From Escherichia ruysiae (lineage in GTDB: Bacteria > Pseudomonadota > Gammaproteobacteria > Enterobacterales > Enterobacteriaceae): a stretch of 64,000 bases of DNA. Under the pieces are notes generated by a model. The model did not search any database. It was not told where the DNA came from and worked only from the letters and a program-made list of their open reading frames with translations. The stretch is from positions 2,108,001 through 2,172,000 of the forward strand of contig NZ_JAVIWS010000001.1 of the NCBI RefSeq assembly GCF_031323975.1, read 5' to 3'. Positions 1 through 64,000 of this stretch are shown one piece after another (position 1 is the first letter of the stretch; each line of letters starts with the position of its first letter). Position numbers and translations under genes: made by a program.

Positions 1-605
1 CCGCCGATGCCCTTCCTGGACGTAATACCCCGATGCCCGTAGCCACGTTGAATGCAGTCAACGGTCACTCAATGACAAATGTGCCTGACGGAATGGAAAT
101 CGCCATTTTTGCTATGGGCTGTTTCTGGGGCGTGGAACGCCTTTTCTGGCAACTTCCCGGTGTTTACAGCACCGCCGCAGGTTATACCGGCGGCTACACG
201 CCAAACCCGACTTATCGGGAAGTGTGTTCTGGTGATACCGGCCACGCCGAAGCGGTACGCGTGGTTTACGATCCGTCAGTGATCAGCTACGAACAACTGT
301 TACAAGTATTCTGGGAGAATCACGATCCCGCACAAGGGATGCGTCAGGGCAATGACCATGGCACGCAGTATCGTTCCGCGATTTATCCGCTAACACCAGA
401 ACAGGATGCTGCCGCCCGCGCCAGTCTGGAACGTTTCCAGGCCGCGATGCTTGCCGCCGATGACGATCGTCACATCACCACGGAAATCGCTAACGCGACA
501 CCGTTTTATTATGCCGAAGATGACCACCAGCAATATCTGCATAAAAACCCGTATGGTTATTGCGGAATTGGTGGGATCGGCGTTTGCCTGCCGCCTGAAG
601 CGTAG
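1..605 (+). CDS. msrA: Peptide methionine sulfoxide reductase MsrA (5' end cut by the window)
   Basis: Reduces the S-epimer of methionine sulfoxide in proteins and free methionine, repairing oxidative damage in the cytoplasm. The open frame runs from base 3 (residues [10 protein letters not shown]) into an internal Met at 33, so the true start lies to the left; K-12 MsrA is 212 residues and about 12 are missing here. The catalytic-cysteine motif AMGCFWG lies near residue 27 after that Met, and the C-terminal CGIGGIGVC holds the two recycling cysteines. It stands alone, with ytfL downstream on the same strand after a 187-base gap. Identification is secure; only the N-terminus is unseen. Confidence 0.97.
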
Positions 606-792
606 CAATAAAAGGCCGAACTAAAGCGAAATGAAGCAAAAATTTAACCCTCTGGCGACTTTACAGTACCTTACGCTATACTAGCCACTGAAAATGTCGG
701 TTCACTCTCTTCGAACCGGCTTTCAATGTGTATTTCACACAAATTAATCAACTTCCCCTTCCGAGGATCTGACCTGAACGGTCGGATAAGAT

Positions 793-2136
793 ATGTTAAA
801 CAGTATTTTAGTCATACTCTGCTTGATCGCTGTGAGTGCGTTCTTCTCGATATCCGAGATCTCGCTTGCCGCCTCACGCAAAATCAAACTTAAACTGCTG
901 GCTGATGAAGGCAATATAAACGCCCAGCGCGTTCTGGATATGCAGGAAAATCCCGGCATGTTCTTTACCGTGGTGCAAATTGGTCTGAACGCGGTGGCAA
1001 TACTCGGCGGTATCGTCGGTGATGCGGCGTTCTCTCCGGCTTTTAATAGCCTGTTCTCCCGCTATATATCGGCGGAACTCTCTGAGCAACTGAGCTTTAT
1101 TCTCTCTTTCTCGTTAGTGACTGGCATGTTTATTCTGTTTGCGGATTTAACCCCGAAACGCATCGGTATGATTGCGCCAGAAGCTGTGGCTTTGCGTATC
1201 ATCAACCCGATGCGCTTCTGCCTGTTCGTCTGCACCCCTCTGGTGTGGTTTTTCAACGGCCTGGCGAACATGATCTTCCGTATCTTTAAATTGCCAATGG
1301 TACGTAAAGATGACATCACATCTGATGACATCTACGCAGTCGTGGAGGCCGGTGCGCTGGCTGGGGTATTGCGTAAACAGGAACACGAACTGATCGAAAA
1401 CGTGTTTGAACTGGAATCCCGTACCGTGCCGTCTTCCATGACGCCGCGTGAAAACGTGATTTGGTTCGATCTCCATGAAGATGAGCAAAGCCTGAAGAAT
1501 AAAGTGGCGGAGCATCCGCACTCGAAATTCCTCGTCTGTAATGAAGATATCGATCACATTATCGGTTATGTCGATTCAAAAGATCTGCTGAACCGCGTGC
1601 TGGCCAATCAAAGCCTGGCACTGAACAGCGGCGTGCAAATTCGCAATACGCTGATCGTGCCTGATACGCTGACCCTCTCTGAGGCGCTGGAAAGTTTTAA
1701 AGCTGCGGGTGAAGACTTTGCGGTAATCATGAACGAGTACGCACTGGTGGTGGGGATCATCACCCTCAACGACGTGATGACCACGTTGATGGGCGATCTG
1801 GTCGGTCAGGGGCTGGAAGAACAGATTGTGGCGCGTGATGAGAATTCATGGCTAATCGATGGCGGTACGCCGATTGACGACGTGATGCGCGTGCTGGATA
1901 TCGACGAGTTCCCGCAGTCGGGCAACTACGAAACCATCGGCGGCTTTATGATGTTTATGTTGCGTAAGATCCCGAAACGCACTGATTCGGTGAAGTTCTC
2001 CGGTTACAAATTTGAAGTGGTGGATATTGATAACTACCGCATCGACCAGCTACTGGTTACGCGAATCGACAGTAAAGCCACCGCCCTTTCGCCAAAACTG
2101 CCTGACGCCAAAGATAAAGAAGAAAGCGTCGCATAA
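793..2136 (+). CDS. ytfL: Inner-membrane polyamine exporter PaeA (YtfL), CNNM/CorC-type
   Basis: The 447-residue protein has the UPF0053 layout. An N-terminal DUF21 membrane domain with about four hydrophobic segments spans roughly residues 1-190, a CBS pair lies at about 205-335 and a C-terminal CorC/HlyC domain at about 350-430. The E. coli protein is known as PaeA and exports cadaverine and putrescine, protecting stationary-phase cells. The length equals K-12. The 187-base leader holds a possible -10 (TATACT, 677-682) and a GGTTC/GAACC hairpin near 695-718. A strong hairpin follows the stop at 2151-2173. Family and locus are certain; the export role is taken from the K-12 literature. Confidence 0.94.
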   Translation: MLNSILVILCLIAVSAFFSISEISLAASRKIKLKLLADEGNINAQRVLDMQENPGMFFTVVQIGLNAVAILGGIVGDAAFSPAFNSLFSRYISAELSEQLSFILSFSLVTGMFILFADLTPKRIGMIAPEAVALRIINPMRFCLFVCTPLVWFFNGLANMIFRIFKLPMVRKDDITSDDIYAVVEAGALAGVLRKQEHELIENVFELESRTVPSSMTPRENVIWFDLHEDEQSLKNKVAEHPHSKFLVCNEDIDHIIGYVDSKDLLNRVLANQSLALNSGVQIRNTLIVPDTLTLSEALESFKAAGEDFAVIMNEYALVVGIITLNDVMTTLMGDLVGQGLEEQIVARDENSWLIDGGTPIDDVMRVLDIDEFPQSGNYETIGGFMMFMLRKIPKRTDSVKFSGYKFEVVDIDNYRIDQLLVTRIDSKATALSPKLPDAKDKEESVA

Positions 2137-2150
2137 CCCCAGAAACATCA

Positions 2151-2173
2151 ACGGCTCCTGAATCAGGAGCCGT
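2151..2173. terminator. Hairpin between convergent ytfL and ytfK
   Basis: A perfect 11-base inverted repeat (ACGGCTCCTGA / TCAGGAGCCGT) with almost no loop sits 15 bases after the ytfL stop and before the ytfK stop. It is followed by a short T-rich stretch. It probably serves as a bidirectional terminator for the two convergent genes. Confidence 0.7.
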
Positions 2174-2195
2174 CTTATTACTGCATAGCACTTGG

Positions 2196-2402
2196 TTAAG
2201 CCATCTCTGTTTGCAGACGCATAACCTGACGGTTAACTTCGGACATCACTGACAAATGCAGTTTATCCTTCACTTTTGGGATAAGAATCTTACCCTTATC
2301 AAATTCAAAAGCGCCAACGTCCTTGATGTATAACCGTCCACGGAACAGGATCTTCACGTACTTCGCCACCTGAAGTGGGTTGTACCGTTGGAAAATTTTC
2401 AT
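2196..2402 (-). CDS. ytfK: Small stress protein YtfK (SpoT-activating)
   Basis: A 68-residue basic protein beginning [14 protein letters not shown]; an upstream in-frame ATG would add 22 residues. I chose the inner start because it matches the K-12 protein and has a purine-rich stretch (GGAGACAACA) just upstream. In E. coli YtfK has been reported to bind SpoT and raise (p)ppGpp synthesis under phosphate and fatty-acid starvation, and the gene is reported to be PhoB-dependent. No enzymatic motif is visible. It converges on ytfL and diverges from ytfJ across 324 bases. Confidence 0.92.
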
Positions 2403-2726
2403 TGTTGTCTCCTGCTGAGTATTACGCCTTTGCGGTGCCACAATCGGCCCAACTATTATGAGGCGCAAATTTTAATGCCTAATGACTATAGACTATCGGG
2501 GTAATGTTTCCAGCGTGTATAAATTTTTTTACCCCACTGTTACAATTATTCAGAATTATCTCTTCACCTAACCACAATCTTCAGTATAAACATTCATTTT
2601 TCATATGATTTGTGCGCTTGTCCGCAAACTGGCACCGCACTTGCGGGAAATTCGATAAATAGCACATATGATTAAAAGCCAGACCCAAGTGGTCGGATCA
2701 CCTGCATACGATAAGAAGGAAACACT
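2403..2726. promoter_or_regulatory. Divergent ytfK/ytfJ control region
   Basis: No gene is visible in this 324-base AT-rich gap. It must contain the promoters of both divergent genes. A CTGTTACA element near 2538 faintly resembles half of a Pho box, which would fit the reported PhoB control of ytfK, but I cannot confirm a full box. A CCGCA/TGCGG inverted repeat near 2622-2645 lies on the ytfJ side. Confidence 0.4.
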
Positions 2727-3284
2727 ATGACCCTACGCAAGATCCTCGCGCTGACTTGCTTGCTACTGCCGATGATGGCCTCCGCGCATAAATTCGAAAC
2801 TGGTCAGCGCGTACCGCCGATTGGTATTACCGATCGTGGCGAGTTGGTGTTTGATAAAGATCAGTTTAGCTACAAAACCTGGAACAGTGCGCAGTTAGCG
2901 GGAAAAGTGCGAGTACTGCAACATATTGCCGGTCGCACCTCCGCAAAAGAGAAAAATGCGACGCTGATTGAAGCAATTAAATCGGCGAAATTGCCGCACG
3001 ACCGCTACCAGACCACCACCATTGTCAACACCGACGACGCTATTCCCGGCTCAGGTATGTTTGTGCGCAGCAGCCTGGAGAGCAATAAAAAACTCTATCC
3101 GTGGTCGCAGTTTATTGTCGACAGCAATGGCGTCGCGCGCGGAGCCTGGCAACTGGATGAAGAGAGTTCTTCCATTGCAGTGCTGGATAAAGACGGTCGC
3201 GTGCAATGGGCGAAGGACGGGGCGTTAACCCAGCAAGAAGTGCAGCAAGTCATGGACTTGCTGCAAAAATTGCTTAATAAATAG
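2727..3284 (+). CDS. ytfJ: Periplasmic protein YtfJ, thioredoxin-like
   Basis: A 185-residue protein with a clear signal peptide: KILA, hydrophobic LTCLLLPMM, then cleavage after ASA near residue 20. The mature part belongs to the YtfJ family, which has a thioredoxin-like fold, but no CxxC motif is visible, so disulfide chemistry is not supported. A good ribosome-binding site (AAGGAAA) precedes the ATG. The C-terminal half differs from K-12 as I remember it at a few positions (ARGAWQ for ALDAWQ). The stop overlaps the convergent cysQ stop by 11 bases. Function is unknown. Confidence 0.9.
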
Positions 3285-4014
3285 AAACCCGGAATCCAGG
3301 ATTCAGGAAGGATTCGCGCGGAGTGTAATCCAGCGGTTTGCCCTGCCAGTCGTGAACGTGTGCTCCGGCGGCGGCGGCCACGGCATGACCGGCAGCGGTA
3401 TCCCAAATATTCGTCGGCCCGAAACGCGGGTAGAGCTGCGCCTGACCTTCCGCCACCAGGCAGAATTTCAGTGAAGAGCCGATAGATGTCGTCTGGTGTT
3501 CACCAAGCTGTTGCAGATACTCTTTCAGCTCGGCATCCGCATGGGAACGGCTAATGACCACCAGCGGCGGACGGGCGTCGCGTACCTGAATCTGCTTGCG
3601 CACGCCGCACTCTTCTTTCCAGGCTTTGCCTTCCGCCGCGCTGTACATGACGTTCATTACCGGCGCATACACCACACCTAATACCGGTTTGCCTTTGTCA
3701 ATCAGCGCAATGTTAACGGTAAATTCACCATTTCGTTTAATAAACTCTTTGGTGCCGTCCAGCGGATCTACCAGCCAGTAACGTTGCCAGTGCTGGCGGA
3801 CTTCCCAACCGGGAGGATCTTCTTCGGAAAGAACCGGAATATCCGGCGTTAGTGTACGTAAACCGTCCATGATTACGGTGTGCGCGGCAATGTCCGCCGC
3901 CGTCACCGGTGAGTTATCCGCTTTGCTGACGACGTCCATCGGTTTTGTCCCGTCGTAGACCTGCATAATGGCATCGCCCGCATTCCGTGCGAGTTGACAT
4001 ACTTGTTCTAACAT
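3274..4014 (-). CDS. cysQ: 3'(2'),5'-bisphosphate nucleotidase CysQ
   Basis: Removes the 3'-phosphate from PAP (adenosine 3',5'-bisphosphate) and PAPS, preventing PAP build-up during sulfate assimilation. The 246 residues match the K-12 length. The inositol-monophosphatase-family metal motifs are present: EEDP near residue 64 and [13 protein letters not shown] near residues 80-92, with the C-terminal [10 protein letters not shown] signature near residues 203-212. It is Mg-dependent and Li-sensitive in the family. It is divergent from cpdB across 170 bases, an arrangement that puts two nucleotide-salvage phosphatases back to back. Confidence 0.97.
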
Positions 4015-4184
4015 TCTCCACCTCTTTTGTTTCAGTGGTGTTAACTTGTTGTTTTACTTATACCCTATCGTTAAAGAATCCGCCAACTGTGATGGCGTCA
4101 TCGTTTCCTGATTTATTATTTATGGCATCCTTCACGCTCCGTATGAAAGACGTCTCATCTTCTCGTTCATAAAAGGATGCCCAG

Positions 4185-6128
4185 ATGGTTAAGTTTAGTG
4201 CAACGCTTCTTGCTACGCTGATTGCCGCCAGTGTGAATGCGGCAACAGTCGATCTCCGCATAATGGAAACCTCTGATTTGCATAGCAACATGATGGATTT
4301 CGATTATTACAAAGATACATCCACAGAAAAATTTGGACTGGTACGCACTGCGAGCCTGATTAATGACGCGCGCAATGAAGTGAAAAATAGCGTACTGGTC
4401 GATAACGGTGACCTGATCCAGGGTAGCCCGCTGGCGGATTACATGTCGGCGAAAGGATTAAAAGCGGGTGATGTTCATCCGGTCTATAAGGCGCTGAATA
4501 CGCTGGATTATACCGTCGGCACGCTTGGCAACCACGAGTTTAACTACGGTCTGGATTACCTGAAAAATGCGCTGGCGGGAGCGAATTTCCCCTATGTGAA
4601 TGCCAACGTCATCGACACTAAAACCAAACAGCCGATGTTCACACCGTATTTAATTAAAGATACCGAAGTGGTCGATAAAGACGGAAAAAAACAGACGCTG
4701 AAGATTGGCTATATTGGCGTCGTGCCGCCGCAAATCATGGGCTGGGATAAAGCTAATTTATCCGGAAAAGTGACGGTGAATGATATTACCGAAACCGTGC
4801 GCAAATACGTGCCTGAAATGCGCGAGAAAGGTGCCGATGTTGTTGTCGTTCTGGCGCACTCTGGTTTGTCTGCCGACCCGTATAAAGTGATGGCGGAAAA
4901 CTCAGTTTATTATCTCAGTGAAATTCCTGGCGTTGACGCCATTATGTTTGGCCATGCTCACGCCGTTTTCCCGAGTAAAGATTTTGCTGATATCAAAGGG
5001 GCTGATATCGCCAAAGGCACGCTGAATGGTGTTCCGGCAGTGATGCCTGGCATGTGGGGCGATCATCTCGGTGTGGTCGATCTGCAACTCAGTAATGACA
5101 GCGGTAAATGGCAGGTGACGCAGGCAAAAGCGGAAGCACGACCGATTTACGACATCGCCAACAAAAAATCACTGGCTGCGGAAGACAGCAAGCTGGTCGA
5201 AACGCTGAAAGCCGATCACGATGCCACCCGCCAGTTTGTCAGCAAACCTATCGGAAAATCTGCCGACAATATGTATAGCTATCTGGCGCTGGTGCAGGAC
5301 GATCCGACCGTTCAGGTGGTGAACAACGCGCAAAAAGCGTATGTCGAACATTACATTCAGGGCGACCCGAATCTGGCAAAACTGCCGGTACTCTCTGCTG
5401 CTGCACCGTTTAAAGTTGGCGGTCGCAAAAATGACCCAGCCAGCTATGTTGAAGTGGAAAAAGGTCAGCTAACCTTCCGCAACGCCGCCGATCTCTATCT
5501 CTACCCCAATACGCTGATTGTGGTAAAAGCCAGCGGTAAAGAGGTGAAAGAGTGGCTGGAATGCTCCGCTGGACAGTTTAACCAGATTGATCCCAACAGC
5601 ACTCAACCGCAGTCTTTAATTAACTGGGACGGTTTCCGCACCTATAACTTTGATGTTATTGATGGCGTGAATTACCAGATTGACGTCACCCAGCCAGCCC
5701 GCTATGACGGTGAATGTCAGGTGGTTAATGCTAATGCGGAAAGGATTAAGAACCTGACCTTTAACGGCAAACCAATTGATCCGAACGCGATGTTCCTCGT
5801 TGCCACCAATAACTATCGCGCTTATGGCGGCAAATTTGCCGGAACCGGCGATAGCCATATTGCTTTTGCTTCTCCGGATGAGAACCGCTCGGTGCTGGCA
5901 GCGTGGATTGCTGAAGAATCGAAGCGTGCGGGGGAAATCCACCCGGCGGCAGATAACAACTGGCGTTTAGCACCGATCCCCGGCGATAAGAAACTGGATA
6001 TCCGTTTTGAAACATCCCCGTCAGATAAAGCCGCAGCGTTTATTAAAGAGAAGGGGCAGTATCCGATGAATAAAGTCGCGACCGATGATATCGGGTTTGC
6101 GATTTATCAGGTGGATTTGAGTCAGTAA
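4185..6128 (+). CDS. cpdB: Periplasmic 2',3'-cyclic nucleotide phosphodiesterase / 3'-nucleotidase CpdB
   Basis: Hydrolyses 2',3'-cyclic nucleotides to 3'-nucleotides and then to nucleosides in the periplasm, allowing use of RNA breakdown products. The protein has 647 residues, as in K-12. The signal peptide [19 protein letters not shown] ends near residue 19. The N-terminal metallophosphatase domain shows [23 protein letters not shown] and GHAHAVF motifs, and the C-terminal 5'-nucleotidase domain follows from about residue 370. A few substitutions relative to K-12 (MVKFS for MIKFS, DLHSNM preceded by S) indicate a different lineage. Confidence 0.97.
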
Positions 6129-6140
6129 TAGACATCTTTT

Positions 6141-6254
6141 TCGGCCTACAAATCATCAACCGCATCCGGCACTTATTGTCGGATGCGATGCTACCGTATC
6201 TTATCCTCCCTACAAGCCATAAACCGTAGGCCGGATAAGCGCAGCGCATCCGGC
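6141..6254. repeat. REP/BIME elements between cpdB and qorR
   Basis: Two REP-type palindromic units are visible: one around 6141-6200 (CGGCCTAC, then CGCATCCGGC and GGATGCG) and one at about 6226-6254 (GTAGGCCGGATAAGCG and GCGCATCCGGC). They lie between convergent genes, the usual place for REP clusters, and end against the qorR stop codon. Confidence 0.85.
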
Positions 6255-6256
6255 AG

Positions 6257-6637
6257 TTATGCCACACGTTCATCCCGCACCGCCAGCACCTCTGGCAGAT
6301 GAATCTCAATCCAGTCCGCCAGCGCAGCAACCTTTTCACTCACCTGCTCGCCCAGCGGCGTGAGGCTATATTCCACATGCGGCGGCACCACCGGATACGA
6401 GATACGGTTAACAAAACCATCCTGCTCCAGCGCCTGTAACGACTGCGCTAGCATCTTTTCACTCACCCCGCCCATTTTACGGCGCAGGTCGCTAAAGCGA
6501 TGAGTGCCTTCGCGTAGCGCCACCAGAATCAACACCCCCCAACGGCTGGTGACGTGTTTCAGCACCTCGCGCGACGGGCACTGTTCAGCGAAGAGATTTC
6601 CCTCTTTCAGTTGTTGCGACAGACTAACCTGACTCAT
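6257..6637 (-). CDS. qorR: HxlR-family redox-sensing repressor QorR (YtfH)
   Basis: A 126-residue winged-helix DNA-binding protein of the HxlR family. The core HTH lies around residues 25-90 (SREVLKHVTSRWGVLILV, FSDLRRKMGGVSEKMLAQSLQ). Cys20 in AEQCPSR is the family's usual redox-sensing cysteine position. A longer frame adds 30 residues, but MSQVSLSQQ matches the known start. It is divergent from qorB with 88 bases between starts, where its operator and the qorB promoter are expected. It likely represses qorB. Confidence 0.93.
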   Translation of the reverse strand: MSQVSLSQQLKEGNLFAEQCPSREVLKHVTSRWGVLILVALREGTHRFSDLRRKMGGVSEKMLAQSLQALEQDGFVNRISYPVVPPHVEYSLTPLGEQVSEKVAALADWIEIHLPEVLAVRDERVA

Positions 6638-6725
6638 TTCATACTTACCTTTTTGTGCGTACTTACTAAAAGTAAGTTTAGGTGTTAGCGTATTTAAACA
6701 CAAGACAAACTGATGGAGGCATCCC

Positions 6726-7586
6726 ATGATTGCTATTACCGGCGCAACCGGCCAACTTGGTCACTATGTTATTGAGTCCCTGGTGAAAACCGTTCCTGCC
6801 AGCCAAATAGTGGCTATCGTTCGTAATCCGGCAAAAGCCCAGGCCCTGGCAGCACAAGGCATTACCGTGCGTCAGGCTGACTACGGCGATGAAGCCGCAC
6901 TGACATCTGCGCTACAGGGCGTGGAAAAACTACTGCTGATCTCTTCCAGCGAAGTGGGTCAACGTGCCCCGCAGCATCGTAATGTTATTAATGCCGCAAA
7001 GACGGCTGGCGTGAAATTTATCGCTTATACCAGCCTGCTACATGCAGATACCTCCCCGCTCGGCCTCGCCGATGAGCACATCGAGACGGAGAAAATGCTG
7101 GCTGATTCTGGCATCGTTTACACCCTTCTGCGCAACGGCTGGTACACCGAAAACTACCTCGCCAGCGCCCCGGCAGCACTGGAACACGGCGTATTTATCG
7201 GTGCGGCGGGCGATGGCAACATTGCCTCAGCAACGCGGGCAGATTATGCAGCCGCTGCCGCGCGCGTGATTAGCGAAGCTGGTCACGAAGGCAAGGTTTA
7301 CGAACTGGCGGGCGACAGCGCCTGGACGCTGACACAGTTAGCGGCAGAGCTAAGCAAACAGAGCGGCAAACAGGTTACCTATCAAAATCTGAGCGAAGCC
7401 GATTTCGCCGCTGCACTGAAAAGCGTCGGACTGCCCGACGGACTGGCGGATATGCTGGCGGATTCTGACGTTGGCGCGTCAAAAGGCGGTCTGTTTGATG
7501 ACAGCAAAACGCTGAGTAAACTAATTGGTCGCCCAACGACAACGTTAGCCGAAAGCGTAAGCAATCTGTTTAATGTTAATAACTAG
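6726..7586 (+). CDS. qorB: NAD(P)H:quinone oxidoreductase QorB (YtfG)
   Basis: A 286-residue NmrA-like, atypical short-chain dehydrogenase fold protein. The dinucleotide-binding motif GATGQLGHYV is at residues 5-14. It reduces quinones with NADPH and helps detoxify electrophiles. A strong ribosome-binding site (GGAGGCATCCC) precedes the ATG. It sits divergent from its probable regulator qorR. An imperfect hairpin (CTCCCGCATCC against GGATGCCGGGAG, 7608-7641) follows and may terminate transcription before ytfF. Confidence 0.95.
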   Translation: MIAITGATGQLGHYVIESLVKTVPASQIVAIVRNPAKAQALAAQGITVRQADYGDEAALTSALQGVEKLLLISSSEVGQRAPQHRNVINAAKTAGVKFIAYTSLLHADTSPLGLADEHIETEKMLADSGIVYTLLRNGWYTENYLASAPAALEHGVFIGAAGDGNIASATRADYAAAAARVISEAGHEGKVYELAGDSAWTLTQLAAELSKQSGKQVTYQNLSEADFAAALKSVGLPDGLADMLADSDVGASKGGLFDDSKTLSKLIGRPTTTLAESVSNLFNVNN

Positions 7587-7694
7587 TTAATTAAAGTGGC
7601 ATCCTCCCGCATCCTCTCTGATAATGACGGGATGCCGGGAGCAATCATGTCTGCTTCCTGAACGTTTCTTCTGACAGATCAATGGATGCCAGTA

Positions 7695-8660
7695 ATGATT
7701 AGCGGCGTGCTGTACGCCCTGTTAGCAGGGTTGATGTGGGGACTTATTTTTGTCGGGCCGTTGATCGTGCCGGAATACCCGGCAATGTTGCAGTCGATGG
7801 GGCGTTATCTGGCGTTAGGGTTAATTGCGCTGCCCATTGCCTGGCTGGGACGCGTGCGTCTGCGTCAGTTGGCGCGTCGCGACTGGCTTACTGCGCTGAT
7901 GCTCACTATGATGGGCAACCTCATTTATTACTTCTGCCTTGCCAGTGCCATTCAACGTACTGGCGCGCCTGTTTCCACGATGATTATCGGCACCCTGCCG
8001 GTGGTGATTCCTGTCTTTGCCAATCTGCTTTATAGCCAGCGCGACGGCAAACTCGCGTGGGGGAAACTCGCCCCGGCACTGATTTGTATTGGCATTGGCC
8101 TTGCGTGTGTGAATATTGCTGAGTTAAACCACGGACTCCCCGATTTTGACTGGGCACGTTATACCTCTGGCATCGTGCTGGCGTTAGTTTCCGTGGTCTG
8201 CTGGGCATGGTATGCCCTGCGCAACGCCCGCTGGCTGCGGGAAAATCCCGACAAACATCCAATGATGTGGGCGACAGCGCAGGCGCTGGTCACGCTGCCG
8301 GTTTCGCTCATCGGTTATGTTGTCGCTTGTTACTGGCTGAATACGCAAACGCCGGACTTCTCCCTACCCTTTGGCCCCCGCCCGCTGGTGTTTATTAGTC
8401 TGATGATTGCGATAGCCGTGCTTTGCTCATGGGTCGGCGCACTTTGCTGGAACGTCGCCAGCCAGCGATTACCAACCGTGATTCTCGGGCCGTTGATTGT
8501 TTTCGAAACGCTGGCAGGTTTGCTGTACACCTTTTTACTCCGCCAGCAAATGCCGCCGTTGATGACACTGGGCGGTATCGCGCTGTTAGTGGTTGGCGTG
8601 GTCATTGCAGTCAGAGCAAAACCGGAAAAACCTTTAACTGAATCTGTCTCAGAAAGTTGA
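7695..8660 (+). CDS. ytfF: EamA/DMT-family inner-membrane transporter YtfF
   Basis: A 321-residue integral membrane protein with about ten hydrophobic helices in two EamA repeats. It probably exports or imports a small metabolite of unknown identity. The frame also offers an ATG nine bases upstream (7686); I chose 7695 (MISGVLYALL) because it matches the K-12 protein, though neither start has a strong Shine-Dalgarno. It lies alone between qorB and ytfE. Confidence 0.9.
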   Translation: MISGVLYALLAGLMWGLIFVGPLIVPEYPAMLQSMGRYLALGLIALPIAWLGRVRLRQLARRDWLTALMLTMMGNLIYYFCLASAIQRTGAPVSTMIIGTLPVVIPVFANLLYSQRDGKLAWGKLAPALICIGIGLACVNIAELNHGLPDFDWARYTSGIVLALVSVVCWAWYALRNARWLRENPDKHPMMWATAQALVTLPVSLIGYVVACYWLNTQTPDFSLPFGPRPLVFISLMIAIAVLCSWVGALCWNVASQRLPTVILGPLIVFETLAGLLYTFLLRQQMPPLMTLGGIALLVVGVVIAVRAKPEKPLTESVSES

Positions 8661-8718
8661 CATGCTGGCTGTGAGTTAAATAAGCCTCTGCTACGTAAGG
8701 GTTATAGCATTTGCCTTA

Positions 8719-8741
8719 AAGATGCATTTAAAATGCACCTT
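8719..8741 (+). promoter_or_regulatory. NsrR operator upstream of ytfE
   Basis: An 11-1-11 inverted repeat (AAGATGCATTT-A-AAATGCACCTT) with a single mismatch between arms. It matches the known NsrR site built from AAGATGCATTT half-sites. It lies 26 bases before the ytfE start, in the promoter position, so NsrR with its iron-sulfur cluster intact should repress ytfE. The nsrR gene is in this same window at 41798-42223. Confidence 0.9.
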
Positions 8742-8767
8742 ATCTTATTAAGAATGAGGTATCAGCT

Positions 8768-9430
8768 ATGGCTTATCGCGACCAACCTTTAGGTGAACTG
8801 GCGCTCTCTATTCCTCGCGCTTCGGCTCTGTTTCGTAAATATGATATGGATTACTGCTGCGGCGGTAAGCAGACGCTGGCGCGCGCGGCGGCACGTAAAG
8901 AGCTGGATGTTGACGTCATTGAAGCCGAACTGGCAAAGCTTGCTGAACAACCGATTGAGAAAGACTGGCGTAGCGCGCCGCTGGCGGAAATCATCGACCA
9001 TATCATCGTGCGCTACCACGATCGTCACCGCGAACAACTGCCGGAACTGATCCTGCAAGCTACTAAAGTCGAGCGCGTTCACGCCGACAAACCAAGTGTG
9101 CCAAAAGGGCTGACAAAATACCTGACTATGCTGCATGAAGAGCTTTCCAGCCACATGATGAAAGAAGAGCAGATCCTCTTCCCGATGATTAAACAAGGCA
9201 TGGGTAGCCAGGCAATGGGGCCTATCAGTGTGATGGAAAGCGAGCACGATGAAGCGGGCGAACTGCTGGAAGTGATTAAACACACGACCAATAACGTCAC
9301 ACCGCCGCCGGAAGCCTGCACCACCTGGAAAGCGATGTATAACGGCATTAATGAACTGATTGATGACCTGATGGATCACATCAGTCTGGAAAACAATGTA
9401 CTGTTCCCACGCGCGCTGGCAGGTGAGTGA
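8768..9430 (+). CDS. ytfE: Di-iron protein YtfE/RIC, repair of iron-sulfur centres
   Basis: A 220-residue hemerythrin-like di-iron protein that protects or repairs iron-sulfur clusters damaged by nitric oxide or peroxide. The N-terminal ScdA domain carries Cys30-Cys31 (DYCCGG). The four-helix C-terminal domain carries the histidine and glutamate ligands, including His84, His129, Glu133, His160 and His204 by count. A GAGGT ribosome-binding site precedes the ATG. It is transcribed alone from an NsrR-controlled promoter. Confidence 0.97.
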
Positions 9431-9437
9431 TCTAAAA

Positions 9438-9462
9438 GCTGGATGGCATTGCGCCATCCAGC
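9438..9462. terminator. Bidirectional terminator between ytfE and cycA
   Basis: A perfect 10-base stem (GCTGGATGGC / GCCATCCAGC) with a 5-base loop lies between the convergent ytfE and cycA stops. An AAAA run on the left side becomes the U-tract for leftward cycA transcripts. Confidence 0.8.
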
Positions 9463-9474
9463 ATGATAATGCGG

Positions 9475-10887
9475 TTATTTCCGCAGTTCAGCAGCCCGCT
9501 TCTTACCAATAAACAACCAGCCCAACCCCAGCGCGATAAACCACAGCGGGGTAACCAGCAGCGCCTGGCGGGTGTCCTCTTCCAGCGTCAGCAGCACGAT
9601 GACGAATACAAAGAACGCCATACATACCCAACACATCAGCTTGCCGAGCGGCATCTTGTAGATCGACTTCTCATGCAGGTGCGGACGTTGTTTGCGGTAC
9701 ACCAGGTACGAACAAAGGATAATCGTCCAGACAAACATAAACAGAATCGCGGAAACGGTTGTGATCATCGTGAACGCACCAATCACGCTTGGATTCACGT
9801 ACAACATCACCACGCCGCCGAGCAGACAGATGCAAGAGAAGGTCAGCCCTTTCGCGGGTACTGCGCGTTTAGAGAGTTTAGCGAATGCTTTCGGCGCGAC
9901 GCCTTCCTGCGCCAGACCAAACAGCATACGGCTGGTAGAGAATACGCCGCTGTTAGCGGAAGACGCCGCAGAGGTCAGCACCACAAAGTTAATTACGCTG
10001 GCAGCAGCAGGCAAACCTACCAACACAAACAGTTCAACAAACGGGCTTTTCTCCGCGACCACAGAACTCCACGGCGTCACAGACATAATTACAATTAGCG
10101 CGAAGACGTAGAACATAATGATGCGGATCGGAATGGAGTTAATCGCGCGTGGCAGTGATTTCTCCGGATCTTTCGTTTCCGCAGCCGTTGTACCGACCAG
10201 TTCAATCCCCACGAAAGCGAAAACCGCAATCTGGAATCCGGCAAAGAAGCCGCTTAAGCCTTTCGGGAACCAGCCGCCGTCATTCCACAAATGCGCGAAC
10301 GACGCTTCCACACCGGTCGGAGACTGGAAGTGCATCATCACCATGATCAGACCAACGACAATCAGCGACACGATGGCGACGATTTTGATCATCGCAAACC
10401 AGAACTCCATCTCACCAAACATTTTCACGGTGGCGAGATTAAGAACCAGCAACAGAATGATCACCGCCAGCGAGGCGACCCAGTCGGAGAGATCGGGGAA
10501 CCAGAACTGAGCATAAGCCGTGATCGCCACCACGTCTGCCATACCGGTTACAACCCAGCAGAACCAGTAAGTCCAGCCGGTGAAATATCCCGCCCACGGC
10601 CCCAGTAAATCGGAAGCGAAGTCACTAAAAGATTTGTATTCCAGATTCGAAAGCAGCAATTCCCCCATTGCCCGCATCACGAAAAAGAGCATAAAACCGA
10701 TGATCATATAAACGAAAATGATCGACGGCCCGGCAAGACTGATTGTTTTACCGGAACCCATAAACAACCCTGTACCTATGGCACCGCCAATGGCAATAAG
10801 CTGAATATGTCGGTTTGTGAGATTGCGCCGTAGCGACTGTTCAGCCGGAGCCTGATCATCGGCAACGACTTTTACCTGATCTACCAT
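9475..10887 (-). CDS. cycA: D-serine/D-alanine/glycine permease CycA
   Basis: A proton-coupled amino-acid permease of the APC superfamily (AAT family) that imports glycine, D-serine, D-alanine and the antibiotic D-cycloserine. The 470 residues match K-12 and form twelve hydrophobic segments. The family signature GGAIGTGLFMGSG lies near residues 34-46. In K-12 the cycA mRNA is repressed by the small RNA GcvB. The downstream hairpin at 9438-9462 probably ends its transcript. Confidence 0.97.
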   Translation of the reverse strand: MVDQVKVVADDQAPAEQSLRRNLTNRHIQLIAIGGAIGTGLFMGSGKTISLAGPSIIFVYMIIGFMLFFVMRAMGELLLSNLEYKSFSDFASDLLGPWAGYFTGWTYWFCWVVTGMADVVAITAYAQFWFPDLSDWVASLAVIILLLVLNLATVKMFGEMEFWFAMIKIVAIVSLIVVGLIMVMMHFQSPTGVEASFAHLWNDGGWFPKGLSGFFAGFQIAVFAFVGIELVGTTAAETKDPEKSLPRAINSIPIRIIMFYVFALIVIMSVTPWSSVVAEKSPFVELFVLVGLPAAASVINFVVLTSAASSANSGVFSTSRMLFGLAQEGVAPKAFAKLSKRAVPAKGLTFSCICLLGGVVMLYVNPSVIGAFTMITTVSAILFMFVWTIILCSYLVYRKQRPHLHEKSIYKMPLGKLMCWVCMAFFVFVIVLLTLEEDTRQALLVTPLWFIALGLGWLFIGKKRAAELRK

Positions 10888-11194
10888 GTTTTTTTCTTCC
10901 TGTACCTGTCTGTGTTGTTCAGGCTCTGCGGCCTTTAGTCAGTCTATGATACGACGAATCTGTATCGGGACTCATCGATATTAGGTAACAATACGCGGGA
11001 TGAATACTAAGATTTAGATCTAATGTTAATTTTATGTTTAAAGTGGGTGTCATATCACGGTGATAACGCGAAACAGCTCACAAAAATACACGCTTACGGG
11101 GTCTTTTCAACACAAAATAGCGTCGTTTGGCAAACTGAAGGGTTTATTGCTGAATGCCTGCTCCCCTCTGGTTCGAGGGAACAGAATGCGCTGC
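10888..11194 (-). promoter_or_regulatory. cycA promoter and leader region
   Basis: This 307-base gap between the cycA start and the fklB stop holds no convincing gene. It should contain the cycA promoter on the minus strand (possible -10 TATCAT at 10946-10951, weak) and the end of the fklB transcript. Short open frames here lack ribosome-binding sites. Confidence 0.4.
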
Positions 11195-11815
11195 TTAGAG
11201 GATTTCCAGCAGTTCGACTTCAAACACCAGGGTGCTGAACGGAGGGATGGAGGCGCCAGCGCCGCGCTCGCCATATGCCAGTTCCTGCGGGATGGTCAGT
11301 TCCCATTTAGAACCTACCGGCATCAGAGTCAGTGCTTCAATCCAGCCAGGGATCACGCCGTTAACCGGGAATTCAGCCGGTTCGCCACGGGCAACGGAAC
11401 TGTCAAATACAGTACCGTCGATCAATTTACCGGTGTAATGAACACGAACGCGGTCGGTACGTGCCGGAATTGCGCCTTCACCCTGGTTGATCACGCGGAA
11501 TTGCAGGCCAGATTCGGTGCTATTCACACCTTCTTTTTTAGCGTTTTCTTCCAGGTATTTCACACCTTCAGCAGCCATCGCCTGGAAACGCTGACGACGA
11601 ACGGCATCGGCACGTTCGTGAATTTCACGCAGCGCGCGGTGCACCACATCAACCGGAACAGCCGGATGTTTACCTTCCAGTGCATCGGCAATGCCTGCAA
11701 CCAGTGCTTCTGGCAGCAGCCCTTGCAGGCCAGATTCACTCAGTTGTTGCCCTACCTGCAAACCTATACCGTAGCTTGCTTGCGCTTCGATGGTGTCAAA
11801 AGTTGGGGTGGTCAT
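11195..11815 (-). CDS. fklB: FKBP-type peptidyl-prolyl isomerase FklB (FKBP22)
   Basis: A 206-residue cis-trans prolyl isomerase. The N-terminal alpha-helical dimerisation domain runs to about residue 95 and the FKBP catalytic domain follows ([18 protein letters not shown], then [23 protein letters not shown]). A longer in-frame start would add 53 poorly conserved residues; [12 protein letters not shown] matches K-12 and has a GGAAATACG purine-rich site upstream. No signal peptide is seen, so it is cytoplasmic. It diverges from ytfB. Confidence 0.96.
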
Positions 11816-12032
11816 CGTATTTCCTTTCTTCGGGTATAAAGTAGCGGGCAGCATATCAGCCACACTTCTTTGGGTAAAACTTTGTCGCGGGAATGATGAC
11901 AAATCCCGGGGAAAAAGAAACAATAGCAATATCCCGTATGAATATAATAAAGGCGGGTTTACCACGGACATCATAGCGTTAGCTTATTCATAGGCTATGA
12001 TTGAGGAACAAGACGCGGAGCAGGAGGAAACC

Positions 12033-12671
12033 ATGCCCGGGCGCTTTGAACTAAAACCAACCCTGGAGAAAGTCTGGCACGCGCCGGATAATTTTCGCTT
12101 CATGGACCCGCTGCCGCCGATGCATCGTCGGGGGATCATTATTGCTGCCATTGTATTGGTGGTCGGTTTTCTGCTTCCGTCTGATGATACGCCCAACGCG
12201 CCGGTAGTGACGCGTGAAGCGCAGCTGGATATTCAGTCACAATCACAACCGCCAACGGAAGAGCAACTACGGGCGCAATTAGTTACCCCACAAAATGATC
12301 CTGATCAGGTAGCTCCAGTCGCCCCTGAACCGATACAGGAAGGCCAACCGGAAGATCAGCCACAAACCTCGCAAACGCAACCATTCCAGCCAGATAGTGG
12401 AATAGATAATCAGTGGCGCTCTTATCGTGTCGAACCAGGTAAAACGATGGCGCAGCTATTCCGCGACCACGGACTACCCGCCACCGATGTCTATGCGATG
12501 GCGCAGGTAGAAGGCGCGGGTAAGCCACTGAGTAATTTGCAAAACGGGCAGATGGTGAAAATCCGCCAGAACGCCAGCGGCGTAGTGACGGGCTTAACCA
12601 TTGATACGGGGAATAATCAACAGGTTCTGTTTACCCGCCAGCCGGATGGCAGTTTTATTCGTGCGCGGTAG
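12033..12671 (+). CDS. ytfB: Cell-division-associated envelope protein YtfB (OapA/LysM-like)
   Basis: A 212-residue single-pass inner-membrane protein. It has a short cytoplasmic N-terminus, one membrane helix at about residues 34-48, a Gln/Pro-rich linker at about 65-125 and a C-terminal opacity-associated protein A (LysM-like) domain from about 128. In E. coli it has been linked to cell division and glycan binding. The start with the AGGAGGAAACC ribosome-binding site was chosen over one 36 bases upstream. The gene overlaps the convergent TetR gene by 17 bases, which marks the edge of the accessory region. Confidence 0.93.
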
Positions 12672-13302
12672 ATGAAGGGTCAACGAGAAGCCAGCTAAGG
12701 ATCGTCTCTTTGATGACCTTACGTCTGGCTTCCAGCGCCTGCGGTGAAACCATACTGAGGTGATAAACCAGGCCAAGCGTATGCTGGTTGATCAAATAAT
12801 ATCCCCCGAGCGCGGCAATATTAATATTCACCTGCAACGGGTCGATATCTGGATTAAAAATATTACGTTTCTTCCCTTCAGCCAACAAAGATTCCATTAA
12901 CTGCAAATGCGCGTGGTTAATTTCCTGAAGACGCTGTGATTTTGCATAATGCACACCTTTGCTCTGGTTTTCACTATGCACAATTTTTAAAAACCAGGGG
13001 TTAGCAATGTAATAATCCCAGGTAAAATCGATGATTTTTTCAATTGCTTTTTGTGGAGGAAGACCTGAAACATCCAAGGATTTTTCTTTTTGCCGAATAT
13101 CGTTCCAGGTATATTCCAGCACTTCGATAAATAAATTTTCTTTATTTCCAAAGTGGTGATAAACCGTCTGTTTACTGCACCCTGCGGCCTTCACAATATT
13201 ATCGACTCTGGCCCCTTCATAACCATATTCGGCAAATTCATTAACCGCACATAATAATAGTTTTTCCTTCAGGCTTTGTACGTTGCTGGTATCAAGATAC
13301 AT
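12655..13302 (-). CDS. TetR/AcrR-family regulator of the accessory catabolic operon
   Basis: A protein of 215 residues from the chosen start (MYLDTSNVQ), which has GGGGAAG seven bases upstream. In-frame starts at 13326 and 13374 would lengthen it. The N-terminal HTH is typical of the family: [19 protein letters not shown] near residues 33-51, followed by GNKENLF. The C-terminal ligand domain ([12 protein letters not shown]) resembles the RutR type. It is divergent from the six-gene operon with 211 bases between, which hold a palindrome that is a likely operator. It is probably a ligand-responsive repressor of the operon and of itself; the ligand is unknown. I do not recall a full-length counterpart at this site in K-12. 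Confidence 0.85.
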
Positions 13303-13424
13303 AACGCTTCCCCATCTCCTCTTCATGATGTCTATCATAACCTGATTTGATTTCAGCTCCAGAAAAAAGGGCAAAAACTCGTACTTTCATCAGGTTATCA
13401 AATGTCCTGTGATCCTTATCGCAA

Positions 13425-13446
13425 ATCAACCAACCAGATGGTTGAT
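13425..13446. promoter_or_regulatory. Candidate operator of the TetR regulator
   Basis: A perfect inverted repeat ATCAACCA-6-TGGTTGAT lies in the divergent promoter region, 68 bases before the first operon gene. An overlapping tighter repeat CAACCA-GA-TGGTTG (13431-13444) shares the same centre. Size, symmetry and place fit a TetR-family operator. A second pair of 10-base arms (ATAACCTGAT 13337-13346; ATCAGGTTAT 13389-13398) lies nearer the regulator. Confidence 0.6.
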
Positions 13447-13513
13447 CTTTCTTGCCGCACGCCGCAAGCTAATCGTCACTTAGGGAAACAATATTTAAAA
13501 AGAGAGCTATTGT

Positions 13514-14305
13514 ATGAAATCCACTCGTCCTGTTGCCGTTATCACTGGAGCCGCACGTGGCATTGGTAAGGGGTGTGCGCTGGAGCTTGCCCGTGGCGGA
13601 TTTAATCTGTTGATTAACGATCGCCCCGATGCCGACAGCGTAGAAAAATTACATGCCACGCAACAGGAATGTCTGGCAGAAGGCGTGGAAGTGATTTGCT
13701 TCCCTGCCGATGTTGGCGATCTCTCCCTGCATGAAGAGATGCTCGACGCGGCGCAAAATCAGTGGGGGCGTCTGGACTGCCTGCTCAATAACGCGGGCAT
13801 TTCAGTGAAAAAGCGCGGTGACCTTCTCGACCTCGAACCGGACAGCTTCGACCAAAACATTGCCATTAATACCCGCGCGCCGTTCTTCCTCGCACAGGCA
13901 TTCAGTAAACGTCTGCTCGCACAGCCAAAACCAGAAACAGAATTCCCGCACCGCTCAATTATTTTTGTCAGTTCCATCAACGCCATCATGCTGGCGATGA
14001 ATCGCGGCGAATACACAATTGCCAAAACCGCCGTTTCTGCCGCTGCTCGTCTGTTTGCTGCTCGCCTTTGCAACGAACAAATTGGCGTCTATGAAGTGCG
14101 CCCTGGTCTCATCAAAACCGATATGACTATTCCGGCAACGGCTTATTACGACGAATTGATTGCCAAAGGACTGGTGCCGTGGGGACGTTGGGGTTATCCG
14201 GCGGATATCGCCTCCACTGTCCGCGCGATGGCGGAAGGCAAACTGATTTACACCTGTGGTCAGGCAGTCGCCATCGACGGTGGCTTAAGTATGCCGCGCT
14301 TCTGA
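13514..14305 (+). CDS. Short-chain dehydrogenase/reductase, first gene of the accessory operon
   Basis: A 263-residue classical SDR that oxidises or reduces a hydroxyl/keto group with NAD(P). The cofactor motif TGAARGIG is at residues 11-18, NNAG at 92-95, the catalytic Ser at 153/154 and Tyr167-x3-Lys171 (YTIAK). The ending GGLSMPRF is typical. Automated pipelines would call it a 3-oxoacyl-ACP reductase, but FabG is elsewhere in E. coli and the context is catabolic. The subfamily with IGVYEVRPGLIKTDMT is, as I recall, common in sugar and polyol operons. Nine bases separate it from the next gene. The substrate is unknown. Confidence 0.85.
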   Translation: MKSTRPVAVITGAARGIGKGCALELARGGFNLLINDRPDADSVEKLHATQQECLAEGVEVICFPADVGDLSLHEEMLDAAQNQWGRLDCLLNNAGISVKKRGDLLDLEPDSFDQNIAINTRAPFFLAQAFSKRLLAQPKPETEFPHRSIIFVSSINAIMLAMNRGEYTIAKTAVSAAARLFAARLCNEQIGVYEVRPGLIKTDMTIPATAYYDELIAKGLVPWGRWGYPADIASTVRAMAEGKLIYTCGQAVAIDGGLSMPRF

Positions 14306-14314
14306 GGCTAAACC

Positions 14315-15157
14315 ATGAGAGATCTGTTACAACGCCCGGATTTATTCAGTATCAATACCGCGACGCTGGGCTATAAAGTGCCGCTGCCCGCCATTATTGA
14401 TGCCTGTGCCGCACGCGGTATCGGTGCGATCGCCCCCTGGCGCAGAGAGTTGCAGGGTGAAGATCTTCAGCAGATCGCCCGCCAGCTTGCCGTCAATAAC
14501 ATGCGCGTTTCCGGTTTATGCCGTAGCAGCTACTACACCGCGCCGACGCTGGCGGAACGCAAACTGGCAATTGATGATAACCGCCGGGCGCTGGACGACG
14601 CAGCGGTGCTGAACGCCGCCTGTTATATGCAGGTGGTTGGCGGTCTGCCAACGGGCACTAAAGATCTATATGAAGCGCGAGAACAAGTGAAACAAGGGAT
14701 TCGCCAGTTGCTGCCACATTCGAAAGATGTCGGCGTGCCAATTGCGCTGGAGCCGCTGCACCCAATGACCGCCGCCGATCGCTCTTGCCTGTGCACGTTA
14801 CGCCAGGCGCTGGACTGGTGTGATGAACTCGATCCCGATGGCGAATTTGGCCTCGGCGTGGCTGTGGATGTTTACCATGTCTGGTGGGATCCGGATCTGG
14901 CCAGCCAGATCCTGCGCGCCGGAAAACGTATTCTCGCGTTTCATGTTTCCGACTGGTTAGTGCCGACCACCGATCTGGTCAATGACCGGGGAATGCCGGG
15001 AGATGGCGTGATAAATATTCCGTCAATTCGTCGACTGGTTGAAAACGCCGGATTTAATGGCGCTATTGAACTGGAAATATTCTCACCGTACTGGTGGCAG
15101 AAAGATATTAACAGCACGCTGGATATTAGCGTCGATCGCATCGCGCATTATTGCTAA
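14315..15157 (+). CDS. TIM-barrel sugar isomerase/epimerase-like protein
   Basis: A 280-residue xylose-isomerase-like TIM-barrel protein (AP endonuclease 2 superfamily). Candidate metal ligands are Glu146 (ALEPLHP), Asp185 and His188 (AVDVYHVWWD), His210 (AFHVSDW) and Glu252 or Glu254 (IELEIFS). The motif DRGMPGDGVI is typical of isomerase/epimerase members. The superfamily includes 2-keto-myo-inositol dehydratase/isomerases and 3-dehydroshikimate dehydratase, so dehydration is also possible. It sits nine bases after the SDR and nine before the crotonase, so it is clearly co-transcribed. The exact reaction cannot be read from the sequence. Confidence 0.8.
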   Translation: MRDLLQRPDLFSINTATLGYKVPLPAIIDACAARGIGAIAPWRRELQGEDLQQIARQLAVNNMRVSGLCRSSYYTAPTLAERKLAIDDNRRALDDAAVLNAACYMQVVGGLPTGTKDLYEAREQVKQGIRQLLPHSKDVGVPIALEPLHPMTAADRSCLCTLRQALDWCDELDPDGEFGLGVAVDVYHVWWDPDLASQILRAGKRILAFHVSDWLVPTTDLVNDRGMPGDGVINIPSIRRLVENAGFNGAIELEIFSPYWWQKDINSTLDISVDRIAHYC

Positions 15158-15166
15158 GGAATAATC

Positions 15167-15943
15167 ATGAGTGACCAACCCGTTCTGTTCAGCAGAGCGG
15201 CGGCTTCCTGCCGTCTGACGTTGAACCGTGAAGATAAATGTCATGCTATTAACGAAGAGATGATTGAATCTCTCGACCATTATTTAAATGAAATTGAAAA
15301 CGACACCACATTACGATTAGTCGAATTAACGGCAACCGGCGATAAATTCTTTTGTGCGGGCGGTGATATTAAATCGTGGTCGGCCTATTCGCCATTAGAT
15401 ATGGGCAGAAAATGGATTAAACGCGGTAATGACGTTTTTAATCGCCTGCGCAATCTACCGCAATTAACGGTTGCGAATCTCAACGGTCATACCATCGGCG
15501 GCGGTATTGAACTTGCCTTGTGCTGCGATATTCGAATCGCTCGCCCCTGCGCGAAATTTTCTAACCCGGAAGTCATGCTCGGCATGGTGCCTGGCTGGAT
15601 GGGCATTGAACGCGTGCTTAATCAGGTCGGCCCGGTGGTCGGTCGCCAGATGCTGATGCTAGGTAAACGTCTGACGGCGCATGAAGCCCAGGCGGCGAAT
15701 TTAATTGATGAAGTAGTAGAAAAAGAACAGGTGGAAAGCTGGATGGCGAACCAGTTAGCGCAGCTGGAAAAATGTGGTCCGGTGGCACTGGCGCATATTA
15801 AGCAGCTGATTCTGGCACTGGAAAATAAACACGCTGAATACCCACACCAGTTACTGGCTGGATTAATGTCCGCCACTCAGGATTGCCAGCAGGCGACGCA
15901 GGCATTTGCCGAAAAAAGTAGCGTGAGCTTCCATAATCAATAA
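15167..15943 (+). CDS. Enoyl-CoA hydratase/isomerase (crotonase) family protein
   Basis: A 258-residue crotonase. The oxyanion-hole motif FFCAGGDIKSW is at residues 61-71. Both acidic residues of true hydratases appear conserved: Glu115 in GGGIELALCCD and Glu135 in NPEVMLG. That favours hydration or dehydration of an enoyl-CoA over pure isomerisation. An AAGGAAT ribosome-binding site precedes the ATG. It is followed nine bases later by the CoA-transferase that would make its CoA-thioester substrate. It lacks the dehydrogenase domain of FadB-type fusions. Confidence 0.88.
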   Translation: MSDQPVLFSRAAASCRLTLNREDKCHAINEEMIESLDHYLNEIENDTTLRLVELTATGDKFFCAGGDIKSWSAYSPLDMGRKWIKRGNDVFNRLRNLPQLTVANLNGHTIGGGIELALCCDIRIARPCAKFSNPEVMLGMVPGWMGIERVLNQVGPVVGRQMLMLGKRLTAHEAQAANLIDEVVEKEQVESWMANQLAQLEKCGPVALAHIKQLILALENKHAEYPHQLLAGLMSATQDCQQATQAFAEKSSVSFHNQ

Positions 15944-15952
15944 GGAAATTGT

Positions 15953-17494
15953 ATGCGTAAGATAACAACCGCCGAGGCACTGGCGGCGCAAATTCAGGAT
16001 GGCGCAACCATTGCCATTAGCGGTAACGGCGGCGGCATGGTGGAAGCCGACCATATTCTGGCAGCCATTGAAGCGCGTTTCCTGCAAACCGGACACCCGC
16101 GCGATCTGACATTAATCCACTCGCTGGGCATTGGCGATCGCGACTGCAAAGGCACGAACCGCTTCGCTCATGCTGAAATGCTCAAACGCATTATTGCCGG
16201 ACACTTTACCTGGTCGCCCAAAATGCAGGCGCTGGTAAAAAATAACGCGATTGAAGCCTATTGTTTTCCTGGTGGCGTTATTCAGGCGTTGCTACGGGAG
16301 ATCGGTGCTGGACGTCCGGGGCTTTTTACCCACGTTGGGCTGGGATCGTTTGTTGATCCACGCAATGGCGGCGGAAAGTCGAACGCTTGCACCACCGAGG
16401 ATCTGGTAGAACTGATTGAAATCGATGGTGAAACCAAACTCCGCTATCGCCCTTTCAAAGTGGACTATGCCATTTTGCGTGGCACTTATGCCGACCCACG
16501 TGGCAACGTCAGCCTCGAAGAAGAAGCGATTGATATGGATAGCTATTCGATGGCACTGGCAGCACACAACAGCGGTGGCAAAGTGTTCGTACAGGTGCGC
16601 GATGTACTGGAAGCCGGTGCCATTGAACCACGCCGGGTCAAATTACCGGGGATTCTGGTTGATGGCATCGTTGAATACCGCGAACAACCGCAAACCTATC
16701 TTGGCGGTTACGACCTGACGATCAGCGGTCAACATCGCCGTCTGAGTTCTAACGACGCTATTGAACTGGTTAGTCATCCGGTACGTCGCTTAATTGCCCG
16801 TCGGGCAGCGCGCGAGCTGGTGGCAGGCGCTTCAACCAACTTTGGCTTTGGTATCCCCGGCGGTATTCCTGGGGTTGCGCTGCGTGAAGGCGTTCCTTAC
16901 CAAAGTTTATGGCTAAGCGTCGAGCAAGGCGTGCATAACGGTATGATGCTGGATGACGCGTTTTTCGGCTGCGCCCGTAACGCCGACGCCATTATCCCTT
17001 CGCTGGATCAATTCGAGTTCTACAGCGGCGGCGGCATCGACATTACTTTCCTCGGCATGGGCGAGATGGATCAACATGGTAACGTCAACGTCTCACACCT
17101 GAACGGCAATTTAATCGGCCCCGGCGGATTTCTCGAAATTGCGCAAAACGCCCGTAAGGTGGTGTTCTGCGGCACGTTCGACGCCAAAGGCAGCAAGATT
17201 GATGTAACGCCAGATGGCTTGCATATCGCTCAGTCAGGTCAAATCCCTAAACTGGTTACTCAGGTGGAAAAAATCACTTTTAGCGCCGCCTACGCACAGC
17301 ACAGCGGTCAGGAAGTGTTGTATATCACTGAACGCGCGGTGTTTCAGTTAACGGCAGAAGGCGTTGAATTAATTGAAATCGCGCCGGGCGTGGAGATTGA
17401 CCGCGACATTCTGCCGTTCATGGCTTTCCGTCCAATTATCAACCAGCCGCGCCTGATGGAAAGTAGCCTGTTTACGCCAATGGAGGACGCATGA
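15953..17494 (+). CDS. Family I acyl-CoA:carboxylate CoA-transferase
   Basis: A 513-residue fused alpha/beta CoA-transferase of the YdiF/acetate CoA-transferase type. The N-terminal half has the glycine-rich ISGNGGGMVEADHIL and the GSFVDPRNGGGKSN motif near residues 131-144. The second half has Glu324 in LWLSVEQGVHNG, the expected catalytic glutamate, and GGGIDITFLG near 359. It would move CoA from acetyl-CoA or another donor onto the imported acid. It overlaps the flavoprotein start by four bases (ATGA), a sign of translational coupling. K-12 has a paralogue, ydiF, elsewhere. Confidence 0.88.
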   Translation: MRKITTAEALAAQIQDGATIAISGNGGGMVEADHILAAIEARFLQTGHPRDLTLIHSLGIGDRDCKGTNRFAHAEMLKRIIAGHFTWSPKMQALVKNNAIEAYCFPGGVIQALLREIGAGRPGLFTHVGLGSFVDPRNGGGKSNACTTEDLVELIEIDGETKLRYRPFKVDYAILRGTYADPRGNVSLEEEAIDMDSYSMALAAHNSGGKVFVQVRDVLEAGAIEPRRVKLPGILVDGIVEYREQPQTYLGGYDLTISGQHRRLSSNDAIELVSHPVRRLIARRAARELVAGASTNFGFGIPGGIPGVALREGVPYQSLWLSVEQGVHNGMMLDDAFFGCARNADAIIPSLDQFEFYSGGGIDITFLGMGEMDQHGNVNVSHLNGNLIGPGGFLEIAQNARKVVFCGTFDAKGSKIDVTPDGLHIAQSGQIPKLVTQVEKITFSAAYAQHSGQEVLYITERAVFQLTAEGVELIEIAPGVEIDRDILPFMAFRPIINQPRLMESSLFTPMEDA

Positions 17495-19560
17495 GCCAGA
17501 CTGATGACGCCATCCTCGATGCGCTGACGCACGTCACTTTCCCGAAGGGTTTTGTGTCAGCAGAGCCAACGTCAATTGTCACGGTGGACGGTGTTGATTA
17601 CCCACTCTGGCAAGTTGATGCTCTGGTCGTTGGTAGCGGCGCGGCAGGATTACGTGCGGCGGTTGAACTGAAACGTCGCCAGCAAAATGTGCTAATCGCC
17701 ACCGCCGGGTTATACATGGGAACATCGGCCTGCTCCGGTTCCGATAAACAGACGCTGTTTACCGCCGCAACGGCGGGCAACGGCGATAACTTCGCAAAAC
17801 TTGCTGAAGCACTGGCGAGCGGCGGTGCGATGGATCACGACACGGCGTATGTCGAAGCGGTCGGTTCCCTACATACCCTTGGCGGGCTGCAATATCTCGG
17901 TCTGGAATTACCGGAAGATCGCTATGGTGCAATTCTCCGTTATCAGACCGACCATGACGAAGCCGGACGCGCAACCTCCTGTGGACCGCGCACTTCTCGT
18001 CTGATGGTGAAAGTATTGCTCGAAGAAGTGCAGCGCCTCGCCATCCCACTGTTGACCAGTGCAACGGTGATTAAACTGCTGCATCAACGCGGTGAAAACG
18101 GCGAAGATCGTGTGGCCGGGGCTATCCTCGCAACCGGTTCCCGCGCCCATAACCCGTGGGGGCTGGCAATTGTCACTGCGCCCAATGTGGTACTGGCAAC
18201 AGGCGGGCCGGGCGAGCTTTATCGCGACAGTGTTTATCCGCATAAATGCTTTGGCTCGCTGGGGCTGGCGCTGGAAGAAGGTCTGACGCTAACCAATCTG
18301 ACCGAAAGCCAGTTTGGTATAGGCACGCCGCGCAGCACGTTTCCGTGGAATTTGTCTGGCACCTATGTGCAGGTGATCCCGTATATCTATTCCGTGGATG
18401 CCGAGGGTAACGAGTATAACTTCCTCGCGGATTACTATCGCACCACCCAGGAACTGGCTTCAAACATCTTCCGTAAAGGCTATCAGTGGCCGTTCCACGC
18501 TACGCGAGTGATGGATTTCGGCTCAAGCCTGTTAGATATGGCGGTGGCACAAGAGCAGCAATCAGGCCGCCTGGTTTTTATGGATTTCAAGCGAAATCCT
18601 GAAGCGGTGCCTGGTGATTTGCCCTTCTCATTAGATCGACTGGACGACGACGTTCGCGCATATCTGGAAAATAACGACGCTCTGGCGCCATCGCCTATCG
18701 AACGTCTGCAACGGATGAATCCATTGTCCATCTCACTGTATAAGATGCACGGTTACGATCTCACCACGCAGCCGTTGCAGTTTGCCATGAACAATCAGCA
18801 TATGAATGGCGGCATTGAGGTTGATATCTGGGGGCAAACTTCTCTGCCCGGTTGTTTTGCGGTGGGAGAAGTCGCCGGAACTCACGGTGTTACCCGACCT
18901 GGCGGCGCGGCGCTGAATGCCGGACAAGTTTTTGCCGTGCGTCTGGCGCGTTTTATTGGCTGCACACAAAAGCGATCTGTTGAAGATGATGTCGCACAAC
19001 TGGCATCTCCGGCACTAAATTCAATCAGAGAGATCATCACTCAGGCGCACGATAATGGAAACGGGATGCCGTTGTCTGCGGTGAGGGAAAAAATCCAGGC
19101 ACGAATGTCTGACTACGCTGGGTTTATTTGCCATGGCGATAAAGTCCGGCGCGCCACTCGCGATGCCCTGCTATTGAATGAATTTGTACAACGGCATGGT
19201 TTGGCTATCAAACACGTGGGCGAAGTTGCCGAATTGTTTATGTGGCGGCATATGGCGCTGACGTCTGCCGCCGTATTGACACAGTTGACGCATTATATTG
19301 ATGCAGGCGGCGGCAGTCGTGGGGCGAGGATGATTATTGATCCACAAGGCGAATGTCTACCACAAACTCGTTGCGGCGCAAAAGAAGAATGGCGCTTTCG
19401 CTCTGAACTCGCTGAAGACAAAAATCACAAATTAACGATTCAATATTCGCAAGGTTCTTTTATTACCGAAGTGAAGTCGTTACGTGTGCTACCGCGTATT
19501 AATGGTATTTACTTTGAAAAAAACTGGCCAGATTTCCTAAAGGGAGAGATTTACACATAA
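17491..19560 (+). CDS. FAD-dependent oxidoreductase, fumarate-reductase/succinate-dehydrogenase flavoprotein type
   Basis: A 689-residue soluble flavoprotein. The Rossmann FAD motif VDALVVGSGAAGLRAAVEL is at residues 42-60. The FrdA/SdhA/NadB-like active-site region NNQHMNGGI is at 434-442, the second FAD motif GEVAGTHGV at 459-467 and RPGGAALNAGQ follows. A helical C-terminal domain runs from about 500. There is no signal or Tat peptide and no iron-sulfur subunit gene nearby, so its electron partner is not evident. It could introduce or reduce a C=C bond next to a carboxylate, replacing an acyl-CoA dehydrogenase. Substrate unknown. Confidence 0.85.
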   Translation: MSQTDDAILDALTHVTFPKGFVSAEPTSIVTVDGVDYPLWQVDALVVGSGAAGLRAAVELKRRQQNVLIATAGLYMGTSACSGSDKQTLFTAATAGNGDNFAKLAEALASGGAMDHDTAYVEAVGSLHTLGGLQYLGLELPEDRYGAILRYQTDHDEAGRATSCGPRTSRLMVKVLLEEVQRLAIPLLTSATVIKLLHQRGENGEDRVAGAILATGSRAHNPWGLAIVTAPNVVLATGGPGELYRDSVYPHKCFGSLGLALEEGLTLTNLTESQFGIGTPRSTFPWNLSGTYVQVIPYIYSVDAEGNEYNFLADYYRTTQELASNIFRKGYQWPFHATRVMDFGSSLLDMAVAQEQQSGRLVFMDFKRNPEAVPGDLPFSLDRLDDDVRAYLENNDALAPSPIERLQRMNPLSISLYKMHGYDLTTQPLQFAMNNQHMNGGIEVDIWGQTSLPGCFAVGEVAGTHGVTRPGGAALNAGQVFAVRLARFIGCTQKRSVEDDVAQLASPALNSIREIITQAHDNGNGMPLSAVREKIQARMSDYAGFICHGDKVRRATRDALLLNEFVQRHGLAIKHVGEVAELFMWRHMALTSAAVLTQLTHYIDAGGGSRGARMIIDPQGECLPQTRCGAKEEWRFRSELAEDKNHKLTIQYSQGSFITEVKSLRVLPRINGIYFEKNWPDFLKGEIYT

Positions 19561-19655
19561 TAATTTTTAATATGTTCTCTGTACCTGATTTTTATTAACT
19601 ATTACACGGAATTACCAACAACCAGGGTTTATTAATATAATTAAAAGGTTTAAAC

Positions 19656-20933
19656 ATGAATAAAATAAAGAATTATCGGTGGCATATGATTGCCCTCGTA
19701 TGCTTTATCACTGTAATCAATTATCTGGACAGAACGGCGTTAGGTATTGCAGCTCCAACTATTATGGAGACAACTGGAATAACCAAAGAGCAATATTCAT
19801 GGATTGTCAGTGCATTCCAGTTGGCCTATACATTAGGGCAACCGGTAATGGGCTTCTTTATTGATACCGTGGGTTTGAAGTTAAGTTTTGCGATATGTGC
19901 CGCAGTCTGGGGGCTGGCAACAATGGGCCATGCGCTGACCGGAACATGGTCAGGTCTGGCATTTATGCGCGCCCTGATGGGTTTCAGCGAAGCGTCAGCC
20001 ATTCCGGCGGGTGTAAAAACCGCATCAACATGGTTCCCGGCAAAAGAGCGTGGCGTGGCGACAGGTGTTTTCAATATGGGCACCTCACTCGGCGCGATGC
20101 TTGCACCACCGTTGATTGCCTGGTGCATTATGTTTCATAGCTGGCAATTTGCGTTTATTGTCTCAGGTAGCCTTGCTTTGCTCGCGGCTTTATTTTGGTT
20201 CTTTTGTTATAAAGATCCGAAAGATGCCAAACGCCTTTCTGATGAAGAGCGCCACTATATTGAATCAGGGCAAGAACAGCATCTTAAAACAGATAAGAAA
20301 GAAAAAACGTCAATCAAGCATATCCTCAGCCAACGTAATTTCTGGGGGATTGGCATCGCGCGGTTTCTCGCAGACCCGGCATGGGGAACCATTAACTTCT
20401 GGGTGCCGATTTTCTTCGTCGAAACGCTGCATTTTAGCCTGAAAGAAATTGCCATGTTCGTCTGGCTGCCTTTCCTGCTGGGCGACCTCGGCTGTTTAGC
20501 CAGTGGTTTTGTCGCGAAGTTCTTCCACGATCGCGGCGTGAGTTTAATTAACTCACGAAGAATTACCTTCACTATTGCAGCCGTCATTATGATGACGATT
20601 GGTCTGGTGAGTATTGTCGAAAATCCCTACATTGCCGTATTACTGATTAGTATTGGCGCGTTCTCGCATCAATGTCTTTCTACTGTGGCAGCAACTCTGG
20701 GTGGCGATCTGTTCAAAAAAGACGAAGTCGCTACCGCAGTGGGTATGGCAGGAGCCTGTGCGTGGAGCGGTCAGTTGATTTTCAACCTGTTCATCGGGGC
20801 ATTCGTTCACATTATCGGCTTCGCGCCGTTCTTTATTGCCCTGGCTTTCTTTGACATTATTGGCGCTATTGCGTTATGGACGCTTATCAAAGTTAAAGAT
20901 GAAGAACCGCAAGTACAGTTAGCGACAAGCTAA
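19656..20933 (+). CDS. MFS transporter, anion:cation symporter (ACS) family
   Basis: A 425-residue permease with about twelve membrane helices. The family signature INYLDRTALGIAAPTI is at about residues 22-37 and a cytoplasmic loop rich in charged residues lies near 190-225. ACS members (ExuT, GudP and similar) import hexuronates, glucarate and other organic or sugar acids with protons. That agrees with a CoA-transferase acting on a carboxylate. It follows the flavoprotein after a 95-base AT-rich gap that could contain its own promoter. A strong terminator follows at 20991. Confidence 0.88.
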   Translation: MNKIKNYRWHMIALVCFITVINYLDRTALGIAAPTIMETTGITKEQYSWIVSAFQLAYTLGQPVMGFFIDTVGLKLSFAICAAVWGLATMGHALTGTWSGLAFMRALMGFSEASAIPAGVKTASTWFPAKERGVATGVFNMGTSLGAMLAPPLIAWCIMFHSWQFAFIVSGSLALLAALFWFFCYKDPKDAKRLSDEERHYIESGQEQHLKTDKKEKTSIKHILSQRNFWGIGIARFLADPAWGTINFWVPIFFVETLHFSLKEIAMFVWLPFLLGDLGCLASGFVAKFFHDRGVSLINSRRITFTIAAVIMMTIGLVSIVENPYIAVLLISIGAFSHQCLSTVAATLGGDLFKKDEVATAVGMAGACAWSGQLIFNLFIGAFVHIIGFAPFFIALAFFDIIGAIALWTLIKVKDEEPQVQLATS

Positions 20934-20990
20934 TTAATAGATATCAGAGCGTTATATTGTCAGTTGTGACGCTTTCGCTATAAAGCAAAA

Positions 20991-21009
20991 CGCCGACCAA
21001 TGGTCGGCG
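20991..21009. terminator. Bidirectional terminator of the accessory operon and the rpsF operon
   Basis: Perfect stem CGCCGACCA / TGGTCGGCG with a one-base centre, flanked by an A-run on the left and T-run on the right, so it can end transcription from both sides. It separates the MFS gene from rplI and marks the right boundary of the accessory region. Confidence 0.88.
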
Positions 21010-21034
21010 TTTTTACGTCTCGTTGAATAACGAA

Positions 21035-21496
<462 letters not shown>

Positions 21497-21525
21497 TCAA
21501 AGTCGTATTAATGGACCGTGACCGA

Positions 21526-22072
<547 letters not shown>

Positions 22073-22078
22073 CAGAAA

Positions 22079-22492
<414 letters not shown>

Positions 22493-22513
22493 TTATTCAG
22501 CCTCCTGTCTGGG

Positions 22514-22559
22514 TCAGCCGAATCCCGGGGAGGCAAGGAACGTGTTAAAGGTCGGCTGA
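22514..22559 (-). promoter_or_regulatory. Probable S6:S18 autoregulatory hairpin in the rpsF leader
   Basis: Perfect arms TCAGCCGA and TCGGCTGA enclose a 30-base loop region 40 bases before the rpsF start. Enterobacterial rpsF leaders carry an RNA element bound by the S6:S18 complex that represses the operon, and this structure is in the right place. The wider 326-base gap to yjfY also holds the operon promoter (possible -10 GTTATA at 22570-22575 on the minus strand) and the yjfY promoter; no other gene is seen. Confidence 0.6.
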
Positions 22560-22800
22560 AAAATGACGCGTTATAGTACTGGTATGCTCCGTTAAACTCA
22601 AGGCCAGCCGACAAATAAATCTCATCTTTCACCAAATCGTACTAACCCGCTGATTTGAAGTTCATCACATTCCATTACGGTATTTTTTTGAACAACTGCA
22701 TCAGAAATGGTCACCATCAACTTCTTTATCATTGATTAAAATTAAATCAGAAGATCATCACAGAGGAGCGCGTACAAAGACAGCCGTCGAGGAGGTATCT

Positions 22801-23076
22801 ATGTTCAGTCGTGTTTTAGCCCTTCTGGCTGTGCTTTTGCTAAGTGCAAATACATGGGCAGCTATTGAAATTAATAACCACCAGGCCAGAAATATGGACG
22901 ATGTGCAAAGCTTAGGCGTGATTTATATCAATCATAATTTCGCCACTGAGAGTGAAGCACGTCAGGCATTAAATGAAGAGACCGATGCGCAGGGCGCAAC
23001 GTACTACCACGTGATTCTGATGCGGGAACCGGGGAGTAACGGCAACATGCACGCCAGCGCGGATATTTATCGCTAG
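22801..23076 (+). CDS. yjfY: Small secreted DUF1471 (YhcN-family) protein YjfY
   Basis: A 91-residue protein with a signal peptide (MFSRVLALLAVLLLSANTWA) cleaved near residue 20. One compact YhcN/DUF1471 domain follows, with the family patterns SLGVIYI and ATYYHVI. A strong GGAGG ribosome-binding site decides this start over a longer frame. Family members are periplasmic or outer-membrane-associated stress and biofilm proteins (BhsA, McbA, BsmA). Two relatives, bsmA and yjfN, are in this window. Exact role unknown. Confidence 0.93.
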   Translation: MFSRVLALLAVLLLSANTWAAIEINNHQARNMDDVQSLGVIYINHNFATESEARQALNEETDAQGATYYHVILMREPGSNGNMHASADIYR

Positions 23077-23116
23077 CACCAGGTATAACCAACGAAACAT
23101 TGCCATAGTTTGCTTT

Positions 23117-23140
23117 GCCCCCTTCGCAGGGGGCTTTTTT
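23117..23140 (+). terminator. Rho-independent terminator after yjfY
   Basis: Stem GCCCCC / GGGGGC with loop TTCGCA, followed by six T residues. It is placed 40 bases after the yjfY stop, just before the convergent YagU-like gene. Confidence 0.9.
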
Positions 23141-23150
23141 ACGCGGACAT

Positions 23151-23702
23151 TCAACGAATAACGACTTCCGGGTCCGGCTCATGGGTAATGCGATTACGTA
23201 AGTCGCGGCGCATTATTTCTATTACCCAGAACCAGAAAATATGCCCAAGAATTTCAGAGGCATATTCGTCAAAAGGCAGTTGACTGAGCGGCGGCGTTAA
23301 ATTCAGCGCCGGGCAAAAAATACCGTGAACTGCTACTGTCACAATAAGCCCTGCTAATACCCCCTGCCATAATTTCACTTTCGGGAAAATTTCCGCGACA
23401 ACACAATAGCCTATCGCAAAAACCAGTGAGAAGATGATATGCGTTACCATTACCGGGTTAATGATATGTTCCGAGAATGTATACACCGTTTGTGTTGGAT
23501 CGATGCCTAAATAATCCCGTAAAAAGATATACGGCGGATTAAATTCATCACGACCACCGGAAAATGTGCGTGGCGGCAACGGAACTTCTGCTCCCCATTT
23601 AACAAATGCCGAAATAATTCCTGAAAGAACCCCCACCAGTAACGCCACGCCATACCGGCGACGTTGCGGATCAGTTCTGACAAACAATCCACTGATAGTC
23701 AT
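23151..23702 (-). CDS. YagU-family (DUF1440) inner-membrane protein
   Basis: A 183-residue membrane protein with about four hydrophobic segments. The sequence tracks E. coli YagU closely: [15 protein letters not shown] near residues 31-45, [32 protein letters not shown] near 86-117 and the ending [16 protein letters not shown]. It is shorter than YagU (204 residues) because of a gap after the PLPPR motif. YagU has been linked to acid tolerance. I do not recall a gene here in K-12, where yjfY and ulaF are neighbours, so this looks like a second YagU-family gene specific to some lineages. Family is certain, function is not. Confidence 0.82.
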
Positions 23703-23798
23703 AAAAACACCTGTTGTTTATACGATTTTTTAACTGAAGAGGCCCCGGAATCAGACCAATTACATCCCTCAGGAGGTAATAATTCCGGGGCGCACTGA

Positions 23799-24485
23799 TT
23801 ACTTCTGCCCGTAATAGGCGTTGGGCCCGTGCTTACGCATGAAGTGTTTGTTCATGAGATAACTGTCGATGTGATTCAGTTGTGGGTTAATGCCGCGCGC
23901 AATCCACGCCATTTTTGCCACTTCTTCCATCACCACCGCGTTATGCACCGCATCGTGAGCATCTTTCCCCCAGGCAAATGGCCCGTGCTGATACACCACA
24001 ATTCCCGGCGTATGCAGCGGCTCGGCATCGCCCAGCGTTTCGATAATCACTTTGCCGGTGTTCAGTTCATACTCGCCCTGCACTTCTTCTTCGCTTAATC
24101 CACGCGTACACGGGATGTCGCCAAAGAAGTAATCGGCGTGCGTGGTGCCTAACGCAGGGATAGCCAGCCCCGCCTGCGCCCATGCGGTGGCATGAGTGGA
24201 GTGGGTATGCACGATGCCGCCAAGCAACGGGTAACGGCGGTAGAGTTCGAGATGCGTCGCGGTGTCTGAAGAGGGACGATACCGCCCGTCTACCACTTCA
24301 CCGCTCATATCAACCACCACCATATCGTCTGCTTTCATGGTTTCGTAGGCGACGCCGCTGGGCTTGATCACCACCAGCCCGCGTTCGCGGTCAATGGCGC
24401 TGACGTTGCCCCAGGTAAAGGTCACCAGCCCGTAACGCGGCAGATCCATGTTGGCTTCAAACACCTGCTGTTTCAGCTTTTGCAT
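23799..24485 (-). CDS. ulaF: L-ribulose-5-phosphate 4-epimerase UlaF
   Basis: Converts L-ribulose 5-phosphate to D-xylulose 5-phosphate, the last step of anaerobic L-ascorbate use, feeding the pentose phosphate pathway. It has 228 residues in the class II aldolase/AraD fold, with the zinc motif [13 protein letters not shown] near residues 90-102 and [15 protein letters not shown] near 119. The start overlaps the ulaE stop (TAATG), which fixes it over a longer frame. It is the last gene of ulaABCDEF. Confidence 0.97.
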
Positions 24486-25339
24486 TATGCCGCCTCCACC
24501 ATGCCTGCTTTGGCCATGCGCGCTTTCACCCAATCACGCGCTTTTGCCACTTCCGCCGCCGGGTCCTCCGCCGTTTCGCTCCACATCTCAATCAGGTACG
24601 GCCCGCAATAGCCACTCTGTTTGAGCGTTTCGAAGCAACGTTCGAAATCCACAACGCCTTCGCCAAACGGTACGTTTTTGAAGACGCCCGGTTTGGTGTC
24701 TTTCACATGCACCGCGACGATATGCCCGATTCCAGCCTGCAATTCCATCTGCACGTCGTTGTCCCACGCCGACAGGTTGCCGATATCCGGGTAGAGCTGG
24801 AACCACGGGTTGTTGAGATAGTGCGCGTAGCCCAGCGCCTTGCTGATGGAGTTCATCAGTGGGTAATCCATGATCTCCATCGCCAGCGTCACCTGCGCGC
24901 GACTCGCCATCTCAACGCTCTCTTTCAGGCCGTCACGGAAACGACGACGCGTTTCGTTATTGGCTTCCTGGTAGTAAACGTCATAGCCCGCCAGTTGGAT
25001 CACGCGAATGCCGACGTCCTGCGCGAACTGGATAGCTTTGCGCATAATTTCCAGCCCCTGCGCCCGCACCGCGTCATCTTCACTGCCCAACGGGAAACGA
25101 CGGTGGGCAGAAAGGCACATAGACGGCACGCGCACGCCGGTTTCAACAATCGCATTCACCAGCGCCAGACGCTGCTCGCGGCTCCAGTCGAGGCGCGACA
25201 GGCGATCGTCCGTTTCATCCACCGACATCTCGACAAAATCGAAGCCTAACGTTTTTGCCAGTTGCAGCCGTTCCAGCCAGCACTCCCCGGCGGGGAGTGC
25301 TTTTTCATAGATGCCAAGCGGGATTTGTTTGGACAACAT
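24485..25339 (-). CDS. ulaE: L-xylulose-5-phosphate 3-epimerase UlaE
   Basis: Epimerises L-xylulose 5-phosphate to L-ribulose 5-phosphate in ascorbate catabolism. It has 284 residues, a TIM barrel of the xylose-isomerase-like superfamily, with metal-ligand regions [27 protein letters not shown] and IEMWSE. It overlaps ulaF by one base and follows ulaD by nine. Confidence 0.97.
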
Positions 25340-25348
25340 ATCCGCTCC

Positions 25349-25999
25349 TTAGCCCCACAGTTCGGCGATGGAACGTTTGAACTGACGCGCGGCTTCAACC
25401 GGAGACGCAGCGTCACGGATGCTGCGACCTGCGATAAACACATGAATCGGAATACCTTTGAACAGCGGCAGATCTTCCAGCGCCAGGCCACCGGTGACGG
25501 TCACTTTGAAGCCCATATCGGAAAGACGTTTGATCGCGGTAATGTCCGCTTCGCCCCACGCCACGCCTGCGGCCTGCGCGTCACGGCTGCGGTGATATAC
25601 TACTTGCTGAATGCCTGCATCGCGCCACTGCTGCGCCTGTTCCCAGGTCCAGTAACCGGTCAGTTCGATCTGTACGTCACCGTTAAACTCTTTTGCCACG
25701 TCCAGCGCGCCTTTGGCGGTATTGATATCCGCACAGCAAATCACGGTCACCCAGTCAGCGGTGGCTTCAAAACACATACGAGAAAGAATTTTGCCCGCAT
25801 CGGCAATTTTGGCGTCTGCCAGCACAATTTTATGCGGGTAGAGTGCTTTCAGATCGCGAACCGCACGCACGCCTTCGCCTACGCAAAGAATGGTGCCCAC
25901 TTCGATAATGTCGACTTCTTCAGCAATCAGGCGAGTGGTTTCGTAGGCGCTATCCATAGTCTGGTTGTCCAGCGCGACTTGCAACATGGGTAATGACAT
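25349..25999 (-). CDS. ulaD: 3-keto-L-gulonate-6-phosphate decarboxylase UlaD
   Basis: Decarboxylates 3-keto-L-gulonate 6-phosphate to L-xylulose 5-phosphate. The 216 residues form a member of the orotidine-5'-phosphate decarboxylase suprafamily. Visible active-site elements are QVALD (Asp11), EVGT (Glu33) and [10 protein letters not shown] with Asp62 and Lys64. The start [12 protein letters not shown] has a ribosome-binding site (AAGGAATTGAAG) and matches K-12; a 13-residue extension was not used. Confidence 0.97.
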
Positions 26000-26012
26000 C
26001 TTCAATTCCTTC

Positions 26013-26477
26013 TTAAGCAGCCGCGTTGGTGCGGTCAATTAAATCCAGTACTTCCTGCTCGGTACGGCAGGCACGTAAACGGTCGAAATTCTCTTCATCT
26101 TCAAACAGGTTGACGATTTGCATGATGCCCACTTCCTGGTGAGTGTTGGCATCGACCGCCGCCATCGTGATGAGGATATCTACCGGGTCGTTATCTTCGT
26201 GGTTGAACTCCAGTGGCTTTTTCAGCGTCACCAGTGCAAAGCCGGTTTTTTTGACGCCCTCTTCCGGGCGTCCGTGCGGCATTGCCAGGCCTGGCGCGAG
26301 CACAAAGTACGGGCCGTGCTGTTCAACCGCATCCAGAATCGCCTGGTAGTAACGCGGCTCGACAATGTCCGCCGCCACCAGCAGATCAACACCAATTTTT
26401 ACCGCTTCCTGCCAGGTTTCAGCCTCAGCCTGTAGACGGATGGATTTATTTTCCGCCAGCGAATCACGTAATTTCAT
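26013..26477 (-). CDS. ulaC: L-ascorbate PTS component IIA, UlaC
   Basis: Cytoplasmic EIIA protein of the ascorbate phosphotransferase system. It accepts phosphate from HPr at His68 ([14 protein letters not shown]) and passes it to UlaB. The 154 residues match the K-12 length. It lies nine bases after ulaB and 13 before ulaD. Confidence 0.97.
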
Positions 26478-26486
26478 AGCGCGCCC

Positions 26487-26792
26487 TTACTTCACGTCCT
26501 GCGGGAAATGCTCTTTGATCACTTCCAGCAGTTTCGGGCCAAAGTCGGCAGGAGAGAGCATGTTGCGCACACCGACGACATATTTGTTGCCAGTCACGGT
26601 GATTTCACCCGCGATATGTGTGGATGCGATGATGATATCCGCACCGCTCAACTCGCTTTTGTATTCGCCAACCGCGCAGCTATTTACCGTGTGGTCGATG
26701 TTCGACTGGGTTAAAAACTGATCCACTTTCATCTTCATGATCATGGAACTGCCTTGTCCGTTGCCACACACAGCCAGAATACGTACGGTCAT
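26487..26792 (-). CDS. ulaB: L-ascorbate PTS component IIB, UlaB
   Basis: The 101-residue EIIB domain that carries phosphate on Cys9 ([12 protein letters not shown]) and transfers it to ascorbate during transport by UlaA. A start two codons upstream is possible; the MTVRILAV start matches K-12. Confidence 0.97.
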
Positions 26793-26807
26793 AATCAAAA
26801 CTCCTTA

Positions 26808-28559
<1,752 letters not shown>

Positions 28560-29624
28560 ATGAGTAAAGTGAAAAGTATCACCCGTGAATCCTGGATCCT
28601 GAGTACTTTCCCGGAGTGGGGTAGCTGGCTGAATGAAGAAATTGAACAGGAGCAGGTCGCACCAGGCACATTCGCGATGTGGTGGCTCGGCTGTACCGGG
28701 ATCTGGTTGAAATCAGAAGGTGGCACCAACGTTTGCGTCGATTTCTGGTGCGGTACTGGCAAACAAAGTCACGGCAACCCGCTGATGAAACAGGGTCACC
28801 AGATGCAGCGCATGGCGGGCGTGAAAAAACTGCAACCAAACCTGCGTACCACGCCGTTTGTTCTTGATCCGTTTGCGATTCGCCAGATCGACGCGGTGCT
28901 GGCGACTCACGATCACAACGATCATATCGACGTGAACGTGGCAGCCGCCGTGATGCAGAACTGCGCTGATGACGTACCGTTTATCGGGCCGAAAACCTGC
29001 GTGGATTTATGGATTGGCTGGGGCGTGCCGAAAGAACGTTGCATCGTGGTCAAACCGGGCGATGTAGTAAAAGTGAAAGACATTGAAATTCATGCGCTTG
29101 ACGCTTTCGACCGTACTGCACTGATCACTCTGCCTGCGGATCAAAAAGCGGCTGGCGTACTGCCGGACGGCATGGACGATCGCGCGGTGAACTACCTGTT
29201 CAAAACGCCTGGCGGCTCCCTGTATCACAGTGGCGATTCCCACTACTCTAACTACTATGCGAAACATGGTAACGAGCATCAGATCGATGTGGCGTTAGGC
29301 TCGTACGGTGAGAACCCACGCGGTATTACCGACAAAATGACCAGTGCCGATATGCTGCGTATGGGTGAAGCCCTTAATGCGAAAGTGGTTATCCCGTTCC
29401 ACCACGATATCTGGTCAAACTTCCAGGCCGATCCGCAAGAGATCCGCGTGCTGTGGGAGATGAAAAAAGATCGTCTGAAATATGGCTTCAAGCCGTTTAT
29501 CTGGCAGGTTGGCGGCAAGTTCACATGGCCGCTGGATAAAGACAATTTCGAGTACCATTATCCGCGCGGTTTTGACGATTGCTTCACCATTGAACCGGAT
29601 CTGCCGTTCAAATCGTTCCTGTAA
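28560..29624 (+). CDS. ulaG: L-ascorbate-6-phosphate lactonase UlaG
   Basis: Opens the lactone ring of L-ascorbate 6-phosphate to 3-keto-L-gulonate 6-phosphate in the cytoplasm. It has 354 residues in the metallo-beta-lactamase fold. The metal motif THDHNDHID is near residues 116-124, with more ligands in HSGDSHYSN and FHHDIWSN. An ATG six bases upstream is possible; spacing from AAGGTAA favours the second ATG used here. It is divergent from ulaA and under UlaR control. Confidence 0.97.
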
Positions 29625-29637
29625 TCTGTCGCTTATA

Positions 29638-29669
29638 CCGGATAGCGTAAAGATGTTCGCGCTATCCGG
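29638..29669 (+). terminator. Hairpin between ulaG and ulaR
   Basis: Perfect 10-base arms CCGGATAGCG / CGCTATCCGG around a 12-base loop, 14 bases after ulaG. There is no clear T-run, so it may be a REP-like or mRNA-stabilising element and not a strict terminator. Confidence 0.6.
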
Positions 29670-29731
29670 CGTAGTATTTTCTGGCTATTTCAAATATCAT
29701 CTAAAAAAATCAAATTTTATCGGAATAGCTC

Positions 29732-30487
29732 ATGACTGAAGCACAAAGACATCAAATTCTCCTGGAAATGCTCGCACAACTGGGCTTTGTGACTGTTGAG
29801 AAAGTCGTTGAGCGTCTGGGAATTTCCCCTGCTACCGCGCGACGCGATATCAATAAACTCGACGAAAGCGGCAAACTGAAAAAAGTGCGCAATGGCGCAG
29901 AAGCGATTACCCAGCAGCGACCGCGCTGGACGCCGATGAATCTGCATCAGGCGCAAAATCACGATGAAAAGGTACGTATCGCCAAAGCGGCCTCACAACT
30001 GGTCAACCCAGGCGAAAGCGTGGTCATTAACTGCGGTTCCACCGCGTTCCTGCTCGGACGGGAAATGTGTGGCAAGCCGGTGCAAATCATCACTAATTAC
30101 CTACCTCTGGCGAATTACCTGATCGATCAGGAACATGAAAGCGTGATCATCATGGGCGGGCAATATAACAAAAGTCAGTCCATCACCTTAAGTCCACAGG
30201 GCAGCGAAAATAGTCTCTATGCCGGGCACTGGATGTTTACCAGTGGCAAAGGGCTGACCGCAGAAGGGTTATATAAAACCGATATGCTGACAGCAATGGC
30301 AGAGCAGAAGATGCTGAGCGTGGTAGGGAAACTGGTGGTACTGGTTGATAGCAGTAAGATTGGCGAACGCGCGGGAATGCTTTTTAGCCGTGCCGATCAA
30401 ATCGATATGCTGATCACCGGCAAAAATGCTAACCCGGAAATCCTGCAACAACTGGAAGCGCAAGGGGTCAGCATTCTGCGTGTTTAA
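29732..30487 (+). CDS. ulaR: DeoR-family repressor of L-ascorbate catabolism, UlaR
   Basis: A 251-residue repressor. The N-terminal DeoR HTH ([25 protein letters not shown]) spans about residues 17-42 and a C-terminal sugar-phosphate-binding domain follows. It represses ulaG and ulaABCDEF; L-ascorbate 6-phosphate relieves it. Its stop overlaps the convergent yjfP stop by four bases. Confidence 0.97.
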
Positions 30488-31233
30488 AGATGCTGCCGGA
30501 AAAATGTCACGGCGGTATCTAACGCCTCAGGTGTAATACGGTGGCGCACGCCTGGCTGCCATGAACAGGTTAACTGTTTATCCCGTCCCGTTTCTTTTAA
30601 TGCCTGCTGCAAACGTAGTGATTCGTCGGCAGGCACGACGTCGTCGTCAAGGCCATGCCACAGCAGGAGCGGCCTGTCCCCGAGTTGTTCCAGGTGGTTT
30701 GTTGCTTCCCACTCCAACAGTGGCGCGATAATGTTATTAAATTCATTCTGCTGTGCTGCGGTTTCGGGTATTAGCGGCGGAAACAGAGAACGGGCAAGCG
30801 ATGAGAAATAGCCCGATCCCATCATGCTGGCGGTACATTTCACCGTGGGGTGGCGAGCGGCAATCCCCAGCGCCGTCATCGCGCCCATCGATGCGCCACC
30901 AACCGCCAGGCGTTCATCAAGCAGCCATTTTTCTTCGGCTATTGCCGCACGTAAGGTAGTGAATTCCTGCATACTTTGTAGCAAGATTTGCCAGAATTGA
31001 TTTAACCGTCGCGGTGCGTCGCCACTAAAACGGCTACCGTGATCGGGCGCATCCGGCATAATCACCCGCAAACCAGCCTGTGCCAACGCGACGGCAAAAT
31101 AGCTATACACCAGGCTGGATGAAGTAAAACCGTGATAAAAAATCACGCATGGTAACGGTGTTTCTTTTTGCCCTGTGGGATAAGCGTGAAGAACGGGAAT
31201 ATCTGCCAGCACGCGCGATTCTAATTCAATCAT
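30484..31233 (-). CDS. yjfP: Alpha/beta-hydrolase carboxylesterase YjfP
   Basis: A 249-residue esterase. The oxyanion region is YHGFTSSS near residue 33 and the nucleophile Ser115 lies in GGASMGAMT. Asp in [11 protein letters not shown] and His near 233 (VRHRIT) probably complete the triad. K-12 YjfP hydrolyses short acyl esters and has been implicated in deacylating sugars. It is divergent from bsmA. Confidence 0.93.
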
Positions 31234-31414
31234 CTATTTCTCCTTTGGGTCTGGTATGACATGAACAAATCCTTAGCACAAGTTTCTGCTGGCAGTATTA
31301 GTTCATAATGTTGAGATGTGGATTACGCTTTCGCTAAGTTTTCATTCGAAAATCGCGTACCAGGTAACAATTCGGGAACATTCCCCCAAAGTTAAATTAA
31401 TAAGGCACTACACT

Positions 31415-31744
31415 ATGGTTAGCAGGAAACGTAATAGCGTTATTTCCCGGTTTGCCAGTTTATTATTGGTGTTGATGTTAAGCGCCTGTAGCGCACTGCA
31501 AGGTACGCCACAGCCAGCGCCGCCAGTAACGGATCATCCGCAAGAGATTCGCCGCGACCAAACCCAGGGGTTGCAGCGAATAGGTAGCGTAAGCACGATG
31601 GTTCGGGGCTCTCCGGATGACGCATTAGCAGAAATCAGAGCGAAAGCTGTCGCTGCAAAAGCTGATTATTACGTTGTCGTCATGGTGGATGAAACCATCG
31701 TGACAGGACAGTGGTATTCACAAGCCATTTTATACTCTAAATAA
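31415..31744 (+). CDS. bsmA: Biofilm/stress lipoprotein BsmA (YjfO), DUF1471
   Basis: A 109-residue lipoprotein. The signal ends in the lipobox LMLSAC (Cys near residue 25), so it should be anchored in the outer membrane. A Pro-rich linker and one YhcN/DUF1471 domain follow (LQRIGSVSTM, KADYYVVVMV). In K-12 it affects biofilm formation and peroxide/acid stress. The final codons and stop lie inside an ERIC element. The inner ATG (MVSRKRN) was chosen to match K-12. Confidence 0.94.
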   Translation: MVSRKRNSVISRFASLLLVLMLSACSALQGTPQPAPPVTDHPQEIRRDQTQGLQRIGSVSTMVRGSPDDALAEIRAKAVAAKADYYVVVMVDETIVTGQWYSQAILYSK

Positions 31745-31857
31745 TTCGAGTTGCAGGAAGACGACAAGCGAGTGAATCCCCAGGAGCTTACATAAGTAAG
31801 TGACTGGGGTGAGTGAACGCAGGCGCAGCACATGCAACTTGAAGTATGACGAGTATA
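31731..31857. repeat. ERIC (IRU) element, 127 bp
   Basis: Terminal inverted repeats TATACTC / GAGTATA bound exactly 127 bases, the ERIC consensus length. The central palindrome is the well-known ERIC core: GTGAATCCCCAGGAGC, TTACATAAGTAAGTGACTGG and GGTGAG, the sequences used for ERIC-PCR priming. The left end overlaps the last four codons plus stop of bsmA. Confidence 0.95.
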
Positions 31858-32017
31858 TACCGTAAATAAATCAGACAACTTACATAGCCAGCTTTACATT
31901 GCTTTGCGTCCCTATGCGTTTACCTGTGCACAATAAATTACCGGCTGGAAGCTCGGGCGTTTATTACCGCGATGGAATGCCCTGCATCATGTGGGGAAAC
32001 GAAAAATGGAGCTGACG

Positions 32018-32293
32018 ATGAAACAATTACTTGCCTCACCCTCGCTACAATTAGTGACTTATCCTGCGAGCGCCACGGCACAGTCTGCAGAATTCGCCAG
32101 TGCTGACTGCGTGACGGGCCTGAATGAAATAGGTCAGATCTCGGTTAACAATATTTCAGGGGATCCGCAGGACGTGGAACGTATCGTGGCGTTAAAGGCC
32201 GATGAACAGGGGGCATCATGGTATCGCATTATTACCATGTACGAAGACCAGCAGCCCGATAACTGGCGCGTACAGGCGATACTGTATGCATGA
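32018..32293 (+). CDS. yjfN: Small DUF1471 protein YjfN
   Basis: A 91-residue YhcN-family protein. The N-terminus MKQLLASPSLQLVTYPASATAQS looks like a weak signal sequence. The domain shows NEIGQISVNN and GASWYRIITMYED. In E. coli YjfN has been reported to activate the periplasmic protease DegP. The ATG after GGAGCTGACG was chosen. It is placed after the ERIC element and before REP repeats. Confidence 0.9.
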   Translation: MKQLLASPSLQLVTYPASATAQSAEFASADCVTGLNEIGQISVNNISGDPQDVERIVALKADEQGASWYRIITMYEDQQPDNWRVQAILYA

Positions 32294-32317
32294 ATGTCAT
32301 CAACATCGAATAAACAA

Positions 32318-32391
32318 TGCCGGATGCGGCGCCTGCGCCTTATCCGGCCTACAGATCCTAAGATAAGACGCGCCAGCGTCGTATCAGGCGT
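32318..32391. repeat. REP elements between yjfN and aidB
   Basis: One full REP unit at about 32318-32354 (GCCGGATGCGGCG, then CGCCTTATCCGGCCTACAG). A second partial unit lies at about 32365-32391 (AAGACGCGCCAGCGTCGTAT). Both lie between the convergent stops of yjfN and aidB. Confidence 0.88.
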
Positions 32392-32397
32392 ACTCGC

Positions 32398-34023
32398 TTA
32401 CAAAAACACGCCTCCCGTCGCCCGCAGTAATAAATCATTCTGGATCTGCTCTGACACCCGCACGCCACCGCGCGTATCTAACATTATCTGACACCACGCC
32501 TGTGCCATTGGCGGTGAAGCATATTTCAACATTTGTGCGCCGCAACCCAGCAGGAATAGCTGATGAGTGATCTCTCGCCCAAGCTCTTCAGTAGGTTTGC
32601 GCAGTTGCTGCTGTAATCGACGAACCGCACGATCAAAATAACGATCTTGCCCTTTCACTTCCATAAACGCTTCCGACAGTAAGTCGTATACGCCCGCCTG
32701 CTTATTGAGAACGCGCAGCACATCCAGACACATGATGTTGCCAGAACCTTCCCAAATACTGTTTACCGGCATCTCCCGATAAAGACGCGGCAGCTCGCTC
32801 TCCTCGCAATAGCCAATTCCGCCCAGCACTTCCATCGCTTCAGCCACAAACGGAATACCACTTTTGCAAATCACAAACTTCGCCGTTGGGGTGAATAAGC
32901 GCGCCCACAGGGCTTCTTTGGCATCGGCGCGTCGATCCCACGCCCGCGCCAGACGAAACAGCAATGCCGTTTGCCCTTCAAGCTGAAGCGCCATACGACT
33001 TAAGACATGACGCATCAGAGGCTGTTGGATCAATGGATTACCAAAAACATGGCGTTGATGTGCATGATAAATCGCCAGCGAGAATGCACGGCGCATCATG
33101 GCATGGCTACCCAGGGCGCAATCAAAACGCGTCATCCCGCCCATTTTCAGGATCAGGCGAATACCTTCTCCTTCCTGCCCCAACAACCAGCCAATGGCGT
33201 CCTGAAACTCCACTTCGCAACTGGCGTTAGAGCGATTACCCAGCTTATCTTTCAGCCGCTCGAGGCGAATCGCATTGCGTTGCCCGTCAGGCAAAAATCG
33301 CGGCACAAAAAAGCAGGACAGACCGCCCGTGGTCTGCGCCAGCACCAGATGCGCATCGCTTTGCGGCACCGAGAAAAACCATTTATGCCCCACCAGCCGA
33401 TAAGAGCCATCTTCCAGACGCTCTGCCCGTGTGGTATTGCTCATAACATCAGAGCCGCCCTGCTTTTCCGTCATGCCCATGCCAATCAACAAACCGCGTT
33501 TTTGCCCGCCTGGCAATAAGTGGGAATCGTAGCGATCGCTCAACAGTGGCGTGGTCCAGTCCTGAAACGGCGCGGGTAGCATCTGTAACAACAATGGCGT
33601 GGCGGCAAAGGTCATCGTTATCGGGCATAACGACCCAGCCTCAACCTGCGCATGTAACATGAAACGCGCCGCCCGCGCCACAAATGCGCCGGAGCGAGCG
33701 TCTTCTTCCCAGGCCAGATTGTGTACCCGATTAGTACATAGCGCCTGCATCAGCAGGTGCCATGCAGGATGAAAACGCACATCGTCCAGACGGCGCCCCT
33801 GCGCGTCATAGCGCAACAATTCAGGCGGATTCACATTTGCCAGCCGCCCCAGTTCAAGGGATTCAGCCGTTCCTAACTGCTGACCAATACTGGCAAGAAA
33901 ATCGCTATCCCAGCCAGCACCTTCACGCGTTACCGCTTCACAGAGCGCGCCATCAGACAGGTATAAGTTGCTGTTATTTAATGGTATAGGTTGATTGAAA
34001 ACGGTGTGAGTTTGCCAGTGCAC
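32398..34023 (-). CDS. aidB: Acyl-CoA dehydrogenase-like DNA alkylation-response protein AidB
   Basis: A 541-residue flavoprotein of the acyl-CoA dehydrogenase fold with a C-terminal DNA-binding extension. It is induced by Ada during alkylation and is thought to shield DNA or destroy alkylators. Motifs include GMGMTEKQGGSDV near residues 182-194 and EVLGGIGYCEESELPRLYREM near 413-433. The start is GTG (34021-34023), as in K-12. The last residues (GGVFL) differ from the K-12 ending I remember (GGVCV). Confidence 0.97.
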   Translation of the reverse strand: MHWQTHTVFNQPIPLNNSNLYLSDGALCEAVTREGAGWDSDFLASIGQQLGTAESLELGRLANVNPPELLRYDAQGRRLDDVRFHPAWHLLMQALCTNRVHNLAWEEDARSGAFVARAARFMLHAQVEAGSLCPITMTFAATPLLLQMLPAPFQDWTTPLLSDRYDSHLLPGGQKRGLLIGMGMTEKQGGSDVMSNTTRAERLEDGSYRLVGHKWFFSVPQSDAHLVLAQTTGGLSCFFVPRFLPDGQRNAIRLERLKDKLGNRSNASCEVEFQDAIGWLLGQEGEGIRLILKMGGMTRFDCALGSHAMMRRAFSLAIYHAHQRHVFGNPLIQQPLMRHVLSRMALQLEGQTALLFRLARAWDRRADAKEALWARLFTPTAKFVICKSGIPFVAEAMEVLGGIGYCEESELPRLYREMPVNSIWEGSGNIMCLDVLRVLNKQAGVYDLLSEAFMEVKGQDRYFDRAVRRLQQQLRKPTEELGREITHQLFLLGCGAQMLKYASPPMAQAWCQIMLDTRGGVRVSEQIQNDLLLRATGGVFL

Positions 34024-34106
34024 TGTGTCTCCCTCCATCAATGGCAGTCACCATTAGTATGGTCACTGCCACGGATTCCTGACAGAAAGAGATTGCTAAA
34101 ACATTC

Positions 34107-35270
34107 TTAACCCGCAATGTAATGCGGAACAAAACGCGAAGTGTCTTTAGTGATCAGCGTGTTATCTTCGCGAATACCCATTCCGCACGCTTCATCATCG
34201 ACAATCCAGCTACCAATCAGCGTGTAGCTATCGCCAAAACGCGGCAGCGGTTGAAATGCCTGGTAGATCATCGGTTCATCGGCGTAATCACCATCAGCAT
34301 GGTCAACGACATCATTCTGACCGTTGAAAATGGTGACGTTGCCGCCTTCGCGCGAGTAGATCGGTTTACGCACATAGCTTTCGCCAGCGGCAATCTGCGG
34401 TTTTTCGCCCTCAAACCAGGATGCAAGAAGGTTAGGATGACCAGGGAAGAAGCGCCAAAGCAACGGCATTAACCCTTTATTGCTCAATATGCTTTTCCAT
34501 AGCGGCTCCACCCATTGCTCACGGCGCTTGCGCAGCAGAGGACCGTTATCGTCACGCATCATCCACTCCAGCGGATACAGCTTAAATGCACGCTGGATGA
34601 CGTTATCATCAAGATCGGTCAGCACGCCGCCGACGCCCAGGCCAAGATCTTCAATGTAGATAAACCGCGACTCCTGCCCTGCCTGCTGGGCGCAGTCCTG
34701 CAAGTACAGCACGGTACTCCTGTCTTCATCGGTGTCCTGACAGCAGCAAAAATAAAACGGCTCCCGACTGTAAAGTTCACTAAAGCGCGAGATGAGGCGT
34801 TCCTGAATGGCATTGTACTGATCGGCGTCACGTGGAATAACGCCGCTGCGCCGCGCATCCTCCAGCCATAGCCACTGGAAATATGCCGACTCATACAACG
34901 AAGTCGGCGTATCGGCGTTGTACTCAAGCAGCTTCACCGGCGCATTACCACACCAGGCAAAATCCATCCGACCATACAGCGAAGGATCGCGCGCCCGCCA
35001 GCTTTCAGCAATCACATCCCAGTACAACGGCGGGATCGCCAGTTGCGTCAGGATCTGTTCATCTTTAACCGCACGATCCACCACCTCAAGGCACATCTGA
35101 TGTAACTCTGCGGTTGGTTTTTCGATCTGCTCTTCAATCTGGCGCAGAGTAAAGCGATAGGCTCGACTCTCATCCCAATAGATCTCATTATCGATGATAT
35201 GAAAGTCGAAACCGTTGTCGGCGGCGATCTGGTCAAGATCCTGCCGCACAGGGACGTTATGTCTCAGCAT
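34107..35270 (-). CDS. yjfC: ATP-grasp glutathionylspermidine-synthase-like ligase YjfC
   Basis: A 387-residue ATP-grasp protein related to the synthetase half of glutathionylspermidine synthase (GspS). Visible conserved parts are LLEYNADTPTSLYESAYFQW near 115-134 and YVRKPIYSREGGNV near 310, the nucleotide/Mg-binding region. It lacks the N-terminal amidase of GspS. It is the last gene of yjfIJKLMC and follows yjfM by two bases. It probably joins an amine to a peptide or protein carboxylate; the substrate is unknown. Confidence 0.9.
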   Translation of the reverse strand: MLRHNVPVRQDLDQIAADNGFDFHIIDNEIYWDESRAYRFTLRQIEEQIEKPTAELHQMCLEVVDRAVKDEQILTQLAIPPLYWDVIAESWRARDPSLYGRMDFAWCGNAPVKLLEYNADTPTSLYESAYFQWLWLEDARRSGVIPRDADQYNAIQERLISRFSELYSREPFYFCCCQDTDEDRSTVLYLQDCAQQAGQESRFIYIEDLGLGVGGVLTDLDDNVIQRAFKLYPLEWMMRDDNGPLLRKRREQWVEPLWKSILSNKGLMPLLWRFFPGHPNLLASWFEGEKPQIAAGESYVRKPIYSREGGNVTIFNGQNDVVDHADGDYADEPMIYQAFQPLPRFGDSYTLIGSWIVDDEACGMGIREDNTLITKDTSRFVPHYIAG

Positions 35271-35272
35271 GA

Positions 35273-35911
35273 TTAGCCTCCCCAATGCCCACGGGCGCTG
35301 GAGGAGCGACCATAGCCGCCGCGCGAAACCGTTGAGGCTTTTCTGGTGGTAAAGCTGCCCGAGGAGTAAGACTCTTTTTTGCCAGAACCGGAGCGCCAGG
35401 AGTAATCACCGGAAGTGTTGCGCCAGACGGGGCGCGAAGCAAAAGAGGAACCGCCGCTGTTATAAACAAACTGCTCATCGCGATCTTTACGAATAACCCG
35501 GCTTAATAAAAATCCAGATATTACCGGGATCCAACTCTGTTCAACGTTGTCGTAGTAACAATTTTCATACTTAGACTGACAATTCTGCTGAGTCATATTC
35601 TTCGGAACATCGGCATAAAACGCCGCTTTGGCGTTGTTCCAGCCATGCGCACAGATATCTGAATTATTACCGTCATCAATACAATCCTGCACAGTCGAGT
35701 AAAACGTTCCGTCGCCGTCGTTATCGACATCGCCGCTATCGGCACAACCTTTCAATACGAAAAAAGCGGCACCGCCCATTAGCGCCAACGTTAAGTATTT
35801 TTGTGCGTAGCGATTGCGACGCGGTTCAAAAGGATTATTCGGTCTACCAATGCGACTGATCGCTCCGTGACCAATTTTACTGTTATTTCTTGATTTGCGT
35901 TTTCTGGCCAT
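35273..35911 (-). CDS. yjfM: DUF1190 envelope protein YjfM
   Basis: A 212-residue protein. A basic N-terminus is followed by a hydrophobic helix near residues 40-55 ending in KGCADSG, which may be a late lipobox or a simple anchor. The exported part has paired cysteines (QDCIDDG, ICAHGWNNA, QNCQSKYENCYYD) and a Ser/Gly/Arg-rich tail ending RGHWGG. The Gly/Ser/Arg tail may be a binding or modification site. Function unknown; context links it to YjfC and the PspA-like YjfJ. Confidence 0.88.
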   Translation of the reverse strand: MARKRKSRNNSKIGHGAISRIGRPNNPFEPRRNRYAQKYLTLALMGGAAFFVLKGCADSGDVDNDGDGTFYSTVQDCIDDGNNSDICAHGWNNAKAAFYADVPKNMTQQNCQSKYENCYYDNVEQSWIPVISGFLLSRVIRKDRDEQFVYNSGGSSFASRPVWRNTSGDYSWRSGSGKKESYSSGSFTTRKASTVSRGGYGRSSSARGHWGG

Positions 35912-35920
35912 GATCGTCCA

Positions 35921-36319
35921 TTACCATGTCATACAAGCTGCGTTAAAAATACCGCCAGCCAGCGCGGCGGTTCCCATAAACATTCCTGCCGCAGTGTTGT
36001 GATTAATAATTTTATCGCTTAATGCCGGCATATAAAGTCTGACGCCAGCAAAAACGAGTAACTGAATTACTAGTGCGATTCCGCCCCAGGCAAAATAATC
36101 TGGAATACTCACCGCATTGATTGCCGCACTGGATAATGGAATAACGTAACCCAACAACGTGCCGCTGAACGCCAGCGACGCCGCAGTGTTATTATTCTTG
36201 ATCAACTGCCATTCATTATGCGGAGTAATTTTGGAATAGATAAAAAGAAAGATAATCACCATAGCTACACCGATAAAAAAATAGGCGCTAAAAGCGAGGA
36301 GTGAATCCAGTATATGCAT
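35921..36319 (-). CDS. yjfL: DUF350 inner-membrane protein YjfL
   Basis: A 132-residue membrane protein with four hydrophobic helices. The family motif NNTAASLAFSGTLLGYVIPL is near residues 43-62 and repeats as NHNTAAGMFMGTAALAGGI near the end, showing internal duplication. A 27-residue N-terminal extension was not used because MHILDSLLAF matches K-12. It sits between yjfM and yjfK in one operon. Confidence 0.9.
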   Translation of the reverse strand: MHILDSLLAFSAYFFIGVAMVIIFLFIYSKITPHNEWQLIKNNNTAASLAFSGTLLGYVIPLSSAAINAVSIPDYFAWGGIALVIQLLVFAGVRLYMPALSDKIINHNTAAGMFMGTAALAGGIFNAACMTW

Positions 36320-36336
36320 TGTAAACGTCCCTGTAA

Positions 36337-36996
36337 TTAACCAATAATATGAAGTGATGTCAGTGGGATATCGACACCCAGCGCGCGAGAAAATAACCAC
36401 TCCGGTTCACCGAGGTCGTTAAAAGATTCCTCACCATTTAACAGCAAATATTCACAGGTATCTTCGGTCACCTGCCGTTGGTAGCCCATGGTAAAATTAT
36501 GCACTTCCCATTTGGCATGGTTTTGATTTTCTACTTTTTCCAGCATGTAAACGGGTTCAATATTTCCCGGTTCTTCACTGTTAAAAAATCGCTGCCAGCA
36601 TTTTTCCTGCCAGTTTAAGGTCATCGCCCCCATCGCTTTGGCGTTGATCGCCTCGCGCCAGTGGCTTTCTTTGCTGATACCGTAGCTCTCTTCATAGACA
36701 AAGAGCTTGATATCATCAATGTCATCAATATCTTCGCCGCCGGTGGTGTTGATTTGCAGAAATTCATCGCCGGAAGTGTAATAGCGAAAAATCTGACTAC
36801 CGCCGCCCAGATCGATGCGGCTGACGGCAGCCACGGTATATTCTTCACCCGGTAACTCGATCAGCAATGCCTCTTCCAGCAAACGAAACGCTAACGTGTC
36901 GAGCGTAAAGCCACTATTGAGGTGGAGTCCCAGCGGACCACGATTAATAGCAGGCTTATCATCCTTGCCAAACAGGCGCTGGAAAAAACCAGACAT
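36337..36996 (-). CDS. yjfK: DUF2491 protein YjfK
   Basis: A 219-residue soluble, acidic protein with no signal peptide. DUF2491 members occur almost only next to PspA-like and ATP-grasp genes, as here. No catalytic motif is recognised. It may be a cytoplasmic partner or substrate of YjfC. Confidence 0.88.
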   Translation of the reverse strand: MSGFFQRLFGKDDKPAINRGPLGLHLNSGFTLDTLAFRLLEEALLIELPGEEYTVAAVSRIDLGGGSQIFRYYTSGDEFLQINTTGGEDIDDIDDIKLFVYEESYGISKESHWREAINAKAMGAMTLNWQEKCWQRFFNSEEPGNIEPVYMLEKVENQNHAKWEVHNFTMGYQRQVTEDTCEYLLLNGEESFNDLGEPEWLFSRALGVDIPLTSLHIIG

Positions 36997-37046
36997 ATTT
37001 TATCCTTAAAATAGTTGCCTGCCTTGCAGTGAGGCTGGCAAAAAAA

Positions 37047-37745
37047 TTACTCACCCTGTTGGCGTTGCAGTCTTGCCAGCACATCCTGGGCACTGCTTTT
37101 ATTGGTGCCGCCAATTCCGGCTTCCGCCAGCTTTTCATCGAGGTCGCGACCGTCTGCGACTTTCTCCAGCTGTGCGGCAGCATCCAGACGAGCCTGACGT
37201 TCGGCCTGACGCGTTTGCAGGCGTTTTAAGGATTCTGCCGCTGTCGAAACGCTGGAAGACGCGCCAACTGTAGATGTCGTCACAGCCTGCTGCGCACGTT
37301 GCATAGCTTCAGTGGCCTTAACAACTTCCATTTGCTGCTCAAACTGAGCGATACGCTGTGCCGTCGCCGCAACCGCTTTTTCCACGCCATCGCGGGAAAC
37401 TTCCAGATTCGACAATACTTGTTCTTCAGCGGTAATAAGATTCTCAAGACGCGCGATTTCTTCAGCAACTTCATTAATCAACGATGGATTAACGTTCTTA
37501 CTTAACGCTTCCAGCGCACGGGCTTCCAGACCCGCTTTACGTGCACGTAAGTCTTTCAGTTTGTCGTTGCTTAATTTCACTCGTGCCAGCAGATCGACGC
37601 GAGATTTCCCGGCTTTATCCAGTTCAGCTTTAGCGTCGCGAATATGTTGTTCCAGCATCCGCACACCCTGGGTTTCTTCAATGGACTCTTCCGCCTGCGC
37701 GATAAATGATTTACCCAGCGTAAATAAACTTTTTAAAATCCCCAT
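37047..37745 (-). CDS. yjfJ: PspA/IM30-family protein YjfJ
   Basis: A 232-residue, almost entirely alpha-helical coiled-coil protein of the PspA/Vipp1 (ESCRT-III-like) family. It starts MGILKSLFTLGKSFIAQAEESIEE; long heptad-rich helices cover about residues 25-150. Family members coat and repair the inner membrane. It lies second in the module, after yjfI. Confidence 0.92.
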   Translation of the reverse strand: MGILKSLFTLGKSFIAQAEESIEETQGVRMLEQHIRDAKAELDKAGKSRVDLLARVKLSNDKLKDLRARKAGLEARALEALSKNVNPSLINEVAEEIARLENLITAEEQVLSNLEVSRDGVEKAVAATAQRIAQFEQQMEVVKATEAMQRAQQAVTTSTVGASSSVSTAAESLKRLQTRQAERQARLDAAAQLEKVADGRDLDEKLAEAGIGGTNKSSAQDVLARLQRQQGE

Positions 37746-37763
37746 AAATACGAATCCTTGTAA

Positions 37764-38165
37764 TTAGTGTGAATATTCTTCAGTAATTTCAGCCAGATCC
37801 AATGCGTTATCCACCAGCGTGGTTATCTCCAGCAGGATGTCGTCAAGGGAAGATTTAAGCGATAACGCCCCGAAAACAATGTAATACTCTTCCTGTTGCA
37901 CGCTGGAGATTCCTACCGATGACAACGGCATCATCTTCTGATTTCTTAATAAGAAGGTATTAAATTCATCTGGATTGCTGATACTACTTACCGGACAAAT
38001 AAAGGTTTCGATAATCATTTGGCGGGAAGTAAAAAGAATATTGATTTGCAAATCGCCATAATCATTCATTTTAATAATTAATGCGTTCTCGCTATTTGTT
38101 ACATCAATATTTTGTTCAGGTACAGTTTGCAGCGCCGTCGCCAGCACCAACGGATTCCATGTCAT
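37764..38165 (-). CDS. yjfI: DUF2170 protein YjfI
   Basis: A 133-residue soluble protein, first in yjfIJKLMC. No signal, membrane helix or known catalytic motif is visible. It follows rlmB after a terminator-like hairpin, so the module probably has its own promoter in the AT-rich 38166-38250 gap. Confidence 0.88.
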   Translation of the reverse strand: MTWNPLVLATALQTVPEQNIDVTNSENALIIKMNDYGDLQINILFTSRQMIIETFICPVSSISNPDEFNTFLLRNQKMMPLSSVGISSVQQEEYYIVFGALSLKSSLDDILLEITTLVDNALDLAEITEEYSH

Positions 38166-38250
38166 ATATTATTCCATATAGATTAAATTTAATTATTAAT
38201 AAAATGAATATTCATAGAGCGTAATTATCTTACCAGCTATAGATAAAAAA

Positions 38251-38272
38251 AACCATCCAAATATGGATGGTT
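38251..38272 (-). terminator. Terminator after rlmB
   Basis: Stem AACCATCCA / TGGATGGTT flanked by an A-run on the left (the U-tract for leftward rlmB transcripts) and a T-run on the right. It sits 19 bases past the rlmB stop. Confidence 0.88.
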
Positions 38273-38290
38273 TTTTATAATTCAGAGAAA

Positions 38291-39022
38291 TTAGCTACGC
38301 TGGCGAACTGCTTCAAATAAGCAAATTCCGGTCGCAACCGAAACGTTCAGGGAAGAAACGCTACCTGCCATCGGAATACTAATCAGTTCATCGCAATGTT
38401 CACGGGTCAGGCGACGCATACCTTCACCTTCCGCGCCCATCACCAGCGCCAGGCACCCGGTCATTTTGCTCTGATAAAGCGTATGATCCGCTTCACCTGC
38501 CGTACCGACGATCCAGATATTCTCTTCCTGCAACATACGCATAGTGCGCGCCAGGTTAGTCACCCGAATCAGCGGAACGCTTTCTGCCGCACCACAGGCC
38601 ACTTTTTTCGCCGTGGCGTTGAGTTGAGCGGAGCGATCTTTCGGCACAATCACTGCATGAACGCCAGCGGCATCCGCGCTACGCAGGCACGCACCAAGGT
38701 TATGCGGATCGGTTACGCCGTCGAGGATCAACAGGAACGGCTGATCGAGCGAAGCAATCAGATCTGGCAGATCGTTTTCCTGATACTGCCGTCCTGGCTT
38801 CACACGGGCGATAATGCCCTGATGCACGGCACCGTCGCTTTTCTCGTCGAGATATTGGCGGTTTGCCAGCTGGATAACCACGCCCTGGGACTCAAGGGCG
38901 TGAATCAGCGGCAACAGACGTTTATCTTCACGGCCTTTTAAAATAAAGACTTCCTGAAAACGTTCAGGGGCGCGCTCCAGCAGGGCCTGCACTGCGTGGA
39001 TGCCGTAAATCATTTCGCTCAT
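38291..39022 (-). CDS. rlmB: 23S rRNA Gm2251 2'-O-methyltransferase RlmB
   Basis: A 243-residue SpoU/TrmD (SPOUT) methyltransferase that methylates G2251 in the 23S P-loop. The three SpoU motifs are visible: [19 protein letters not shown] near 98-116, [14 protein letters not shown] near 194-207 and [23 protein letters not shown] near 217-239, the knot. It is part of nsrR-rnr-rlmB. Confidence 0.98.
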
Positions 39023-39317
39023 TAATGTACTCGTTGTTTACGTTTTGCCTGATGCGCTACGCTTATCTGGCCTACGGATAATTCACCCTCTTCTTTTTGA
39101 AGAGAGCGAGATTGCTGACAAACAAGTTCACTCGTTAACGTGGGCACGGTTTTCTCCCCCTGGAAGGCGAATGGGCCCAGGTGAGGGCAATTATACGCGC
39201 CAGTGCTGGCCTGTTCCCCTCACCCTAACCCTCTCCCCAAAGGGGCGAGGGGACTGTCCGAGTGAATTTTTGCGTTGGTCATAATACTAACCCTCTTCTG
39301 TTTGAAGAGGGTTATGA
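39023..39317. repeat. Repeat-rich spacer between rnr and rlmB
   Basis: No gene is seen in these 295 bases. They hold a REP unit (39047-39077), a TCCCCTC/GAGGGGA imperfect palindrome (39215-39253) of the CCCTCACCCTAACCCTC type found at many enterobacterial intergenic sites, and a perfect 10-base hairpin AACCCTCTTC/GAAGAGGGTT (39289-39313) just after rnr. A near copy of the last (CCCTCTTC...GAAGAG) lies at 39088-39105. Confidence 0.75.
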
Positions 39318-41759
39318 TCACTCTGCCACTTTTTTCTTCGCCGCACGCTTCGCTTTGGTTGCAGCGGCTATTTTCTGCGTTTTAGCCGATGGCTTCTTCG
39401 CTTTTTTCGCGTCTTTCTTCGCCGCTTTCGGCTTCGCTTTTTTCTCACCACGGAAGGCGCTGTCTGGCTCAAAGTTTACCTTTTTGCCGACCTGACGACG
39501 CTTACCGCCTTTTTTGCCTGCATCGCCTTTTTTGGCTTTCTCGCGCGCCGTTTTACCGACGTTGCGCGGTGCACGTTCGCTGGAGATCAGGCTAAAGTCG
39601 ATTTTGCGCTCGTCCATATTAACCGCTTCGACGCGAACTTCCACGCGGTCGCCCAGGCGATAAGTCTGGCCGCTGGATTCGCCCATCAGGCGTTGTCCGA
39701 CTTGATCAAAGCGATAGTAGTCGTTGTCCAGCGAAGAGACGTGAACCAGACCATCGATGAATAAGTCATCCAGACGAACAAAGAAACCGAAGCCTGTGAC
39801 GCTGGAAATTACTCCTTTAAATACGTTACCAACCTGATCGAGCATGAAGTCACACTTCAGCCAGTCAGCCACATCGCGCGTTGCTTCGTCGGCACGACGT
39901 TCCGCCATCGAACAGTGCTGACCCAGTTGCAGCATCTCTTCCATCGAATAATGGTAGCCGCCAGTTTCAGTGGTGTTGCCCTGATGCCCCTGCTCTTTCG
40001 CCAGCAGATACTTAATGGCGCGGTGCAGCGTCAGGTCAGGATAACGACGAATCGGCGAAGTAAAGTGCGCATAGGACTGCAATGCCAGGCCGAAGTGACC
40101 ACGGTTTTCCGGATCATAAATCGCCTGTTTCATTGAACGCAGCAGCATGGTTTGCAGCATTTCTGCGTCAGGACGATCGGCAACCGACTCCAGCAGTTCC
40201 GCGTAGTCGCGCGGTTCTGGCTTGTTACCGCCCGGCAGTTCCAGCCCCAGCTCTGCCAGTACAGAGCGGAAAGAGGTAATCGCCTCAGTGCTCGGCTTGT
40301 CGTGTATACGGAACAGTGCGGGTTCTTTGGCTTTCTCAACGAAACGCGCCGCCGAGATATTCGCCAAAATCATACACTCTTCAATTAATTTGTGCGCGTC
40401 GTTACGCTGAGTCTGTTCGATACGTTCAATACGGCGTTCAGCGTTGAAAATGAACTTCGCTTCTTCGCTCTCAAACGAGATCCCGCCGCGTTCTTCACGA
40501 GCTTTATCCAGCACTTTATAGAGGTTATGCAACTCTTCGAGATGCTTAACCAGCGGGGCGTACTGCTCGCGCAGATCCTGATCGCCCTGCAGAATATGCC
40601 AGACTTTGGTGTAGGTCAGACGCGCGTGAGAGCTCATCACCGCTTCGTAGAATTTGTAGCCAGTCAGGCGGCCTTTCGACGAAATCGTCATCTCGCACAC
40701 CATACACAGGCGGTCTACCTGTGGGTTGAGCGAACACAGGCCGTTAGAGAGCACTTCCGGCAGCATCGGGATAACCTGCGACGGGAAGTACACCGACGTA
40801 CCACGGTTACGCGCTTCTCTGTCCAGCGGCGTTGGCGGACGCACATAGTAGCTGACATCGGCAATTGCGACCCATAAACGCCAGCCGCCGCCGCGTTTTT
40901 TCTCGCAGTAAACTGCATCGTCAAAGTCGCGGGCGTCTTCGCCATCAATGGTGACCAGCGGTAAATCGCGCAGATCGACACGGCCTGCTTTTGCTTCTTC
41001 CGGCACTTCTTCTTTCAGTCCGGCAACCTGTTGCTCAACAGCCTGTGGCCAGATGTACGGGATTTCATGGGTGCGCAGAGCGATATCAACCGCCATGCCG
41101 GTGCCCATATTATCGCCAAGCACCTCGACGATTTTACCCACCGCTTTGGTACGACGAGTCGGGCGTTGGGTCAGTTCGACCACCACCACAAAGCCCATCC
41201 GCGCGCCCATGATCTGATCTGGCGGGATTAAGATATCGAAGCTCAAACGGCTGTCGTCAGGAACCACAAAGCCGACGCCCGCTTCGGTAAAGTAGCGACC
41301 AACAATCTGGCTGGTTTTTGGCACCAGTACACGGACAATACGCGCTTCACGGCGGCCTTTACGGTCAGCGCCCAGCGGCTGCGCCAGCACCTGATCGCCA
41401 TGAATGCAGGTTTTCATCTGCTCGCTGGAGAGATACAAATCATCTTTACGTCCTTCAACCCGCAGAAAGCCGTAGCCATCACGGTGACCAATAACGGTAC
41501 CTTTCACCAGATCGAGGCGTTCCGGCAGCGCATAGCACTGACGGCGAGTGAAGACCAGTTGACCGTCGCGCTCCATCGCGCGCAGGCGGCGACGCAGGCC
41601 TTCAAGCTGCTCTTCGCCTTCAATGTGCAGTTCTACAGCCAGCTCATCACGGCTGGCCGGTTTTTCACGTTTGGTTAAATGTTCGAGGATAAATTCCCGG
41701 CTAGGGATGGGATTCGCGTATTTTTCAGCTTCGCGTTCCTGGAAAGGATCTTGTGACAT
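39318..41759 (-). CDS. rnr: 3'-5' exoribonuclease R
   Basis: An 813-residue RNase R that degrades structured RNA, helps in tmRNA quality control and in cold shock. The order is N-terminal HTH and cold-shock domains, RNB catalytic domain with the acidic cluster [17 protein letters not shown] near residues 272-288, S1 domain near 640-725 and a Lys-rich tail. The tail is visible as repeated KKGG, KKAKP and [10 protein letters not shown]. The start MSQDPFQER after GAGG was chosen over one 14 codons upstream. Confidence 0.98.
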
Positions 41760-41797
41760 CTCGGTTCCTCCGTTGTCATCTCTGATGAAGATTTTCG

Positions 41798-42223
41798 TCA
41801 CTCCACCAGCAATAATTTATAAAGCGGTTGATTCTCTTCAACCAAATCGGCAAGCGTGTAGTTATCCAGTTCCGTAAGAAAACTTTGCACGGCCTTAGAA
41901 AGTGCCTGTTTCAACCGACAGGCAGGTGTAATGTGGCAAAACTCACTGCTGCAATTCACCAGCGATAAGGGTTCCAGCTCGCGCACCACATCACCAATAC
42001 GTATCGCACTCGCCGGTTTACCCAGGCGAATGCCGCCATTTTTTCCACGAACAGCAGTCACGTAGCCGGCACGACTAAGTTGATTGATTATTTTGACCAT
42101 ATGATTACGGGAGACGCCGTAGACGTCAGTCACTTCAGAAATACTGGTCATCCGCCCTTCTGGCAATGACGCCATGTAGATCAGCGCACGTAATCCGTAA
42201 TCAGTGAAACTCGTTAACTGCAC
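41798..42223 (-). CDS. nsrR: Nitric-oxide-sensing Rrf2-family repressor NsrR
   Basis: A 141-residue Rrf2 regulator. A winged HTH covers residues 1-60 and the cluster ligands Cys91, Cys96 and Cys102 ([13 protein letters not shown]) hold an NO-sensitive iron-sulfur cluster. Intact, it represses ytfE, hmp and other NO-defence genes; nitrosylation releases DNA. It heads nsrR-rnr-rlmB. One of its operators is visible in this window, before ytfE. Confidence 0.98.
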
Positions 42224-42391
42224 ATCAACCTCAAAAGGGAAATCGGGAAAAAATACATTTACATTGATGATAAACCAGCCACAAGCTGTGTCGCTAATTT
42301 ATTTCAGTTTGGGGAAGGAAAAAAGCGAGGATTTAACACTGTGTCGGATAGCATAATGGCTTACCCGACACAGCAATGTATCACACTGTTA

Positions 42392-42418
42392 GCCCGGCAG
42401 GCAAAATATCTGCCGGGC
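42392..42418 (-). terminator. Hairpin after purA
   Basis: Perfect arms GCCCGGCAG / CTGCCGGGC with a 9-base loop, nine bases past the purA stop on the minus strand. There is no strong U-tract, so termination may be partial. Confidence 0.6.
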
Positions 42419-42427
42419 ATACCAGGA

Positions 42428-43729
<1,302 letters not shown>

Positions 43730-43829
43730 TCAAAATCACCGTTTGCTTAAAAATGGATTCTACCATCGCTTTTTCAGAGTTACAGCACTTTTTGCATCCA
43801 AAAATGACCTTAATCAGTCTATTTTTTGT

Positions 43830-44027
43830 TCAGCCAATCGTTTTCCTCAACATGTAGTAGACCACAACGCCCGCAACCACAAGTCCACCACCAAAACGAC
43901 GTAAAATATTATCGGGTAAATTGGTCATCGCAGAGATCATCTTCTTCCACGCCTGCGGGTAAAGCATCGGTCCTAAACCTTCCAGCACCAAAACCAGAGC
44001 AAGCGCCAGCCAGATTGTCGAATTCAT
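43830..44027 (-). CDS. yjeT: DUF2065 inner-membrane protein YjeT
   Basis: A 65-residue protein with two hydrophobic helices (residues about 4-22 and 45-61). It sits between hflC and purA, past the hfl terminator hairpin. Function unknown; the family is conserved beside hflC-purA in many proteobacteria, which suggests a link to the HflKC complex. Confidence 0.93.
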   Translation of the reverse strand: MNSTIWLALALVLVLEGLGPMLYPQAWKKMISAMTNLPDNILRRFGGGLVVAGVVVYYMLRKTIG

Positions 44028-44052
44028 TCATTGTCCTTATAGAAAAAGAAAA

Positions 44053-44079
44053 CCACCGACATCCCTGAGGATGCGGTGG
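44053..44079 (-). terminator. Terminator of the hfl operon after hflC
   Basis: Imperfect stem CCACCG..ATCC / GGAT..CGGTGG, followed on the minus strand by TTTTCTTTTTC. It is 30 bases past the hflC stop. Confidence 0.85.
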
Positions 44080-44108
44080 CTTTATTGACCTGTACCGCAG
44101 TCGTTATA

Positions 44109-45113
44109 TTAACGCGTTGCGGAAGTCGGCGTCTTCATGTAGCGGAAGAAATCGCTGTCCGGGCTCATGACCATCACGTCCTGATTGCCAGAGAAGCTGT
44201 TCTCATAAGCACGCAGGCTACGGATGAATGCATAGAAGTCCGGATCTTTGCTGAATGCATCAGCAAACAGTTTGGCAGCTTCTGCGTCACCTTCACCGCG
44301 CATGATGCGACCCTGACGCTCTGCTTCTGCCAGCGTTCTGGTCACTTCATAGTCGGCAGTTGCGCGCAATTTTTCCGCTTCTTCCTGACCTTGTGAACGA
44401 TGGCGACGCGCTACCGCTTCACGCTCGGCGCGCATACGGTTGTAGATCGCCTCAGACACTTCGGTCGGCAGGTTGATCTGCTTAATACGCACATCGACAA
44501 CTTCAATACCCAGCGCCGCCATACTGTTCGGGTTGATGACCGGAACTTTGCCCTTCGTCTCAGCCGTTACACGCTCTGCCGCTTCGGCAATGGCGTTATC
44601 CGCTGCTGGGGTAGTGACTTCATCTTCAGTACCCGCAGAACCGGAGTTCAGCGCGTCACGCACTTCCAGAGTCAGACGACCACGGGAGTCGGTGACGATG
44701 TCTTTCACGTCCAGGCGACCAATTTCAGAACGCAGACGGTCAGAGAACTTACGTTTCAATAGCACTTCCGCTTGCGAAATGTCGCCACCACCCGTTGCCA
44801 GGTAGTAACGGCTGAAATCGCTGATGCGCCATTTGATGTAAGAGTCGACGATCAGGTCTTTCTTCTCTTTGGTCACAAAGCGGTCGGCCTGGTTGTCCAT
44901 GGTCTGAATACGCGCATCGAGCATTTTCACCGTTTCAATGAACGGTATCTTGAAATGCAGACCCGGCTCATAAACCAGAGGTTTGTTGTCATCGTCACGC
45001 AGTACCTTACCAAAACGCAGCGTAATACCGCGCTCACCTTCTTTGACGACAAAGACAGACATGTAAAGCACTACCAGCACGATGATGATAATCGCGATAA
45101 CTGACTTACGCAT
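44109..45113 (-). CDS. hflC: HflC, SPFH-family regulator of FtsH protease
   Basis: A 334-residue inner-membrane protein. One N-terminal helix (residues about 4-21) is followed by an SPFH/band 7 domain facing the periplasm. With HflK it forms a large cage around FtsH hexamers, limiting access of membrane substrates. It starts two bases after hflK. Confidence 0.98.
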   Translation of the reverse strand: MRKSVIAIIIIVLVVLYMSVFVVKEGERGITLRFGKVLRDDDNKPLVYEPGLHFKIPFIETVKMLDARIQTMDNQADRFVTKEKKDLIVDSYIKWRISDFSRYYLATGGGDISQAEVLLKRKFSDRLRSEIGRLDVKDIVTDSRGRLTLEVRDALNSGSAGTEDEVTTPAADNAIAEAAERVTAETKGKVPVINPNSMAALGIEVVDVRIKQINLPTEVSEAIYNRMRAEREAVARRHRSQGQEEAEKLRATADYEVTRTLAEAERQGRIMRGEGDAEAAKLFADAFSKDPDFYAFIRSLRAYENSFSGNQDVMVMSPDSDFFRYMKTPTSATR

Positions 45114-45115
45114 CG

Positions 45116-46375
45116 TTATTCCCCCTGACGCTGGTAGTCGTTACGCTGCGCGTTGGCGCGGCGTTGGTCCATAATATCGCCCTGACTGGTGGACGACGTG
45201 TTGCTTGCCCCACTGGTCGTGGAGGAAGAGGCTGGCGGCAGACGCAGCAGATTGCTGGCGCCGTTGTCGCTCTTCGCCGCTGGCGCGTTACCCCCTTTAA
45301 GCATCTGGTCTAACGGCAGAACCATCAGGTTGCCACCTTTATCGTTAACCAGCACTTTGCGGGTGTTGCCCAACACTTTTTCCATCGTCTCGATATACAG
45401 ACGCTCGCGAGTAATTTCCGGCGCAGCTTTATATTCCGGCAGAAGTTTAGCAAAGCGCGCGACTTCACCCTGGGCTTCCAGGATAGTCTGAGCCTTGTAC
45501 GCACGCGCCTCTTCGAGGATACGTTGCGCCTGACCGTTCGCACGCGGCTGAACTTCGTTGGTATACGCTTCTGCTTCACGAATGTATTGCTGTTCGTTTT
45601 CACGTGCGGCAATCGCATCGTCAAACGCTGCTTTTACTTCTTCCGGCGGACGAGCAGCCTGGAAGTTGACGTCCAGCAGAGTGATACCCATGTCATACGG
45701 ACGAATCGTCTCTTCCAGTTCGCGCTGAGTATCGCTACGAATCACGGTACGACCTTCCGTCAAAATGCGGTCCATGGTGTATTTACCGATAACCCCACGC
45801 AGGGCGCTGTCGGTAGCCTGGCGCAGACTGTCATCCGGGCTGGTTACGCTATACAGGTATTTTTCCGGATTGGTGACGCGGTACTGCACGTTCATCTCAA
45901 CGCGCACCACGTTTTCGTCAGACGTCAGCATCACGCCGGAAGCAGCCAGTTCACGCACGGCTTCCACGTTCACCGGTTTAACTTCGTCGATAAACGTCGG
46001 TTTCCAGTTCAGACCAGGTTCAACCAGATGGCTGAATTTACCAAAGCGTGTTACCACGCCGCGTTCGGCTTCTTTAATGGTGTAGAAACCACTGGCCGCC
46101 CAGATAATGACAATCGCTGCCGCTGCGATGGTAACGACACGACCGCCAAGCTGCGGGCGCGGGCCTTGCGATGAACTGCCACCGCCAGATCCAGTGCCTT
46201 TACCGCCGCCCAGACCACCGAGCTTTTTGCTCAGTTTGCGGAAGATATCATCTAAATCAGGTGGCCCTTGATCGCGACCGCCTTTGTTTCCATTTCCCTC
46301 AGAGTTGCCGCCAGGTTTGCTGCTTCCCCACGGGTCGCGGTCTTGTCCGTTATTACCGGGCTGATTCCACGCCAT
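45116..46375 (-). CDS. hflK: HflK, SPFH-family regulator of FtsH protease
   Basis: A 419-residue partner of HflC. A Gly/Asn/Pro-rich cytoplasmic N-terminus (MAWNQPGNNGQDRDPWGSS, GGLGGGKGTGSGGG) precedes a membrane helix near residues 80-97 and the SPFH domain. The C-terminus is Ser/Asn-rich. It lies between hflX and hflC in the superoperon. Confidence 0.98.
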   Translation of the reverse strand: MAWNQPGNNGQDRDPWGSSKPGGNSEGNGNKGGRDQGPPDLDDIFRKLSKKLGGLGGGKGTGSGGGSSSQGPRPQLGGRVVTIAAAAIVIIWAASGFYTIKEAERGVVTRFGKFSHLVEPGLNWKPTFIDEVKPVNVEAVRELAASGVMLTSDENVVRVEMNVQYRVTNPEKYLYSVTSPDDSLRQATDSALRGVIGKYTMDRILTEGRTVIRSDTQRELEETIRPYDMGITLLDVNFQAARPPEEVKAAFDDAIAARENEQQYIREAEAYTNEVQPRANGQAQRILEEARAYKAQTILEAQGEVARFAKLLPEYKAAPEITRERLYIETMEKVLGNTRKVLVNDKGGNLMVLPLDQMLKGGNAPAAKSDNGASNLLRLPPASSSTTSGASNTSSTSQGDIMDQRRANAQRNDYQRQGE

Positions 46376-46461
46376 GTTTGTGCTCCATATTTGTTATGCG
46401 GTGATCCCTGTTGTCTTTCGACGCCAGAGGATATGACTCCACGCTTCAGACGCTTTGCCGG

Positions 46462-47742
46462 TTAGATCAGGTAATCGATCAACGCCGGTTCTTGTTTACA
46501 GAGGCGACGCCAGTCAACAATCGGCATACGAACTTGCAGACTTACGCTGCCGTCCTCCTCCATCCACTCTTTTTCTATTGCCTGAAGCTGATAAAAACGA
46601 CTTCTCAGACGCCCTTCCTGCGGCGGCAGACGCAATGTATGCTGCGCCACCTCACCGGAAAGCCGCTCCGTCAAAGCCTGAAAAAGCTGTGGTATCCCCG
46701 CTCCGGTCTGCGCAGAAAGCCAGACACGGATCGGTTTGTTCTCTTCGTCCCGATCAATACGCGGTTCGAAATCTTCCAGCATATCGATCTTATTCATCAC
46801 CAGCAGGGTTGGGATCTCGTGAGCATCAATCTCTTCAAGAACCGTATTCACCGCTTCGATGTTTTCTTGTACACGCACATCTGCCGCATCAATGACGTGC
46901 AGCAGCAATGTGGCTTGCCGCGTCTCTTGTAACGTGGCTTTAAACGCCGCCACCAGATCGTGCGGCAAGTGGCGAATAAACCCTACGGTATCTGCCAGCA
47001 CGGTTTCACCGACATCCGCGACGTCAATACGCCGCAACGTCGGATCGAGGGTGGCAAACAACTGGTCTGCCGCGTAGACCCGCGCTTCGGTGATGCGATT
47101 GAAAAGGGTAGATTTACCGGCGTTGGTATATCCCACCAGCGAAACAGTAGGAACGTCGGCTTTGATACGCGATTGCCGCCCCTGCTCACGCTGCTTTTCA
47201 ACTCTTTCCAGGCGCGACTGTATCTGCACGATGCGATTACGCAACAAACGACGGTCGGTTTCGAGCTGGGTTTCACCCGGACCACGCAAACCGATCCCGC
47301 CTTTCTGTCTTTCAAGGTGGGTCCAGCCACGCACCAGGCGCGTAGCCAGATGGCGCAGCTGCGCCAGCTCAACCTGCAACTTACCCTCATGGGTACGCGC
47401 ACGTTGGGCGAAAATATCTAAAATAAGGCCGGTGCGATCGATGACACGACACTCGCACAAACGCTCCAGGTTACGCTCTTGCGCTGGGCTCAGGGCATGG
47501 TCAAAAAGAACGACCGAAGCACCCGTCGCTTTGACAGCTTCCGCAATTTCAACTGCTTTACCTTCACCTACAAAATACTTTGGGTGCGGCGCTTTACGGC
47601 TACCGGTAATCACCTGCAATGCTTCGACACCGGCGGAAGAAACCAGAGATTCAAACTCCTGGAGGTCTTCCATATCTTTGTCTTGCGTAAAATAGATGTG
47701 TACCAGCACCGCCTGCTCACCAGCATCATAACGGTCAAACAA
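46462..47742 (-). CDS. hflX: Ribosome-splitting GTPase HflX
   Basis: A 426-residue GTPase. An N-terminal HflX domain with nucleotide-binding and coiled parts is followed by the G domain: G1 [12 protein letters not shown] near 204-215, G3 DTVGFI near 249 and G4 NKID near 318. It splits stalled ribosomes during heat shock and stress. It is downstream of hfq, past an attenuating hairpin. Confidence 0.98.
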
Positions 47743-47798
47743 GCGTAAAACCCTCTAAATAGATCAGCGGGGAACGCAGGATCGCTGGCTCCCCGTGT

Positions 47799-48139
<341 letters not shown>

Positions 48140-48212
48140 TTATATGCTTATTTGTACTTTGAACCTTTCGATTCTGAAAAAATTGCGCACGATACGTCTC
48201 AATTGTACACAT

Positions 48213-49163
48213 TCAGCCTGCGATAGCACCAACAACCTGTAATACTTCGTCACGCGCCTGTTCTGGTTTTTCACTGTCAAGCCAGTGAACCCCTTCCCAA
48301 CCACGCAGCCAGGTTATCTGCCGCTTCGCCAACTGTCTCGTGGCGCAAACACCTCGATAAACCATTTCATCGTATGAGATTTCGCCTTCAAGGTAAAACC
48401 ACATCTGGCGATAACCCACGCAACGAATGGAAGGCAAATCCGTATGCAAATCTCCTCGGGCAAAAAGCGCCCGGACTTCTGCTTCAAAACCTGAAGCCAA
48501 CATCTGATGAAAACGCTGCTCAATTCGTTGATGGAGCAGTTCACGGCTCGCCGGGGCGATGGCGAACTGATGCACCTGATACGGTAGAGCGTCTCCTGAC
48601 GTTTGCGTCAGTTCCGTTAAAGTTTTACCCGAAATGAAAAAAACTTCCAGTGCCCGGGAAAGCCTTTGTGGATCATTTGGATGAATCCTTGCTGCCGCAA
48701 CAGGATCTATCTCCTGAAGTTGACGATGCAATGACTCCCAACCTTGCTCTGCCGCTTGTTGCTCAATTCTGGCTCGTACTTCGGGGTTCGCCGACGGTAG
48801 CGGCGACAATCCCTCCAGTAACGCCTTGAAATACAACATCGTACCGCCCACTAACAGCGGGATTCGCCCCGCCGCCGTGATATCGGCCATTTCCGCCAGC
48901 GCATCGCGACGAAAATCAGCAGCCGAATAAGCCTGCGACGGATCGCGAATATCCAGCAATCGGTGCGGCGCGGCGAGTAACTCTTCAGCGTTCGGCTTCG
49001 CCGTCCCGATATCCATCCCTTTGTAAATAAGGGCAGAATCAACGCTTATCAACTCTACTGGTAAAATTTTACGCAGCTCAATGGCTAACGCCGTTTTACC
49101 GGAGGCCGTCGGCCCCATCAAAAAAATTGCCTTAGGCAGGCTCGCCTTACTGATATCACTCAT
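48213..49163 (-). CDS. miaA: tRNA dimethylallyltransferase MiaA
   Basis: Adds a dimethylallyl group to A37 of tRNAs that read UNN codons. It has 316 residues, with the P-loop [14 protein letters not shown] near 14-27 and the [16 protein letters not shown] motif near 42-57. The start overlaps the mutL stop by eight bases, showing translational coupling. Confidence 0.99.
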
Positions 49164-51003
49164 CTTTCAGGGCTTTTATCGCCGGATGTAAATCAACAGA
49201 TTGTAACAGACCACCCGGCGGCGTTTTCACAAGCTGCGGACATAACCGTTCTACATCCGCCAGCAGGGTAATGGCCTGAGCCATTGACCACTGTGCATGT
49301 TCGCTCATCAGATTTCGTGCAATCCACTGCGCAATATTGCCAGGTTCGAATACGGACTGCTTCGCCAGGTAGCCTATCAGTTCAGGAATCAAGATTTGTA
49401 AATTTTGTTGGCGTAAGGGTAAAGGCACGGCTCTGATGGTCACATGCTGCGCATCAGACTGAAATTCAATGCCTAACTCCGCCAGAGCGGACTGCGCTTT
49501 TTCTAATGCCGATTTTTCTTCGCCAGAGACTTTTAGCCGCAACGGAATAAGCAACGGCTGGGCACAAACCGGCGCCTCACCCGGCGTCAGTTGCATCTGA
49601 CGCAACCAACGTTCCGCTACCGCCAGGGCTAAAAGTGAAATGTTGCCGTCACGCTCCAGCAGCGCACAGTCGGAATTGACGATAGTCAACACCCGACCAA
49701 AGCTTTGACCATTCGATGCCAGCGTAAGTTCCTGCGGTTCTGGCGCTTTTGGTTTGAGCATCGGCGCAGGCGTTTGCAAAAGCTGGCGATACACTTCGCC
49801 TTGCTGTTTCTGGTAGCCCGGTTGCGCGTTCGGCCAGGGAGCAGACTGGCGACTGCCTGATGCTGGCGCAGGAGTGTAGCGTGGAGCTATCGGCTCACGA
49901 ACTGCCGGTTCTGCAAAGTGATTGCGCCCCGCCGCCACGCGGTTTTCCGGAATGGCACGCGGTGCAGGTTGGGGGTCATCGTCCAGCGGTAGCGGCGTTT
50001 CCAGTTGCTGCTGTAGCACGCTCAGCACGCCCTGATAGATAAAGTCATGCACCAGACGCGACTGATGGAAACGCACCTCGTGTTTGGCGGGGTGCACGTT
50101 GACGTCCACCTGATGCGGGTCGATCTCCAGATACAGCACAAACGCAGGTTGCTGATCGGCGCCCAGTTTGTCTTCGCAGGCCTGGCGGATCGCATGATTG
50201 ATCAGGCGATCGCGCATCATGCGCCCATTCACGTAGCAATACTGAATTTCCGCCAGTGCAGGCGTGGTGTGATTCGGATCAGCCACCCAGCCGCGCAGCG
50301 TGAGATCGCCGTGCTGCCATTCAATCGCCAGCGCATGTTCGAGAAAAGCGGTGCCACAAATCGCCCCTAAACGGCGTTCTTTTTGCCCGCCTTCCGGCAC
50401 TGCGCGGTACTGGCGCACAATTTTGCCGTTATGCGACAAGTTGATAGTGACGTCGAAACGCGCCAGCGCAATGCGGCGGATGATTTCATCGATATGGTTA
50501 AATTCGGTTTTCTCGGTGCGCAGGAATTTGCGCCGCGCCGGAGTGTTGTAGAACAGATCCAGCACCTCCAGCGTTGTTCCCACCGGATGCGCCGCTGGTT
50601 TAACCGTCACGTCCATATCACGCCCTTCGGCATAAGCCTGCCAGGCTTCCTGCTGTTCCGCAGTGCGCGAAGTGAGCGTCAGGCGGGAAACCGAACTGAT
50701 ACTCGCCAGCGCCTCACCGCGAAAACCCAGGCTGATAATAGCTTCGAGATCGTCCAGAGAGGCAATTTTACTGGTAGCATGACGAGCCAGCGCCAGCGCC
50801 AGCTCATCTTTTTTGATACCGCAGCCGTTATCACGAATGCGGATAAGTTTCGCCCCACCGCGTTCGATATCAATATCGATGCGCGTCGCACCCGCATCGA
50901 GGCTGTTTTCTACCAGTTCTTTGACTACCGACGCAGGTCGCTCGACCACCTCACCTGCGGCAATCTGGTTCGCCAGTTGTGGCGGTAAGACCTGAATTGG
51001 CAT
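49156..51003 (-). CDS. mutL: DNA mismatch repair protein MutL
   Basis: A 615-residue GHKL ATPase that links MutS recognition to MutH and UvrD. The N-terminal ATPase motifs [11 protein letters not shown] near 29-39, DNGCGI near 58-63 and [10 protein letters not shown] near 93-102 are intact. A Pro/Gln/Ala-rich linker lies at about 340-430 and the dimerisation domain at the end. There is no endonuclease motif, as expected for the MutH-using type. An ATG one codon upstream exists. Confidence 0.99.
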
Positions 51004-51012
51004 CAATTATCC

Positions 51013-52350
51013 TTAGTTTGGCAGCGTGCGATCTGGTGTCGTCACCGTACTGGCAGTTTGTGCCGTTGCGCCCTGCGGCGCAGATTGCATCGGATGCGCA
51101 AGGAAGTAATTGCGCAGGCCTTTGTAAATGGCTTCTGCCAGCTGTTGTTGGTAATCGTCGCTCGCCAGCAAACGTTCTTCGCTGTTGTTGCTGATAAAAC
51201 CGGTTTCGACCAGTACTGACGGGATATCCGGCGAACGCAGAACGCCAAGGCTGGCGTGTTCTGGTCGACGTTTATGTATTTCGCCAATGCGTTGCAACTG
51301 ACTGATCATACTGGTCGCCACATCATACCCTACCCGCTGGGAATGACCGAACTGTAAATCCAGCACCGCCTGGCTTAAATACGGGTCAGACTGACTGTTC
51401 GCCAGCACATCGCCTGCCCCGCCCAGCAGCTCCGACTGTTTCTCGTGCTGTTCCAGCCAGCTTGCCATTTCACTGTTTGCGCGACGGTTAGAGAGCACCC
51501 ACACGGAAGCGCCGGTAGCACTGCGGTTCGGTGCGGCATCAGCGTGAATCGACACAAGGAAATTGGCGTTTTGCTTACGTGCCACATCGCTGCGCCCCAT
51601 CACCGAGATAAAGTAATCCCCGTCACGGGTTAAAACGCCCTTAAACATCGGATCATCATTGAGCAAAGTACGCAATTTACGCGCGATGGCGATGGTGACA
51701 TTTTTCTCCCGCGTACCGCCAGGGCCGATAGCGCCAGGATCCTGACCACCGTGTCCGGCATCAATGGCGATGACAATTTTTTCGCCAGTGTTAGCCGTCG
51801 CGCGCGCTGCCGGACGCGTCACCGTATTGCTACTGATGACACCCGTAGCCCGGTTGCTCTCGGTTTTAAACGGATTACGCGCCGGTTCGCTGACGCGCGG
51901 TGCGACAACCGCAGGCGTTTCAACACGTTTAGCAACCACGGGCGGCGGCGGAGGCGGTGGTGGCGCATCGGCATTAATCGTAAAGACGACGGTGTAATTG
52001 CTGCCATTCTGCCGCTTCACCGCTTCGGTTTTACCGTTTTCGGTGAGATCGACCACCAGCCGCAGCGTTTGCGCATCTTTTGGCGTTCCAGAGCGAATCG
52101 CCTTCACCAGATTATTACCGCTGAACAACAACGGCAGCCCCTGAATCACGCCCGTTTGTTTGATATCGAGCGCCACGGTGCGTTTGCTTTGATGGCTAAA
52201 TGCATAGTCAGGATCGCCAATAAAACTTAACGTTATCCGCGCCTGTTGATTGCCATTAGAAACCTGAATATCAGAGAGCGTCGCGGCGCCAGCCTGCGCG
52301 CACAGCAGCACCAACGTCGCTACCAACCAATTTCTGATGCGATACATCAT
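51013..52350 (-). CDS. amiB: N-acetylmuramoyl-L-alanine amidase AmiB
   Basis: A 445-residue periplasmic amidase that splits septal peptidoglycan in daughter-cell separation, activated by EnvC. The order is signal peptide ending QAGAA near residue 23, AMIN domain (about 25-125), a proline run near 130-138, then Amidase_3. The catalytic domain has [15 protein letters not shown] near 194-208 and SIHADAAPN near 267. It lies between tsaE and mutL. Confidence 0.98.
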
Positions 52351-52367
52351 CCCGCCACCTTCAAAGG

Positions 52368-54346
<1,979 letters not shown>

Positions 54347-54348
<2 letters not shown>

Positions 54349-55486
54349 GTCAGAGCCCCTCGATCTCAATCAGTTAGCGCAAAAAATTAAACAGTGGGGG
54401 CTGGAACTGGGCTTTCAGCAGGTGGGTATTACCGATACCGATCTCAGCGAGTCCGAGCCAAAACTGCAAGCATGGCTGGACAAACAATACCACGGCGAAA
54501 TGGACTGGATGGCGCGTCACGGTATGCTGCGCGCCCGCCCCCACGAGTTATTGCCCGGTACGCTGCGCGTGATCAGCGTGCGGATGAACTACCTGCCTGC
54601 CAACGCCGCATTTGCCAGCACGCTGAAAAATCCCAAACTCGGCTATGTTAGCCGTTATGCGCTGGGTCGTGACTACCACAAACTTCTGCGCAACCGACTC
54701 AAAAAGCTGGGCGAGATGATTCAGCAACATTGTGTTTCGCTGAATTTTAGACCGTTTGTCGATTCTGCGCCTGTTCTTGAGCGCCCGCTGGCTGAAAAAG
54801 CGGGACTTGGCTGGACAGGTAAGCACTCACTTATCCTCAATCGCGAAGCCGGCTCGTTCTTCTTTTTAGGCGAACTGCTGGTTGATATTCCGTTACCGGT
54901 AGATCAACCAGTCGAGGAAGGATGCGGTAAATGCGTGGCCTGTATGACGATTTGCCCGACCGGCGCCATTGTCGAGCCATATACCGTTGATGCTCGCCGC
55001 TGTATCTCTTATCTCACCATCGAACTGGAAGGGGCAATCCCGAAAGAGTTACGCCCATTAATGGGAAACCGTATTTACGGCTGCGATGACTGTCAGCTTA
55101 TCTGCCCGTGGAATCGCTATTCGCAACTGACAACTGAAGATGATTTCAACCCGCGCAAGCCACTACACGCACCGGAACTCATTGAGTTATTCGCCTGGAG
55201 CGAAGAGAAGTTTTTAAAAATAACGGAAGGTTCGGCGATTCGCCGTATAGGCCACCTGCGCTGGCTGCGTAATATCGCCGTGGCATTAGGCAATGCGCCC
55301 TGGGATGAAGCGATTCTGACGGCGTTGGAAAGTCGTAAAGGTGAGCATCCACTTCTTGATGAACACATAGCGTGGGCGATTACGCAGCAAATCGAGCGAC
55401 GAAATGCCTGCGTGGTTGAGGTTCAACTACCGAAAAAACAGCGTCTTGTTCGGGTGATTGAAAAGGGCTTACCACGCGACGCCTGA
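54347..55486 (+). CDS. queG: Epoxyqueuosine reductase QueG
   Basis: Reduces epoxyqueuosine to queuosine in tRNA, using cobalamin and two [4Fe-4S] clusters. It has 379 residues; the cluster motifs are CGKCVACMTICPTGAI near 193-208 and CDDCQLICPWN near 244-254, and HEAT-like repeats end the protein. The start MSEPLDLNQ is fixed by K-12. A possible extended -10 (TGTGGTATACT, 54305-54315) lies inside the nnr coding region, so the two divergent genes appear to hold each other's promoters. Confidence 0.98.
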
Positions 55487-55755
55487 TTCATCCACAGCTT
55501 GTGAATAAAAATAAAAACGCATTGCAATTCAAGCCGGAAAAAATCGTCAAGCGATCAATACGACAAATCGAAACCTTAATTTTCAATTTAAATATCAACA
55601 CGTTAATAATTTACTATTCACCGTGCGAAGTTTTTCTGAAATTAAGATTACAGCCTGAACCTGTGGATAACTCTGTTTACAAGAGTTTGTCAGAGACAAC
55701 AAAAACCAGCAATAACGCATTGCGTCGCTGTGGATAGTTTATTGAGAGGAGAATT
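55487..55755. other. datA: datA-type DnaA-titration locus (DnaA boxes plus IHF site)
   Basis: No gene is seen in this AT-rich 269-base gap. DnaA-box 9-mers are present: TCATCCACA (55488-55496, one mismatch), TGTGAATAA (55500-55508, fits TTATNCACA), TGTGGATAA (55662-55670, perfect) and TGTGGATAG (55729-55737, one mismatch). A perfect IHF consensus TATCAA-CACG-TTA lies at 55593-55605 between boxes. In K-12, datA lies at about 94.7 min beside glyVXY; with IHF it stimulates hydrolysis of ATP-DnaA and restrains initiation. The location and the box-IHF-box order make this datA. The exact limits are from memory and not certain. Confidence 0.85.
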
Positions 55756-55831
<76 letters not shown>

Positions 55832-55866
55832 TTGGGTGGTCTGTGCTTTACAGCACTTTCAAATTT

Positions 55867-55942
<76 letters not shown>

Positions 55943-55977
55943 TTGGGTGGTCTGTGCTTTACAACACTTTCAAATTT

Positions 55978-56053
<76 letters not shown>

Positions 56054-56110
56054 GTACTACTTAATTTTGCTTTCGTAATTTTCGCATTTCTGCGTCGTTA
56101 CGGGAGGCGC

Positions 56111-56138
56111 ATTATACGAGAAATCTTTCCCTCTGCAA
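56111..56138 (-). promoter_or_regulatory. Promoter of the tRNA-Gly cluster
   Basis: On the minus strand: -35 TTGCAG (56133-56138), 16-base spacer, consensus -10 TATAAT (56111-56116), then the GC-rich discriminator GCGCCTCCC. A GC-rich discriminator is the mark of stringently controlled stable-RNA promoters. The upstream A/T tracts (about 56145-56160) may act as an UP element. Confidence 0.9.
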
Positions 56139-56263
56139 CCCCCCTAAAAAATTTTTTTTGAGTTTTTAACTCAAGTGCTGAAATTATCAGCAAGACGTTC
56201 AATTTAGCGCCAAACCCACGCCGCCGCAAGTGGATTCCGGCGGTTACGTGACCAGGCAAAGTT

Positions 56264-56809
56264 TTACAGCTTGATAAAATGCTCGCGGTAGTAAGCCAGC
56301 TCCGCCACCGATTCACGGATATCATCCATCGCCTGATGCGTCCCCTGCTTGGTAAAACCATCAAGAATTTCCGGCTTCCAGCGGCGCGCCAGCTCTTTCA
56401 GGGTGCTGACATCGAGATAACGGTAGTGGAAGTAGGCTTCCAGTTCCGGCATATATTTAAACAGGAAGCGACGATCCTGACCGATGCTGTTACCACAAAT
56501 TGGCGATTTCCCCGCAGGCACCCACTCTTTTAAGAACTCGAGCGTCGCCAGTTCTGCTTCGCGATCGCCCATTGTGCTCGCCTTCACGCGCTCCACCAGC
56601 CCACTGGCGGTATGGGTACGGACATTCCAGTCATCCATCAACGCCAGTTGTTCATCAGACTGGTGTACTGCAATGGTCGGCCCTTCCGCCAGAATATTCA
56701 GGTTGGCATCGGTCACCAGCGTGGCAATCTCAATAATGCGATCGCGCTCGGGATCCAGACCGGTCATCTCAAGATCGATCCAAATCAGGTTGTTTTCATT
56801 GGCACTCAT
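56264..56809 (-). CDS. orn: Oligoribonuclease
   Basis: A 181-residue DEDDh exonuclease that degrades di- to short oligoribonucleotides and pGpG; essential in E. coli. Motifs are [10 protein letters not shown] near 10-19 and [11 protein letters not shown] near 158-168 with catalytic His and Asp. The start MSANENNL is preferred over 14 extra codons. It is divergent from rsgA. Confidence 0.98.
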
Positions 56810-56904
56810 GCTATTTTTCCACCCATTCACAGTGACTATATTGATCCACAATTGCGTGTATCATAGATGTTTTGCCCATCAGGGGCGACCAGGAGTCAGT
56901 ACGA

Positions 56905-57957
56905 TTGAGTAAAAATAAACTCTCCAAAGGCCAACAGCGCCGTGTGAACGCCAATCACCAGCGTCGTCTTAAAACGTCTAAGGAGAAGCCCGACTACGAC
57001 GACAATCTGTTTGGCGAGCCTGATGAAGGTATCGTCATCAGCCGTTTTGGTATGCACGCTGATGTGGAATCCGCAGACGGCGAAGTTCACCGCTGCAATA
57101 TTCGCCGTACTATCCGTTCGCTGGTGACCGGCGATCGCGTGGTCTGGCGTCCGGGTAAACCGGCGGCGGAAGGCGTAAATGTCAAAGGGATCGTGGAAGC
57201 AGTACATGAGCGCACCTCAGTGTTGACGCGCCCGGATTTTTACGACGGCGTGAAACCTATTGCCGCCAACATCGACCAGATTGTTATTGTCTCCGCCATT
57301 TTGCCGGAGCTGTCGCTCAATATTATCGACCGTTACCTGGTGGCCTGCGAAACCTTGCAGATTGAGCCGATTATTGTGCTCAACAAGATAGATCTGCTGG
57401 ACGACGAAGGCATGGCATTCGTCAACGAACAGATGGATATCTACCGCAATATCGGTTATCGCGTATTGATGGTTTCCAGTCATACTCAGGATGGGCTGAA
57501 ACCGCTGGAAGAGGCGTTGACCGGGCGCATCAGCATTTTTGCCGGACAGTCCGGCGTCGGCAAATCGAGTCTGCTTAACGCGCTGCTGGGTCTGCAAAAA
57601 GAGATCCTGACCAACGATGTCTCAGACAACTCCGGTCTCGGCCAGCACACCACCACTGCTGCCCGGCTGTATCACTTCCCGCACGGAGGCGATGTGATTG
57701 ATTCCCCTGGCGTGCGTGAATTCGGCCTCTGGCACCTGGCGCCGGAACAAATCACTCAAGGCTTTGTCGAATTTCATGATTACTTAGGCCTGTGTAAATA
57801 TCGCGATTGCAAACACGATACCGATCCGGGCTGCGCAATCCGTGAAGCGGTTGATGAGGGGAAAATCGCGGAAACTCGTTTCGAAAACTATCACCGTATT
57901 CTGGAAAGCATGGCGCAGGTAAAAACGCGTAAAAACTTTTCTGATACGGATGACTGA
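56905..57957 (+). CDS. rsgA: Small-ribosomal-subunit biogenesis GTPase RsgA
   Basis: A 350-residue circularly permuted GTPase that helps late 30S maturation. The order is OB fold (about 35-110), G4 NKID near 160, G1 [12 protein letters not shown] near 214-225 and G3 DSPGVREFG. The zinc motif is [14 protein letters not shown] near 297-310. The start is TTG (56905) after AGGAG, as in K-12; an upstream ATG at 56872 would add 11 residues. Confidence 0.98.
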
Positions 57958-58053
57958 CAATTAAGCTAACCGTCGTTAGAATCGTCCCCTTTTTTTCAGG
58001 ATCCGGCATGAACGCCGGATCAGGAACGACAAAACAATGGCCTGGAGGCTACC

Positions 58054-59022
58054 TTGTTAAATTCATTTAAACTTTCGCTACAGTACATTCTGCCAAAACT
58101 ATGGCTTACTCGCCTGGCGGGTTGGGGCGCAAGCAAGCGGGCAGGATGGCTGACAAAACTGGTTATCGATCTGTTCGTTAAATACTACAAGGTCGACATG
58201 AAAGAGGCGCAGAAACCGGACACCGCCAGTTACCGCACCTTTAACGAATTTTTTGTCCGTCCGTTGCGTGACGATGTGCGCCCAATCGATACCGATCCCA
58301 ATGTCCTGGTCATGCCTGCCGATGGCGTTATTAGCCAGTTAGGTAAAATCGAAGAAGATAAAATCTTGCAAGCGAAAGGCCACAACTACAGCCTCGAAGC
58401 CCTGCTGGCGGGTAACTACCTGATGGCGGATCTCTTCCGTAATGGTACGTTTGTGACCACTTACCTCTCCCCGCGTGACTATCACCGCGTACATATGCCA
58501 TGCAACGGTATCCTGCGTGAGATGATCTACGTGCCGGGCGATCTCTTCTCCGTTAACCATCTCACTGCCCAGAACGTGCCAAATCTGTTTGCCCGTAACG
58601 AACGCGTAATCTGCCTGTTCGATACCGAATTTGGCCCGATGGCGCAGATTCTGGTCGGGGCGACGATTGTTGGCAGCATTGAAACTGTCTGGGCTGGCAC
58701 CATTACGCCGCCGCGCGAAGGCATCATCAAACGCTGGACCTGGCCTGCCGGGGAAAACGACGGTTCGGTGGCACTGCTGAAAGGCCAGGAAATGGGTCGC
58801 TTTAAACTCGGCTCTACCGTTATCAACTTGTTTGCGCCAGGTAAAGTGAATCTGGTTGAGCAACTGGCAAGCCTGTCTGTCACGAAAATTGGTCAGCCGC
58901 TGGCAGTATCTACCGAAACCTTTGTTACGCCAGAAGCTGAACCAGCCCCGCTTCCTGCTGAAGAGATCGAGGCAGAACACGACGCCAGCCCATTGGTTGA
59001 CGACAAAAAAGACCAGGTCTAA
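58054..59022 (+). CDS. psd: Phosphatidylserine decarboxylase proenzyme
   Basis: Makes phosphatidylethanolamine at the inner membrane. The 322-residue proenzyme self-cleaves in LGST (near residues 252-255), making the pyruvoyl group on Ser254. The start is TTG with GGAGG upstream. A GATCCGGC/GCCGGATC hairpin lies in the leader (58000-58021). It is followed 21 bases later by mscM; in K-12 the two form a sigma-E and CpxR-controlled operon. Confidence 0.98.
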
Positions 59023-59043
59023 TCCATCAAAGGAAACGCTGAC

Positions 59044-62000
59044 GTGCGCCTGATTATCACTTTTCTGATGGCCTGGTGCCTCAGTTGGGGGGCGTACGCC
59101 GCGACGGCCCCCGATAGTAAACAAATCTCACAAGAACTGGAGCAGGCAAAAGCGGCGAAGCCCGCGCAGCCAGAAGTCGTAGAGGCGCTCCAGTCCGCCT
59201 TAAATGCGCTTGAGGAGCAAAAAAGCTCCCTTGAGCGCATCAAGCAATATCAGCAAGTTATCGATAATTACCCGAAACTCTCCGCTACTCTGCGCGCACA
59301 GTTGAACAACATGCGTGATGAGCCGCGCAGTGTGTCGCCGGGGATGTCTACCGACGCGCTGAATCAGGAAATTCTCCAGGTCAGTAGTCAATTGCTGGAT
59401 AAAAGCCGTCAGGCTCAGCAAGAACAGGAGCGCGCCCGCGAGATTGCGGATTCACTAAATCAACTACCGCAACAGCAAACCGACGCCCGCCGCCAGTTGA
59501 ATGAAATCGAGCGTCGTCTCGGGACACTTACGGGAAATAGTCCGCTTAATCAGGCGCAAAATTTCGCGTTGCAGGCCGACTCCGCGCGTTTGAAGTCATT
59601 GGTCGATGAACTCGAACTGGCGCAACTTTCTGCCAATAATCGTCAGGAACTGGCGCGTCTGCGTTCGCACTGGCAGAAAAAGAGAGTCAACAACTGGATG
59701 CGTATTTGCAGGCATTGCGTAACCAGTTGAATAGCCAACGCCAACTGGAAGCGGAACGGGCGCTGGAAAGCACCGAATTACTGGCAGAAAGCAGTGCCGA
59801 TTTGCCGAAAGATATCGTCGCTCAATTCAAAATTAACCGCGAGCTGTCGGCGGCGTTGAATCAGCAGGCGCAGCGGATGGATCTCGTCGCTTCACAGCAA
59901 CGTCAGGCTACCAGCCAGACGTTGCAGGTTCGGCAGGCGCTGAATACGCTACGCGAACAATCACAATGGCTGGGTTCGTCAAACCTGCTCGGCGAAGCAC
60001 TGCGGGCACAAGTGGCACGACTGCCGGAAATGCCCAAACCGCAGCAACTGGATACTGAAATGGCGCAGTTGCGCGTGCAACGGTTACGTTATGAGGATCT
60101 CCTCAATAAACAGCCGCTGCTACGGCAAATCCATCAGGCCGACGGTCAGCCGCTGACCGCCGAGCAAAACCGTATTCTGGAAGCACAGCTACGCACTCAG
60201 CGTGAGTTACTGAACTCCTTACTCCAGGGTGGCGACACGCTACTGCTTGAACTGACCAAGCTGAAAGTCTCCAACGGACAACTGGAAGATGCACTGAAAG
60301 AGGTCAATGAAGCGACGCACCGCTATCTGTTCTGGACTTCTGATGTGCGCCCGATGACCATCGCCTGGCCGCTGGAAATCGCCCAGGATCTACGCCGTCT
60401 GATCTCGCTGGACACCTTCAGTCAGTTGGGTAAAGCCACCATGATGATGCTGACCAGCAAAGAGACGATTTTGCCACTGTTTGGCGCGTTGATTCTGGTC
60501 GGTTGCAGTATTTACTCGCGCCGCTATTTCACCCGTTTTCTTGAACGTTCGGCGGCGAAAGTCGGCAAAGTGACTCAGGATCACTTCTGGCTGACGTTAC
60601 GCACTCTTTTCTGGTCGATTCTCGTCGCGTCACCGCTGCCAGTGCTGTGGATGACGCTCGGCTACGGGCTGCGCGAGGCGTGGCCTTATCCGCTGGCGGT
60701 GGCGATTGGCGATGGCGTTACGGCCACCGTGCCATTGCTGTGGGTAGTGATGATTTGCGCCACCTTTGCCCGCCCGAACGGCTTGTTTATCGCTCATTTT
60801 GGCTGGCCGCGCGAACGGGTTTCCCGTGGGATGCGCTACTATCTGATGAGCATCGGGCTTATTGTGCCGCTGATTATGGCGCTGATGATGTTCGATAATC
60901 TCGACGACCGCGAGTTTTCCGGTTCGCTGGGCCGTCTTTGCTTTATCCTCATTTGCGGTGCATTGGCGGTAGTCACACTCAGCCTGAAAAAAGCCGGTAT
61001 CCCGCTGTATCTCAACAAAGAAGGTAGCGGTGACAATATTGCCAACCATATGTTGTGGAACATGATGATTGGCGCGCCGCTGGTCGCTATTCTCGCCGCT
61101 GCGGTGGGTTATCTGGCAACGGCGCAAGCTCTGCTGGCAAGGCTGGAAACGTCGGTCGCCATCTGGTTCCTGTTGCTGGTGGTTTATCACGTTATCCGCC
61201 GCTGGATGCTGATCCAGCGCCGCAGGCTGGCGTTTGACCGGGCGAAGCATCGACGGGCAGAGATGTTAGCGCAACGTGCGCGTGGAGAAGAAGAAGCGCA
61301 TCATCACAGTAGCCCGGAAGGGGCAATTGAAGTCGATGAAAGCGAAGTCGATCTCGATGCTATCAGCGCGCAATCCTTGCGGTTGGTGCGTTCAATCCTG
61401 ATGCTGATCGCCCTGCTTTCGGTCATCGTGCTGTGGTCAGAAATCCATTCTGCTTTTGGCTTCCTCGAAAATATTTCGCTATGGGATGTCACATCAACAG
61501 TGCAGGGCGTGGAAAGTCTGGAACCGATTACCCTCGGTGCGGTGCTGATTGCCATTCTGGTATTTATTATCACCACGCAGCTTGTGCGCAACCTGCCCGC
61601 GCTGCTGGAGCTGGCAATTTTGCAGCACCTCGATTTAACGCCGGGTACGGGCTACGCCATCACCACCATCACCAAATATCTGCTGATGCTGATTGGCGGG
61701 CTGGTCGGCTTCTCGATGATTGGTATTGAGTGGTCGAAATTGCAGTGGCTGGTCGCTGCGCTCGGTGTTGGTCTCGGTTTTGGTTTGCAGGAGATTTTCG
61801 CCAACTTTATCTCTGGCCTGATTATCCTGTTCGAAAAACCGATTCGCATTGGCGATACGGTGACGATTCGCGATCTCACTGGTAGCGTGACGAAAATTAA
61901 CACCCGCGCCACCACCATCAGCGACTGGGACCGTAAAGAGATTATCGTGCCGAACAAGGCATTTATTACCGAGCAGTTTATCAACTGGTCGCTCTCTGAC

Positions 62001-62366
62001 TCAGTCACACGCGTGGTGTTGACGATTCCGGCTCCTGCCGATGCCAACAGTGAAGAAGTGACGGAGATCCTGCTCACCGCAGCACGTCGCTGCTCGCTGG
62101 TGATCGACAATCCGGCACCGGAAGTCTTCCTGGTGGATCTGCAACAGGGGATTCAGATTTTCGAGCTGCGTATTTACGCCGCTGAGATGGGTCACCGTAT
62201 GCCGCTACGCCATGAGATCCACCAGCTGATTCTGGCAGGCTTCCACGCCCACGGTATCGATATGCCATTCCCGCCTTTCCAGATGCGTCTGGAAAGTCTG
62301 AACGGTAAACAAACGGGAAGGACATTAACTTCTGCGGGTAGACGTCGCCAGGCGGGAAGTTTGTAA
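59044..62366 (+). pseudogene. mscM: Frameshifted mechanosensitive channel gene mscM (YjeP)
   Basis: The 1107-residue MscS-like channel is split into two frames. From GTG 59044 the first frame gives signal peptide (MRLIITFLMAWCLSWGAYA) and the first ~210 residues of the coiled periplasmic domain. It then runs out of frame and stops at 59730. The second frame, open to 62366, holds the rest: periplasmic domain, about eleven helices and the C-terminal MscS core. The break is at about 59665-59671: TCGCACTGG reads as though one base is lost (TCG CAA CTG expected). All else matches full length. Either a real mutation or a one-base sequencing error. Confidence 0.88.
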
Positions 62367-62473
62367 TGTGTGAAGCTGCCAAATGACGCCAACGTGGCTA
62401 ATTTAGCAGCTTAACTTCATCTTCAGTTATCTCCGGCTCCGGAGAGTATCATCCATAACGCATTTCTTCCTGA

Positions 62474-62502
62474 CAACTCATCGCCGGACTGGCGATGAGT
62501 TG
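62474..62502. terminator. Hairpin between mscM and yjeM
   Basis: A perfect 12-base stem (CAACTCATCGCC / GGCGATGAGTTG) with a 5-base loop sits between the two convergent stops. The trailing TTATT on the right is short, so it may act in both directions with modest strength. Confidence 0.75.
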
Positions 62503-62515
62503 TTATTGCAGATAA

Positions 62516-64000
62516 TCAATCTAAAGTTAACTGAGGCTGATTCGCCATGCGGCTGCAATAGTTCTGGTAAATCGCCATCGCTAACAGCGAGAAGAAGACA
62601 GGCCCGCCAATCATCCACAATGTGCTGTCCCAGTCTCCGGCTTCAACTACAGGCTGAATGATGGTGAAGACGTTCGCAAATGTCACCACCAGTACAACAA
62701 CCACAGTTGCGATCATTGCCGACATATGCGTTTTGAAAATCACAAACGGTCTGTCGAGATCCTGACGCGCTTTAAAGAACGGGAAAGCCAGCGCGAGGAA
62801 CAGATATGGAATGGTCATGGAAACGTTCGCCATCAGCGTCAGCTTGTTAAAGAACGCCGATGCGGTGCCACCGCCAAAGGAAACCAGCAGGATGAAGACT
62901 GTAACCAACCCACACTGCATCCACATAGCAATGGATGGCATCCCCATGGCGTTCAGGCGCGTCATCGGCTCCGGCCACAAGGCTTTCGGCGTCCCTTGAA
63001 TAATCGCTTTCAGTGGTGAGTAGCAAAGCGTAAAGAACGCACCGGTATAGGCGAGGAACATGGAAAGTCCGGTAATACGCGCAAACCATACGCCCAGCGA
63101 CAATGACGCTTCAGGTGATAAATGCAGTGCATTACCCAGAGACATCCCCAGGCTCTTCATCAGCACATAAGTAATATTACCAAGGTTAACAGAACCATTA
63201 CTTAATACCTGCTGCCAGTTAGTGCTGACGCCCCATAAGAATATTGCTAACGAATAACCGATTGAAATAACAATAGCGGCAAAAACAATACCTTTAGCAA
63301 AGTTCTTTTCTGGGTTTTCCGTTTTATCTACCAGCCCACCTACAGCCTCAATTCCGCCATAAGCAAAAATGGCAAATACGACAAAAGATAACATCGCCAG
63401 ACCGGACTGATATCCCGGATTCGGTGATGCCAGGAAATTAATATCCTGCGCGAAATGCCCACCATTTAATAACAAAATAGTAATGCTTACTAACAGCAAT
63501 ACTAAATTAAGACACATTACTGCAATACCGCCCACCGCAGTAATACGGGCAATTTTATTAATCCCTTTCGAGGCAACGACGGTAACCAGAATCATCCATG
63601 CTACAGCCAGCAGCCCAACCACCTGCGTAGGCTCAAGCCCAGCAATGCGCCAGTGCTGGGTCATATCGCTACCATAGAGGAAAGTAGAAAACGGCACCCA
63701 GACTTTAGCGGAGGTACTCACCATCCAAATGATATAAGAGGAAAACCACATAAATGTGCCGATGAAAGCAAAACGTGGTCCAACGCTATTATTCATCCAG
63801 GAATAGATACCGCCCTCTTCTTTGCGATAGGCAGCCCCCATTTCAGCCATCATTAAGGCGAATGGAATAAAGAATAATAATGCAGAAAATATATACCACG
63901 GAATCGCACTATATCCCATTAAATAATAAGCCGAAGGGCTATTCGCAAAACCGAATACTGAAGTAAAGATCATCAGTATGAGTCCAATTAGACTCATCTT
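62516..64000 (-). CDS. yjeM: APC-superfamily amino-acid transporter YjeM (5' end cut by the window)
   Basis: A permease of at least 494 residues with about twelve or more hydrophobic helices, of the glutamate:GABA-antiporter-like (GadC) group. Visible motifs are FGFANSPSAYYLMGY near the start, EEGGIYSWM and AIFAYGGIEAVGGLVDKTENPEKNF. An ATG at 63997 is probably internal: the preceding codon is Lys and K-12 YjeM starts about eight residues earlier (SKRKLTLTGL in my memory). Substrate is unknown. Confidence 0.92.
   Translation of the reverse strand, partial: KMSLIGLILMIFTSVFGFANSPSAYYLMGYSAIPWYIFSALLFFIPFALMMAEMGAAYRKEEGGIYSWMNNSVGPRFAFIGTFMWFSSYIIWMVSTSAKVWVPFSTFLYGSDMTQHWRIAGLEPTQVVGLLAVAWMILVTVVASKGINKIARITAVGGIAVMCLNLVLLLVSITILLLNGGHFAQDINFLASPNPGYQSGLAMLSFVVFAIFAYGGIEAVGGLVDKTENPEKNFAKGIVFAAIVISIGYSLAIFLWGVSTNWQQVLSNGSVNLGNITYVLMKSLGMSLGNALHLSPEASLSLGVWFARITGLSMFLAYTGAFFTLCYSPLKAIIQGTPKALWPEPMTRLNAMGMPSIAMWMQCGLVTVFILLVSFGGGTASAFFNKLTLMANVSMTIPYLFLALAFPFFKARQDLDRPFVIFKTHMSAMIATVVVVLVVTFANVFTIIQPVVEAGDWDSTLWMIGGPVFFSLLAMAIYQNYCSRMANQPQLTLD

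Follow-up and report, generated by a model that had tools for sequence, protein, structure and literature searches.

Hexuronates are degraded by the Ashwell pathway, which involves UxaC, UxaB/UxuB, UxaA/UxuA, KdgK and Eda, with ExuT as importer. Two other described systems bear on the locus presented here. In the deoxyribonate pathway of Klebsiella michiganensis a sugar acid is likewise consumed by way of CoA thioesters, with MFS import and an SDR-type dehydrogenase; its cluster includes a CoA-synthetase, a thiolase, a lactonase and a glycerate kinase, all absent from the operon studied here (PMC6365646). The oxcT-ecdH-acaD genes of Anaerostipes, a putative operon, are assigned to 3-oxopropionate (PMC8355322).

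The window is the whole 64,000-nucleotide stretch of the Escherichia ruysiae genome that was analysed. The original prediction placed in it, between ytfB and rplI, a TetR regulator facing six closely packed genes of a catabolic operon. The seven ORFs are present at 12655..20933, with the predicted spacing: 9 bases separate the SDR and TIM barrel genes, the TIM barrel and crotonase genes, and the crotonase and CoA-transferase genes, the CoA-transferase and flavoprotein genes overlap by 4 bases, and 95 bases precede the MFS gene. The features of the locus are as follows.

12655..13302, minus strand: TetR-family regulator of 215 aa, in convergent overlap with the 3' end of ytfB; the K-12 ytfA pseudogene is a remnant of it
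13425..13446, no strand: palindrome ATCAACCA-N6-TGGTTGAT, probable TetR operator
13514..14305, plus strand: SDR, NF009386 (PRK12745) equivalog, probable NAD(P)-dependent dehydrogenase acting on a hydroxyl
14315..15157, plus strand: TIM barrel protein, AP_endonuc_2 (xylose-isomerase-like), probable sugar-acid isomerase or dehydratase
15167..15943, plus strand: crotonase (enoyl-CoA hydratase type), best solved relative 5zai, a 3-hydroxypropionyl-CoA dehydratase
15953..17494, plus strand: YdiF-like CoA-transferase, Pfam CoA_trans, best solved relative YdiF
17491..19560, plus strand: flavoprotein of the SdhA/FrdA/NadB fold, the hallmark of the family, with no gene for an iron-sulphur or membrane partner in the operon
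19656..20933, plus strand: MFS importer, at a position taken by a TRAP transporter in other E. coli

The seven proteins were assigned to families with Pfam and NCBIfam. They match TetR_N and TetR_C_29, AP_endonuc_2, ECH_1, CoA_trans, FAD_binding_2 and MFS_1, and the SDR scores 419.9 bits against NF009386, for a cut-off of 250. Read from a TTG codon, the TetR ORF is 239 aa long; the true length is probably the 215 aa of the CE10 annotation. The UxaC isomerase, the UxuB/UxaB reductase and the UxuA/UxaA dehydratase were not found among the seven proteins in these family searches. As predicted, CoA and flavin enzymes are combined with neither a thiolase nor an acyl-CoA dehydrogenase among the operon ORFs (Pfam), which does not fit ordinary beta-oxidation. 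The claim that the combination belongs to no named pathway agrees with a search of open PMC full texts, which returned no published assignment of the operon and no assigned role for the flavoprotein family. A PHROGs scan added nothing.

The longest conserved block across nine aligned upstream regions is the palindrome at 13425..13446. It occurs once in the 4.6-Mb genome. In shuffled windows, with at most two mismatches allowed, the mean number of matches was 0.02. The exact palindrome was found in eight of the 126 loci examined, one of which is from the genome under study and two of which are the same Entomohabitans stretch; near-copies are present in L008 and L011. This palindrome is thus likely to be a single dedicated operator of the TetR regulator. 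Promoter and terminator counts were within chance expectation. A promoter-like match (10/12) lies at 19612-19641, within the gap between the flavoprotein and MFS genes, and the MFS gene might have an additional promoter of its own. About 100 bases separate the MFS gene from rplI (20934-21034); yjfZ, located 3' of the operon in CE10 and retained by K-12, is missing here.

The same operon is found between cycA-fklB-ytfB and rplI-rpsF, as in the window, in Klebsiella spallanzanii (L011) and in Entomohabitans (L012, the same stretch as L120); the locus is therefore old in the family and not a recent island. The gene order is repeated in other genera (L011, L012 and L118). The genome that carries L118, G621, has two flavoprotein clusters, a full E. 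coli-type operon (L118) and a compact set (L119) of LacI, CoA-transferase, crotonase, NRAMP-like transporter and flavoprotein genes. In K-12 the six genes are absent, in line with the original prediction, and the ytfB-rplI interval consists of yjfZ and the ytfA pseudogene. Compared with CE10, K-12 has lost everything between a point within the TetR gene and a point beyond the MFS gene, a match of 103 columns (82%) in the SDR gene being the exception. On this sequence comparison, the operon was lost by deletion in K-12, leaving the ytfA pseudogene behind. At least 80% of the operon is present in one place in 3067 of 5426 complete E. coli genomes. The flavoprotein is encoded in 17 of 295 sampled genomes of the family, in five of them (the genome under study included) at no less than 78% identity and in 12 at 58-62%, and in 5 of 398 sampled genomes of the phylum; retention across the family is patchy. 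The dN/dS values relative to E. coli CE10 are 0.010-0.078 for the seven genes, a sequence signature of purifying selection on all of them. The dS of the MFS gene to CE10 is 0.096, versus 0.25-0.48 for the other six genes, pointing to recombination at the transporter end, which is the site of the MFS/TRAP exchange described below.

The flavoprotein has 287 relatives in named genomes, and the best 80 of the 287 loci were analysed. Their hosts are enterobacteria, Rhizobiales, Rhodobacterales, Propionivibrio, Accumulibacter, Planctomycetota, Lentisphaerales and others; the best segment of each protein is at least 53% identical, and an alignment of 41 of them contains long invariant blocks. The predicted model (pLDDT 84) matches the SdhA/FrdA/NadB superfamily: the 50 matches listed by Foldseek and by VIA-align are all relatives of SdhA, FrdA, NadB, APS/PAPS-reductase or flavocytochrome c. 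The fold is therefore that of the FrdA/SdhA/NadB family across the chain. In a sequence-profile alignment, uncertain in its gapped regions, the C-terminal substrate-Arg position of FrdA is kept as R469, but the positions of His232, Arg287 and His355 of the FrdA substrate site are not conserved. The dicarboxylate-site His/Arg set is thus reduced to R469, which indicates that the active site differs although the fold is shared; a reasonable guess at the substrate of this enzyme would be a carboxylate with a carbonyl close by.

Many of the best 80 loci are incomplete (46 are of at least 20 kb). They contain a CoA-transferase in 20 cases, a crotonase in 26 and both in 19, an SDR in 22 and a TIM barrel in 22, a Gfo protein in 34, each GMC type in 30, a sugar ABC transporter in 25, a TRAP transporter in 10, an acyl-CoA dehydrogenase in three and Etf in one (all raw counts, without control windows). 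Of the 20 loci with a CoA-transferase, seven represent the operon described here, from Escherichia, Klebsiella or Entomohabitans, and 13 of the 19 loci with both enzymes lie outside it; the one CoA-transferase locus that lacks a crotonase, L010, is incomplete. In a search of 17 genomes for YdiF-type CoA-transferases, five of the six with a TetR-SDR-Gfo-TIM-MFS-FAD arrangement had none at E 1e-30 (L018, L020, L021, L023 and L031) and the sixth, L017, had one match at 39%, so that CoA activation is not a constant feature of these clusters; two such enzymes, at 39-41%, are encoded elsewhere in the genome of Brenneria (L016, which lacks Gfo). One run of genes on a Rhizobium plasmid combines CoA-transferase, crotonase, aldehyde dehydrogenase, sugar ABC transporter, two GMC proteins, Gfo, flavoprotein, sugar kinase and an annotated aldolase. 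Plasmids of Janthinobacterium, Caballeronia and Sagittula carry CoA-transferase, crotonase, SDR, TIM barrel and a dihydrodipicolinate-synthase-like protein; the 11-17 kb examined contain no annotated flavoprotein. The partner annotated as 'dihydrodipicolinate synthase family' at 9706-10869 of L096 belongs to Pfam DUF993 (589.6 bits), a name not encountered in open PMC full texts. Two Planctomycetota loci have a DUF4914 protein (about 1005 bits) after the flavoprotein (L025 6628-8508; L034 2551-4653). A more distant flavoprotein, at 36% identity, is part of a run in Subdoligranulum variabile (L087 2131-10932) with IlvD/Edd, LacI-like, TIM barrel, NADH:flavin oxidoreductase family, zinc alcohol dehydrogenase and SDR genes; visual inspection was the basis for assigning the LacI and SDR genes of this run and the Etf genes of L019.

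The original prediction that a sugar or organic acid is imported was supported: the MFS protein is 47.6% identical to K-12 ExuT over 424 aa, and its best matches in its own genome are the ExuT orthologue (48%; itself 99% identical to K-12 ExuT) and then proteins at 28, 27 and 24%. ExuT was the sole named MFS protein compared, the others being own-genome matches. The MFS gene was matched in 1679, the TRAP genes in 1474 and the flavoprotein gene in 3116 of the 5426 E. coli genomes, as separate totals not paired genome by genome, and exchange of MFS for TRAP was seen in place in L009 and in E. coli strain 13KWH46, whose operon-type TRAP binding protein is encoded at 12374-13345 of L170. Relatives of the TRAP binding protein (DctP) are present in 34 of 295 genomes of the order; 14 contexts, at 53-60% identity, were fetched, leaving nine at 53-56% and eleven with only 44-50% matches. 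All 14 contained uxuA and uxuB and/or uxaC, 13 an ExuR/UxuR-type regulator, eight kdgK and seven eda. A separate DctP query matched none of 185 genomes. Thirteen type-specific columns, AENN to AENS among them, distinguish operon-type from glucuronate-operon-type binding proteins (8 vs 14 sequences); the operon context was seen for one of the eight, L009, and the seven others (P0121, P0123 and P0125-P0129) were grouped with it by similarity. The TRAP structures that come nearest, 4ovr and 4n15 among them, presumably hold glucuronate or galacturonate. The TRAP binding protein of L019, a betaproteobacterial relative, has its closest match in 4nx1/4ovp (286 bits), with taluronate or mannuronate as the presumed ligands.

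By sequence identity and gene context, the operon importers are closest to ExuT or to the glucuronate-operon TRAP lineage; two unrelated and interchangeable importers, both of hexuronate lineages, argue for a hexuronate-type acid as substrate. The genome also encodes intact UxaC, UxuA and ExuT outside the operon, so that a system for plain glucuronate or galacturonate would be redundant, and this, together with the type-specific columns of the binding proteins, makes a variant or derivative likelier than plain glucuronate. Judged from sequence, the substrate is probably a hexuronate variant that UxaC, UxuA and ExuT cannot use. Against this, importers adjoining flavoprotein relatives are also PcaK/AAHS-like, ShiA-like, FucP-like, NRAMP-like or of the sugar ABC type.

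The CoA-transferase resembles the YdiF structure 2ahu_A over its full length (384.5 bits, residues 6-508), and the best solved match of the crotonase is 3-hydroxypropionyl-CoA dehydratase, by a small margin (139.9 bits vs 129.4 for the next). The pair occurs together with an acyl-CoA dehydrogenase in L019 and L047. Because the pair is optional, has this companion in two loci, includes a crotonase closest to a C3 enzyme and resembles the Anaerostipes genes, the simplest reading is that it forms a terminal module acting on a short 3-oxo or 3-hydroxy acid. We consider it about an even call that the TetR-controlled operon imports and breaks down a sugar acid of the hexuronate type, which is probably a variant or derivative of glucuronate beyond the reach of UxaC/UxuAB. 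One probable operator, two importers of hexuronate lineages and flavoprotein relatives often found beside a CoA-transferase and a crotonase are the observations from which we infer the substrate and the order of steps. The SDR would produce an alpha-hydroxyketone, which the TIM barrel protein would isomerise or dehydrate; the flavoprotein would then shift two electrons across the C-C bond between ketone and carboxylate, in a succinate/fumarate-like geometry. The six-carbon acid would be broken to give a short 3-oxo or 3-hydroxy acid, converted to a usable acyl-CoA by the CoA-transferase and the crotonase, and the remaining carbon would enter the housekeeping KDG/pyruvate or triose routes.

The main mechanistic rival is a CoA-driven elimination on the uronate itself. 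The CoA-transferase and crotonase would act on the six-carbon acid, forming a uronate-CoA from which the C4 group (water or methanol) is removed across C4-C5, and the resulting 4,5-unsaturated uronate would be converted to KDG by housekeeping enzymes. A hexuronyl-CoA is, on chemical reasoning, formally a beta-hydroxyacyl-CoA; both glutamates of the crotonase hydratase motif, presumably catalytic, align with those of 5zai; and a PfkB kinase in a related cluster scores best, below cut-off, against the KDG-kinase model, another PfkB being present in L093. We nevertheless regard this route as unlikely, given the closeness of the crotonase to a C3 enzyme (despite the small margin), the acyl-CoA dehydrogenase in two of the 20 CoA-transferase loci, which fits a short acid, and the five related genomes that lack a YdiF-type CoA-transferase.

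With the hexuronate-type acid as the preferred substrate, two other classes have to be weighed. An open-chain aldonate or keto-aldonate would account for the score of the MFS protein against the D-galactonate subfamily model TIGR00893 (314.9 bits, cut-off 395) and for the IlvD/Edd-family dehydratase within the Subdoligranulum cluster; it is distinctly unlikely, as ExuT is far closer than the other own-genome MFS matches and the TRAP exchange also leads to hexuronates. The quinate/shikimate-like compound first guessed is not supported, both operon importers in E. coli being of hexuronate lineages. A hydroaromatic acid of this type, a cyclic polyhydroxy carboxylate similar in shape to a pyranuronate, would suit the importers beside the flavoproteins of Brenneria (PcaK/AAHS-like, 369 bits, cut-off 770) and Raoultella (ShiA-like, 270 bits, cut-off 538). 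However, no quinate or shikimate enzyme is named among the classified neighbouring proteins (most neighbours are unclassified), and the quinate/shikimate dehydrogenase and dehydroquinate/dehydroshikimate dehydratase families are not named in the operon by Pfam or NCBIfam, where the SDR and TIM barrel proteins could stand in for them; we hold this substrate class to be very unlikely. Gene content does differ between genera, but the idea that the six genes are chance neighbours deserves next to no credence, in view of the short gaps, the single operator, the near-constant pairing of crotonase with CoA-transferase, the low dN/dS to CE10 and the gene order recurring in other genera; the locus is not a chance neighbourhood, and the prediction of one catabolic operon is supported.

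Several candidates were dropped: kojic acid, quinate/shikimate and deoxyribonate after a literature check, in which a matching cluster was not found or the enzyme set differed, and C-glycosides and levoglucosan for want of their partner genes in the window. Inositol was retained solely as a parallel to the CoA-transferase/crotonase cassette.

The operon is present in over half of the complete E. coli genomes and absent from the model strain, so that K-12 physiology is blind to it; its substrate should be a compound found in the habitats of E. coli. The operon also provides a testable context for a deeply conserved flavoprotein family, with the TRAP solute-binding protein as an easy entry, since its ligand would name the pathway.

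Compared with known systems, the operon shares with Anaerostipes oxcT-ecdH-acaD, placed in the propionate branch of inositol fermentation, a CoA-transferase and a crotonase, to which some relatives of the operon add an acyl-CoA dehydrogenase; the likeness is one of gene families, and the window operon differs by its SdhA-fold flavoprotein and its lack of iol genes (PMC8355322). The related cluster L055 has a point of likeness to the levoglucosan route (Lgd), in that a Gfo protein resembling levoglucosan dehydrogenase lies beside its flavoprotein, but this protein scores 295 bits, below the cut-off of 650, and the window operon has no Gfo gene. With FrdA, SdhA and NadB the flavoprotein shares the fold over nearly the whole chain, the C-terminal Arg and the His-Gly that precedes it; unlike them, it has not kept the other substrate-site positions, and the operon encodes no FrdB-like partner or membrane anchor. 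The Ashwell pathway has an importer lineage in common with the operon, through ExuT (48%) and through the TRAP relatives in uxuA/uxuB/uxaC clusters, but none of its enzymes is encoded there, and an SDR, a TIM barrel protein, a flavoprotein, a CoA-transferase and a crotonase are found instead. We tentatively propose, with rather less than even confidence, that these genes represent a second hexuronate-type route alongside the Ashwell pathway; a soluble SdhA-like flavoenzyme would carry out redox chemistry on an oxidised sugar-acid ring and the products would be finished as CoA thioesters; such a route would be widespread in enterobacteria, rhizobia, Rhodobacterales and Planctomycetota, and more distantly in Clostridia, and would have been overlooked because K-12 deleted the operon.
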